Below, in pieces: positions 1-64,000 of a DNA stretch of 64,000 nucleotides (positions are counted from its first letter, which is position 1; the number at the start of each line of letters is the position of its first letter). Both the position numbers and the translations under genes were made by a program. Source of the stretch: Magnolia sinica (Eukaryota > Streptophyta > Magnoliopsida > Magnoliales > Magnoliaceae); the NCBI RefSeq assembly GCF_029962835.1, contig NC_080577.1, positions 6,510,001-6,574,000 of the forward strand. Direction: 5' to 3'. The notes under the pieces are model-generated. The model ran no database searches. It was not told the origin of the DNA and was given only the letters and a program-made list of their open reading frames with translations.

Positions 1-2060
1 ACGGATGGCTAAGACAGAGCAATCCCCTGGGTACCTGGCCCATACGCGTGATGGCCCACCAGAATAACAGTTCAGTACCACTGTTTGTTGGAATGGTTGG
101 TACTGCGTACGAAATCCAAACCGCCCAAATGGCAGGAACCACCTTAGATGGATTATAGATAGAAGACCTCACAATTCAACGTCACCGATATGACCTTTCC
201 ATCATTCCTTGCGTTTGCTAATTTCGCACGAGTGTGAAGCCCAGCCCAACCTAGCCCATCAGCATGCATCCACACGTGACAATATAGGCCACGTGTGCAA
301 CGTCGAAGCTTTCCATTTATTTGGAGATAATGCCTTAAAAAAGATCAGACAGTTTCACTTGAATGGTTCCCAATGTACAAAGTAATTTAACCTTTAGAAA
401 ATATCATGGTTTTTATGCCTGAGGAACTTAACAGTGTGGCCCACCTGATGGAGAGATCTGATCTCTCACACGTGTTTCATGTTGGCACTTGCGCAACTTA
501 TCTTCCACCTTACACGTGTCAATGGAGCATTGAAATGGAACTGTCCATTGTGTAGCCCCTACTGTATATGGTCCACGATAACGCTAGTTGGATGATTCTA
601 GTCATATATTAACTCCTATCCATTTTCCTGCTGAAATTAAAGACCATTTAACAATCCTGTTTACACAGTCAATTTTGAGGACAGTGATCTGATGCCTATG
701 ATCATCCAATCGGTGCCGTTTTTCCTCTTTATGGACGGTGCGGATTCACCATATCATAGCACGTGTACGGTGGAAGGTATGTTGAGTGAAAGCCCGGTGA
801 AGTGGGCCCTTCCAACAATTTCTCTGTAAGGAGCTCGATCTCGCTGGTTCCCTTCAGAATTCCACATGACAAATTAAAATCCGTGACACGCTGCAAATCA
901 ATGACACGTGGGAAATTAGTGACGTGGCCCACTCATATCTGTCGTGCTAGAACATGAAGAGATGTTTCTCACCCAAGCATAACACACGTGGCACCTTCAC
1001 AGGTGGATCCAATCCGTCCATTCGGTGGTCCTACCCTTAGATGGTCCTTGGTCGAAAATCACGTCAGTCCTTCCTGTTGAACCCATTTCATCACCATCCA
1101 TTTCAAAGGCCAGAATCGACATGGATAGGATCACCCATTCAGTCTGGTTTTCAACTATAGTACGTTCACGGTGAGGTCCCACGAGATGGACGGTCTGGAT
1201 CGACGTCTCCCAGTCATGCCACAAGTCATGAAACCCCGCGGCTTCACTGGTTAATGCACGCGTCCGAAAGACCATAACTTACTGCCGTTTGTACACTATT
1301 CGCGCGACACCCTGTCCATCTACATGCGTGCGTCATATCTGGGCCGCTAATCAGCCCAGTCAACTGATATGTCAGCCACACATACAAAAGAAAGAAGCAA
1401 AGTTCAGAAAAATATTGATCTCCAACGGTCTATATTCAAAGTACATGTGTGACCCACCTGATAAGTGGCTCTTCTTCACTGAGGCCACCAACTGATCAGT
1501 GGCCCAGATCTTGTACAAATGAGCCACATTGGCACGTGCAGTGAATCCTGGCCAATCATCTCATACATGGAGAAGTAACAGAAATTGAATGAGCTGGCAT
1601 GCAAGACGGACGGACGGACGGCGTGGATATAAAACACTACATCACGGTGGGCCCCCACAGTCTCGGAACCACCTAATCCGCGTCCTACCACCACTGGGGT
1701 TGTCAGCCTTTCATCCCAAAAGCAATCGAAGATAAAAAGAAAAAGGAAAAGGCTTATTACAGTTTATTACCTCATAATGGAAAAACAAAAATACGATCAA
1801 ACGCAATTGCACATGAATGCCTGGAAGAAACGATGAGGGGTTATTTCACAGGCTTAATCAGCACGTATGACACCTTTTTTTCCGTTTGGGTGTGAAAACA
1901 AAAGATACATCTATTGTACATTTTCATCCCTACAAAATAAATAGGGATATATAAGGCAGCAACAAATGGTTAGTTTTGCCTCCTTTTTTTGGCCTTTTCT
2001 GAATCTTCATAGAGGAGCAAGTTTTCTCCTATGATGGCAAGCCTGTGATCTCTCGCGTCT
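1..2060. other. Intergenic DNA, no gene seen
   Basis: I see no exon chain or conserved domain here. The open frames are short and have no recognisable protein signature. Several stretches resemble decayed MITE pieces of the kind found across the window, with GTGGCCCAC and CACGTG words near 430-520, 760-930 and 970-1010. The many ACGTG words could be read as G-box-like sites, but they sit inside repeats and are no evidence of a promoter. Confidence 0.5.
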
Positions 2061-2079
2061 CTAATACGGCACATGCGGC

Positions 2080-2279
2080 TTGAATTTCTTCGAGCTTGGT
2101 CCGACTTGACTTGACCACCATGCTACCTTAGTTTGAACTTGGATCAGCTCGGTCCTTGATCCTGACTAGGCTGTTCGGATTGAACAGCAGCTGGCCAACT
2201 CGAGCCAAGTTCAAATCGAGCTTGTTCTCAATCTTTTGAGCCGAGTTCTGAGTTTGAACCTAAAAGCTGAGTTAAAGTC

Positions 2280-2318
<39 letters not shown>

Positions 2319-2540
2319 AGTGATCTTGATCCGGGTCAAACCGAGTCAAGTTCTGAGTTGACTTGAGTCAAGTTCAGTCTAGCTCAAACTTGGCTTGGAC
2401 TGTACTCGGCTTGTAATTTTTTCAAGCTTAAAAACTCAGCTTGAACCCAATTTCAAGCTGAGTTGAGTCGTACTTTTTCAAGTTAAGCCAAACGAGTTAA
2501 CCGAGCTAACTTGGTTCATGTCCAGCTTTAGTTTCACGAA
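2080..2540. repeat. Degenerate GAGTTGAGCTCGA-type repeat with a TA/CA microsatellite
   Basis: The segment is a run of imperfect short words built on GAGTTGAGC, TTGACTTGAGTC and GAGCTCGAAC. A (TA)n tract at about 2280-2304 passes into (CA)n at about 2305-2317. The same kind of low-complexity DNA recurs at 12815-13285 and 17575-17650. It is a dispersed repeat, probably the body of an old non-autonomous DNA transposon, but I could not find clean ends. Confidence 0.55.
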
Positions 2541-2559
2541 CAAGCCACAGTGCTGGGTA

Positions 2560-3550
2560 GCTGCCTACTGGTTTACTTAGGCAAACCGAGAGCCAAGAGG
2601 GTGTAACTTTCATGAGATTCACTGTTCATCAGGTGCACTGCTTCATTAATTTAACCATTGAAACTAAAAATCACGATCAATCAAAACTCCTGCATATCAA
2701 TATGAAAGCATTACCCAAAATTTTCCATATTCTAAAATTCAGGTGGGCCGTAGGATTTGAATTTACAGCTTTTTGGTACAAATTGTTTGGGTAGCCCAAC
2801 AGGGTTGAATCATCTTGATTTTTAAGATGAAGGCCCAAAAAGGAGTGAAGTACGTAGTGGACAACATAGAATGTTAAGTCGTTTTTCCCACATTAGTGAA
2901 AGTAACTTGGTAGGTACCTCGGGCGACCTACCAAGTGTTTGTGCATGTAGCGCTATGGCCATCATGTGACATCTCATGGAGCCCACAGACAGAGATATGA
3001 TTTTATTTTTCTTTAGAGTTAAGTGTGGACCATTGATAAATTTCATTTCAATTTCTACATTTATCTACACACAGTAATGGTCCGAATCCACCTGTCCAAT
3101 GTATGTTTCGATCACAATGATCCGGCGATGCGGCCTTCCAATTAAGTATTTGGAAAATGGATGATAAAACATGTCCCACTATTCCTTTCATGGGCAACTT
3201 AAACAAATGCCTTTGATCTTATAACGCGGCGAATTTGGGGCCATGAGTAATCCGAAGTGGATAGACCCACTACCCCAATTATGTTACCTGGTTGGCCAAA
3301 CCCCCATGTTTAACATTCCAAATCGCACAATCTAGATCCTAGGGCATTCTCAATCCGGGTTGCTATTCTTATCATCCGGAAAATACAATTTTCCATTTCT
3401 ATCATTGATGAAGTTGTAATGAAAATTTTATATTGAAATTCAGAGATTTATACTTTGAATCATGTAATAGTCAGCATATAACATGATTCCATACGTGTAT
3501 GCTCTAAAATAATAACATTCTTGTCGTTTCATATATAAATTATAATATCG
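2560..3550. other. Intergenic DNA, no gene seen
   Basis: No supported gene. Short open frames lack recognisable domains. Fragments such as the GGTGGGCC and CTTTTTGG words near 2745 match the general MITE-like background of the window. Confidence 0.45.
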
Positions 3551-3552
3551 AT

Positions 3553-4112
3553 TTCTTATGAGAAATGCTCCCGTGCTCTAAGAGCACTATAACTTATAAA
3601 GCTACTAGTGGCATTGGGTCACTTGCACAGTCCAATCAATCCATTTGAACTGTCCATTAAGTCCACTGCATCCATAACAGATTTTATAGGCTACTATGCA
3701 AAAGTCACTTTGATAGTTAAATGATCTTACTTTACGTAGTCATCCTTCTTCCAGGCCATGGATGGGATGGTTAGGGTTACCTAACAAAAGAGATTTTCCT
3801 GATATAAGCAATCTATGACAGCCCTTAATATATATCCAGATTGAATTTTGATTGACTTATTTTTGTGTAAACAATCTTGCCTGTTTATAGTAAAGGTTAG
3901 TGATTAGATGGTTATGATTGTCAGATGAGTGTGATTTTCCTTTATTTTATTTTATTTTTATTTTTTTGAAAGGTGTGATATTTACACTGTAGTCCATGAA
4001 ATATGTGTTGTAACTAACGGATAGTCTAAATCAGTTGACTGAACAAAGTGTTCAAAAACAACTAACTGGGAGCACTGTACCTTATAGTGCTCTGCACCAG
4101 AGCAACTCATGA
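3553..4112. mobile_element. Non-autonomous inverted-repeat element (MITE)
   Basis: The left end reads ATGAGAAATGCTC followed by CTAAGAGCACTATAA. The right end, reverse complemented, reads ATGAGTTGCTC followed by CAGAGCACTATAAGG. These form imperfect terminal inverted repeats of about 40 bp around roughly 560 bp of AT-rich DNA without coding capacity. I could not settle a target duplication, so the superfamily is open. Confidence 0.6.
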
Positions 4113-4370
4113 TACAGGTAACATTGCACCATCTAATGGTTCACAAACATCGTAGATGGGGCCCACCTAGGTCCCACAGAAAACCATCTATGGGAGTGAC
4201 CCACGTTATCTTAGCTCTAGGGTATCATGTATGGGAAGAAGTAGCATATTGCGTGCCCATTCCTGTACAACGTACCAGAGTCATGGGATTCAGACAATCT
4301 TGCATTATCCAATGGTTTATAAACATGTATGTGGGCTCAACTGGGTCCCACGGAAGAACTTGTCCTGGAT
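4095..4370 (+). repeat. Diverged tandem duplication, about 178-bp unit
   Basis: A block starting near 4095 (ACCAGAG, then TTGCACCATCTAATGG and GGTCCCACAG) recurs near 4273 (ACCAGAG, CTTGCATTATCCAATGG, GGGTCCCACGG). The copies differ at many positions, so this is an old duplication. It overlaps the right end of the MITE at 3553-4112. Confidence 0.5.
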
Positions 4371-4745
4371 CATTGCTCTGGAGATTTTTATGAAAGCTAG
4401 GCATGCGATTCTATCAAATGGCTAATATATCCTACTTGAAATGTTCAAAAAATCGGTTAATGAAAAAAAACGGCTAGAAACAGGATAGAGATGAAGCATT
4501 GCAATAATAGAGATGAGAAAAGAGGGTTCTTTCTCACTGCCTCCCACCCATCACTTCATTTCAAAAGGATAGCTTTAAAGGCCCATCAGAATATGCACGA
4601 ATCTGCTACACATCTGCATAAAACCTCAGTATTTTCTTTTATAACACAGCTTTTAGGCTTTTAGCTCGCTTTCAAGCACTCACCTCCACTTCTCCTCCTT
4701 CTCTACAAAGCTTCCAAATAACATCATCTCTCCATGCTCCTCAGC

Positions 4746-4751
4746 TTTATT
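4746..4751 (-). terminator. Candidate poly(A) signal for the IDD gene
   Basis: AATAAA on the minus strand lies about 38 bp downstream of the stop codon of the IDD gene. The hexamer is seen directly. Its use is inference, because other AT-rich signals lie further downstream at 4620-4680. Confidence 0.3.
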
Positions 4752-4788
4752 ACTGCTTTGCCTCCCATTGAGGCCCACCACCACAGAT

Positions 4789-6527
4789 TCATATCCAGCC
4801 GTTGATCGAAGATGGACAAAGAGTTTGAACCCCAACACCTAAGAAATCCCTAGTTTGCCCTCCTTCTTGATCATCCTTACGTGTGTTTTGCCGCTTTGAC
4901 GGATACATCTGTGTCTGGTTCGATGCGGAGAGATCATTTAAGGAGTTCTCTAGATCATGACCGAAACCTGGGGCAATTGGGTTTGGACCCATGATCCCAT
5001 TGTACCTGTTTACACCTTGAAGATGAGGGTTGTCGCACTTCATCCCAAACGTCCCAAGGAAAGATGAATCGGATGAAGTTACGCCAATCTGGGCGGCTTT
5101 TTGTAACAAGGCAGTCGCCGACATGTCAGTCGGTGTGGGGTGGTGGTGGTGGTGGTGTTGGGTGCTGTACAAGGAAGGAGCACTTACAAGGTGAGGGCTG
5201 CCAGCTTCCTTCATATTGCCTGATGTTAGCGATGTGCTTGTAAGTTCTCCTGAGTTCAACGACGAGAGCTTGCTCCCATACACCCAATTCAGTTGATAAT
5301 CTGTTTGTTGATGACTTGAACATGAAGCGAATGGATCTACATACATGGCTCCTGAATTCGCAGGACCGATTTGATGTAATTCTGAGAGATTATTGCTTAA
5401 GGTTTCACTGTCCTGAGGCCCTTGGCCCATCCACAGAGAGAGCCCGCCTCTACTTTGATCGATAGCCTGGTTGTTGTTCGTGATTGGCTTGAATATAGAA
5501 GGGAAATGTTGCACCATGTTCGGCTTTATCGAACTACTGATGAAATGAACATTGCCAGCGCCCATCTGGTTATTCATGTTTGATGCAGCTGAAACTCTTG
5601 CAGTTTCTTCTGCTAAGGCATCACAGAAGGCCCTGTGAGTGATGAAGCTATCTCTCCTGATATTCAACAACAAACCCAACAAAAATGAGAGAGAGAGAGA
5701 GGTGTAATCTTCTCCATGTTACAATCAATTGGGAAACTAATAAGCATGAATTACAATTTCCTTGCTTTGGTTTTCTTTATTTTCATTAGTTTGTATTGAT
5801 TAGCTAAAAATCTCATAATCTTAAACAACCATTTGTAGAAATTCATTTCAGCTATGGTTGTAACATACCTTGAGAACAAAGTCCCACAATCGCATCGATA
5901 CTCTCGTGTGCCGCATGTCTTCGAATGCGCTTTCCAATCTGACTGCACAGCATACCTCTTTGAGCACTTCTCACACTTCCACTTCTTCTCTCCATGCTTC
6001 CTACAAAAATGCTTCTTGATGCCGGTTAGATCTCCGAGAGCCCTGGATGGGTGGTGGTGCACACAGCTCTTTTCTGGGCACACATAAACGCGCTTTCTCG
6101 GCTCTTTGGTGCTCCTCTGCCTAAGCTTCCATGGAAGGTTATGCCCTCGACGGTGCAGTTGGAGGTTTTGGTCTCTTTGAAAACCTTTCCCACATATCTC
6201 ACACAAGAATCTGTTGGTGGCCATGAGAGTCTTCGGAGATAAGGCGATGACCTCTGCATCTGGATCTGTAACACCCACATGAAATCATGAAAAAGGAAGA
6301 AGATGCATGCATATACCAATAAAAGATATAGATACCAAGAAAAGGATAAAAGCTTTGCTTTGAGAAGAAAAATAAGAGAAAGGAAGAGAAGGGTTTTATT
6401 TTTCTAATTTGCCTGGAGTTCCTGGTAGGTTTCTCTTCCTCTTCGTTAAAGGAGGATTGGAATCCCCACATGGTTTCTGAGAGAAAGCTGATCTTGTGAC
6501 TGCTTCTCCAGCCATCTCACCCAACAT
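4789..6527 (-). CDS. IDD: IDD-family C2H2 zinc-finger transcription factor
   Basis: This gene encodes a plant INDETERMINATE DOMAIN transcription factor, a nuclear DNA-binding protein. Three coding exons join in frame: 6527-6413, 6265-5869 and 5656-4789 (115+397+868 = 1380 nt, 459 residues plus stop). The start at 6527 is the first ATG after an in-frame TAG at 6554-6552; a second Met at residue 5 is possible. Visible parts are a basic KRKRNLPGTP motif (29-38) and four fingers: C2H2 at 60-80, C2H2 at 101-129, C2HC at 136-156, and a fourth beginning C163-D-C165 and ending near C182, split by intron 2. The C-terminal half has LSLWMGQ (243-249), a six-His run (338-343), MSATALLQKAAQIG (349-362) and TRDFLGVG (439-446), followed by a tail ending SSINGWI. 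These C-terminal motifs match the JACKDAW/NUTCRACKER-like IDD subgroup, whose Arabidopsis members work with the GRAS proteins SHORT-ROOT and SCARECROW. The exact orthologue is not decided. Nothing suggests a pseudogene. Confidence 0.94.
5657..5868 (-). other. IDD intron 2 (GT-AG)
   Basis: The donor is AAG|GTATGT and the acceptor ATATCAG|GAGAG. The intron is 212 nt and interrupts the fourth zinc finger between the two Arg codons of FSRRDSF. It holds a short (GA)n tract at about 5687-5701, next to the acceptor side. Confidence 0.88.
6266..6412 (-). other. IDD intron 1, apparent GC-AG intron
   Basis: Exon 1 ends ...ACTCCAG and the intron begins GCAAAT. It ends TGTTACAG, and exon 2 starts ATCCAGATG. 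Joining the two gives the expected NLPGTP-DPDAEV reading through the split Asp codon. No GT donor nearby keeps that reading. The intron is 147 nt. Confidence 0.8.
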
Positions 6528-6554
6528 CACACCTTGTAAGGTTCTTTTGATCTA

Positions 6555-6747
6555 TACACCAGAAGATGAAAGGAAAAGAAAAAATAATAATAATAAGGAG
6601 AGGAAATGAAGATGCAATCGAAAGCAACAAGACATGAATTGGTAGGTACCTTTGGCTTGGTCTGGTCCTAATAACATTCACTTAGAAATAAATCGTTGGA
6701 TGATGGAACTCTAATCCGCACATACAAATAGATGGCTGGATGATTCC

Positions 6748-6781
<34 letters not shown>

Positions 6782-7070
6782 ATATGCACATAAAGAAATA
6801 GGATGTTGGGTGATTAGAATCTCTACCTCTCTCTCTCTTGCTCTCAAGAGCTGCTTTTTCTCGGAAAAAGAAAATAGTTGTTTTTTAAGGGAGGCGGTGA
6901 AAAGTTAAAGGAGGGGAGGTTGAAGAGAGAGAGAGAGAGGGCAAAGGTGCATGATGACACATATGATGAGGTCGGAAGAAAGCGAGTCTGTATGCCTTTA
7001 CCATTTGGAATGATTATCCCATTATTTGCTGCTTTTTGATATTTCCTCTCCATCTCTCCCCCCCACACCA
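6555..7070 (-). promoter_or_regulatory. 5' flank or leader of the IDD gene with CT/GA tracts
   Basis: The DNA upstream of the IDD start is rich in pyrimidine-purine microsatellites: TC repeats at 6751-6778 and 6827-6845, and a GA tract at about 6923-6940. Such tracts are common in plant 5' leaders and core promoters, and a leader intron is possible. No TATA box can be assigned with confidence. The open frame on the minus strand through 6844-7071 has no recognisable domain. Confidence 0.4.
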
Positions 7071-7074
7071 AGTA

Positions 7075-7445
7075 TTTCAGTCTTGGTGCAATGCATCCGG
7101 ATGTACATTACTCATTGGATCTTAGGTAATTTTTCTACCATCCAAACCGTTTATACCATAAGTATCACTTTGGATGGGGATACCCAAAAAGTATAATCTC
7201 TTAGGTTGGAAAATTTTAACCATTTTGTTAGGTTTCTCTTTTACTTTGATATGGACGGTGAAAGTAATCTTTGAATTATCCAAAGTTTAATATGTTTAAA
7301 TCTTGAAAATATTTTGGCTTTCTCTCATCGATGGTATGGATCATCTTATAAACGGCTTGGATAATTAAAAATAATTTCTATCCAACCGCTTTATACAAAG
7401 GCTTATCATACTTCACTACATCGGGATGTATTCTAGCGAAACCTC
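7075..7445. mobile_element. Possible MITE
   Basis: The left side GCATCCGGATGTACATTACT is loosely inverted at the right side, where the reverse complement reads ATACATCCCGATGTAGTGAAG. Between them lies about 330 bp of AT-rich non-coding DNA with ATCCAAACCG and ATCCAACCG words. The ends are imperfect and no target duplication was settled. Confidence 0.4.
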
Positions 7446-8690
7446 CTCCGTATTTTAATATAGGAAAATTTAACAGGAACAAGAGAAAACCTAGACTGCT
7501 TGCCACTTTCTTTGGTTTTCAACTTAGGTAATCGATTAGCTTTCATACACGTGGCAAATGTTTGTGATATCTCGAAGCGATCATCTGGTGGGATCCACCT
7601 TGGATGATATACACCCCATAATTCATGTTGATTAGGCAATCATAGCGCTTGGATTGAAAGATTTTTTTTATAAAAACAAGTGGATATGGTCATAGAAGAT
7701 TGGTTGAATTTTTAATAACCGTCCATTTAAACTTCCCTAAATGTCGTCTAATACAATGGGTAGGATTGCCTGATGAATGTGATCTTGAGGACATGACCCA
7801 CCCAATCAAATCTCATAAACTTGCCGCGGTTGTACTGAAAGGCAATCCTTCGTAGGTTGAGCTAAAGAAAGTATAAACATTAGAAGAGTCATTTAATACT
7901 CTTGCAGAGAGTGATGCTTGATATATAGGCGAGGTTGTACACGTGGCAGATATTAATTAACTCAAGTTAGACCGTCCAAATTATGAAATTCGCTATAATT
8001 AGCCTCAATCCCAAAGTTAGATTGGTTACACATTTTAACCTCCGATTCCTGCACATCAACTATCAAACTCTTCCAGAGTATCAAAGTTCTTCTATGTAAT
8101 ACATACCCTCTCTCCGTCCAGATAATATACAGATATTCCATTCTACACAAAAAGCCTAACCTCTAGCTTTACTAATTAAAAAGTCGCTGTATATATGCAT
8201 TTCCCAAAAAGATTTCCAAGATCCTTTTCCCATCCACATGCAGAGACACGTACCAGCATGCCACATATGTGCACAATCCAAGCTCTCTCTCTGGTGTGCC
8301 CCACTTTTATAATTTCGATCTTCTGGCATAAAAATCAGGCCGTTTAACTTCTCCAGTGGGCCATGTCGTACACAGAAAATGGATGGCTGGATGAAAAAGA
8401 GTGTCACCCGTCCATTTGTTTGTAGTACACTGTGACCCACCTGAGAAGTGAAATGTGCCTAATTTTAGGCCAAGAAGATCCAAATAATGTGGCCCACTTG
8501 AAGCAAAGCTCGGATCACACGATCTGTGGGCCACACAGCCCTGTGTGGTTGACACCTGGGTGTGGATGGGCAGAGAAATATCTACATTTCCATAGTTCTA
8601 AATCGAGTGACCAAAATATCCTCAATCATTATTTTCTTTTATCAGATGAACCCACTCCTAATAACTTATATACTCCTAAGATATTTTAAA
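7446..8690. other. Intergenic DNA with MITE-like fragments
   Basis: No exon chain is seen. The section 8270-8560 contains several GTGGGCCAC and GTGACCCACCTGA words typical of the local MITE background. Short open frames on both strands lack known domains. Confidence 0.45.
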
Positions 8691-9590
8691 TTATCAAAAA
8701 TGCCCTCCAAAAAAGGCTAAAATGATCAAAATGGTCTTTTCAAATGCCCAAAATGACCATGACTTTTTTGTTTATCTCATGGACTGTTTTATTTTTGCGC
8801 TATTTGTTACTTAGTTTGTAAGTTTTTTGGAGAATGTTAAAGTCAGCCTAGTATTTCTGAGGAAATATTAAATTTCGTTTGCTTGATATGCTAAGTTTTT
8901 GGAGGAAATGTAGGAAAAGTTTAAAATTTTGGATGAAAAATTAAGAAATGGAATTCCTAGGTTAATGTAAAAACTAATAAAAAAGTGCAAATTAAACTTT
9001 ATATATATATAAAAAAATAAGGAAAATATTAAGCCGAGAAATATAAAAGCTAGACCTAATTTTTATTGTTAAAGTTGAATTAGTATTTTCCAAGGACATA
9101 TTAAATTTTATTTGCTCAGTATACCTAGTTCCCGAAGGAAATTTGGGAGAAGTTTAAAATGTAAGATTTTTATTAGGTGGCCTTTAAATGATCAATGTTT
9201 TTAATATTGATCTGACCATTGGATATTTAAATTGAGCATATGTAATGGGGGTGGTGCACTTAGACTGTATTATGTATTCGCAGTACTTCAAGAGTTTTTT
9301 AGTGCCTTAGGTTTTTCGTTTTCAAATTGGAGTTGAAAAATAAAATTCTTAGAGAATGTGAAAACATCAACTAAAAAGTATGAATTAAACTTAATTTTTT
9401 TATAAAAAAAATAGAAACTTTTTAAGTTGAAAAATATAAAAACTATCAATCAAATATCCTTTTAAGCAAGTTAGCCATATGAAGCGAAACAAAACTATAG
9501 TAACGATACGGCCAGTCTGGTCAATTAAAAAGTAAAAAAGATTGTACTTCTCTTTTTTCACATGTGAAAACAAAATTTACCAATTTACCA
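8690..9590 (+). repeat. AT-rich decayed repeat with internal duplication
   Basis: A block beginning GTTAAAGT near 8835, followed by ...GGAAATGTAGGAAAAGTTTAAAAT, recurs near 9070 as GTTAAAGT...GGAAATTTGGGAGAAGTTTAAAAT. A second word set (ACTAATAAAAAAGTGCAAATTAAACTT) near 8970 recurs as an imperfect match near 9380. The segment is non-coding and looks like an old element. Its class is unknown. Confidence 0.45.
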
Positions 9591-12500
9591 CGCCTAGGTG
9601 ACTTGGAGAAAAGTACTGCAGAGACCATTTTTCTGCTTCCACATGCATGATGCATGGGACGGCCAGCTACTGATTCATCCGTTTACCCCTCAACATGTTG
9701 AAAATTACACACACATGCCCCTCTAGCTAAACAAGCTGTGGTTAAAAGAACCTCTAATACATGGTTATTAATGTTATGGCCCAAGTAATAATGGTTAAGA
9801 TCATGTTCCAAACCTTAGTGAAAAAATTTACACTGTATGTAAGCTTGCTAATCCAACTATAATACTGTATATGTGTGACACAGTTGTATCGCACCACCTC
9901 ATATATGATTTTAGATGAATCACAACTGAGTGGGGTCCACTGGTACTCCCGATCACACTATCTAACCCTTAGGGCAATCCAAACTGTTGATCAATAAGGA
10001 CCACCTTATAAAATTCTTACATTTCCATCTCTCACTTTGTATCCGAGCTGCTTCAATCATCGGAAACAATAGCCCGATCTCTGAAAGTTGATTTAATGGG
10101 CCTTGCAGTTCTACTTCACTCCTATCCGAGGCCACTGCACCTGCGTCCATTGCCGCTGGATGCCAAGAGCGTCACCTCTATGAGCTCCGTATAACACATG
10201 TGGAAAATTGCCTAAATACCTAGGAGCAATGTGAATGTGTCTCATGCATTTGGATCTGCCTGCAACATGAAAAATGTACGCGAAATCCAGGTCCTTCATT
10301 GATGGGCCCCACTGCATAACTACACTAGTCCAAAACTCAGGCCAGTCATCGCTTACCATTGGAGGTGGGACAGGCACTCATGTTGAATGTGAACCTTTCG
10401 CATTTATAGTTTTGAGAACTGACCACTTACAGGCAATGTACCATAACTTGTGGCATCGTACGTACCATCTTTCTTGAAACATGTCTAACATGAAAAAGGT
10501 AGGCCGCACACTGAAGATCCCCTTGGACAGAAATCAGACCGACAGTGATCAGGTGAGCCACGCCTTTTCATTAAAGGACAGTCGACCATCTGATTCACCA
10601 TACAGTAGTGATGCCCCGATTGAGTGGATCAGCTTGATTTTCGATAAAGGGTGATTTTCGTAGTGGGGACCAGACGTTTTAATGGTACGGATGTTGGTGG
10701 TGGGGAGGACTGTACAGCACCACAAGTTCTACGGTTGCCTGTATGTGGTAAGATCTCTATAGTTTAACCATCTTTTGTTTTGCACATATTGGCCCACTAT
10801 ATGAGTGGACTGGATTGAGTTTGAGATGGAACGCATATGCCTGTTGAATGGCTGGGATCTTGCACATGAGAGAGAGAGGTGTTGTGACTCGGCATTAACT
10901 CGGAATGACCCAGTTCGTCTCAATCAAACATAAGTAATAACTGAAGGAGTAAAAATGTAAAATTCAAAACTAACCGAAAGATGACTCACTTCTTGCTTTT
11001 GCTTTTTCTCTTTGCAAAAGTAGAAAACATGTCATTGCCAATTGCCTGAGTCAACTTGTTCCGAGTCTTAAGTCCTTTTGCACAGCGTATTTCACACACA
11101 TGCTTCCTCAGTTACAACAACGTGGTTAGCAAGTTTATACAAATCCACTTCCTATAACTCATGAAACGATCTCCTACTTTAGCTCCTCTTACTCAAGATA
11201 GTGACATATTAATCTCATTTAAACAAAAGCTGAGTAAAATCTCTGCTTTTCTACACATCGTATGTGCCCAAACCGAACCCATGCGTGAAATCCAGTCCAT
11301 TAGTCAAATGGGGTCCATTGTGAAAATGCACTAAATAAAAACCAAACTCATCCGTTCATCAGGTGGGTCACACATATATGCTGAATATTCATCACTTGTA
11401 ACATTTTCGTAGCACCCACCTTACGAATCAACTCGCCTGACTTTTCTCCCTCAACATGTGGGGTCCGCTCGATGTGGAGTCTGGATCTATCACATGTGCG
11501 CTGACCTATCCCGTGCACTGCAGAGAAAACCATCAATCTCACACGAGCGAGCCACGTCAGCATTGCACATTAAAATAAAGGTGAGGGTCATGCCTGCCAA
11601 TAAAAGAAAGGAATATTTTTTTGTTCTCATTTTTTGCAATGGTGGGGTCTCTCTCTGTGAAATATGTCAATGATATGTTATTTATTTCCTCTTTATAAAG
11701 TGAAAAACGCTTTCAATTAAAGTTCGGCAACTCATATTTGCTTAAATTGTAATCTTTGCTTTTGTGAAACACACACGTAGGTACTACCTATGTAATTGAT
11801 TGCACGGAATTTTGATGTCCCAAGCCGAATTTTCGGTGGGCCATGTGTTTGACAGCCGTTTGATAGAAAAAGATCACATGGGTGTTGAAAATAACTCACA
11901 GCCAAGTTCGGTGTAAGTGATCCCACATGATCAGTCCTCGTAAGGAACGTATATGATAAAGAAATAGACAGGAGGTTGGTATATAACCTTTGATTCCGTT
12001 TCCATGCTCCATGCACGTGTTCAAGCATCGAGGTTGCAAACCTCCGAAGGAAACGACGCCAGAAAGAACAGGAAAGGAATAGTTGTCCCAGAATGCCACG
12101 TCAGCTTCATTGACCAGATCTCAGACTACACCAGTCATTGTTTGTAATGTCTTGCGAGATATGCGATTTGTCTCGTCTGTCGCGCCGCTGGGGGCCACAT
12201 CTGAGATGGTCTGATGATCGGGACCGTCCAGCTTCTGAATTATATGCTACTATAGTTATCGTGGGAGACTTGCATTGAATGGATGATTCTGATCATCAAT
12301 ATGCGTAGAGGAATTTATACATTAAGAAGGCGATTTCCAATGGTACGCATCTACTTCAAAATCGACAGCTAGGATCGTTGTTGTAAGTGTGATAGTGGGG
12401 TTATGGTTTGTTTATGATATCACCCAGAAGATGGACGGTTCAAATCATCAGAACAACTCAACATCTGGCCCCAGTGGGACGACATATGCCAGAGACAAGA

Positions 12501-12810
12501 CGAACTCGTACAGGATTGTTGTGTTCTTTCTTTCCTGGCGTTTTTTTTGGTTATAATGATACGGTTTGGATCATATACATCAAACATACAGTATATAAGC
12601 TATCGTATGGTGGCGATGAGATGGGGTACTGACTGCTAGAGAGGTGTGGGAACCATCCAAGTGTTATTTCCTCAAGACAGATGATGCGGTAGAAAATGAT
12701 GGGCCACATGCGTTACTCTTGTCTTGTGTCGACCACACAAGGATAGGAAATGCGTATATATTCAGAATCTTCGCCTCTATAACACACATGACTAACACAT
12801 GACTAAAGCT
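9591..12810. other. Intergenic DNA, no gene seen
   Basis: I find no conserved protein signature, exon chain or RNA gene. The open frames are shorter than 100 codons, lie on both strands and resemble chance frames. Repeated GGTGGGTCACAC and CATGTGGGGTCC words near 11360-11470 again suggest MITE remnants. Confidence 0.45.
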
Positions 12811-12814
12811 GTAT

Positions 12815-13285
12815 TCCAACTGAATTAGCTCGATTAACTCAGTCAAGTCGATTAGGAAAAGCTCGACTCAGTTTGAAATTGAGTTCGAGCTAAGTTTGAG
12901 CTAATTTTTTGAGCTCGAAAATTTTTTGAGCCAAGTCTTAAGTTAGATTGAGTTTGACATGACTCAGCTCAGAACTTGACTCGGTTTGAATCAATTCAAC
13001 TCAGTTCGGGTTTACTAAATATAAATATTTTATAAATATTTATATATTTAAATAAATTATATGTATTATATATATTAAAAACTCTAAAATCTAAATTTGA
13101 ACTTAGCTCGTAGGTTCAAACTCGAACTTAGCTCGAAAGAGCAAGTTCAGGCTCGGCTCGAGTTGGTCCAAGCTACTGACCGAGCCAAGCTGAGTAGGCC
13201 AGTCAAGGTTGAGGATCAAGTTGAGTCGAGTTCGAGCTGGGGTAGCTTGCTAGTTGAGCCGAGCAGCTTGACTCAGTTCAGCTCA
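12815..13285. repeat. Degenerate GAGCTCGA/GAGTTGAG repeat
   Basis: The segment is built of imperfect words such as GAGCTCGA, GAGTTCGAGC and AACTCAGTTC, with an AT-rich core at 13010-13090. It belongs to the same sequence class as 2080-2540. A protein frame at 13097-13333 is a by-product of this composition, since it repeats the same few residues and resembles no known domain. It is probably an old DNA-transposon body. Confidence 0.55.
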
Positions 13286-13480
13286 TGTACAACTCTACAC
13301 ATGATAGATTTATTTTATTATTCTTCGAAATAGTTCACTCGACGCCCATAATATCGGGATGGAATAGATCGTCCATTAGGTTGGGCCTTTTTATACCTGT
13401 TTTTGGTGCTTTGATGTAGGCTAATTAAAGGCTACCATGTGTCAACACTATGAAACCAAAATGGCATAAGACATACATTT

Positions 13481-13838
13481 GAGAGTATCATTGCTCATAT
13501 TTCCCTTGGCAATACATATTCTACCATAAATACAGAGGCACAAGCCCAAATGCATGCCTTTTGGAGAGTGAATTGTCACATGTAACTTGGTCACGATTAT
13601 TGTACTCATACTCGTTTTGGGTGCATTAATGTGGACCAATAAATTACTAGCATGGGTCCACAATATGAGACTACAGCAGGCGTAAAATATACTCTCATTC
13701 GAGAGTATCATTGATCACATTTCCTTGGCAATACGTATTACGTATTCTGCCATAAAATGCAAAGGCACAACCCCGAATGCTTGCCTTTTGGAGAGTGAAT
13801 TGTCACATGCAACTTGGTCACGATTATCGTACTCATTA
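13481..13838 (+). repeat. Tandem duplication, 220-bp spacing
   Basis: A roughly 130-bp block starting GAGAGTATCATTG at 13481 and ending TTGGTCACGATTATTGTACTC recurs from 13701 with few changes, including a small duplication of TACGTATT. The copies are separated by about 90 bp of other DNA. Coding capacity was not seen. Confidence 0.75.
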
Positions 13839-16465
13839 ATGAGGCAACATGCCTACCACGTCTATAAGAAATCCACCAAAAAATAGATCTTATCACAAAT
13901 TTGGTGATGATCTCGTCGATGAGACTGCTCTTACAATCATTTCAAAATGGGAGATCTTTCCAGAAATGTACGGAGAGACTATAATATTTCAGAAGATTCT
14001 GAAGATCCAAAAATTGGACCAATGTACAAGCGAACCCAGCCGCGACTTAGACCCAAATTGAGAGAGATAGACGCATTAGTCTAATCAGACCCTTCTCTCT
14101 ATATCTTAATTGGATCAAGAAAATATGAGAACTATATCTAAAATCTAATCTAATCAATTCTCAATTTAAAGTCTGAGAGATCTTGATGTGATGGATCATA
14201 TCCATCTATTCCTTCTAGCACTTCAAATCATCAAGACACCGGGATCCTGTAGATGAGTGACGTTGATTTCTTAGAGGGCTCATTTCCAAATTAGCCAATG
14301 AGATTCTCAAAATCCAATCTGATGGCTCAAATCTCGAGAAACTTTGGCAGCTCAGGCTTGGTTTTTAGTCGGCCACGAAGATCTTTGTAAGGGACCAGAT
14401 ATGAGAAGAAAATCTTGGAAGCTAGTAAGTCCGAATTGAGTTTGAACTTTTCTTTCTAATGCAACATGATATTTCCAGAGCAATTAAAGGAATTCTCATA
14501 TCCAGGCCAACAACTTATCTTTTCTTTATCTTTTCTTTTCATAGCATAGTTTAGTTTAATTTATAGTAGTACCTTATGAGCATAGAGATAGTCTTTCTCC
14601 AACTTTAAGTTGTAAACTGTGATCATTTAAGTTCTGATTTAATTGATCACACTTGTTTTGATTTGTTTGATCCATGATCAATGTTAGCCCAAAGCTTCTT
14701 CCGTAACTCCTGGAACCTCTTTATAGTGACTCCGTTCCATGCCTCATTTCATAGGGAACCTTAAAGTGGTGGTAATTCTGATTTGTTTGATCAAATAAGT
14801 GTATCGAGTATTTATCATTTTTTTTTTTGTTTATTCATTTAGTTGTCTCGCAACTTGTCGTTTTCAAATATTAATGAATCGGTAATATTTTATATTTTTA
14901 AATGTGTATTTTTGTTCATTTGAGAATTATTTTGAACTTAAATTGTCTGTGAAATAATAAATTCTTAAGTTTGTAAACTTATGTCTATTAAAAAAAAAAC
15001 TCATTCAAAAGGATTAGTCTCCTTTCCTTTCACTAATCACATCACAATATTAATGGCCAAAAGGACTCTGGAACTCCAATCCGGAGAAGGGGACACCAAC
15101 CAATAATTCAATTAACTCATGCCCACATATCCTACTTGCACATGTGTGCAAAATCTAACCCCTCGATTGCACAAGTGATCTAATTTGATTGAATTGGGTG
15201 CAAAAGGTCGCACATGGTTTCATAGATCAAGATAACACCACACGATAGGGCCCATCTGATGAATTAGGATTGCTCCCAATGTGATTCTTTGTCCATAGCC
15301 CTCCACGATAGGACCCACCTGACGAACATTCCTCCTTCCATCCACATGCCACGTGTCCTACTTTGGATCAAAGATACGTAAAGTCATGAAGACTTTCCCT
15401 TGTACCTGTTCGTCGGGAAGCAACCAGGCAAGTGCCATGTCCGCAGAGCAGTAATGAACCGAGAGTTGTTTTTGCGAAGCGAGAGGCAGGCGCGTAACTT
15501 TGATGAGATCGATCCCGTCCATCAGGTATGCAGCCTCATTTTAACCGTTGAACACATAAATCATGATAATCCAAATTTTATATTTAATGTAGATCCCACA
15601 GTAGTTATTTATATAAAATCCAATCCATTCATCTTGTATGCTTCATTAAGATAAAGAACCACCCAAAAATCACTGTAGTCCAAAATTCACGTGGGCCTGT
15701 GGGCCATACCACGTGAATTTAGATATTTTAGTTATTATTATTATTACCCACTTCACTGTTGAAATTTTGGTGTAAGGCCGTGCAAGAGGTGGTACACCTG
15801 ATGGCATTCAAATATAAAAATCAAATAAAAGGTTAGTATCATGCACCATTGAACGGTGATCATTGTAGGATAAGAAACAGCTTACTCATGTTAGTAAAGA
15901 GAACATCAACGGTTCAAATCATCGGATAATTTAAGAAGGTGGACCCCACAAAAGTTTCGTGGCCATAAAATAGTAAAATGTAAAAAAGAAAGAAAGAGAA
16001 AAGAAAAGGAAAAAAAACTGACAAAGACAGTGAATATTTAGAAGAGAGAGAAGGCGTCTGCTTGTGGGCTGACTTTTTCCGATGGCATTAATCATAATCT
16101 AATGATGTTTTTAAGCATTGCTTTGCTTTTTGTGCCTTTTTTTATATTTCCATTTTTGGAGTTTAGCTTATGAACTGTTTCGACCTCAGAATATTCTCTA
16201 CTTCTCCCTATGCCTTTGCTCCATTTCCCATGCTTTTTTATTTTTTTTTATTTTTTATTTTTTCTCTCTCCGACACCAACCCAACAAAACACATCAGATT
16301 CCTTCCCAAACCCCAAATTACTGTGAGTGTGTGTCCACTTTGCACACGTGGCAGCTGGGTCGCACTTTTGATGAAGCATGGATCTAAGCTTAGTTTGATT
16401 GGAAGAGAAGAGCTCATCTCTTCCATTAGATGGATGGGGTGCAACTCAAAATGTGTTTTAATGAG
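13839..16465. other. Intergenic DNA, no gene seen
   Basis: The region is AT-rich with no recognisable domain. It contains poly-T and poly-A runs near 14818 and 14992 and mixed MITE-like words near 15240-15370 and 15660-15720. The open frame at 16170-16589 (139 codons) consists largely of Phe and Ser codons from a T-rich tract and has no family resemblance that I can see. Confidence 0.4.
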
Positions 16466-16475
16466 CTTTTTTCTT

Positions 16476-16935
16476 GGGGGTCAGCACCTGTCTACTGAAA
16501 GCATATCAACGGTTAGTATGGATCTAAAGTTGTGGCCCAGTGGTGTATCCAGCTGGCTTGGAATTTCATTGGCACTCTTTTTCTTATGACGAGAGTTTGA
16601 TGAATGGTATGGATTTTTCGATCAACACCCTTGCTAGCTGCGAGTTAGGGTGTGTTTGGTGCCACGATTCTCTGATGACAGCACCTTTTGAAAGCATACC
16701 AGCCGTTGGTATGGAGCTAAGATTGTGGCCCAGTCAGAATATCTTGGAATTTCATTGGTATGTATTTTTTACGCTGAGTTTGATGACCGGTTTGGATTTT
16801 CGAACATGTGGCATGTAAGAGCAAGTGTGTGAGAAGCAATGAATCGACCTCTCACTGGCTATTTATTGGTATGCGTTTTTGGACAGCTAAGTTCGATGAT
16901 TTGATTGATTTTTCAAACATGTGGCATGTATGAAC
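16476..16935 (+). repeat. Imperfect tandem repeat, about 195-bp unit
   Basis: The block GAAAGCATATCAACGGTTAGTATGG...GTGGCCCAGT...GGAATTTCATTGG recurs about 195 bp later as GAAAGCATACCAGCCGTTGGTATGG...GTGGCCCAGT...GGAATTTCATTGG. A partial third copy follows (TTTATTGGTATGCGTTTTTGG, AACATGTGGCATGTA). Non-coding. Confidence 0.65.
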
Positions 16936-18010
16936 ACGTGTGGTTCCGATCAATTTAGCTGGCCGCATTTTTTTAGGGGAGGAGTAGCTTTCCTGACCAA
17001 CGCACACAGATTCAATGACAATTGTAAAATGGGTGGCATCGAAACAAAACCATATCATTATTATCTTAGCTCGGGTCTAAATTTTTTACTATAGCCAATC
17101 TGAAATGGGACCCAACGCATGAATGGCTTGGATTGTTGTTATTGAATACCATATGTACCATGGATGAGTGTATGCGCTTGGATTCTCATACTCTGGCAAT
17201 GTATCAAATAAGATCTTTTTATTTTTAACTCAGTCACTAAATACAGTTGTATGTTAGATTTGTGAGGGGTTGGGAAAAGCAAAGCTTTGTCACGAAGGGT
17301 ATGTTTTGTGCGTTTGACTGTTTGCTTTGTCACCACTTTAGAATGGAAGTGGGATTGTTTTCTTGTGGTTGTTTGGTAGACCAAACAAGGCTCAAAAATA
17401 CCCCTCCAACCATTCCCAAATTTCAAGATGTGAACGTGTGTAACTCAAATATCAACTTTAGTAAAGGAACCACGTACATTTTCATGGATGCCACTTTATT
17501 CTATTCCTGTTTTGGATGTATTTGAAACTACGTACAACCTAGAGATGAAACCCTCCAGTTATGAAAGGGATTCTGAAAACTCGACTCAGCTACTTCTCTA
17601 GCCAGATCGAGTTGACTGAGCGACTTATATCGAGTTTTCGCTTGACTCGACTGGGTATTTAATAATAAAATTAATTACATGTAAGATGTTTGTCGGTGTC
17701 ATGGTTACAGGTGTTTGTTTTGTTAAGTTTGTAACTTGCCAGTTTTTAATTTTTATTTAATTATAAACCAACTATTCTGAGTGACTCGAGATTGTAAGAA
17801 CTCTATTTAGTGGGCCTCACTGATCAACGGTCTGGATTGTCATACAGTTGGACTGGATGATTGAGTAGACTAGTGGGCCCCACTTCAAGTGATGTGCTGC
17901 GCAGTCTATCTACGCAGTTCTTCGTACTAGGGCTGGAATGCTATAACTGTCTTACGCAGACAGAAGCTTGAGTTGAACTAGGATACTACAATGTAAAGCG
18001 TGGGAGAGAG
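16936..18010. other. Intergenic DNA, no gene seen
   Basis: No supported gene. 17575-17650 carries a fragment of the GAGTTGACTCGA-type repeat seen at 2080 and 12815. The remainder shows only short, unrelated open frames. Confidence 0.4.
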
Positions 18011-18191
18011 AGAGTTGTGATGAGTTTCAAACTCTCTCTCCACAAACTCTATATTAGAGAGCTGGGTCCCCGATCCTACACCACAGCAGAATTCGAGTCT
18101 CATCTATTGTATTGCAGAAAGGGTGTGAAGGAGAGGAAGATCCTAAGCTCTTTAGGAATTATCGGTATTCTGGTATTCTTATCCGGCTTCC

Positions 18192-18209
18192 ATGGCGGCG
18201 TCACAGCTA
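18192..18209 (+). other. Possible orphan first exon (MAASQL then a GT donor)
   Basis: ATGGCGGCGTCACAGCTAG is followed at once by GTAAGTT, a strong donor-like sequence. The ATG lies in a reasonable context (CTTCCATGG). I found no downstream exon or matching acceptor that continues a recognisable protein. It could be a captured or broken first exon, or chance. Confidence 0.18.
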
Positions 18210-18214
18210 GGTAA

Positions 18215-19265
18215 GTTATCTTACCCCTGATCGCCATGTCCCATGCACATAGAGATCCGTGGGCCTATTCCGTATATAGATTAAGTCCCACAGAGATTAA
18301 ACACAGTGGGTCGTGTAGGGTAATTAAGTGTGAGTCATGTTGATGAGCCAAATTTCGATATCTTGTTATGCCAATTTGACTCGCCTTTGTTTAAAACTCA
18401 ACACTTCTATATTCTAAAATTTCTATCATAGGAATAAAATTAGTTAGACTATATTTTTGAGGTACTATAACGACCGATGAGAGAATATGTAGTATTTTTA
18501 GGTTTCAATTTGTATAAGTGGGCTTCAGATTTAGTGATCTAAGCTGTTTATATGATGTTCCCACCATAGATGTGTGCGCCAAACATGAGGTTGTAGGAGT
18601 GTGAAGAAAAGCAGAAGAAAAGATAACCATCTTCTTCATCTAGAAAAAGCCTTGAATTCATGACAAAAGAAGAAAAGAACCTCTCTAATTGGAACATATG
18701 ATAATTAATTGTTCTCTCTATAATAATACGAGCGGAGTCTCCTAAGTTTACTTGGAATAGTAAACTTGTTAAAAATGGTATTAATTTTGAAGCTTAACAT
18801 TGAAATAACCGGTTACATAACCTGTGGCCTGATTTCTCTTGATCCTAGCAATCCATAAAATTCTCCATAACCTATTCAACATTAAAACATCTCTCAGATA
18901 GGAAGAATGTAAACCAGTAAAATGACCGCTAAGTAATAAATTATAACAAATAGTTCATGTTTAACTGAAATGGCCATATATTTCACTTTACCGGAGCCCC
19001 GCAGATCTGCCTAGACTTATTAGGGGCATTTTAGCTTTAGACAATGCAAGGATTGGGCTGTTTAGAAGGAAAAAAATGTCAAGGGGGGAGGGCTTAACAT
19101 AGGAAAGCTTTTTAGCTCCCCTTTTTTTGCGTTATCTTGGGTGGGTTTATTTTGTATATGGCTCATATGATAGGTGGGACCCAAGCATTTTTCGCCGGGC
19201 TTCACCTGAATGTGTGTTGATAGTCTTAATTAATAAATTTTCTTTAAAAAAGAAAAAGAAATAGC
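18215..19265. other. Intergenic DNA with a LINE-like tail near the end
   Basis: No gene is supported. At 19225-19262 TAATTAATAAATTTTC is followed by A-rich AAAAAAGAAAAAGAAA. This resembles the A-rich 3' end of the LINE at 52540-52606, so a short LINE remnant on the plus strand is likely here. Confidence 0.35.
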
Positions 19266-19271
19266 CATATA

Positions 19272-19592
19272 TTTAGGGGGCTTTTGGAGATAAGTTACTT
19301 ATGTAGCAAGTAACAACTTATCTTACTTATATTTATTCAGAAGATAAATATGTTTGGTAAAGAACATATTTATCAGTTCTCCTCTCTTTCATATCTCCCG
19401 ATGCTTCTCTTCAGCAACTCAGGAAAAGTAGAAAAGCTTTAAAAAAATAACTAAAGTAATTAAGTACTTTTAAGTAAAAAGTTCCTTATAACTAATTATA
19501 AACCAAACTTATCTAAAAATAAGTCACTTATCATCTGCTGTAAGTAGAAAAAGTAACTTGTCTTGTGGTATCTAAACAGGCTCTTAATGTCT
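19272..19592. mobile_element. MITE with TAAGTTACTT-type ends
   Basis: The left end GGGGCTTTTGGAGATAAGTTACTT is inverted at the right end, where the reverse complement reads GAGCCTGTTTAGATACCACAAGACAAGTTACTT. The interior is AT-rich and non-coding. A related, rearranged copy lies at 38895-39182. The ends suit a hAT- or PIF-like MITE, but I did not settle the target duplication. Confidence 0.6.
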
Positions 19593-20800
19593 GAGAGATT
19601 TTTGATGCATGGACCAATCATAGAGGGGCCATCATATCAACAGTTTGGATTACTCTATTGTGACCCTTGAATGGATCATTCCCATTGAACTCACGTCTAT
19701 GGAGGTACAATGCCTAGCAAACATTCCCTTGTCACTAACCACATTCATCTGGCAATTCAAGCGGTTGGAATGCCACTTATCTATCAAAATATGGGGTCAT
19801 GAGGAAGATTAATTGATGATGGCATTGTCTGGATTCCTGAAATGAGAAATAAGAACGCCATGTTTGGATCCCAAGTGAATTGAACTGTCAACATGCAATT
19901 TAATCAAAAGAAAATAACCCAACAAGCTATGTTTCCTAGTATTCACGACGATGAACTGATTCTCATCTTGCAACTAAGTCCTTATTAAGTTCAACTTGAA
20001 AGTAATGCAATTGCAATTTGGAGCCCAGACCTACTACATTAGCACCATACAGATGGATACTACAATTTGGTTTGTCCACTTCATTACACTATAATTCGGA
20101 TCCAAAGATCCAAACGCACCAAAATAATGTGCAATGTATACTGAGCAAGCGTACATTGGATGTTGCCGTCGTGTCGGCCGGTGGATGACTCATCAGATCA
20201 GCACCTTGTAGTTGACCGAGTCAACCAAAAGTTAGAAAGATTTGAAGGTTGATCTTACCTAACCTAGATTTTTCATTCCATTAATCATTGATCTGTAATT
20301 TTTTTCAACCTTTATAACTATTCAAGATCCCAATTTAAGAATATTGACGATTACATAGCCTTTGAATCCCACGACTAGCAATCTTTTTTCTTTATTATTG
20401 TTAATCATGGAGGAACATTGCATGCACGAGATTGGTTATCAGATTTCTTGTTAATAATTGGGGGGTGATGTCACTTGCAATGCACGGCTGATCGATTGTA
20501 TACGTGTGGCTATTGTTCAGTCATCCAATACATGGGTGGAAATGGTCCATGAACAAAACTCTTCCTGATGGAATAATCTAAACCGTTCGAGAGGTGGCCA
20601 ACAAAGAAATGTTTTAAAAGGCCCATTATTCCACGGCTAGGATCTTCCAATCTAGGGTATTTTCAGTGCATGTACCATCGTGTGGGCATTTTGGGTCACT
20701 GAACCATGGGCCCCACTTATACGAATTGATTACCCAAACGTAATGTACCCAATATATTTGCCCGAGCATTGTATGCGCATGCATGTACCGTGGATGCATG
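19593..20800. other. Intergenic DNA, no gene seen
   Basis: No exon chain or domain is seen. Low-complexity T-rich tracts occur near 20290 and 20390. The segment ends at the target duplication of the solo LTR. Confidence 0.4.
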
Positions 20801-20805
20801 CTAAT

Positions 20806-21512
20806 TGATGTAGAGCGGGTCGTGGATAGTTTCATGGCCAAGATGGATCAGAAAAGGCCCGGTCGACGACAGAAGTGATCCGGACCGTCGGACCTTAGAT
20901 CGGGCGTATCTCACAATCTGGAATGAGTTATATATCAGGCGTAAAATATATGATTTTGGGGTAGAACGAGCTACTTTAGCCAACCAACCCGGCTATGCCA
21001 GGTTGCGCAAGCTGGATTTGCGAAATACCCCTGGATTGATGGTCATTTCCCTATTTTAATTTCATTTTTACTATAAATAGTAAGTTTTAGTTTGATTATA
21101 ACTCTTCATCCGTCGGGCTTTAGGAGTTGCGACCAACGTGAAAAGAGCTTAGAATAATTAGGAGAACGGTCTGGTGAAGCCAAATAGAACACTTACTATT
21201 TTTGGCCGAAAACCTTGCGCACTAGTAGACATCATGATCGTCTATAAATAGTAAGTTTCCTATTTATAGTAAGTCGCAAATTCTACGAGTTTTAGTTGTA
21301 GTTTGATTATGATTTCTTTCTCATTGCTTGGTACTGCTATTTAAAAGGTTGTGAACTCATTTTTATTCATCAATTAATCAATTTCGAATTTATTAAAATT
21401 TATTTCTATTTCATGCTTTCTTTCCTCATGGATTCGAGAAGTCTCTGTGAGGAGTCCAGAGAAGCTCCGTGGATTCGGAGTAGTTATCTTCATCACGTTC
21501 ATCCCCACGTCA
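20806..21512 (+). mobile_element. Solo LTR of the Ty3/gypsy family
   Basis: This 707-bp segment starts TGATGTAGAGC and ends CCCCACGTCA. It is flanked by perfect 5-bp direct repeats CTAAT (20801-20805 and 21513-21517). It is the reverse complement of the two LTRs of the gypsy element at 24400-30313, so it lies on the plus strand. Inside are CTATAAATAGTAAGT words (about 21071 and 21243) that could be TATA boxes. No internal domain remains, which is what unequal recombination between two LTRs leaves. Confidence 0.92.
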
Positions 21513-21815
21513 CTAATCATACACGTACGTGTGGGAGAGGTGTGGTTGATGTAAGCAATCGATGAGTGGAAAAGGGCGCCAAATTCGGAGGTGTGGGTCC
21601 CACTTCTTTTCACAGAAGCAAAATTCACTGATATGTATCTTTGCGATGCACCAAAAGGGTATCGCTCAGCTGTACAGTTATCAGTGGTGGAGGACAACTA
21701 GGATCCAACTAGGTTGACCAAGTCAACGTATACTGTGCAAGATACAAATGCTAACTACCGCACATACAAAACCTCACACTTATGAAGCGCATGGTTTTCT
21801 CAATCAGAGAAATCA
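21513..21815. other. Intergenic DNA, no gene seen
   Basis: This short unassigned stretch lies between the solo LTR and the next palindromic MITE. A frame that continues on the minus strand into the LTR is not a gene. Confidence 0.4.
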
Positions 21816-21819
21816 CCAA

Positions 21820-22190
21820 ATACAAGCACTGCATGTGAACCTTCACATACAGCCCTGTCTTTCTCTCCCACGTATCATGTATGTGGGACATTTGAGCCAT
21901 GCAACAGATGGGCCGCATGTTCACCGTCGAAAATCAAGCTGATCCACTCACTGGCGACGCCCGTATGTTGCGTAAAAACGTCCTTCTTTCTATTAAATTC
22001 TGAAAAGTTGTCTGCCCAACGGATGGACCAGCCTGATTTGCACCTGAGGTGATCTTTATGGTGCGGTGCACCTTTTGCACGGCTTGGATGTGCGACACAG
22101 GCAACAATTTGGTAGGAAAGATGGGGTTGTATGTTGAAATTCACATACAATGGTTGTATGTGGTCATTTCTCCCCCAATCATACAACTTT
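21820..22190. mobile_element. Palindromic MITE (CACATACA..TGTATGTG)
   Basis: The left arm CACATACAGCCCTGTC...GATGGGCCGCATG...CTGATCCACTC is inverted on the right as GGACCAGCCTGATTTGCACC...CACATACAATGGTTGTATGTGG. The body is non-coding. A second family member lies at 22763-23095. Confidence 0.6.
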
Positions 22191-22760
22191 GGAAATAATG
22201 AAAGTGGTATTCGCTAGTTGCAACTACAAGCCAAAACTTGCAAAAAAAAAAAAAAGAGGAGGCACCAATATCTGCAATGGCTGTGATACCTTCTCTTTGG
22301 CTCTATCCTACAATGACTTTTGACGTGGTCAATCGACAAGCCAGGTTTTTTAAACATTAGTATGAGAAGGACATTCGAATCTCTCTGCTACCAGTGGATT
22401 TTGTCCATTTGGAATAGGTGGGCATGGCAACTATTTCAAGTTGGACGGTTGGCTGATTTACCCGATGATCTGAGCCTTGCATCTAGAACGGCCCATTGTA
22501 GATGGTTCATATGGTAGAGATCTCACTAGTTAGAGATCCTTTACCACTCCATGCAAAGGTGAGTTAGAAGTTTGTGGCCCAGCTAGGGAGGGCCGGATAA
22601 TCAGGTGGCTAGCCTTTTCAGTGGGGTCGAAAATCTTCAAATTCATAGACATGCTCTCTCTCGTCAGTGTACTTCAAAAGGGCATGCAGTAAATTTAATA
22701 AAATCTAGAGCTCACCCCATCATTTCACGAGACTATCCATGCACCATATTTCAAAAGAAA
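22191..22760. other. Intergenic DNA, no gene seen
   Basis: This is unassigned non-coding DNA with a poly-A run at about 22240. No domain or exon chain is seen. Confidence 0.4.
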
Positions 22761-22762
22761 TC

Positions 22763-23095
22763 TGATCACATACAGCGGCTGTATGTCAACTTCACATACA
22801 ACCATTACTTTCAGGGCCAATATATCACATGATAAAAATATCCATACCATGCAAATGATGGGCCACATCATGTTGATCACCCAGAATAAAATCAGGCTGA
22901 TCCACTCGCAAAGCATGACACAAAATGAAAATCAATGCACTGATGATGAGATGACTCACCCAATGACTAGATGGGCCTGATTTTTATACCAAGTGATCAT
23001 CATGCTGTGACCCATTTTTTGGACGGATCAGATATGCTATACGTGGGGCCCAAAATGACTGCATGTTAAAGTCCACGTATGTGAACGTTTGTGAT
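22763..23095. mobile_element. Second copy of the CACATACA palindromic MITE
   Basis: GATCACATACAGCGGCTGTATG at the left and the GATGGGCCACATCATG and CTGATCCACTC core match the copy at 21820-22190. The right part (CTGCATGTTAAAGTCCACGTATGTG) is more diverged. Non-coding. Confidence 0.55.
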
Positions 23096-23895
23096 TGAAA
23101 AACACATGTTGTGCAAGACAAGAACCCAATGGCAAGGAGCTTTTGTGCACCATCACCTGCGATGGAGATTTTATTGTGGTTGGAGAGGAAAGGAAAAGCA
23201 CTTCACTTTCAAAAAAGGGAGTCATAGGCTTATTGCGTCAAGGGAGGAAGGCTTTTTTTTTTTTTTGTGGGCCCCAGGAAGAAAGATAGGACCATCCATG
23301 TAAATGGACCCAAATTTACGCGGTTTAGCCTTTCACCCATTTGACTGGAAAGGGTGTGGACCAAATCCCCGTACGTGGCGGGTGGGATGGTGGATCCAAA
23401 CTGTCCATCTGGTTGTTCCCATCCGTTGATGATCGCCCTTATTAAAAAATAGTACAGAGGGTGCTATCCTAATCGTACAAAATACTGGCCTAGAAATTGA
23501 CGGTAATAATGAAATTGATAATTGTTAACGTTTGATAGGACCCATTTGGAGGGTCAGGATTTAGTGCCCCCACATGACATGTGTCACTGCTCCATTCGAT
23601 CTCTGAAAACTAGCCTCGAGTCTTCTTAAGAATAAAGTAAAGAAATGCCCACCAAGCACCGAGCCTTTTTTCAAAAACCTTAAAAACGTTGAATGCATCA
23701 CATGATGGCTGTAAAGGCAAAGGAAAAGGATTTCGCTGTTGATGGAGTCATGGATTATATCTGTTGGATACAGATATATGATTTTTGCTAGTTCTACTCT
23801 ACGTAAAGAAGGCCACACACACAACAATTGGCACACGTACACATTGAAAAGATTCGGATTTGGTAGTGACCCCTCGATCCGGCACGACGACGGTA
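23096..23895. other. Intergenic DNA, no gene seen
   Basis: No gene is supported. There is a poly-T run at 23253-23267 within the GGCTTTTTTT...GTGGGCCCC context. Short overlapping frames on both strands are unrelated to known domains. Confidence 0.4.
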
Positions 23896-23897
23896 CT

Positions 23898-24320
23898 GGT
23901 CAGTGCTGTGGGCCCACCTTGATTTGTGTTTTTTATCCACATCATCCATCCATTTTCGCCAACCCATTTCAAGGCATGATCTAGAAAATGAGACAGATCC
24001 AAATCTTGGGTGGACCACACCTCAGAAAACAGTGGTGATTGAACGCCCACCATTAAGAACTTCCTAAGGTCCATTGTAATGTTTATTTTCCACTGATAAG
24101 GTCACACAGGTCTAGGCGAAGTTACAACACTTTTTGTAGCCTCTGAGAAGTTTTTAAGGGTGAGATTCCTATCACCCTTGTTTCCTATGGTGTGATTTAC
24201 TTGTAATTTGGATTTGTTTCATTTTTTGGCTCATATCATTAAATAAGTTGGCAAAATAGATGAATGACGTGGATAAAACACATACATCATGGTGAGGGCC
24301 CATAGAGCACTGACCAATAT
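23898..24320. mobile_element. Palindromic MITE of the GTGGGCCCACC family
   Basis: The left end GGTCAGTGCTGTGGGCCCACC and the right end, reverse complemented GGTCAGTGCTCTATGGGCCC, are inverted repeats. The two halves stay loosely complementary across the whole 420 bp, for example TTTTTATCCACATCATCC against ATGACGTGGATAAAACAC. This is the most abundant repeat family of the window. The long inverted arms suggest a Mutator-like MITE. Confidence 0.7.
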
Positions 24321-24399
24321 TGAACTGGAAGGATAACTTAAGATGTTAGCATCTAGGGGTGCACACGGGTCGGTTCGGTCCGATTCTGGGGTGAAACTG

Positions 24400-25081
24400 T
24401 GACGCAGGGATGAACATGATGAGGATAACTACTCCGAATCCACGAGCTTCTCTGGACTCCTCACAGAGACTTCTCGAATCCACGAGAAAAGAAAGCAGAA
24501 AATAGAAATAAATTCTAATAAATTTGAAATTGATTAATTAATCCATAAAAACGAGTTTACAACCCTTTAAACAGGGGTACCAAGTAATGGGAAAGAAATC
24601 AGAATCAAACTACAACTAAAATTCCTAGAATCCGCGACTTACTATTAATAGTAAACTTACTATTTATAGACGGTCGTGATATCTACTAGTGCCAAGGTTT
24701 TCAGCCAAAATTAGTAAGTGTCCTATTTGGATTTACCAAACCGTTCTCATCATTATTCTAAGCTCTTTTCACATTGGACACAACTCATAAAGCCCGACGG
24801 ATGAAGAGTTATATTCAAACTAAAACTTACTATTTATAGTAAAAACGAAATTAAAACAGGGGAACGATTGTCGATCCGGCTTGCGCAACCCGGCACAGCG
24901 GGATTGGTTGGCTAAAGTAGCTCGTTCTACCCCAAAATCATATATTTTACGCCTGATAACTCATTCCGGATTGTGAGATACGCCCGATCTATGGTCCGAC
25001 GGTCCGGATCACTTTTGTCGTCGACCGGGCTTTTTCTGATCCATCCTGGCCATAAAATTGTCCGTGACCTGCTCTACACCA
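24400..25081 (-). repeat. 3' LTR of the gypsy element
   Basis: This 682-bp copy begins on its strand with TGGTGTAGAGC and ends CCCTGCGTCA. A purine-rich stretch GAAGTGAAGGGAAC lies directly upstream and is the likely polypurine tract. The polyprotein frame continues about 70 bp into this LTR. Confidence 0.92.
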
Positions 25082-25335
25082 GTTCCCTTCACTTCAAAAG
25101 AACTCGTCCTCAAGTTCTCATCCTGCTCTGGTTCATGATACTCGGTCAGGTCCGCGACGTTGAAAGTTCGTGAGATCGCCATGTCATCTGGAAGATCAAC
25201 AACATAAACGTTGTCATTGATCTTTTGGATGATTGAGACGGGTCCAATCTTCTTATTTTTCAACTTGTTGTACGTCCCTATCGGAAATCTCTCTTTGCGC
25301 TGATGGAACATAACGCGGTCACCTACCTCGAACAC
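25009..25335 (-). pseudogene. Integrase C-terminal tail running into the 3' LTR
   Basis: This open block starts MFEVGDRVMFHQRKERFP and continues with KINDNVYVVDLPDDM and FNVADLTEYHE. These patterns are typical of the integrase C-terminal (GPF) region of plant chromovirus-like gypsy elements. The frame crosses the LTR boundary at 25081 and stops at 25009 after MDQKKPGRRQK. I see no classical chromodomain. The LTR-encoded tail recalls CRM-type centromeric elements, but that is inference. Confidence 0.8.
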
Positions 25336-25399
25336 CTTTTGTCGTTGGTGCTTCTCCGCTTGTTCCTTGTACTTCTCGTTCGAGGCATGTAGCTTGGTC

Positions 25400-26215
25400 T
25401 ACACTTCCGCATGGATACTCATGATCTTGTCTGCCGTATGTTCTATTGCAATGCTCGTGCCTGGGTGCTTGGGCAGAGAGACCAAGTCAAGTGTGTGGCG
25501 AGACACTCATCCGTAGATAATCTGAAACAGTGATTTTTCTGTCGAGCGGTTCACCATGTTGTTGAATGCAAACTTTGCTTGAGACAAGGCCAAATCTCAC
25601 TGCTTCAGTTTTTCTCCTGAAATACAGCGAAGGAGGTTTCCCAAAGTGCGATTCACAACTTTGGTCTGCCCATCAGTCTGTAGGTGGTAAGCACTGCTGA
25701 ATTGAAGTCGTGTATCGAATCGAGTCCACAAAGTCCGCCAAAAGTGGCTAATAAATTTCGTGTCACGATTAGAAGTGATGGTTTTGGGGATCCCGTGTAG
25801 CCATACGACCTCCCTGAAGAATAAATTCACCACATGTATTGCATCAAAGGTCTTCTTACATTGAATAAAATGTGTCATCTTGGAGAAATGATCTACCATC
25901 ACGAATACCGAATCCATGCCGCGTTGTGTTCGTGGGAGACCAAGCACGAAGTTCATTGATAAATCCTCCCAAGGACCGTCAAGCATGGGTAACGAGGTGT
26001 AGGGCCCGCATTCTGAGATTGCCCCTTGGAGGTCTGACAAACATGACAACATTGAACGGCTTTTTCCATGTCACGTACTAATTGCGGCCAATAATACTTC
26101 TCTTCCACAAGAGCTCACGTCTTGTCTCGCTGTGGCCACCGAGGTCACCTCCATGTAGCTCCTGAATAATCTGCTCCCTCAGAGAACTTTGAGGGATGCA
26201 CAATTGATTCCCTTT
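25400..26215 (-). pseudogene. Integrase region with all three catalytic acids changed
   Basis: A degraded zinc-binding part lies at about 26040-26200. The core is open at 25597-26052. The family's first catalytic Asp, second Asp and Glu are Asn (codon 25951-25953), Asn (25768-25770) and Lys (25660-25662) here. Spacing between the second and third is 35 residues, as expected for a DDE integrase. Each change is explained by a single G-to-A step on the coding strand. Confidence 0.85.
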
Positions 26216-26449
26216 GAAGGGAAAATAGTCTTGTATATGAAGGTCACCCCAGTGACCTTCTTGGCACTTCATTCAAGAATCTTTGAAGTCCTCTTCCTCG
26301 GCATACAGTTCATTGAGACAATCGAAGCCGACCACCTCGTTGCTCATCGTAACAAGTAGTGATGCACGACAGCTAAGTGCATCAGTCACCTTGTTCTACT
26401 GCCCTGACTTATACTTCAGAACGAACATGAATTCCTATAAAAATGTAAC

Positions 26450-27600
26450 TCATCTAGCATGCACACGATTCACGTTAGTCTGACTATTAATAAACTTTAA
26501 TGCTTGATAGTCAGTGTACAGAACAAATTCTCTTTGAATCAGATAATGTCGTCAATGTCGCAGCGCCTGAACAACCACGTACAACTCAAGCTCATAAGTT
26601 GACCACTTCTTTCGGGCTTCACTGAACTTCTCGTTGTAAAAGGCTACTGGCCTGCCTTCCTATGATGATACTCCAATTCTAACGTATGAAGCGTCACACT
26701 CAACCTCAAACAATTTGTCGAAATTAGGAAGCACCAAGACCGATGTTGTAGACAAATGATGCTTAATCTCATGAAAGCTCTTGTTAGCTTTATCGGTCCA
26801 CTGGAACGGTCCTTTTTTCATGCAATCTATTATAGGTGCAACTATGGTGCTAAAATCTCACACAAATCGATGATAAAAAGTCATCAACCTATGAAAACTC
26901 CTTACCTCATGAATGTTTGTCGGGATTGGTCATTCCCTAATAGCTCGCACCTTTTCATTATCCACACGAATGCCTGTGGACGTAACAACAAATCCTAAAA
27001 ACAACAGGCTATCAGTTAAAAAACTACGCTTCTTAAAGTTGAGGTACAACTTGTTAATTTGTAGGACCTACAGCACGTAGCTGAGATATTTCCTGTGCTC
27101 TGCCTCATCCTAGCTATATATCAATATGTCATCAAAATATAATACTACAAATCGGCCAGTGAATGGTTTTAGAACTTGATTCATCAAATGCATAAAAGTA
27201 CTTAGTGCGTTCAATAGGTTGAAGGGCATGACTAGCCACTCATACAACCCTTCCTTCGTCTTGAATGTCGTTTTCCACTCATCACCGGATCGGATATGAA
27301 TCTAATGGTACCCGCTCCTTAGATCTAATTTAGAGAACACCTTAGCCCCTTCTAGCATATCGAGCATGTCATCCAACCGTGGTATTAGGAATCGATATTT
27401 GATGGTAATTTTGTTAATTACCCGGCTATCGACACACATGCGTCAGCTTCCATCTTTTTTTGGCGTTAATAATACTAGTACGACACATGGGTTCATGCTC
27501 TCTCTCAAGAGACCCTTACGGATCAATTCATCTACTTACCCTTGAAGTATCTCACACTCCTTTGGACTCATCCGATAATAAGGGCGGTTGGGCAAGCTAG
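26450..27600 (-). pseudogene. Reverse transcriptase and RNase H region, decayed
   Basis: Upstream pieces read HHIDLVPGASLPNRPYYRMS. The catalytic YFDD box of reverse transcriptase lies at 27128-27139 in the context [10 protein letters not shown]. RNase H follows at about 26740-26460 with [18 protein letters not shown] and LYTDYQALKFINSQ. Stop codons interrupt the frame in several places, for example after EILQG and within the RNase H block, so no active enzyme can be made. The order RT-RNase H-integrase fits Ty3/gypsy rather than copia. Confidence 0.88.
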
Positions 27601-27907
27601 CCCCAGGGACGAGGTCTATGTGATGTTGGGTGTCTCTCATGGGGCAATCCATTAGGTAAATCTTCAGGCCAGACTTTTTGAATTCGTTTAGCAACAGTCT
27701 TAAACTTGGAGGGATGTTTGAGGGTTCTTCTCCCTCGCCCTTCACCACGATGGCGTATACCTCGCTGGTTTCCTTGGATTCCTCCATGAAATTCCGAATG
27801 GTCAAAAGGGAACTCCCCTCCATTTTAGAGGCTTCAGGGTGGTTCTCTGGTGTCATAGGGGCAAGGATTATTTTTCGATTATCCTTTAAGAATATGCAAG
27901 CATTGTC

Positions 27908-28195
27908 TCATCCCCGATTGGTCGCATCACGGTCCGACTGCCAGGGTTGATCGAGTAGCATATGACAAGCTTCCATATCAACCACGTCACAAAGTATTTG
28001 ATCCTTATAATTTTTACCAATTGAAAATGAAATAGTGTATTGTTCAGTTACCTTGGTTGCATTTACCTTTTTTATCCAGCCAATTGAGTACGGGGAAGGA
28101 TGTTTCGTCGTTAGTAGCTGCAACTTATCCACCATCACTCTTGAGACGATGTTCTCGCTACTACTACTGTCTATAATCACATCACAGACCTTTCC
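27908..28195 (-). pseudogene. Aspartic protease region, decayed
   Basis: The translation contains the block IIDSSSSENIVSRVMVDKL and then LLDQPWQSDRDATNRG. It matches in position and pattern the aspartic protease domain between Gag and reverse transcriptase in Ty3/gypsy elements. The Gly expected in the active-site triplet is Ser here. A stop follows the block at about 27908. Confidence 0.75.
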
Positions 28196-28239
28196 GTTGA
28201 CATTGCACCGAGTACAAAATATATTGTGTCACTGTAGAT

Positions 28240-29574
28240 GTAATTCCTTTCGTGGGGCATACAGTAATCGCCTCACAACTAAAAATTCATCACGATCCTC
28301 GCCCGTCACTTCATCACCACCTGTTATTTTTTCAGTGGTTTGTTCATGTCCATCAAAGCCATGGTCTTCTTCTGCGGCTCCATCTTCAGTGCCCCCTTCG
28401 TTTATAGTCAAGTGTGCTGCAGGATGTTGAGGACAAGTATTTGATAAGTGGCCTGGCTGGCCACAGTGGTAACAATTATTCGACCTTAGCGAGCATAAGG
28501 ATTTGGAATCCTATTCGGGCCCGCTGTTGTGGGTGCTGCACGTTGAGGTCTGAATGAGTTGCTCCCCATATCACAGTTTGCAGTTGTAGGAAGTTGAGGA
28601 CGTTCTCCTACTGGATCCTTTCCTCGTGCCAGCACTGGATCCTACATGGGATCTGTCATGGGGGGTCGAGTTGAAGGATATGGATAAGCAGGAGCTCTTC
28701 CTAGTTGTGTTTCTGCCCTACCCGCCAATTGAACTGCTTCATCCACGATCCCGACTGGATACATCTGAACCCGGTCCTGAATTATCGGTCACAACCCACC
28801 TATAAATTGTACCACCTTCTGTGACTCAGATTCTAACAGATCGTTTCGTGCAGCCAACCACTGGAATTCTTCAGTGTAATCTGTGACGGTTCAATTTCCT
28901 TGTCGGTAATTTTGATATTGCTGGAATAATAGATGCTCATAATCACTGGAGAGAAATTGTGATCGAAGAAGACGTCTTATCTGTGGCCATGATAAGATGG
29001 GCACCTTGTTCTGACGGACTCGTGAGAGTTGTAATTGTTCCCACCATGCAGAAGCACTAGATTTTAATTTAAACGCTACCAATTTTACCCGTTTAAAATC
29101 TGACACGTCTATATAATCAAAATATCTCTCTACTTCGGCTAGCCAATTGAGAAAATCTTCTATACGTAATAAACCGTTAAAACTAGCAAGTTTAGCCTTA
29201 CCTCGATAGTCTCTTTCAGCACGATCTAGATAATCGCCTCCATGGATTGGTCATCAAACAAAACCCTCATTAAGGTCCTCGTCGCTAGAACTTGAATCAT
29301 CTAGTGTAGCCCTACGGTTTGCCACTGGTAGTGGTCTACGAAAATCGGGGTTGCATCGTACAGCAACCACGGGTAGTGAAGCAACCATAGGTGGTGGAGC
29401 ACCGCCTAGGGCTCGGGGCAGAAGTAGCGCATCCGCAAGACGGTCGAGGGTTACCTGCAGCCCTTACATGGTCAACTGACTCTCCTGGTGGAAAGCTTTT
29501 ATTCTTTCCGAAAGATAACAAATCTTTGGATCACCATCTATAGTATTTTAATTCATACCTTCATTGTTTGCCAT
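28240..29574 (-). pseudogene. Gag region with CCHC zinc knuckle, decayed
   Basis: The frame starts at an ATG at 29574 (MANNEG...) and meets a stop after eight codons. A readable block at 28891-29106 contains the retrotransposon Gag capsid pattern (KLKSSASAWWEQL, LLRSQFLSSDYE). A CX2CX4HX4C knuckle, read CYHCGQPGHLSNTC, lies at 28433-28474. Further in-frame stops after RQGN, after QFIGGL and after KELHLQ are TGA codons. CGA to TGA is the simplest origin. Gag would form the virus-like particle of the element. Confidence 0.85.
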
Positions 29575-29588
29575 CGGTCCGAGGGGAA

Positions 29589-29605
29589 TCCTCGCTCGGA
29601 TACCA
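29589..29605 (-). other. Primer binding site of the gypsy element
   Basis: Two bases after the 5' LTR the minus strand reads TGGTATCCGAGCGAGG. TGGTATCAGAGC is the usual site complementary to the 3' end of initiator methionine tRNA, so the site fits with one mismatch in the first twelve bases. Confidence 0.75.
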
Positions 29606-29607
29606 AT

Positions 29608-30313
29608 TGACGCAGGGATGAAAGTAATGAGGATAACTACTCCGAATCCACGGAACTTCTCTGGACTCCTCACAGAGACTTCTTGAATCCACGAGGGAAG
29701 AAAGTAAAAAATAGAAATAAATTCTAATAAATTCAAAATTGATTAATTAATCCATAAAAATGAGTTCACAACCCTTTAAATAGGGGTACCAAGCAATGAG
29801 AAAGAAATCAAAATCAAACTACAACTAAAACTCCTAGAATCCGCGACTTACCATAAATAGTAAACTTACTATTTATAGACGGTCATGATGTCTACTAGTG
29901 CGCAAGGTTTTCGGCCAAAAATAGTAAGTGTCCTATTTGGCTTCACCAAACCGTTCTTCTAATTATTCTAAGCTCTTTTCACGTTGGACACAACTCCTAA
30001 AGCCCGATGGATGAAGAGTTATAATCAAACTAAAACTTACTATTTATAGTAAAAACGAAATTAAAACAGGAAAATGACCATCGATCGAGGGGTATTTTGC
30101 AAATCCGGCTTGTGCAACCCGGCATAGCAGGGTTAGTTAGCTAAAGTAGTAGCTCGTTCTACCCCAAAATCATATATTTTACGCTTGATAACTCATTCTG
30201 GATTGTGAGATACGCCCGATCTAAGGTCTGATGGTCTGGATCACTTCTGTCGTCGACCGGACCTTTTTTGATCCATCTTGGCCATGAAACTATCCGCGAC
30301 CAGCTCTACATCA
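29608..30313 (-). repeat. 5' LTR of the gypsy element
   Basis: This 706-bp copy reads, on its own strand, TGATGTAGAGC at the start and CCCTGCGTCA at the end. It pairs with 24400-25081 and with the solo LTR at 20806-21512. Repeated TATTTATAGTAAGT words lie inside. Compared with the 3' LTR it keeps a stretch of about 20 bp (around GGGGTATTTTGCAAATC) that the 3' copy has lost. Confidence 0.92.
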
Positions 30314-30426
30314 AACTAGAACCAAACCGTTCCATACGGTTCTAGGATTTTCAGAACCAAAACTGGACCGTTCGCACCCTAGAACTAGACCGGTTCGGTT
30401 TCGAATCGGTTCCATGGTTTTGTGGT

Positions 30427-30545
30427 GTGGAGAGAGAGGACCAACGAGAGAGAAAATTGGTTAGAGAGAGGAGTAGAGAGAGAGAGAGAGGGGAAGGATC
30501 GGGGGCCAGCGAGAGAGGAACAAAGAGAGAGAGAGGGCCGGTGGC

Positions 30546-30582
<37 letters not shown>

Positions 30583-30645
30583 CGGCAGCGGCGAGAGAGA
30601 GAGGAGCAATGAGAGAGATTGGAGGAGCAATGAGATAGAGAGAGG
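30427..30645 (+). repeat. GA-rich microsatellite inside the hAT-like element
   Basis: This stretch of GAGAGA runs is broken by GGCCGGTGGCGG and GGTCGGCAGCGG. Open frames on both strands here are products of the repeat. Confidence 0.85.
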
Positions 30646-31006
30646 ACCCGAGAAGGCAGGGGCAGCCGCGCACACACAGCAGGGTTGGGTAGACTAAGCG
30701 TTTTTTTTAATTATTATTTCTTAATGTAGGTTCAGTTCTTGGTTCGGTTCTAGATTCGGATCACGGTTCGATTCGGTTCTACATACCCCTAAACCGGAAC
30801 CGAACCGATCTAAACGGTTCTTTGATTTTTGGAACCGAAACTGGAACCGGTGCACTCTAGAGCCGGACCAAACTAGACCGTTTGATCGGTTCCGGTCCGG
30901 TTCCACGGTTCTACCGATTCGATGTGCACCCCTATTAACATCACAAGGATTCTATAAAGCATTATTTGCACCTTTTCATAGTATGGATTCCTGCACTATA
31001 AACTAA

Positions 31007-31625
31007 GGGCATATTTGGGAGCATGGATTTGGAACCCCTTGGATTTGAAATCCTCTTAGTGTGTTTGGCACCCTGGTTTGGGAATCAACTTTAATCCAAA
31101 AGTAGCTATGCATGGTATATTTACAGGGATTTGAATTTAATTACTAAATCAACTTTAATATCTCTAATTAGTGACGTGTGTAATATTTGATACAACGGTT
31201 ATAATAAGCTCGCTGAAATATATGCTTTGCTCGAAAATGATGAAATTCCAAGTCTCGGATGGGCCACAAGCATAAGATCATGTCCGAGTTACCAACCAAC
31301 AATTTCTAGCCATTGATTTACATGGACAATGTTTGGACAGTGTTGATCATCATATTAAAATAATTATAGTAATGCAATTGATAATCTAGTTGTTTTTGGA
31401 TATCATTAGTGGGCCATGTGCCCAATAGAATAATAGTATGGTGACACGCATGTTACACTTGTAACTATAGAAAAGATTCTAGGTGTAATCCAAGCTCTAT
31501 CGAGGATTTCAAACCTTTCTTTGAGGGGATTTGAAATACCCTGTTACTTTATGCTGCCAAACAACCAGGGGATTTGAAATCCCCTTAAATCCCCCTCCCC
31601 CAAACCCAAGGTGTCAAACGACCCC
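31007..31625. mobile_element. PIF/Harbinger-like MITE (GGGCATATTTGGG end)
   Basis: The 619-bp element starts GGGCATATTTGGGAGCATGG. Its right end, reverse complemented, reads GGGGTCGTTTGACACC. It is flanked by TAA (31004-31006 and 31626-31628). The 3-bp target and GTTTGG-type ends fit Tourist/PIF-Harbinger elements. Related copies occur at 39617-41005 and 56595-58879, sharing the interior GGGCCACAAGCATAAGATC. Confidence 0.75.
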
Positions 31626-31628
31626 TAA

Positions 31629-32824
31629 GGGGGCATTTGGCGCATGGGATTGGGTGGGATTAGGTGGGATGGGATTCAAAACATGTCATTATCACGATCT
31701 GTTAGGGATTGTCTTCAATCCCACGTTGGTTGACTTGAATGGTGGAGTGTTTGGATGGGGAGTTAGCTTTAAATGCATCCTGGGGTTGAAGGTGGTGTGG
31801 CGTTTGGGTATAGCTCCAACCCCATGGGTTACGTAATCATGCACTCCAAACACATGTTTGGATAGCAATGTGGGTCTGCTCGGTGAAAGTTGCTACATTA
31901 CAAATCTCAGTCCTAGATGCGTTTTTTGGTAGTGGGCTAATGTTGATCGTCCATTTTGGAAGTGGCTTGGGTCCAGACCTCGCCTAGACTGTAATCCGTT
32001 CGGTCAAAGCACTATGTGGGCCATCGTTTCGTAATGTACTTATCCATGTCGCCCATCCCAATATACAGAACATTATATAATGCAAGCAGTTATTTCGAAG
32101 CATAACAAAGGCTTAAGTGGGCCACAAGTGGGGATTGAATGCCCACCATTAATAACTTCTTGGGAGCTACAGAAGTTTTGGATCAATCCGATGTTTTTGT
32201 TTTCACTTCATACAGGTGTATATGGCCTTATCAATAGGTTGGATGGTTAAAAAACAACATAATGGCCCTTGTATCAGCTCTCGAAGAAGGCTACACCTAC
32301 GCCTCCGATCGTCCACTCACCACCTGAAAATCGAACGGTCGGCTGAAGAGGGTCATCAGGTAGTAGCATCAAGGAAATCAGAAAACGGAGAAGCAGAAGC
32401 ACATACACCTACTTGCAAAGGATTTGAAGGCGTTGGGTGAAACCTGCTCTTCCTCTCACCTGAATTTATGGTGTGGGTTTGGTTGGATATCCCCCCATCT
32501 CAATCAATGGAAGAGATGTAATGAGAAAGACAAAAGATCGTGCCATCTGCAGGCTTGGAACGAGGGAGATATACGCAGTACTCCGAGATTTGGTGGGATT
32601 TCATTCAATCTCACTTCGAGCTGTTTAAAGGCCCGTGGAAGTGATGCTACTCTACCCCAAGACCAAGAGGGATTGTGCAAATCCCTTCCCTCAGCACAGT
32701 GTCCAATGCAGGCTTCGTAAATTTGGGATTTTGAATCGTCACCAAACAGACTTCTCATCAGATCCTGGGTTTTGAAATCCCATGCCCACCTAATCCCACC
32801 CAATCCTACACGCCAAACGCCCCC
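31629..32824. mobile_element. PIF/Harbinger-like element with about 55-bp inverted ends
   Basis: The ends GGGGGCATTTGGCG and, reverse complemented, GGGGGCGTTTGGCG continue into matched GGATTGGGTGGGATTAGG on both sides. TAA flanks both ends (31626-31628, 32825-32827), and the left TAA is shared with the neighbouring element. The 1196-bp body has no transposase. Part of it (about 32040-32290) is a piece of the common GTGGGCCCACC MITE. The open frames at 32216-32720 lack recognisable domains. Confidence 0.85.
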
Positions 32825-32827
32825 TAA

Positions 32828-34640
32828 GGGTTTAACTCAAGCAAGTTGAGTAGGTTTGAGAGTCAACCTTGATCTCAAGAAGACACAATCTCATAGCAAT
32901 TTGTCTTAAAATAAAATGAATGCTCCACAAATATAAAAATTTTACTTGTCATCAAATAACATTAATAAGATTGAAATCCACATTTCAATGGTACTCATGA
33001 AAACATTATTATCTTTGGTTCTTTTTTCCTTCGAGTACATGTATCCAAACATAGTTTACTTATAACCTATGGAATGTTGCACCAACCTAATCTTTGAAGT
33101 AGCTTATTTGCACAACAAACGCCTCTTCACAAATGATTTAGGTGTTGCACACATGTACCTTATTGGCATGCATAATGTTTGTACCAAAATTCATCCAGAT
33201 CATATAAATGGTACAGATTGGGCCACATGGTATAAAAGATATTTGAGAAGAATGCACTAGAGATTTGAAAATCAGACTATATTTTCATGTGCATTTTTAG
33301 TATTTAAGTTATCTTTAGATAGAGGGCAAGCAATTGTTCCAATCACATCAACCCTAAAGTATATTCTAAGCATCGAGTGAAAACAAAATCATAGTTGATA
33401 TAAAATATAATTGCTCTTTCTCAATTGGTTATATGCTAAGACGACACATGTGGATGAGTGCTTGTTCTCCCATCTCTCTTGAAAAGCTATAAATAGCAGA
33501 AGAAGATACAAGCCTCACTTCGAAAATTCAAAATTAAAATATAAAAGTCTTAATTCAACACAACGCCCTGTATCTAGTTTTAGTTCCCCACTGCTCATCA
33601 ATAGCGGACCCTTAAGGTAGATTTAGTTTCAGTTTGCCTCTCCGCGTATGTCGAACTGACTCTTAACTATAACCAGTAGTTGTAATTCCATTTCATCTGC
33701 TGCTGCTTGCCAGATCTGAAGGAAGACATTAGTTTAGGAACTCGTCTACTTACGCTCATATGTTAACCCGATCATAGTTGTAATCTCCGACATTGCCTTT
33801 GCATCGCTCATTAGTATGTTAGTCCTTAAAGCACCCTATTACTCTCAACCAAGTCGGCGATCTGCTGTGGTGGTAAGTAACATGTCTTTTCTACATCCAT
33901 CTCCAACCTTTTCCATTTGACCATACAGCTATTTCACCTTTGAAAGTCTTTAAATTTTTAAGATAAAAAAGATTTTATTGGAGTAAGAGCCCTGACCTCT
34001 TATAGTCGTTTGAGTAATGAGCGTACGACGGTTGACTGAATAGACAAACATTCAAACTACGACTGAACACCACTCTATCTCAATGTCAAGGGTATGGTCA
34101 CGGTTTGAATCAGACCTAATCAGTTCCAGCACGCCCACAAACCTTACACATGTTCCGCATGACCAATTCAAGACCAACACATAACTTCTAGTAGGTTAGT
34201 GCGTAGATGTGATCAGAGAACTTCATATTAATGGTGCCTTTCTTGAATATGTTATACAATGCTTTGGTCGTGTTTGTAAGTAAAAATATATGTAGGTGCT
34301 CTAAAAGAGCGAATAGATAATATACAAGCAGTTAGAAATTACAGAAAAAATATGTATGTGGCATATAAGTAATTCTAACTAAATGGTATCAAATATGAAT
34401 ACCACTTTAGATGTATCATGATAAAAAATTTACTATGTTTTAATTATTTAACATTAAATTGTTGAATATTTATTGAATAGTTAAAATCCAAATTTCTAAC
34501 AAAAATTACATTATTTTATGATGGCTCAACCAATCCTTTTTTCAGTCCATACCTTAGAGAGTGGGTCCACAAATTACTTAATTTTATTTGAAGTATTACA
34601 TGCCTTGTCTGCCATTTTAAATGGCCACAGGTTGCCTGGA
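32828..34640. other. Intergenic DNA, no gene seen
   Basis: No exon chain or domain is seen. A promoter-like CTATAAATAGC at about 33488-33498, followed by a purine-rich stretch, lies in this interval (listed separately). The rest is AT-rich and unassigned. Confidence 0.4.
33488..33498 (+). promoter_or_regulatory. TATA-box-like site without an assignable gene
   Basis: CTATAAATAGC is a good match to a plant TATA box and is followed by AGAAGAAGATACAAGCC. No coding exon can be tied to it. It could belong to an unrecognised LTR or a broken gene. Confidence 0.25.
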
Positions 34641-34649
34641 GACCAGGTC

Positions 34650-35030
34650 GCTAGGGATGGTGCGGGGCCCATTGTAATTTATATGTTTTATCCCCATTGT
34701 CCATCTGTTATGTCAACTTATTTTACGTACTTATGGGCCTAAAAAGGAGGCAAATCTGAAGCTCAAGTGGATCACGCCACAAGAAATAAAGGGGATTGAA
34801 TGCATACGTTGAAAAATTCTTGGGGCCATAAAAGTTTTAGATCAAGTTGATATATGTATTTCCTTTATCTAAGTCCTTGTAACCTTATAAACAAGTTCGA
34901 TGACAAATAAATATCATGGTCGGCCATGGGAAGGTTTCAATAGTACTGTGTGTCATTATCCCCACTACTTCTTGTTGTATGGTCCACTTAAGCTTTTGAT
35001 GTAGGACGTGGCATAGATACATTCTTAGAA
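34650..35030. mobile_element. Diverged copy of the GTGGGCCCACC MITE
   Basis: GCGGGGCCCATTGTAATTTATATG and ATCCCCATTGTCCATC at the left, the central TTGAATGC and TTCTTGGGGCC words, and TATGGTCCACTTAAGC at the right match the family consensus. The far right end appears displaced to about 35780-35840 (GTGGATGAATAAAACACATAT), which suggests a later insertion or rearrangement. Confidence 0.5.
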
Positions 35031-36530
35031 TGGTTGGACCAAAAGAAGGCCAAATGGAAGTGGAAGTAGTATGTCATATTCAGCCCAGTCTTACATAAGA
35101 GATGATGTAATTGAGGCCCAAGTGCATCCGGTTTGAAGAAATTCAATTTGAATAGGGAGAAATTGACATTTGAAGTGTGAACCATAAATCGATCATAACT
35201 TTTTATCCAGGTATCATTATGGGACAAATGATCTATCAATTTTTACTACAACGGGCCATCCAGGGTCAACTTACCCACATCATGGGTTGTGTTAGGCTAT
35301 TTCATGAGAAAACATATGCTTCAAGTTCAAAAATGAAAATTTTGTGAAATTTTATTTTTTTAGTAATTTTGATTTGTCATATTTCTTTATTTTTAGAGTT
35401 CCATCTTTATTAGAAATCACTTGTAATCATCCCAGGACTCCTCTTAGAATGTTTATCTGGACTTTCTATTTTTTGCAAATTAGGCTTTAGATAAGCTTTA
35501 CTATTTTGGATACTTTTTATTAAGACTAGAATTCTACTATTATTAATAATTATGAATTAGAATTTTATTTATTTTTAATTGAGAAAACATACGCATTACA
35601 CATTATTCTATAGATAAAATGTTTGGGGTTTTCTCTTATTTTTCTTGTGGAATCAAAAAATTATATTGTGAATTGAAGGTTTTAATCACTTGAGGAAAAT
35701 GATGATTTTTTTTTTCATCATTTCACCCTTCCCTGCATCAGCTTTAACCTCATTTTTGCGCTTTTGCCCCTCAAATGAGTGTCAATGTGGATGAATAAAA
35801 CACATATATCATAGTAAGGTTACAGAGTCGAGTCACCGGATATATCCCCAGTGGTCACCTATCTATATAAATCTGCCTTCATCTTGTTTGAGCATGAACC
35901 TTCCACTCTTCATATTGGCCAGACCCTGGTAATTAAGCACTTGACAGTGGCATATTTGGGCAAAAGTACAAGTGTGGCTAGCTGGATGAGTGGACTGGTC
36001 TGATTTTCGCTCTTTGTGGAGCTAACCTGTTAAACATGTTATCGTGGCAATCGTGATCCAATTGGGCCTTATTATATTAACACCGTGGAATGATCATATG
36101 CATTTAAACACATGATAAATTACGGTGTATTTGAGCAGCGTGGGACCGCTGTGATGTGTGAGTGCCATTCAACTTGTCAATCCAAAAAATCCAGCATGAT
36201 CAGGTGAGTCACATCAAAAGAGAAACAGTGAAGGCCATTGGGGAGGGGGACACCCACCATAGAAACTTCCTGATGAATGTGGGGTCCACTATGTTGTGCC
36301 TATGTCATCCAACCCAATCATCAAGGGACACACCAAAATTCAAGGCATTAAAAAATTTAGGTGGGCCACAACAATTGAATATATAAGTTTTAGGTGTGAT
36401 TTTATATTGCTACCTATAGTGTGTCCCACCTGAGTTTTTGATAGGGATGATTTTTGCATGTTCAGTGTCCATGAGGAGCGCACAGATGCACTGTTTGGAT
36501 TCCAAATCCACACCACAAGAGTGCCCCACA
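35031..36530. other. Intergenic DNA, no gene seen
   Basis: AT-rich DNA with no recognisable coding signal. MITE-like GGTGGGCCACAAC and GTGTCCCACCTGAG words occur near 36360-36430. Confidence 0.4.

Positions 36531-36533
<3 letters not shown>

Positions 36534-36566
<33 letters not shown>
36534..36566 (+). repeat. (TC)n microsatellite
   Basis: An uninterrupted TC dinucleotide run of about 32 bp. Confidence 0.95.
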
Positions 36567-38460
36567 ATATAAAAAACGGATCGTTCGTTTTTGATAGGGA
36601 TGATTAATTGGATCGTTCGTTTTAATATAAAAATAGGAAAATGTCCAACCAACAAGTTATATTTTAACATTGCATGTGGTAATAGGATTGCATTGATTTT
36701 ATCACTAAAAAATGGGGGGGGGGAGGAAGGGGAATAAGATTTGAGATATAAATGTGATTGATTGTATGGTTGAGATTACTTGATCCAATTTGAAGGTCTT
36801 AAAATCCCTCTTAAAAGTATTAGAATTTAATCCAACGGTCAGGATCTTCAAATCTGAAATGGTTTCCAGCGGGCCCCAAATCAACCATCATCACACGCCA
36901 CTGAAAACGAAGTTTGTGAGCTGATTTCCAAATATTGCAAATAAACAGCTGTACCATGGCCTAAGATTCAACAAATATTCTATTGGTGCGTAACCAATCC
37001 CAATCCAAGCAATTCTCTGGCTGCAATGCCTTTGATCATAGATTATAATTTTGGGCCTAGCCCCCAGCCCGGCTTGATTATTAGGCTTAGCAAAGTCTAG
37101 ATGAACTCGAGGGTGCATAATGGGTCAGAGAGTCTGGCCAACCTGTTGAGCACGGGCTCTAAACTTGGTCCGATAGGTGGTCCAGTCCAGTGATGAATGG
37201 CATGGCCTGGCTGGTTGGTTCAGTGCAATCACCAGGTGGGTGACCCTCATACAAAAAGAATGAGTGGTTCACATGATCTCGTCCCATGAGTGTTCATGTT
37301 TTAACGATCCAAACCATTCATTTGATGAGACTTGTTATTGATGGAGGATACTTATAAGGTGAAAATTCTTAGATTATAATATTTTTAACCTTGGATCATT
37401 GAACTCTTTTCTTAACTGGCCAGGGTCTTTTCAAACTGATTAAGGAGTACTGGACCAGGGCTTATGTGACTAGTGACAGGTTAGGTGGGCCATAGCCCAA
37501 ATGGAAGCCAAAAGAGGAATTTGCAAGCTCAAATCAATGAAATATGATTTTCCATATTCTCTCCTCTCTTAGCATTAAGTTGGGAAGGGTTATGACCTGA
37601 TTAAACCCCTTAACCATGCTTTTTACTAATGTATGTTGTGTGTATTAGTGATGCAATAACACTAACCACTGTGATAACAACTTTACTCACTTTCTAGATA
37701 ATTGTCATTCGATCCCAACCGTTTATAACTTAAAATGGAAAACAAGATTTTCAAGATGTTGTCATGGCCCAATTGGAAGATCAGGATTAGCCACCGGGAT
37801 TTGTCATGGATTCCTTTTTCTTTTTTATTTTATTTTTATTTTAATTGGATCAATAAGAAGACCTTGAATGGAAGTGCTGATTGGGCGGCTGGCCTAAGTA
37901 TGATTTTTGTACTTAGCCCGGCACAAGTCCAGACACTTTGGTCAGAAGTCCAATGTGGGCCCTTTTTTCGGCCCATAACTATTTGTTGTGAATGCCAATA
38001 CCTTGAGACACTTGTGTAAAATTTCTATTAGGTGGGCCCATACGATCAACATGGTTTGGATCTGACCCTTGGATTAATCGGCTTGAGCAAACCAGTGGAC
38101 TTGTATTAGTTGTGATCAACATGGGGCCACACATACAGTATTTAGATGGACATACACTCTATATAAAGTATGGAAACTCAATTAAGATGGAGAGTTGAAA
38201 TAGATTTAAATTACTCCAACCTTCTTTCTGATCCCTTTACTTGGACATCTGAAAAAATCTTCTTCCCCTCTCTGGTTTCCATACTGTAGAAATCTATCCT
38301 CATCCATCTATTAACAGGGATGGCCTTGCATCCAGGTAGGCAATTCAGATCAAGCTTTAGTTTCCAAGATTTATGTAGGGTATGATAAGGTATTCTACGA
38401 TTTAAGGCTTACAACTTTGTCATAAAGAGCCCGTCTAACAAAAATGTCTATAAAGCTCAC
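36567..38460. other. Intergenic DNA, no gene seen
   Basis: No supported gene. A G run at about 36714-36723 and scattered GGTGGGCC words occur. Frames up to about 95 codons (for example 37735-38019) lack recognisable domains. Confidence 0.4.
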
Positions 38461-38464
38461 CATC

Positions 38465-38890
38465 AGTTGCACCAGCTCATGTTATGATGTGAAGCTAATA
38501 TTAGGTGGAGATAATACCTGTGTGGGCCAAAGGGCATGAAAAAGTGAGGATGCGGATGCCCACATGGAAACCTTCTTAGCCTAAACATTTTGATTGTGTT
38601 GCTACTTGTGTGTTGTGTTCATGTTGATGGAATCCTTTTGTCAATAGGTTAGATAGAAAACAGATATCACAATGGGACCCAGGAATGTTTCTACGGTGGG
38701 CATCCCCATTCCCACTACTCCCACATTTATTCTTGGATCTTCTTGCTTTTTGGTCTACTATTCTAATATTTGTTAGAGCAATTGATGGATGAAGTGGATG
38801 TCACAAATGACATCAGGGTGGGCTCCATCAAGCTTATTGTTACACAGACTCACCTCAAAAACTGTTGTAGGAAGCTCCCATCCAATAGAG
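38465..38890. mobile_element. Diverged copy of the GTGGGCCCACC MITE
   Basis: The words GTGTGGGCCAAAGGGCATG, GATGCCCACATGG, AACCTTCTTAG and the inverted GACATCAGGGTGGGC follow the order of the family. Ends are poorly preserved. Confidence 0.45.
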
Positions 38891-38894
38891 GATG

Positions 38895-39182
38895 GCTATA
38901 TATATATATATAGTAAATAAGTAACTTATTACAAATAAGTAAGTTTAGTTCATTATTAATAATAAGCAACTTTTTACTTAAAATTATTTTATCAATTTAG
39001 TTATTTATTTATTTATTTATTTACTTTTCATGAGTTACTGAAAGAAGAGATGAAAGAGAGGAAAAACTAATAAGTATGTTGTTCACCAAGCATACTTATC
39101 TGCTTCATAAGTAGAAACTAAGATAAGTTACTTGAGGTATAAATAGCTTATATTAAGTAACTTATGATCTAAACACCTCCTT
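38895..39182. mobile_element. MITE with AAGTAACTTA-type ends
   Basis: AAATAAGTAACTTATTAC at the left and TAAGTAACTTATGATCTAAAC at the right bracket an AT-rich, non-coding body. It is related to the element at 19272-19592. A (TA)n tract borders it at about 38900-38912. Confidence 0.5.
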
Positions 39183-39612
39183 AGTTACTATTTTTTTTTG
39201 TTTACACTCGCACTCACACCCCACATACACTCATGCACTCACACCATAGTAGGTACTCGAATCCAAGACCTCATGTTGAAACTCTTGTGAGTCTATCATT
39301 GAGGCATGAGTACGGACCCTCTCTTAATTATCTTATTCGCTTAAGTTAGTTTAGTAATCATGATCGTAACAATAACTTGTGTTCTTAAGCCTATTTATTT
39401 TCATATTTAAAAAAAAAAAAAAAAACTTTATAACTTCTCACTTTTTTACTTCTTCCTCTCACACTTCCACGAGCTTCTCTCACTTTCGGGGTTCATATCA
39501 AAGGAGGCCCCACATGATGGATGGTCCACATCAAAGATTGGCTTTATATGATGGATCATCATATTAACATGGGGTCTACATCTAAAGTTGGCCACATGTA
39601 GCACATCTCTTG
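39183..39612. other. Intergenic DNA, no gene seen
   Basis: Non-coding, with a poly-A run at about 39408-39425. MITE-like words around ATGATGGATGGTCCACATC near 39515. Confidence 0.4.
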
Positions 39613-39919
39613 TAGGGCTTGTTTGGGAGCATGAACTTGGAACCCCTTGGATTCAAAACCCTTTGGATTTAAAATTCTCGGGTTGTGTTTGGTACCTTAG
39701 ATTCAGAATCCCCTATAATTCAAAAGTAGGTATGCATATTATATTTACACCGATTTGAATTTAATTACTAAAACTACTTTAATATATCTAAGTAGTGTAG
39801 GTACGTAATGTTGACACAATGGTTATAGTAAGCCCATTGAAATATATATTTTATCCAAAAATGATGAAATTCTAAGTCTCGGATGGGCCACAAGCACAAG
39901 ATCATATCCGAGTGACTAA

Positions 39920-40793
39920 GGGCCTGTTTGGCTAGGCAACTCCCATGGTATTAGGAGGGATGAGATTGCGATATCTCACCCGTCCATCCCGCGTTTGTGT
40001 TTGGGTAGGGCTATAACCCTCGGTACGGTGCAATCCCACGAAATCAGTTGAGGGAGTAGAGTCTTCAGGCGAGGGATTGCGAAATCCCTCTGGGATTCGC
40101 TGCCATCCCTCTTCTATCCTCGAGCCGATCCCATTGATTTTTCTCTCATCCCTCTTACAGCTCCCCTTCACTACTCCTTCCTCACCCGACATGATGAAGC
40201 AGACCCGAATAGATGAATATGTCATCTCCCGCCTCTACCCGATTGTCATCTGTGCTCCTCCTCCTTCTCATCCAATCCACCACCACCGACGCCCAATTCC
40301 TCACCACTCGCAATGCCGCAGCCCCCCAGTCGGCGTGGATCCAAAATCTACACTATCATCTTCGATGCCGGGAGTACCAGGAGCAAGGTCCATGTCTTCT
40401 GCTTTGACCACAACTTGGATCTCATCCCATCGGAAATGAACTCGAGTTCTACAGTTAGGTTACTTTCTCATACTATTTCATACTGCGTGCTCCCTTCTCA
40501 TCTCAACCATGCCATTCCTTCTTCTTCTTTTTTTAATTGACTGGAACTGTTGCATTGTATGTACGCAGAAGAATGAAGGATTACTGCAATCCCATGCCTA
40601 ACCAAACAGGCCAGATGTCTTGATCCCGGGATATGACCCACATCCCACGGACGTCCCAAACAAACCGTCCAATTCTGTCCCGGGATTGGTCCATCCCATG
40701 GGATTCCCTGCAATCCATTGACACCACCATCGTTACCTTAAATTTGATCCCATCCCTCCTAATACCATGGGATTTGCCCGGCCAAACATGCCT
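39920..40793 (+). mobile_element. PIF/Harbinger-like Pack-type element carrying an apyrase fragment
   Basis: The ends GGGCCTGTTTGGC (left) and, reverse complemented, AGGCATGTTTGGC (right) continue into a near-identical CCCATGGTATTAGGAGGGATG on both sides. TAA duplications flank it (39917-39919, 40794-40796). The 874-bp body has no transposase but holds the start of a nucleotide-hydrolysing apyrase gene. Such gene-carrying non-autonomous elements are known in plants as Pack-type elements. Confidence 0.85.
40213..40450 (+). pseudogene. Captured 5' fragment of an apyrase (GDA1/CD39) gene
   Basis: One frame gives a Leu-rich signal or anchor segment ([20 protein letters not shown]). A second frame, shifted by one step, gives [19 protein letters not shown] followed by [17 protein letters not shown] is apyrase conserved region 1 of the GDA1/CD39 family, which hydrolyses nucleoside tri- and diphosphates in the Golgi or outside the cell. 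Only the N-terminal part is present (about 75 residues of a usual 420-470). The frame shift and a Gly-to-Arg change in region 1 argue against function. An acceptor-like TGTACGCAG at about 40560-40568 suggests that part of intron 1 was captured too. Confidence 0.8.
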
Positions 40794-41005
40794 TAATGAT
40801 TTTTAACTATTGATTTGCATGGACAATGTTTAGATAGCACAAATCATCATATAAAATAATTGTAATGATACAATTGATAATACGATTGTTTTGAGATATC
40901 AACGGTGAGCCATGTGCCCCATATATTAATGGTCTAGTTACACACATGTTATACACGTAACTCTTTGAAGGATTTTTAGATGTAATCCAAGCTTTTACCC
41001 TGGAA

Positions 41006-41690
41006 TTGTGTCTGCCTTAGAGTTGGCCCTATCCTGGCCCAAGCGCAGGAGGTTGACAACCTTACATCCAGGCCATTCAAATAGTGCCCCAGTTGAATGG
41101 AGCATCATCAGGATCACACTTTCACCATCGCAATCCATGGTAAAAGCTGATTAAAGAGAAAATTCAGTGGTCCAAAGTCAACGTAGAGAGTGATAAAGCT
41201 CGTGAAGAAGGCATGAGATGGATGATACGTAGGGTTGCGATGGATGATCTGCGGTCAAAAAAAAAAAAAGTTAAAAATTGCGTAAGTGGAATATAATTCA
41301 TGAAAAATAAACGGTTCAAATTACAGATGACATCTTAGATGTACCATGAACCGTAAATTATACGAATTGGGTTATCTGACTATCAGATTAGTGGATATTG
41401 GACGGCCAAACATAAAATATCCGACGGTTTTCTTTCAACAATCAAAATTTCACAAATCAGGGGTCACAGAACTGTTCAACCAAATTAATTTGATGAATGA
41501 GACATGGATGCATAGGGATTCAAAATTTCATCGGCTCAATTTAAGTCAATATATGCCACATATAGCGCCTGCCTATCAAGTGTTCCTTGTAGCGAGAGTA
41601 ACGTATGACTCCCAGATCCTGACACTACTTGGCGAAGCGGAAGCGGATTGCGTGATGTGGCAGACACCACCAACCTCAGTAGTGTGTTGA
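41006..41690. other. Intergenic DNA, no gene seen
   Basis: Unassigned. The frame at 41346-41690 (114 codons) has no recognisable motif and ends at a MITE border. A poly-A run lies at 41258-41270. Confidence 0.35.
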
Positions 41691-41691
41691 C

Positions 41692-42115
41692 GTCACCAAG
41701 TTCTGTGGGCCCAATATGATGTATGTGTTATATCCACACCGTCAATCCGTTTTTAGAGATAATTTTATGGAGTGGGCCCAAAAATGAGGAAAGTCCAAAT
41801 CTCAAGTGGATCACACCACGTAAAGCAGTTTTGACAATAATGTACACCGCTGAAACATTTATAGGGATTATTATGATGTTTATTTGCACTCACAGTCACA
41901 GACCTGAACAAAGGAAAAAAATATCAGCTTTATCTAAAACTCCTGTGCCCCTAAGAACTTTTCAACGGTAGCCGTTCAATTTCCATAGTGTGGTCCACTT
42001 GAGCTCTGGTTCTGAATCATTATTTGGGGCCATTCCCTAAAATGCTCTAAAAAAATGTATTGACGGTGTAGATATAACACATACATCATGGTGGGCCACA
42101 TAACTTGGTAACCTG
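41692..42115. mobile_element. Palindromic MITE of the GTGGGCCCACC family
   Basis: The left end TCACCAAGTTCTGTGGGCCCA and the right end, reverse complemented TTACCAAGTTATGTGGCCCACC, are inverted. They lead into GATGTATGTGTTATATCCACACC on the left and its complement on the right. Non-coding. Confidence 0.75.
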
Positions 42116-42213
42116 GTGAAATCAACACACCAGCCAGGTCAGTGGTGCGTGCCACGCAATCCGCTTCCATAACGAAGCAGGCAGGCGAAAAGGTTGCTTC
42201 TGCTCGAGAAGAA

Positions 42214-43225
42214 GAGAAATTTCCTACTGTACGACCCATTTATGGCCCACCAGCCATTTGAAGCCCACCTCTTTTTAAGCTTCCAAGAATACTCCCCTGT
42301 GTACGGCCGACTTTTCAAGGGACCAAAATACCCCCGTCATTCATTCCTTCCGGAGGCCGATTGGCTGGGGTGCGAAGACGAGCGCTGACGCTCCTCCACA
42401 TGGCCCCCACAATGATGTATTTATTATATCCACACCGTTCATCCATATTTCGAGATCATTTCAGAGCATTATCGGAAAAAAGAATCATATCCACATATCA
42501 ACTGGACCACACCACAAATAGCAGCAGTAAACTTGATTTTCACTATTAAAAATTTCATAGGGCCCACCATAACATATATTTTCCATCCAATCTATTCATA
42601 AGGTCACAAAGACCTGGATGAAGAGGAAAAACAAATTTCATATTGATCTAAAACTTCTGTGACCCCTAACAGGATTTCAATGGTAGATGTTCAATCCTCC
42701 ACTGCCCCTTTTACGGTGTGGTCCATTTGATAGCTAGATCTGTCTTATTTTTTCGTCTCAAGCCTTAATACAAGTTCGCCAAATATATGGATGGTTTGGA
42801 TATAACACATACATCATAATGGGACCCACAAAAGCGGTGGGGATTACAACAGCGAAAAATAAAAATAAAAAAAAATAAACTAGGAACTTAAGGCTACGGG
42901 GTTTTCTATAGCTACGGATTATAACCGTAGCTATAGTTGCAGCCCGTGCCATTTCGATATGTCCTTTCATGTGTATCGAAGGTCTTTCGATTAATCAAAA
43001 AAGGTCCAGAACTGTCTAGCGAGTTTGCCTCAAAAATCCTGCAATTTTCGATACATATCGAAGCGTATTTGATATGTATTGAAGGTATTTCACCAATAGC
43101 TACGGATTATAACCGTAGCCATATCTGTAGTCTGTCCTGGTCAATGAAATTTTTATTATTTTTTATTTTATTTATTTATTTTACATGGAGAACTTTATTC
43201 TACCTACAATTTCCTCTAATACATA

Positions 43226-43323
<98 letters not shown>

Positions 43324-43490
43324 CATACAAAATATTTTTCTCTCTTTTTTTTTTCATTACTTTCTTTATTCATTTAACAAGAATATCTTATAAACCAAAA
43401 TTAGTTACTTGATGTACCTTATATGATTTTGGGGCAGGAGAAGCTACTTTAGCCAACCAACATGGTTATTTTTCAAGATTCCATCAGGTC
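42214..43490 (+). repeat. Left inverted arm of the foldback element
   Basis: In order it has the terminal motif, GACGAGCGCTGACGCTCC at about 42376, a MITE copy (about 42398-42830), the TAGCTACGGATTATAACCGTAGC unit (about 42909-43125), a long (AT)n tract, and an LTR-like fragment at about 43421-43465. It pairs with 46850-48124. Confidence 0.85.
43229..43321 (+). repeat. (AT)n microsatellite
   Basis: About 92 bp of unbroken AT repeats within the left arm. The right arm has only a short AT-rich stretch in the matching place (about 47033-47062), so the tract expanded after the arms formed or the right one contracted. Confidence 0.97.
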
Positions 43491-46312
43491 GATGGTCGAA
43501 AATTCATTTCATTCACTTCGCAGTCAATTTCAATCCGTTCACGGTCAATTTCGTTCATTTCATTTACTTCGTGATCAATTCCATGCATTTCACAGTCATT
43601 CCCGATAATTCCGTGTTGATTCACGGTCATTTCCATGCATTTCACGGTCAATTCCCTTCACTTCACGGTCATTTCCATGCATTTCACAGTCAATTCGCTT
43701 CACTTCACGGTCATTTCTATGCATTTCATGGTCATTCCCGACGATTCCGTGTTGATTCACGGTCATTTCTAGGCATTTCATGGTCAATTCGCTTCACTTC
43801 ATGGTCATTTCTATGCATTGCATGGTCATTCCCGGTTATTCCGTGTTGATTCACGGTCATTTCCACGCATTTCACGGCCAATTCCCTTCACTTCACAGTC
43901 ATTTCCACGCATTTCACGGTCAATTCCCTTTACTTCACGATCATTTCTATGCATTTCATGGTCATTCCCGACGATTCCGTGTTGATTCACGGTCATTTCC
44001 ATGCATTTCACGGTCAATTCCCTACACTTCACAGTTATTTCCACGCATTTCACGGTCAATTGTTGATTCACGGTCATTTTCATGCATTTCACGGTCAACT
44101 CCCTTCACTTCACGGTCATTTCCACGCATTTCACGGTCAATTCCCTTTACTTCACAATCATTTCTATGCATTTCATGGTCATTTCCGACGATTCCGTGTT
44201 GATTCACAGTCATTTCCACGCATTTCATGGTCAATTCCCTTCACTTCACGGTCATTTCCACGTATTTCACGGTCAATTCGCTTCACTTCACGGTCATTTC
44301 TATGCATTGCACGGTCATTCCCGGTTATTCCGTGTTGATTCACGGTCATTTCCATGCATTTCACAATCAATTCCCTTCATGTCACGGTCATTTCCACACA
44401 TTTCATGGTCAATTCCCTTTACTTCACGGTCATTTCTATCCATTTCATGGTCATTCCCAATGATTCCGTGTTGATTCACGGTCATTTTCACGCATTTCAC
44501 GGTCAATTTTCTTCACTTCATGGTCATTTCCATGCATTTCATGGTCAATTCCCTTCACTTCACGATCATTTCTATGCATTTCATGGTCATTCCCGACGAT
44601 TCCGTGTTGATTCACAGTCATTTCCATGCATTTCACGGTCAATTCCCTTCACTTCACGGTCATTTCCACGCATTTCACAGTCAATCCGCTTCACATCACG
44701 GTCTTTCCATGCATTTCGCAGTCATTCCCTTACATACTTTCATTTACTTGGCCATTTCCAACATTTCACGATCAATTCGTTCACTTCACGGCCATTTCTA
44801 TGATTTCATGGTTATTCGACGATTATTCATTTTCCACGCATTTCACTGGCCAATTCCCTTCACTTCACTTCCACGATTTCACTTCACTTCACATCACGGC
44901 CATTTCCATGCATTTCACGGCCATTCCTGGTGATTCCGTTCATGGCCATTTTCACGCATTTCACTTCCTTCACTTCACGGCCATTTCCACGCATTTCCAT
45001 GCATTTCACGGTCATTCCCAGTGATTCCGTGTTGATTCACCCTCATTTCCACGCATTTCACGGTCAATTCCCTTTACTTCACGGTCATTTCCACGCATTT
45101 CACTGTCAATTCCCTTCACTTACCGTCATTTCCATGCATTTCACGATCATTCCCGGCGATTTCGTGTTGATTCACTGTCATTTCCACGCATTTCACGATC
45201 CATTTCCTTCACTTCACTGTCATTTCCACGCATTTCACGATCCATTTCCTTCACTTCATGGTCATTTCCACGCATATTATGGTTAATTCGCTTCACTTCA
45301 CTGTCATTTCTATGCATTTCATGGTCATTCCCGCCGATTCCGTGTTGATTCACGGTCATTTTCACACATTTCACGGTCAATTCCCTTCACTTCACGGTCA
45401 TTTCCACGCATTTCTCGGTCAATTCACTTCACATCATGGTCATTTCCATGCATTTCACGGTCATTTCCACGCATTTCACCGTCAATTCCCTTCACTTCAC
45501 GGTCATTTCCACGCATTTCATGGTTAACTTGCTTCACGTCGGTCAATTCCTTCACTTTACGGTCATTTCCACACATTTCACGGTCAATTCGCTTCACTTC
45601 ACGGTCAATTTCATGCATTTCATGGTCATTCTCGGCGATTCCGTGTTGATTCGCGATCATTTCCATGCATTTCACGGTCAATTCCCTTCACTTCACAGTC
45701 ATTTGAAATGCATTTCACGATCATTCTCGGTGATTCCGTGTTCATTCATGGTCAATCCAACGCACTTCACGGTCAATTCACTTCACTTCATGGCCATTTC
45801 CATGTATTTCGCGATCGATTCACTTTAACTTCACCATCATTTTCATGCATTTCACGGTCATTCCCGGCGATTCCATGTTCATTCACAGTCAATTCAACGC
45901 ACTTCACGGTCAATTCACTTCACTTCACGCCCATTTCCTCACATTTCGCGGTCAATTCACTTCACTTCATCATCATTTCCATGCATTTCACGGTCATTCC
46001 CGGCAATTCCGTGTTCATTCACGGTCAATTCGACGCACTTCACTATCAATTCACTTCACTTCACGGCCATTTCTTCGCATTTCGCGGTCAATTCACTTCA
46101 CTTCACCGTCATTTCCATGCAATTCATGGTCAATTCCCGGCAATTCCGTGTTCATTCACGATCAATTCGACGCACTTCACGGACAATTCACTTCACTTAA
46201 CAGCCATTTCCATGCATTTCACGGTCATTCCCGGCGATTCCGTGTTCATTCACGGTCAATTTAATGCACTTCACGGTCAATTCACTTCACTTCATGCCCA
46301 TTTCCACACACC
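43484..46312 (+). repeat. Satellite-like tandem array, forward half
   Basis: About 2.8 kb of repeats is built from a roughly 42-bp word pair (TTCACGGTCATTTCCACGCA and TTTCACGGTCAATTCCCTTC), punctuated by GATTCCGTGTTGATTCAC about every 135-137 bp, which gives a higher-order unit near 136 bp. From about 45730 the spacer changes to GATTCCGTGTTCATTCAC, so two subfamilies lie in sequence. Stop-free frames of up to 210 codons on both strands follow from the repeat and are not genes. Confidence 0.93.
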
Positions 46313-46858
46313 GAAGTGCGTGGAAATGGCCGTGAAGTGAAGTAAATTGACTGTGAAATGCATGAAAATGACCGTGAAGTGAAGTGAATTGACCGCGAAG
46401 TGCATGGAAATGGCTGTGAAGTGAAGTGAATTGACCGTGAAGTGTGTCGAATTGACTGTGAATGAACACGGAATTGCTGGGAATGACCGTGAAATGCATG
46501 GAAATGACGGTGAAGTGAAGTGAATTGACCGCAAAATGCGAGGAAATGGTCGTGAAGTGAAGTGAATTGACCGTGAAGTGCGTCGAATTGACCGTGAATG
46601 AACACGGAAATGCCGGAAATGACCGTGAAATGCATAGAAATGACGGTGAAGTGAAGTGAATTGACATCGAAATGTGAGGAAATGGCCGTGAAGTGAAGTG
46701 AATTGACCGTGAAATGCGTGGAAATGACCGTGAATCAACACGAAATCGGCGGGAATGACCGTGAAATGCATGGAATTGATCGCGAAGTAAATGAAATGAA
46801 CGAAATTTACCGCGAACGGATTGAAATTGAACGCGAAGTGAATGAAATGGATTTTCAA
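46313..46858 (-). repeat. Satellite-like tandem array, inverted half
   Basis: About 0.55 kb of the same repeats in reverse orientation (GGAAATGACCGTGAAATGC, GTGAATGAACACGGAAT). The punctuating motif recurs about every 136 bp (near 46463 and 46599). This half is about five times shorter than the forward half. The point of inversion is near 46305-46316. Confidence 0.93.
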
Positions 46859-48124
46859 CCATTGACCTGATGAAATCTTGAAAAATAATCAGGTTGGTTG
46901 GCTAAAGTAGCTTCTCCTACCCAAAATCATATAGGGTACGTCAAGTAACTAATTTTAGTTTATAATATATTCTTGTTAAATGAATAAAGAAAAAAATGAA
47001 AAAAAGAGAGAAATTTTCTTTTATATGCTCATAGATATATGTTTATATAAATATATATTAGAGAAAATTGTAGGTAGAATAAAATTCTCCATGTAAAAAA
47101 ATAAAATTAAAAAAAATTCATAGACTTGCACAGACTACAGTTATGGATATGGTTATAATCCGTAGCTGTCGGTAAAAATACCTTTAATACATATCGAATA
47201 CTCTTTGATATGTATCGAAAATTGTAGGAAGTTTGAGGCAAACTCGCTGGACAGCTCTGTACCCTTTTCAATTAATTGAAAGACCTTCGATTCATATTGA
47301 AAGAGATATCGAAAGACTCTCGATACATATAAAAGGATATATGAAAATGCCATGGACTACGGGTATGGCTACGGTTATAATCCGTAGCTATAGAAAACCC
47401 CCTACCCTTCCTGGTTATTTATTTATTATTATTATTTTTTAAAAAAGATTTTTGCTATTATAATCCCCTCTGCTTTTTGTGGGTCCTATTATGAGGTATG
47501 TGTTATATCCAAACCGTCCATCTATTTGGCAAACTCATATTAAGGCTTGAGACGAAAAATAAGACAGATCTAGCTATCAACTGGACCACACCGTAAAAGG
47601 CTTCAGAGGATTGAACGTTTACCATTGAAACCTTTTTAGGGGTCACAGAAGTTTTGGATCATTATGAAATTTATTTTTCCTCTTCATCCAGGTCTTTGTG
47701 ACCTTATGAATAGATGGGATGGAAAATAAATTTTATGGTGGGCCCTACAAAATTTTTAAAGGTGAAAATCAATTTTCCCGCTGCTCTTTGTGGTGTGGTC
47801 CAGTTGATCATTGGGTATGATTTTTTCTTTTTGATAATGCTCCGAAATGATCTCGAAATATGGATGAACGTTGTGGATATAATAAATACATAACTGTGGG
47901 GCCCATGTAACTTTGATATCTTTTGAACCGTTCGTACAACTCGGAGTTCGAGGAGCGTCAGCGCTCGTCTTCGAGCACCAGGCAAGCTGCTTCCGGAAAG
48001 AAAGCAGGGGCATTTTCGACCTGAGAAATGGGACCGTACAGCTGGGCTTCTTCTTTGGAGGTAAAAAGCAAGTGGGCTTAAAAAGGTTGTGGCCATATAC
48101 TGGTCGTACAGTTGGAAATTTCTA
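46850..48124 (-). repeat. Right inverted arm of the foldback element
   Basis: This is the reverse complement of the left arm and keeps the same order of parts: the LTR-like fragment at about 46893-46935, the TAACCGTAGC palindrome region about 47140-47390, the MITE copy about 47465-47905, GGAGCGTCAGCGCTCGTC at about 47952, and the terminal motif. It lacks the long (AT)n tract of the left arm. Confidence 0.85.
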
Positions 48125-48579
48125 CGAGAAGAATTGATGCTCTGTCACGGTGCGATGGATGATACGCAGACACTAAGCACTTCAGAATAATACTAGGGAA
48201 ATTAAACCGTCCAAATTATGACAACCAGAGCACACGTACCACGAACCAAAAATTAACTTTATTTTATCATCTAAGTAATGGATTTATGGCACTTAATGAA
48301 CAGTTTAAATGAAAAAAAAATCCAACGGTCCTATCTTCACAAACAAGTGTCCACGAATCGTAGCCTAGGATTTTTCAACCAATCTGATACTGGGTACAGT
48401 GACATGCACAATCGAGGCGGTTTTATTTGAGTTAAGATGTGCCACGTTTGACAATTTCTGAGTGCCTGCGTATCAAGCGTCATACGCAGCGGAGTAATCA
48501 TATTACTCCTCTTGACCGAATTTCAAAACAGGCGTCTTCTATCTTCTTCCTCCTTCCGATATCGCATTCCCTGAGAAAT

Positions 48580-48650
48580 CTAGGGTTTTCGTTCATTGCC
48601 AATGGATTTAGGGTTCTACATCTTCAAATTCCCACATCCCTAGGGTTTTC
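48580..48650 (+). promoter_or_regulatory. Cluster of telo-box-like motifs upstream of the start codon
   Basis: Three TAGGGTTT or TTAGGGTT motifs occur within about 65 bp (CTAGGGTTTTC near 48582, TTTAGGGTTC near 48607, CTAGGGTTTTCC near 48640). AAACCCTA boxes are frequent in plant promoters and leaders of housekeeping genes. Their effect here is inference. Confidence 0.6.
48602..48643 (+). CDS. Upstream open reading frame, 13 codons
   Basis: An ATG at 48602 opens a 13-residue frame (MDLGFYIFKFPHP) that stops at 48641-48643, 34 bp before the main start. If the transcript begins upstream of it, the frame could lower translation of the main protein. No conservation data are at hand. Confidence 0.35.
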   Translation: MDLGFYIFKFPHP

Positions 48651-48677
48651 CATTTCCAAATTCCTCCACCCAAATCC

Positions 48678-51600
48678 ATGGATTCAAAAGCGTCTGCCAA
48701 ATCCAAGAGAGCTCACTCTCTACGCGGCAACAACAAAAAGTCTCCTCACTCAAATCCAAACCCTGGAAACCTTCCCCAATCAGCTCCAAACTCTAACAAG
48801 AATCAAAGCAGAGAGAATAATCGTCGATCTCACGCGGCTCCTGCTCTCCCCTCTAATTGGGATCGGTACCACGAGGACGGAATCGATTCCAATACGGAAG
48901 ATCCTTCCGTCGACGTCGACCACACCGGACGAGCCGACATCGTCGCGCCGAAAAGCAAAGGGGCTGATTTCGCAGAATTGATTTCTCAGGCTCAGACCGA
49001 TGCACGGGCCCGTACTAACCCTAATCCGGAGAGTTTCGTCTCGTTCGATGATGTTTTGCCTGGTAAATGGCCTAGCCTTTTGTTATTTCTAAGCACTGAA
49101 AAAAAAAAGAGATTGGGCTAAAATGTAGGTTTGCTATGTACTTCAAAAGAATTCCCTTTACTGAAGTTGGTTATTTACGTTGATTGTGAGTTTAATGCTG
49201 CTGGTTTTGAAGCAGTGTATTTGTTGGAAATTTAGCATCTCTGATAGAGACGATAATTGGTAGTTTCAACTATCTCTTGTCATTGGATAAGTAGAAAAAT
49301 GTTGTTGTTGTTATGTTAGAATCCAATTATTCTCGTTGAATACTTTCTTGACTTAATATATAGACAACCTGATTGAAGGGTGGACGCCTGATGCACATCA
49401 CGGTGGGGCCCACAGAGCTCATCCTCATGTGCGACATCCAATCTGTCGAATAGGTTGCCCCAATCAGTGGGTTTTTTTTTTTTTTTGCAAAAATCAGCCA
49501 CATCCACTCGCCAAGTTTTCTGCAAAGTTGTCTTTCAACTGTTCAAGCCATCTTAAGAGGGAGGAAGAGAGATTTGCGTGCAAAGTTATCTTTCAACCAT
49601 TTGAGCCATTGTAAGAGGGAGGAATAAAATAGAGGCAACGGTCAAGGGCCGTTTGGTTAAAAGAAGGCGATGAGCATACTTAGTTCTTTCATAATATAGC
49701 AAGTGCAAGAGCAAGGAATAATAGAATATGTAGTTTGGTGGTGGATGGAAAGAAGGTAGAAGAGTAGGAACAGATATGCACATCTATAACACAATTTTAC
49801 TCTAGACTGTTTGCAAGGGAGACATGGAAAAGGCCCAAATTGGACAACCTGCCGTTTAAGCAAATATCAAATGAGGAAGCAAAGAACCTAAAGAACCTTG
49901 AAAAAGTGACAACCAAGGAATAAATCAAACCAGCAATTGACTCCTTTGGGGAGGGATAAGGCTCTGGGTCCAGACAGGTACTCAATGGGCTTTTACTAGG
50001 TTTTTTGGAATGTTGCGAAGGGCTATGTCGTGGACTTTGTCAAAGAGTTCTTTTGAGAGAGGCAAGCTATCTATAGAAATGGGAGCCTCTTTTGTTGCCC
50101 TTGTTATGAAGAAGGAAATAGCGGATACATTAAAATATTTCAGGCTGATTAGTCTTTTAGGGAGCTTCTATAAGATGCGAAGATCCTTGCGTCCAGGTTC
50201 AACGCGGTTCTGGCAAATGTTATATCAGAAAATCAAGGGGCTTTCGTGGCAGGTAGGCAGATTTTAGGTAGTGCACTCATGGCTCATGAATATATCGATT
50301 CAAGGTATAAGGAAAGTAGTATAGGTGTCGTATGTAAATTAGATATTGAAATGGCATACAATCATGCAGATAGGGAGTTTCTTGATATATGTTGGAAAGA
50401 GTGGGTTGTGGTTTGAAGTGGAGAGATTGGATTCGAGAGTGCATTTGCTTGACAACGTTTTCGGTTTTGGTTGATTGATCGCTGAAGGGTTTTTCAAGGC
50501 TACAAGAGCCTTAAAGCAAGGGTATCCTCTATCTCTATTTTTGTTTGTGTTGATAGCAGAGGTTTTAAGCAAGATATTAGACAGGGCAGGAAGCGGATCT
50601 AATCAGTGGATTTAAGGTAGATAGATTAGAGATGGAGTTCGGATTTCCCATCTTCAATGTGCAAATGGTACCATCTTGTCATGTGATGCAGAATCATCAA
50701 TGGTGGATAGCCTAGAAGATACTAAGATATTACTAGGTGGTTCGGGACTGAAAGTTAATATGAATAAGTGTAACGTGCTAGGGGTGGGATTATTAAAAGA
50801 TGAAGTGCAAAGCTTAGTGGATATATTTGAATGTGAAGCTAGAACAGTTCTTTCTACATACCTTGGTCCCCATTATGTGTGCTGTGTGGGGAAGCCAACA
50901 AAGCACATTTTTTTTTTTTTTGGGTAAAGATAACATTACTAGGGATTGTGCCCTAGTTCACTCACACACACTACATTGTCTCTACCGGCTTATCTAACGT
51001 GCCGGATATAATTATCTTCTTGGATGTTACATTGTTTGTTTAAACATATAATTATCTTCTTGGATGTTAAAGTGTTTGTTTAAACACATAATTTAACGGT
51101 CAAATGCAGTTGTAATAGGCGACATGCAAAGGAATTTGTAGTCATTACAATTTTACATTGGATTGCAGTGGAAATCTTGTATCCAAACACGGGCATTAGT
51201 GTACATTTCCTATTAACTTGACATTTTAGTAATGTAAAAGTATCATCATTATGATTTTACCATTTCTATCTAAACACGGGAATTATCGGTCAAATTACCT
51301 ATTTTGCATGAGATGAGTATCGTGATTTGTACTTCTAAAATACATTACAGCCATAATTCGCAATCCAAACAAGCCCTAAATCAATTTTGGCAAGACCAGA
51401 AAAGTTAAGACGAGACTTCTTATGGAGAGGGGCAGAGGTTAGGCAAAAGTTTCATTTCCTGAAGTGGGAAGACGTGTGTAAGCTTATTGCTAAAAGGGGA
51501 CTGGGTATAAGGGTTTTAGAGTCAAGGAATTTAGCATTGTTAGGAAAATGGAGGGTGAAGATTTGACAATGAAGAAGAGAGAATGTGGAAGAGATGTTGT

Positions 51601-54600
51601 GGCTGATTACGGGGTATAGCGGGGGGATGGGAGGTGAGAAATTCATCAAGTTATAGAGCTTTAGGAATATGGAAAGCTATCATCTCGTTGGCTTCCATGT
51701 TTAAGGGGTAGCCTTTTCACTTGGGGATGGGAACTGGATCTGATTTTGGGAAGATATTTAGTGTGGGGAAAGGCCCGTTGCATGTTGAATTCCCAAGGCT
51801 TGCTTTTTTGGCTCTAGATAGGAAGGTGATAGTGGCATGTTGTTGTTTCAAGAGTGGAGAGATCAGAATATGGTGTCCTCGCTGTGGGAATTTATTGGAG
51901 GGGGAAAATAGAAGACTTCACCAAGTTGTTTGACGGGCTTAAGAATTATCACCCAAGCTCAAGAAAAAAGGACATGATGGTCTGGAAGGGCCATAATTCA
52001 GGATGTTTCTCTGTACAATCATTCTATATGTTACTGCAGAAGCCATTGCTTGCGATAGGATTGCAGTACTCATTTATTTTGTCACTATGAGACCCCTCCC
52101 AAGGTGACGGCTTTTATGTGGTTGGTGGGAAGGAAGATGATTCTTGCTAAAAATAATCCTTAAAAGAGATCTATGATCATTCCCAGCATGTGTGTGATGT
52201 GCAAGAGTAATGTTGAGACGATAGTCGATCTATTGGTTCATTGCCTGCTTCTTGGAATAGGTGTGGGATAAGTTCTTAGCTATTCTCAACATACATTGGA
52301 TGATGGATCAGGTGAGGAAGGGTGAGCAGTGTGGTGTCTTCTTTTGTTGGCGGTGTTTTGGAATATTTGGGGGGGAGTGGAATAGATGATGTTTCCAAGT
52401 AAGGAAGGTTCAATGGAGGAAATTGTATGGTAGATAAAGGAGTTGTTGGAACGGGTGTCAGGCTTGCAGGGAGTTGATGTTTGCAAGTTTGGGTCCATGT
52501 TGTTGATGCAATATTAGTGATGCATATTTATGCCTTGGCTATTGGCTCGATATTTAATTAATAAAGGAACAGTTATCTCTAAAAAGAAAAAGAAAAAGAA
52601 AAAAACATTCTGATACTCTCATGTCATTCCTCAGATTCTTGGTTTGGAAGGCCCATTTATTCAGTTTGCATCAGAAGGGAAAAAGAAGACTTTTGAGGTG
52701 CTTGGGAATTTAGATTTTACTTCTTATGATAGCAATAACTTCACTATTGTTCGATTTTTTGTCTGTGCATTGTCTTTCCATTATGAGGTTTAGTTCCTTA
52801 CAGAGCACATGCTTTCTTAGTGATGTCAACTCATGTAAGTAGGTGACATAGGCTAAATCTGTAGCTTTCCCACACCATTATCTCTTCTACAGTGATGAAA
52901 TGCCTTGTCCTTTTGTTATGAGCATGACTTCAATTTGCATGGTGTGCACCGAGAATTGGCGCAGAATAGCTTCCCCCATTAACAGACAGTCGGTACACCC
53001 TCCGTGTGGAGTACTGTGCACTGAGAGTTGGTGCAGACGTTAGCTCCCCCCAATTAAAAGACGGTGCACCCTCTGTGAGTAGTGGAGAGTGGGAGGGAGG
53101 GAGGGAGGGATATGGTATTCTAAACCATAAGTTAGGATTCCCCTCAGTTACACCCTCCCCTCCCCACGGCACATTATTTGGACTGCACATCCATTTATGT
53201 TCAGGCCGCCTGATCAATCATGATCTACTTGTATGGGATTTGAGTGTCATGGACTGTTTCTTTTGGTTATTTATCAAAGTGTTAGAGACTGCTATAATGC
53301 TACACTTGCAGACAAGAAGTGCAGTGTGGTAACTTTGATCATACCATGCTTTCACATTTGAGATTTTATGTTATTCTCAATCTGTTATTGCATCCTTATT
53401 GCACATCTTCTCTGATGATGTTTGTAATATAGATGTCACTTTGGTATGTAAAGTCGATTCAATTAGAAGCGCAGACTAAGTTTATAAATATATGATTCCC
53501 CAAATTTTTATGGTGCCCTACCCCACAAGATTGACTTTGTTTTTTAATTTTTACTTTTATAATAGACCTAAATCAGGGAGTAAGCGCTATGCTTTCTGTC
53601 AGGGGAAAGTGCCTTTTGTCATGGTGTGGAGATGATAATTTCATTGTGGATGACAATGCAACATCAAGTTATGAGGTAACTGTTTCTTTCTTTCTCTGTT
53701 TTCTTATATTCATTGTTTGGACATAGTAGCTGACTTGGTTTTATTCCTCCGTATTTAGGCACCATCTACAGGTGAACTATAATCATGTTTTGAATCGTTA
53801 TATTTCTTTTATTTTTCTTTCTATAATTTTTATTTTATTATAGTTTTACAAATCAAACTGGTTCTTGGAATCATTTTCAAGAGGAATTCACAGATCGAGT
53901 AGTATTCTGACTCTCTGTTTCACAATGTAACTATTGGTCAATGTCTGATTTTGTCAATTGTGTAACTTGTATGGTCTTTGCAGGCATCATTTCTCTCCAT
54001 GGATCTGCATGCTCTTGCTGCACAACTTGAGAAAATAGATGTTTCAGAAAGGCTATTTATTGAAGTAGATCTATTACCTGCAGAGCTGGTATGTATTAGT
54101 TCCGATTTCAATTGTGTCGTCAGCCTTTCTTGCCTGTTACTTGTATATTGCAGGTGATTGGTGATCCCTGCATTTTGTTTTTGCCTTTTGTTAAAAATAA
54201 TCAGTGGTTAATGAGACTGTAACCATGGCATCCCCTGGATAAGAAAACTTGAAATGGACTATCCTGGAAGGCTACTTGAAATGGGCTATCCTGGAAGGCT
54301 ACTTCACAGAGAGTGCTTTGGTGTGACTGAGCATTATTTACTCAAAATGCTCATGTCCTCTGGGATGATGGCTCTGCCAAAAACAATCCCATCCACCAAC
54401 TGTTGGTTACACCCTTGCCCATGCAATTCATGCTGTGCTTTCTTAAAATTGCAGAATTCTGTTATTTTACCTTATCCAAGTCCTTGATGAATCTTTCCAA
54501 AAAAAAAAAAAGGTTATTGTTGAAGATTCTGTTGTTATAGATAACAATGCAATCTTTATTGAAAGAGAAAAGAAAAGTGAAAGAAAGAAAAATTAGAAGT

Positions 54601-54806
54601 TACAATGAAGAAAAATTATTGAGTACAAATTTCTTCTTGGAATAACACTGCAAGTGTATAATTTGCTTGACACAACCCTGATTGCCCGCAACCATGATAT
54701 ACTTTGGCAGTTGGGCACCTTCTATCAGTATGCTGCTTCTTGGTATATGCTATTAGTTGATTTCGGCTTTCTATATGATGGATCTCTTGTTGTACTTATG
54801 TATTCC

Positions 54807-54857
<51 letters not shown>

Positions 54858-57444
54858 TCCTTTGTGTGTGTGTATTCACATGATTATCTTTATCTGTGAC
54901 AAAGTCTCACAACCAATGTCAAGTGCCACTCCACTATGGCAAGGCCTGCTATCTCCCCTAATTAAGCATCACAGTTATGCAATTAACTCCCGTATGTTCA
55001 CGACGAAGTGTCGGACCTTGCAGTTCAGTACCACTTGAGTAGGTCAAGGCCCATCTCATGTACATGACTAAGTAATGCACACGGTTATATGTTGATTGGC
55101 AATAAAAGAGATTTTATTAAGAGACCTGAAGGTCCAAAAAGCAAAAAAGGATACAAAAGGTGATCAAAAGATGGAGGTGACCTCCCTTCTGCAAGGGTTT
55201 TGGTTATGTGAAGGATTGGTCTCTTAGCCTTAATCTCTGTGATAACTCTGTCGTCACCTCTCTTTTGGGCTAGTTTCTGCTTCTGGCTCTGGCTTCTTTG
55301 GGTGTTCCCCCTGTCTTGAGTTGTATTTAGCTGTTGTATATTCCTATGTTTAGAGTTGTAATAGTTGTTTGATAGGTTTCTGTTTCTTTTGTCTTTTTTC
55401 TTAAAATTTAATGATTCTGCTTTTGTTTGGTTTTGATTTTGGGGTTACTTTGGCTCCCTTATTATTAATATATTCAATCTTCCAAAAAAAAAAAAAAAAA
55501 AAAGGAAAAAAAAGAAGAGAGATGGAGGTGACCCCTAGAACAACTTGGGAATTGATGCCAACAGATTCCGCCCAAGAGTAATTTGAAGTCGATTGACTGA
55601 TTCTGCATCCCTCAGTCATGGACAACATCCATTAACAATAATCATATTGCTACTACGGAGCCTGTCCACAGTAAGGATGTGTGCATAATATGCAAGCCAA
55701 GCAAAAGCCACCACTTTTTGGGGACCTTTTGATTTCCATAACCATCTCATCTGGCTCCCTTTTTGAAAGTCCTTCACGAAGCCTGTCTCAGGCATACTTA
55801 GTCTGCCCCTCTCTAAGGTGGGGCTGTGGCGAAAGGCATCTCTCCCTTTTCAGAGATTGGGGAGCATTCAGTCATTGGCCTGGTCCTCTTTAATGGGAGT
55901 AGTATTCTACCATTGAGGAGCTAGTTTATACAATGGATGTTGCCCTATTTTCTCATGAGGATCTTCGAAGAGTATTCCTTATTCAAGGATCTGATTATTG
56001 CTGTCTCAAGTGGAAATTCAGTTGGAATGATCTCCTGGTATTTGGCTGATGGTGGGTTTGGAATCACTTACCTGAAGCTTTTAGGTTCTACGATTCTTGG
56101 GAAAGCTGTGATCTCATTGTTTGTCTTTGCTCTCTCATTAAATGCTAATCTAAAAGTAGCACCATGACCATGAACATCGACATGTCAGTTCTTTATTTTT
56201 CACTTTTTTAGGTCTTCACTCAAGGGCGAAATTTCTTTAACTCTGCTATGTGCATAACATTGCTGGTGGCTCCCACTTTAGAAAGCATTTATACTCCGGG
56301 ACTCAGGCACCCAGAGTCTCAGATGTCAGAACTGCTTATTGTGTGCTTCAGATTGATCCCTTTGCTTTTGCACCTGACCACTTCGAGTAAAAGAGATTCA
56401 TCTTGTGTACCCACTTGCTCATAGGTGTTGATGTAAGGGCAAGTTGCCAATCAATGTCATTTGAATGCTTAGTGGCAGTGCATGTACCAAGCTTGGAAAG
56501 GCTGCCAACTATTGTTTTCTATGTGTGAACAGAATCTCTGTTGTATAGTGGCGTTGCTTCTCTCTATTATACCCAAGCCCAATGTGGATATTTAGAGCTC
56601 GTTTGGGAGCTTTGTATTTGGAATGCATTGGAATCCAAATCACAATTACAGTGGGATCAAGGTGATTCCGAATCCTTAGCAGTGTTTGGCTACTTGTAAT
56701 TGGAATATCCTGGAATCCAAAAATTGTGTTTGGATGCTTGTAATTGGAATGCATTGGAATTCTCTAGTATATTCACATGTACCTGAATTTAATTAACTAA
56801 ATCAGCTTTAATATCCCAAATTTGTGTACATTTGTGATATTGGATAGATTGATTGATTGTGATGAGCCCATTGAAATATATACTTTCGCCAAAAATGACG
56901 AAATTCCAAGCCTCAGGTGGGCCACAAATGCAAGGATAACAAATGAGTGACTCACTGATTTTTTTAACCATCTATTTAGATGGCCAACATTTAGACTGTT
57001 TGGATTATTCTATTGACGTGATTTGGCGTTGAAGCTAATAATTTACTGTTTTAGGGGTATCCAGGGTGTCCCGTATCCATTATGATACGGCCGTATCGGC
57101 CGATACATATAGGTAACGGCAGTGGCCGTTACGCGATACGAGGCCGTAACGGGGCACCCCCCCGATTCTGTGGCCGTAACGGCCGTTATGCCCCGTAACG
57201 GCCGTTACTGCCCCATAACGGTAAAAAAACGGTCTTTTTTTTTTTTTTTTTTTTTTTTTTGCTTTAAAAGTCTGTTTTTTCACTTTTTTTGAAACTTCTT
57301 TATTCCAAATTCACCCTAAATCATTTTATTGTTATTTTCGACCACTCTTAGCTTGATATTATAGATAAAATAATTTATATTAAGGATTTTCTTGATTCGA
57401 AGCTTTGTGGGCCATTTTCCAGAAATTCCTCAAAAATAGGTATT

Positions 57445-57510
<66 letters not shown>

Positions 57511-60500
57511 CATATATATATTTTCAATGTTTTGCTGTTTGACTGGTAGAATATGATGTGTTAATCATAATAGAAGATATTAATGTCTATTTTACATATT
57601 GTTGTTGTCATTTTATATTTTTTTATAATTTTTTTCTATTTACGCACTATTTTTGGCTTTTTTTTTTAATTCGAAAAATCATTTTTTATTAAATGTTTTG
57701 CTGTTTAAATGGTAGAATATGATGTGTTAATCATAGAAGAACATGTTAATGTCCATTTTACAGATTGTTGTTGTCATTTTATATTTTTTTTTATAATTTT
57801 TTTCTATTTACACACTATTTTCGGCCCTTTTTTTTTAAAAAATTCGAAAAATCATTTTTTATTCAATGTTTTTCTGTTTTAATGGTAGAATATGATGTGT
57901 TAATCATAGTAGAAGATATTAATGTGCATTTTACAGATCATTGTTCTCATTTTATATTTTTTTATAATTTTTTTCTATTTACACACTATTTTTGACTTTT
58001 TTTTTTTTAAAATTCGAAAAATCATTTTTTATTGAATGTTTTGTTGTTTTAATGGTAGAATATGATGTGTTAATCATAATAAAACATGTTAATGCCCATT
58101 TTACAGATTGTTGTTGTCATTTTATATTTTTTTTAATAATTTTTTTCTATTTACGCACTATTTTCGGCCATTTTTTTTTTTAAATTCGAATATATTACAC
58201 ATGTAAGATATTTTCATATTACATTCATTCTAATATATCTATCATTGATAGTAGATAGTTAGAAAATTAAATATATAAGTTTTGCAGTCAAATCCAGGTT
58301 GTCTGGTTCATAAATTCATTAGACAATCCGATACAACTTCTCAGCAAAGAGTGGACCATTACACCACCATAAACATGTTCCAATTTATAAATGAATGTAT
58401 ATTTGGAATGCTTAGAATATTCCGGATTTAATCCATATTTTTTCATTTTTTTTGGCAAAATAAAAAACAAAAATTGCACCGTTATGGGCCGTTATGCCCC
58501 CGTATCACCGTTACACCCCCGTATACGTATCAGTATCGGAGGGCACCATTATGCCAACCGATACCGATACGGGATACCTTGGGGGTATCATTAGCGTGCC
58601 CCGTGTACAATGGCTTAGTAGTCTAGTGACACCTTTGTTAAATGTGTCTCTCTTGTCTTTAAAAATGGGGCAAAAAAAAAAGAAAAGGAAAGAGGCATTT
58701 AACTCCAATTACACCTGAATAACAAAAAAAATGTGAGCTTTCAAAACACCACAAAACTGTCTATTTCAAATACCTCCAAATCTGTTTACCTCCAAAAACA
58801 AAGTGTCAAACTCTAAAAGTAGCCATAAGGAATCCATTTACCCCCAAATACATCGAAAACAGGGCTGCCAAACAATCTGTTACCATGTCAAGGATTGAGA
58901 ATGACAGATCCTCCAAATTCTCTGGCCATGGGTGCGGCAAGGATTGGGTACAGCTCATAAGTATAACCATGTTTAAATAATAGCAATTTCACAAGTTGGC
59001 TTTGTAGTATATTCACTATAATGCTTAATAACTAGAATGTCTGGAATCTAGTGTTCCAAAACCCCATTGATCCGGATTCCCAAATCCTGGGGAATGGGAC
59101 CCCTTAATTTTTATCTGATTATCTGGATTGGGTGCTTTGCTTTCTGGAAATCATCCTCGCACAATTGGATCTGGTTTAAGGCTTGAGAAGCATAAGATGG
59201 AGATGTGGTGTCTCAGCTTGCCATGCTAATGTATTCTTCCTGGGCAAGGCATTCCATAATGCTATTGGTGGCTATGATGGCCACTGGTGTTACTGTTACA
59301 GGATGGGCCATGACGGCCGTTACGGCTTCTTCTTCTTCTTCTTCTTCTTTTTTTTTTGGGGAAAAAACCTATTTCGGCCCTATAACAGACCATTATGGGC
59401 CAATTTTTCTGTTATGGATGTTGGGTAACCCTTGTAGAATACTTTGTTGCTGGGGCAGCAGAGATACCTGTACGCTACAAACCATAGTAACATGAGTTAC
59501 AATATTTCCACTTGATTAACATATTGCATGCATTTATGATCATGTAATGGGGCAATCTGGGCTGGGTCTGATCTGTCTAGGGCAAATCTTAGCTCTTGTG
59601 ACCATGGTTCTGAGGCTAGAGTTTGGATTTTTAAATTCGCGGTTCTGGGGTTTTGTTGTTCTATCTTTTCCCAATTCTGATTGTCAGTTGCTTGGTTACA
59701 CTTTGATTGAACATCAAAAGCCATAATAGATACATTTTTCTTATTTGGTACAGGTGCATGTTAATTTCTCTAGTCCTATTTTGTATGCACATGCACGCAC
59801 AATTTTTTGCAGCGGCTCAATTTTATTCCTGGTCTGGGATGTGCGAGTCCCGATGCACATAAAAAAAGACAGCATGAACATGTCATACATGTTTGTTTTG
59901 CCCATTCACATTTTAGTATGCAATTGGTCAACAGTGCTTCCCCCAAGCATAGACCGTTTAGTACTTGATTCACAATCCTGTCGTGAACAAGTTACCCTAT
60001 CCCCAAGTGCAAATACCGAATATTGTGCACTAAACCTACTAGGATGCAAGAATGGAAGGATGTGTTGTATTGCTTTAGAGCTCCAAAACTTTTGAACTTC
60101 TTGTGGATAGGATGCAAATGAGGCATCCTCCTTAATAGAGGACTATGAACATTCTAGGTTCTCTACATAAATGGCTAGGATGATGCCATGTGGTAATCAT
60201 TCGACGGCTGAGAACATTTCAGGAACTTTCTAGAATACTCTACAGTACTCCCCATACAAGACTCCACTAGAAAACTCTAGAGCATTCTAAAGATCTCTAT
60301 GCTATCAGACTCATACACAACTCTACTATTCTCTAGAATTCTCTACATACATACTATTTACACAAACCTTTAGTGTACAAAATGAGCATTGCACAAATAG
60401 CTAATCTCTTGATTTAACCCCCCCTGAATGATCAGTCCGTTGGAAACTGCTACTTTGATTGTTAGTATGTCAAGAGTATGCAAGCTTTCACAGTTAGCCA

Positions 60501-61459
60501 TTGTAAATTGCATATTGACAAGGATCACTCCACTACAAAACATTAGTTTTATTTCTATTTTCTATGTCAATTTTCTGATTATTGTGCTATGTTTTACATG
60601 CATTTTATATATTCATCTAGGGAAAAGAAAAATGTCCAATGTATAATTCCTAACTACGCATCATCTTTCGTCTTTTTTTTTTTTTTCTCCTCTCCATTGG
60701 CAGCATGTTGATGTATCGAAAGAAAGCAGCAGTCAGGGATATGGTGTAGCTACGTTAGGTGCTAATGCAGGATGCTCTGATGATGAAAAGACTCTGAATT
60801 ATAGGGATGAGGTAATGCCTTCTACAGATGCCAGTATTGCTAGTTCACAAGCTGTTGGAGGTCATGACACCATACAGAGAGCCAACAAAAGTGCATCATT
60901 TCTGACCACCTCTGAGGAAGGGGCCAAACCAGATCCCTTAAATCAGAGAGGATTTGTGGAGTCTACACCACAGTTCAATCTTTATTCTGCAGCAGACTCG
61001 AAGGAGAAAACCTCAAGATTTCAGGCAGCAGCAGCTGAAGCGGAGCTCGATATGCTCCTCAATTCTTTTGGTGAAACGACACCGCTCGACTCAATTAGCA
61101 TAGATGAGAAGAAGCCTAACAAGGCAGAAGCAGCTGTGGTGGAGCTCGATATGTTTCTCAATTCTTTTAGTGAAACAATGCCACTCGACTCAGTTAGCAT
61201 AGACAAGAAGAAGCCTGGTAATGATTTCCCTGCTGTGGAATGTGAAGAACCTGATGCCTCCAGACATGTATCAATGGCTGTTTCTCTCGATGATGCGATC
61301 GATGACTTGCTTGGGGAAACGTCCATCACAGGTAACCAAAAGAATGGACCATTACTGGGACAAGAAAGAGGAGCCCCGGTTAATCTCCCTTCTCATTCTT
61401 CATCAAATTCTGTTTCAAAGGCCTTGGATGATTTTGATTCATGGTTGGATACACTTTGA
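48678..61459 (+). CDS. Plant protein of unknown function, four exons
   Basis: Coding exons 48678-49062, 53566-53675, 53984-54088 and 60704-61459 (385+110+105+756 = 1356 nt) join in one frame of 451 residues plus stop. All three introns are GT-AG. I do not recognise a named domain. The pieces LPSNWDRY (57-64), KSKGADFAELI (92-102), AMLSVRGKCLLSW in exon 2 and LDLHALAAQL-like text in exon 3 read like a conserved plant family as I remember it, but I cannot name it. The N-terminus is basic and Asn/Ser-rich. The C-terminal third is acidic, with a tandem 33-residue duplication (ELDMLLNSFGETTPLDS near 314 and ELDMFLNSFSETMPLDS near 347), VSLDDAIDDLLGET, and the end ALDDFDSWLDTL. No signal peptide or membrane segment is evident. 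The short acidic motifs could be protein-binding sites, which is a guess. Introns 1 and 3 (4503 and 6615 nt) are swollen by transposons. Confidence 0.85.
49522..49625 (+). repeat. 58-bp tandem duplication in intron 1
   Basis: GCAAAGTTGTCTTTCAAC...AAGAGGGAGGAA at 49522 recurs at 49580 as GCAAAGTTATCTTTCAAC...AAGAGGGAGGAA with a handful of changes. Confidence 0.85.
49670..52606 (+). mobile_element. 5'-truncated L1-type LINE (non-LTR retrotransposon)
   Basis: On the plus strand, interrupted translations give the linker before reverse transcriptase (NNRICSLVVDGKKVEE), then RT pieces (FRLISLLGSFYK near 50140, VCKLDIEMAYNH near 50330, RALKQGYPLSLFLFVLIAEV near 50510). Text such as RRDFLWRGAEVRQKFHFLKW near 51410 and a zf-RVT-like part (PPKVTAFMWL, CVMCKSNVET) at about 52095-52250 follow. 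No endonuclease domain precedes, as expected from 5' truncation. The A-rich end at 52578-52606 marks the 3' terminus. Stops and frameshifts show that it is dead. It lies in the same direction as the host gene. About 480 bp of foreign DNA at 50895-51375 breaks it. Confidence 0.85.
50895..51378. mobile_element. Small insertion inside the LINE
   Basis: The LINE reading stops after CVGKPTKH and a T-rich run, and resumes after CAAACAAGCCCTAA. The inserted DNA has words on its reverse strand (AGGGCTTGTTTGGATTGCG, CCCGTGTTTGGATACAAG) typical of small DNA transposons. It also contains a 40-bp tandem repeat (AATTATCTTCTTGGATGTTA at about 51009 and 51049). Part of the LINE may also be deleted here. Confidence 0.55.
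52944..53087 (+). repeat. 72-bp tandem duplication in intron 1
   Basis: GTGCACCGAGAATTGGCGCAG...GGTACACCCTCCGTG at 52944 recurs at 53016 as GTGCACTGAGAGTTGGTGCAG...GGTGCACCCTCTGTG. Non-coding. Confidence 0.8.
54809..54854 (+). repeat. (TG)n microsatellite
   Basis: About 46 bp of TG repeats in intron 3, followed after TATTCCTT by a shorter second TG run. Confidence 0.95.
55095..55770 (-). mobile_element. LINE remnant on the minus strand, with a nested LINE
   Basis: On the minus strand, 55560-55740 translates to a zf-RVT-like part (VVAFAWLAYYAHILTVDRL, SNMIIVNGC), and the end TCTTAATAAAATCTCTTTTA at about 55100-55120 looks like a LINE 3' end. The sequence is broken by a LINE insertion at 55183-55519. 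The 5' limit is unclear and may extend to about 56160. Confidence 0.6.
55183..55519 (+). mobile_element. 337-bp truncated LINE insertion with poly(A) tail
   Basis: Flanking 14-bp direct repeats AGATGGAGGTGACC (55169-55182 and 55520-55533) enclose a 3' LINE end with a long A-rich tail (about 55482-55519). This is the classic product of target-primed reverse transcription with strong 5' truncation. It contains no coding sequence of use. Confidence 0.88.
57449..57508 (+). repeat. (TA)n microsatellite
   Basis: About 60 bp of TA repeats inside the hAT-like element. Confidence 0.95.
57525..58185 (+). repeat. Minisatellite of four units, about 170 bp each
   Basis: GGTAGAATATGATGTGTTAATC recurs near 57547, 57711, 57889 and 58056. 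Each is followed by TTTTACAGATTGTTGTTGTC-like text, a T-rich block with CTATTTACGCACTATTTT, and TTCGAAAAATCATTTTTTATT. It lies within the hAT-like element. Frames such as 57765-57995 are by-products. Confidence 0.85.
59265..59425 (+). repeat. Fragment related to the CGTAACGG hAT-like family
   Basis: GGCCATGACGGCCGTTACGG is followed by TTCTTCTTC repeats, a T run, and CATTATGGGCCAATTTTTCTG. These words match the subterminal parts of the element at 57062-58581. Terminal repeats are missing. Confidence 0.5.
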
Positions 61460-64000
61460 ATGAATCTGTATGTACTTGTAATTTGGCCAATTTTCTTTGA
61501 CTACCCCCACAAATGAGGATAGACACAATACTGGGCCGGAACTGGGAGTGATTTAGTTTGGTCTGGCAATTGGCATGCCATACAGGTGAGGCCCGCCTTT
61601 ACAACGAGCTGGAGAACTTTAGACTGTTCATCTGATCGGTCCTCAAATCAGTCCTGCAAATGGATGCTCAACTTAAAATAATACTGATAGTCCAAATGCA
61701 ATGGGAAGAGGCTCATTCATCAGGTGTCTGGAATTGTTCGATGGATGTAATTATCAGTCCATCAGTCATCCACGATATGGTCCCTCAGAAAATTTGGGTC
61801 CTCGAAAGGTGGGCCCCACCAAACAGAGTTCTGCTCCGAATGATGTTTCCAACACAAGATTAGTGTTCCAATATGAGGGCTGCAGAAAGGGGCATATCAA
61901 GAAGAGCCGGTTCATATCATATGCTCACAGCTACTGTAAACATGGAAATTAAAATTTTCCTGGTCCCCACTTTGTGGTAGATAGCCCATCATATTAGGTG
62001 ATTGATCTTAACCCCCCATCAGTGTGCATTTATTTAATCGATCTGAACAGCGAAAACCATCCCGGTCCCCACATTAGGTTGGATATACTCCGTCATATTG
62101 AGTGATCCATCCTAACCTCTGATATATATTTATTTATTTAATGCATATGAACAGTCCCTATCATTTTGGCAATTCTGTGGCCTGCAATCAGGTGATTGTC
62201 ATTATCCCATCAGCGAATTTGTAATTAGGATTTCTATTTAAAACCACCTTTTGTTATTATTATATATATTTCTATTATTCAAATAGAATGAAAGGTGAGA
62301 CTTTTAGGATCTAATCCAGGTTCATGCCTTCCATGTGGGATTGATTGTCCATGCTAGAGGGCACTTTCCTTCGTATAATTGTAACTGGAGGGCATGTTGG
62401 CCCCACTAAAATTGGGATAACGTTTAAATCCCGATTTGCACCTACCCGAGTGAACGTTGTAAAATGGCCGTTGCAACTAGTCCTCGACCATTTTTGAACC
62501 CTGAGGAGCTTCGGTGAGGAGCTCGCCACCCACCTTGGTGAAATGACGTGCTGAGATTTGACTGTTGGGGCCATGTGGTGTTAGAGATGGCCCCCACCTT
62601 CAAAAAAAAAGGGTTTTCTGGATGAATACATAGTCAGCCTATCTCTGATAGCACACAAATCTCGCTACACACCGCCCAATTGCCGTCCCCTATCAAGCCA
62701 CAAGATATGCCAGCATGTCAGACAAGTACAATGCCCAAACTATAAGACAGGTCAGTCAGACGGTGAAGATAATCTCATACAAGAATCAGGTTTGTCTCCT
62801 CATCAGGTGGGCCACGTGTTAAGTAAAGAATCAGGTCTGTCTACTCATCAGTGAAGCTTTTTTCTCACTCGCACATTTTGTTCCATAAACTATGTTCTTG
62901 GTTCAGGTCTCACGGCATCTGTATGGTGTGACCCACTGATGGATGGATTGTATCTATTAGTTATATGCCATGCTGGCACATGCGATGGTGTGAGCATGAG
63001 TTACCTTGGACACACAGCGTGTGCGTAGCAGAGCTCTGGTTTTTTTTTAACTATCATCTCTTTTGGTATTTTCTGGTGGGCTGGACCCGTCGTGAAGTGG
63101 AGTTTCGGTCATCATAACCAGTTTCTTAAGGGCATGATCTATTAACAACTGGGGCCCATTTTGTGCAATCAGACCATTGAGATGATACAGTCCACCGTGT
63201 ATGTAGTGTGCCCCTAAATTTTTTGTGATCCAGTGAATAGGCCCACCGATGCAAGGGCTAGAATCGTTTCATTTGGGAAGGTTGATAGGCATCAGTGATC
63301 CATTGTGGGTTCTTTCAGATAAAAGGTCAGGAACCCAGAAATACGGTCCCTACATGCATAAACTTTGTGAATCAGGCAGTATTCACGTTCTGATGCATCG
63401 TGATCGTTAATTGCTATTGAGATGGGACCATAAAGTCCAGTGGGGAAAGAGCATAAATAAACGGGTATAAGAGCACAAGATTGCGTACACGAAAGAAATC
63501 TTGTGGTGGGTGGACCAAAAGTGCACAATATTTCCATCTGGTACGTGTATTATTCAAAGTGGTCGGGTAAGGTGTGTGTAAGTTGGGAAACGTGAACCGT
63601 TGTATGTAGCACGATTCTCCTTTCCGGTTCGTGCGGCAGGTGGGCCTCACCTTGCATGTTACATGGTACGAAAACTTAAAGGTTAGGAGGGCTGAATGCA
63701 TAACCTGTCGGTCAACTTTTGAAGTTCCATTTTTCTCATAATTAGGGTCCACCAGACGACCTCATGGGCTTAATTTTTTTAATTTTATTTTTGGTACTGC
63801 AGAGCAAACACTTTAAGGCCCATTTGATGGATGGCCTGGATCTCTCTCACATGCAATCCATCCATTTTGCCAGCTCATTTTAGGGAGTGGATTAGGCGTG
63901 GCGCAACTGCACCCAATACTGTGCAGCCTTGACCATGGGGCTCACCTTGATGTATCTACTGTATATCCATGATGTTCATCTTTTTTCCTAGCTCATTTTA
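61460..64000. other. 3' flank and intergenic DNA, MITE pieces
   Basis: No gene follows within the window. 61580-61800 and 62790-62960 hold GTGGGCC-type fragments. A copy of the GTGGGCCCACC MITE begins near 63890 (GGGGCTCACCTTGATGTATC) and runs off the end. The minus-strand frame at 63414-63752 (112 codons) has no recognisable motif. Confidence 0.45.

Follow-up and report, generated by a model that had tools for sequence, protein, structure and literature searches.

The question raised by this locus is whether a satellite array enclosed between two inverted arms, in a 64-kb stretch of the Magnolia sinica genome (the window, 64,000 nucleotides, in whose positions all coordinates are given), travels as part of a mobile element or has merely come to lie between two arms. 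The structure occupies 42214–48124, is 5911 bp (5.91 kb) long and stands between perfect 9-bp duplications, and its termini, GAGAAATTTCCTACTGTACGACC on the left and TAGAAATTTCCAACTGTACGACC on the right (reversed), share 21 of 23 bases. Given that the repeats fix the ends, and at 40% GC, simple arithmetic puts the chance of a nine-out-of-nine duplication at about 5e-6. A first-pass annotation, made from the letters alone, had claimed perfect 9-bp duplications with matched termini and arms of about 1.3 kb, and both claims hold: CGAGAAGAA flanks the element at either end, and the inverted arms, about 1.3 kb each, lead into the satellite array (Table 1).

Table 1. Parts of the element and its target site duplications, in window coordinates
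Feature	Position	Strand	Basis
Left 9-bp target site duplication, CGAGAAGAA	42205..42213	.	Sequence; abuts left end
Left outer terminal inverted repeat, begins GAGAAATTTCCTACTGTACGACC	42214..42396	+	140/172 aligned columns (81%) against right outer repeat; left 396 bp found at 39 other places
Left arm second domain, dispersed module	42398..42863	+	91% against right arm; relatives at ~65–75% elsewhere in window
Left arm third domain, two GCTACGGATTATAACCGTAGC-like palindromes and the stretch between	42869..43178	+	Palindrome survey of loci
Left arm inner domain, (AT)n at 43229–43321, grades into array	43179..43492	+	Arm comparison
Forward satellite array, 21-bp subunit, 136-bp higher-order unit	43493..46310 (start approximate)	+	Lag and junction analysis
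Inverted satellite array of 21-bp/136-bp units	46311..46851 (end approximate)	-	0.83 identity at lag 136
Right arm inner domain	46852..47084	-	Arm comparison
Right arm third domain, two palindromes as well	47085..47434	-	Arm alignment and palindrome survey
Right arm second domain	47435..47908	-	Matches left second domain
Right outer terminal inverted repeat, begins (reversed) TAGAAATTTCCAACTGTACGACC	47950..48124	-	Pairing with left outer repeat
Right 9-bp target site duplication, CGAGAAGAA	48125..48133	.	Sequence; abuts right end

Mutator-like elements (MULEs) make target site duplications of 9–11 bp and have terminal inverted repeats of typically 100–500 bp, and their long ends are transposase sites, according to the accessible text of one study (PMC3310237). 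The duplication found here, read in the window copy, one of 20 copies, is a perfect 9 bp, and the terminal inverted repeats are long, with arms of about 1.3 kb that are 81–91% identical by domain. The element is built as a foldback as well: inverted repeats make up much of it and are predicted to be capable of forming a hairpin (a fold without shuffled control), and tandem repeats lie inside the inverted arms, the array turning back near 46310 and doing so again in a second copy, L008. The Mutator-like foldback anatomy that had been proposed is thus upheld by the 9-bp duplication, the matched ends and the inverted arms.

Read from the left, the arm passes from an outer repeat of about 183 bp through a module of about 465 bp, a palindrome module and an inner (AT)n stretch into the satellite, and the right arm has the same order of domains on the opposite strand. 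Counting aligned columns alone, left and right agree at 140 of 172 positions (81%) in the outer domain (135 of 182, 74%, by BLAST with gaps counted), 418 of 460 (91%) in the second, 254 of 297 (86%) in the third and 160 of 176 (91%) in the innermost (43324–43503). The (AT)n run of the left arm is 93 bp long; its counterpart in the right arm is no more than a short AT-rich stretch. Relatives of the second domain, at about 65–75%, occur at 23907–24302, 32127–32254 and 34661–35000, which suggests that the arms may have absorbed a widespread repeat. About 90 bp to the left of the duplication lies a MITE-like inverted-repeat sequence of about 0.4 kb (41692–42112), with ends about 80% complementary and about 65% related to the second arm domain.

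The interior had been described as consisting only of tandem repeats, with a 136-bp higher-order unit. It is indeed satellite of 21-bp and 136-bp period, but it is not a single array, since a forward array is followed by an inverted one, and the left part is a mosaic, in which junction anchors are spaced at 94–95, 135–137, 177, 217, 302 and 425 bp with no clean 136-bp series. Identity at lag 136 is 0.54 in the left part of the array against 0.83 in the right. Because the array is inverted near 46310, the mirror image extends about 0.55 kb further into the satellite, and the whole element is a long, lopsided palindrome, a feature absent from the first-pass annotation. A single strand of 45600–47000 is predicted to fold as one long hairpin (without a shuffled control at that length). 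Reading frames through the array are open, as expected because the unit is 21 bp. No RNA family matched at E 0.01 in the window or in 19 other loci, and no tRNA was found in the window.

One candidate source for the satellite was the outer ends themselves, and it was rejected: the best local scores were no better than those of first-order shuffles, with 84–100% of 200 shuffles scoring as well against the two outer repeats. With the left arm, taken over its first 1.2 kb, 34% and 100% of 200 shuffles were as good on the two strands.

Whether the array belongs to the element can be judged from other copies. A search of the 1.84-Gb assembly (127 contigs) with the left 396 bp, in which 40 of 4959 candidates were scored, gave at least 41 matches, made up of the window itself, 39 places at 93–98% and one weak match (69%). 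This copy number of left ends is a lower bound, and the unscored candidates may often be the dispersed module rather than the element. We compared the window copy with 19 other loci, reading in each of the 20 about 1.89 kb of the left part of the element and 1.5 kb of flanking DNA. Every one of these 20 loci begins with the terminus GAGAAAT[T/C]TC[C/T]TAC, and the 9-mers ahead of it, 70% A+T over the 20 loci, are all different except in one pair, L009 and L017. When flanks were compared all against all, this same pair, both on C4 and 5.4 kb apart, shared 1.27 kb at 96%, and we take the two to be one probable duplicated insertion. Two more pairs share 140 and 83 bp of flank at 79–80%, the shared stretches lying at unequal distances from the ends, a pattern that dispersed repeats would produce. 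Because L009 and L017 alone were counted as a duplicate, the 20 loci, with the window among them, would represent 19 independent insertions. The first-pass annotation had suspected that the unit had spread and had named two findings that together would speak against it, the lack of any second copy and an orthologous allele with flanks and arms but no 9-bp duplication; at least 39 further left-end matches contradict the first of these and, with a common first base in all 20 loci, bear the suspicion out.

The first 640 bp of the left arms have a mean identity of 94% among the 20 loci (range 88–98%), the window left arm standing at 96.9% to the majority sequence. The mean identity of the same left arms to the right arm of the window, the single right arm available, is 84.5%. 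Left arms thus resemble each other much more closely than they resemble that right arm. With one right arm to go by, this suggests that the divergence between the arms is older than the spread of the family and that its members moved whole. In the third domain, both window arms hold a second palindrome and an intervening stretch, and the 19 other left arms hold one palindrome in 15 cases and none in four (L008, L011, L015 and L020); these four, at 94–95% identity, lie further from the majority than most others, as does L012. Recent copying of the palindrome insert from one arm to the other appears unlikely because the inserts of the two window arms fall short of near-identity (86% over the domain), and the simpler guess is that other copies lost a palindrome by exchange between two palindromes.

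The arms are followed by an array of the same satellite in 19 of the 20 loci, beginning 0.8–1.3 kb from the end of the element, and in 18 of the 19 other loci the six strongest lags include 136. The exception in both counts is L009, where the arm passes through a degenerate array edge into other sequence and no array is present in the 1.89 kb read, so that within the duplicated pair L017 has the array and L009 lacks it in the DNA read. Right after the broken edge, at about 2816–2940 of L009, inspection by eye shows a short tandem repeat of another kind, gaaattgagtagggcaaacat-like and with a unit of about 21 bp. The centre of the array was reached in two copies, the window and L008, and in both the array turns back on itself; in L008 about 0.5 kb of array precedes the turn, which lies some 1.5 kb from the end and has a junction different from that of the window. 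The remaining 17 loci with an array showed no turn within about 1.89 kb of element. The units vary too: the exact GTGTTGATTCAC junction occurs four times in the first 1.9 kb of the window copy and once or not at all in each of the 19 others, and GTGTTCATTCAC or close variants of it occur in 14 of those 19. Inversion point, array length up to that point and unit type therefore all differ between copies. Because 19 of 20 loci run into the same array, the array belongs to the family and is, as far as the copies read can tell, a fixed part of the element.

Concerted evolution within single arrays was assessed on units of 120–150 bp, other spacings being dropped, which left 20 units, 11 of them from the window. 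On these 20 units, identity was 85.3% within arrays (42 pairs) and 84.5% between arrays (148 pairs), and six of the 20 units had their closest match within their own labelled array, a figure that becomes nine of 20 when the left and right arrays of the window are treated as one copy.

We consider it very probable that the locus is one copy of a non-autonomous MULE foldback family of which the satellite core is a fixed part, the assignment to MULEs being drawn from the length of the duplication, the long repeats and the letters of the termini, with duplication and right end coming from one of the 20 copies. The differing unit type of the outer left array, with its four exact GTGTTGATTCAC junctions, might be expected if mobile arms had in this one copy been joined by a separate satellite that expanded in it or was inserted into it; that account is contradicted by 19 of the 20 loci, where this satellite occupies an equivalent position, and by the 136-bp lag in 18 of the 19 others, and we regard it as very improbable. 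A chance or segmental inverted duplication with no transposon at all deserves still less credence. Segmental duplication has evidently copied one insertion, as L009 and L017 show, but given that at least 39 left ends are dispersed through the genome, that one fixed terminus is preceded by differing 9-mers in the 20 loci and that the window copy has a perfect duplication, we do not believe that it made the element.

The superfamily is a closer matter. Merlin and hAT-like elements make duplications of 8–9 bp, and the family might be a foldback of such a superfamily. The 9-bp duplication occurs here together with arms longer than 1 kb, and the GAGAAATT... terminus resembles the maize Mu terminus GAGATAATTGCC; both argue against assignment outside the MULEs. 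In favour of it, the MULE assignment comes from ends and duplication and not from a transposase, and Tetris, the nearest published parallel, was itself placed in Mutator by duplication length and earlier suggestions about foldback elements and not by a transposase, in the part of the report available (PMC4079207). On balance we find a non-MULE origin improbable.

If the family is indeed a MULE foldback, the 9-bp duplication, together with arm length and terminus, points to a cut-and-paste MULE transposase as its likely mover. Such an enzyme, supplied from elsewhere, would recognise the outer repeats and move the whole palindrome, and the array would be carried along. After insertion the array may lengthen, shorten, invert or change unit type through unequal exchange, slippage or hairpin-mediated repair, changes that its inverted arrangement should favour; the predicted long central hairpin would likewise favour breakage and copying errors in replication, and hence shifting centres. 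The tandem repeats of Galileo in Drosophila contain additional binding sites for its transposase and bind it, as the consulted part of that work states (PMC3688188), and the Magnolia repeats could in principle serve as extra contact sites of this kind. Nothing in the present data supports such a role, because the similarity of the satellite to the outer repeats is not above that of shuffled sequence; with that similarity absent, the array need not be useful to the element.

The arrangement had been thought possibly undescribed, a view that the literature does not support for the general arrangement, as the concept is already published for Tetris (PMC4079207) and Tm1 (PMC3169594), so far as the accessible portions of those papers go. 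Tetris, from Drosophila virilis, is a foldback with long composite arms and 8–10-bp duplications, whose internal tandem repeats have grown into satellite arrays. It resembles the Magnolia element in being non-autonomous, in its composite arms, Mutator assignment and variable array copy number, and in its satellite-linked repeats, the likeness being one of described structure. Its arms comprise a flanking domain, a tandem-repeat domain and an inner domain. In contrast to the Magnolia element, it is an insect element, with 220-bp repeats within arms around a middle domain, and is reported in three structurally complete copies (PMC4079207). The Magnolia element belongs to a plant, has 21-bp/136-bp units, has no other middle in the window copy and is represented by at least 40 left ends, the window included. 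Furthermore, the Tetris repeat shares 37 bp with its own flanking domain, whereas no such similarity was found here, and for the fly, satellite arrays beyond complete elements have been demonstrated, according to the same partial text (PMC4079207).

Tm1 of Meloidogyne, a Mutator/foldback element, is like the present family in that its arms are composite and contain variable tandem repeats, its duplications are 9 bp long and its copies are mostly non-autonomous. It differs in its 14-bp repeats, in other interiors (for example histone-hairpin motifs) and in having a known transposase-bearing member, as described in the available text (PMC3169594). Among plants, FARE of Arabidopsis is, like the Magnolia element, a foldback classed as a MULE (as cited in the excerpts of PMC3169594 and PMC4486113). 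MuTAnT of Medicago is a plant MULE with foldback ends (PMC4486113), and plant MULEs with multiple ends have duplicated long ends and 9–11-bp duplications (PMC3310237); a satellite core is not described in the accessible text of either report. Galileo shares the long, internally repetitive arms but belongs by its transposase to the P-element superfamily (PMC3688188, in part). Further transposon-derived satellites, MITE-borne ones among them, appear in the available part of a 2022 review (PMC9659126). Among the matches listed in our literature search, which covered titles and abstract openings and few subscription papers, none described a satellite core in a plant MULE. A plant MULE-like foldback with a palindromic 136-bp higher-order array inside it thus looks like a new variation on a published concept.

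The origin of satellite DNA is an old question, and the same array at the same place in independent insertions offers replicates of array evolution from one start, with the arm sequence as a clock. The reading we prefer, a MULE foldback family with a fixed satellite core, can be extended by supposing that arrays leave their elements to become independent satellite blocks, as for Tetris (PMC4079207, from the part consulted). That precedent speaks for such seeding, as does the variation between copies in unit type, in where the array turns and in its length up to there; against it, the arrays seen, those of 19 loci picked by their left ends, all lay in elements. Seeding does not oppose the preferred reading, and we hold it to be possible but somewhat doubtful. 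In its full form the proposal would make a plant MULE foldback family a vehicle of satellite DNA, planting a palindromic 136-bp array at dozens to hundreds of sites where arrays evolve separately and some outgrow or lose their ends to become ordinary satellite; we advance it tentatively, as less likely true than false. If free arrays do exist, the Tetris idea would be extended from flies to a plant, with a palindromic core.

Several features of the neighbourhood are of separate interest. About 0.55 kb to the right of the element lies an open frame of 169 codons (48612–49121, plus strand; possible start near 48678 by hand count), and the element may lie in the 5′ region of a gene there; in a Pfam run on eight of the 46 frames, array frames being left out, no match supported coding in this frame. 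Two minus-strand frames, 25597–26070 and 28891–29250, gave a gag match above the cut-off and an integrase match below it, respectively, and likely belong to an LTR retrotransposon. On the same strand, the frame at 5751–6284 matches Pfam models of BIRD-IDD zinc fingers, a plant family, and is adjoined by a long frame at 4789–5718. Finally, a 170-bp unit is tandemly repeated about 3.9 times at 57523–58190, beside an (AT)n run.
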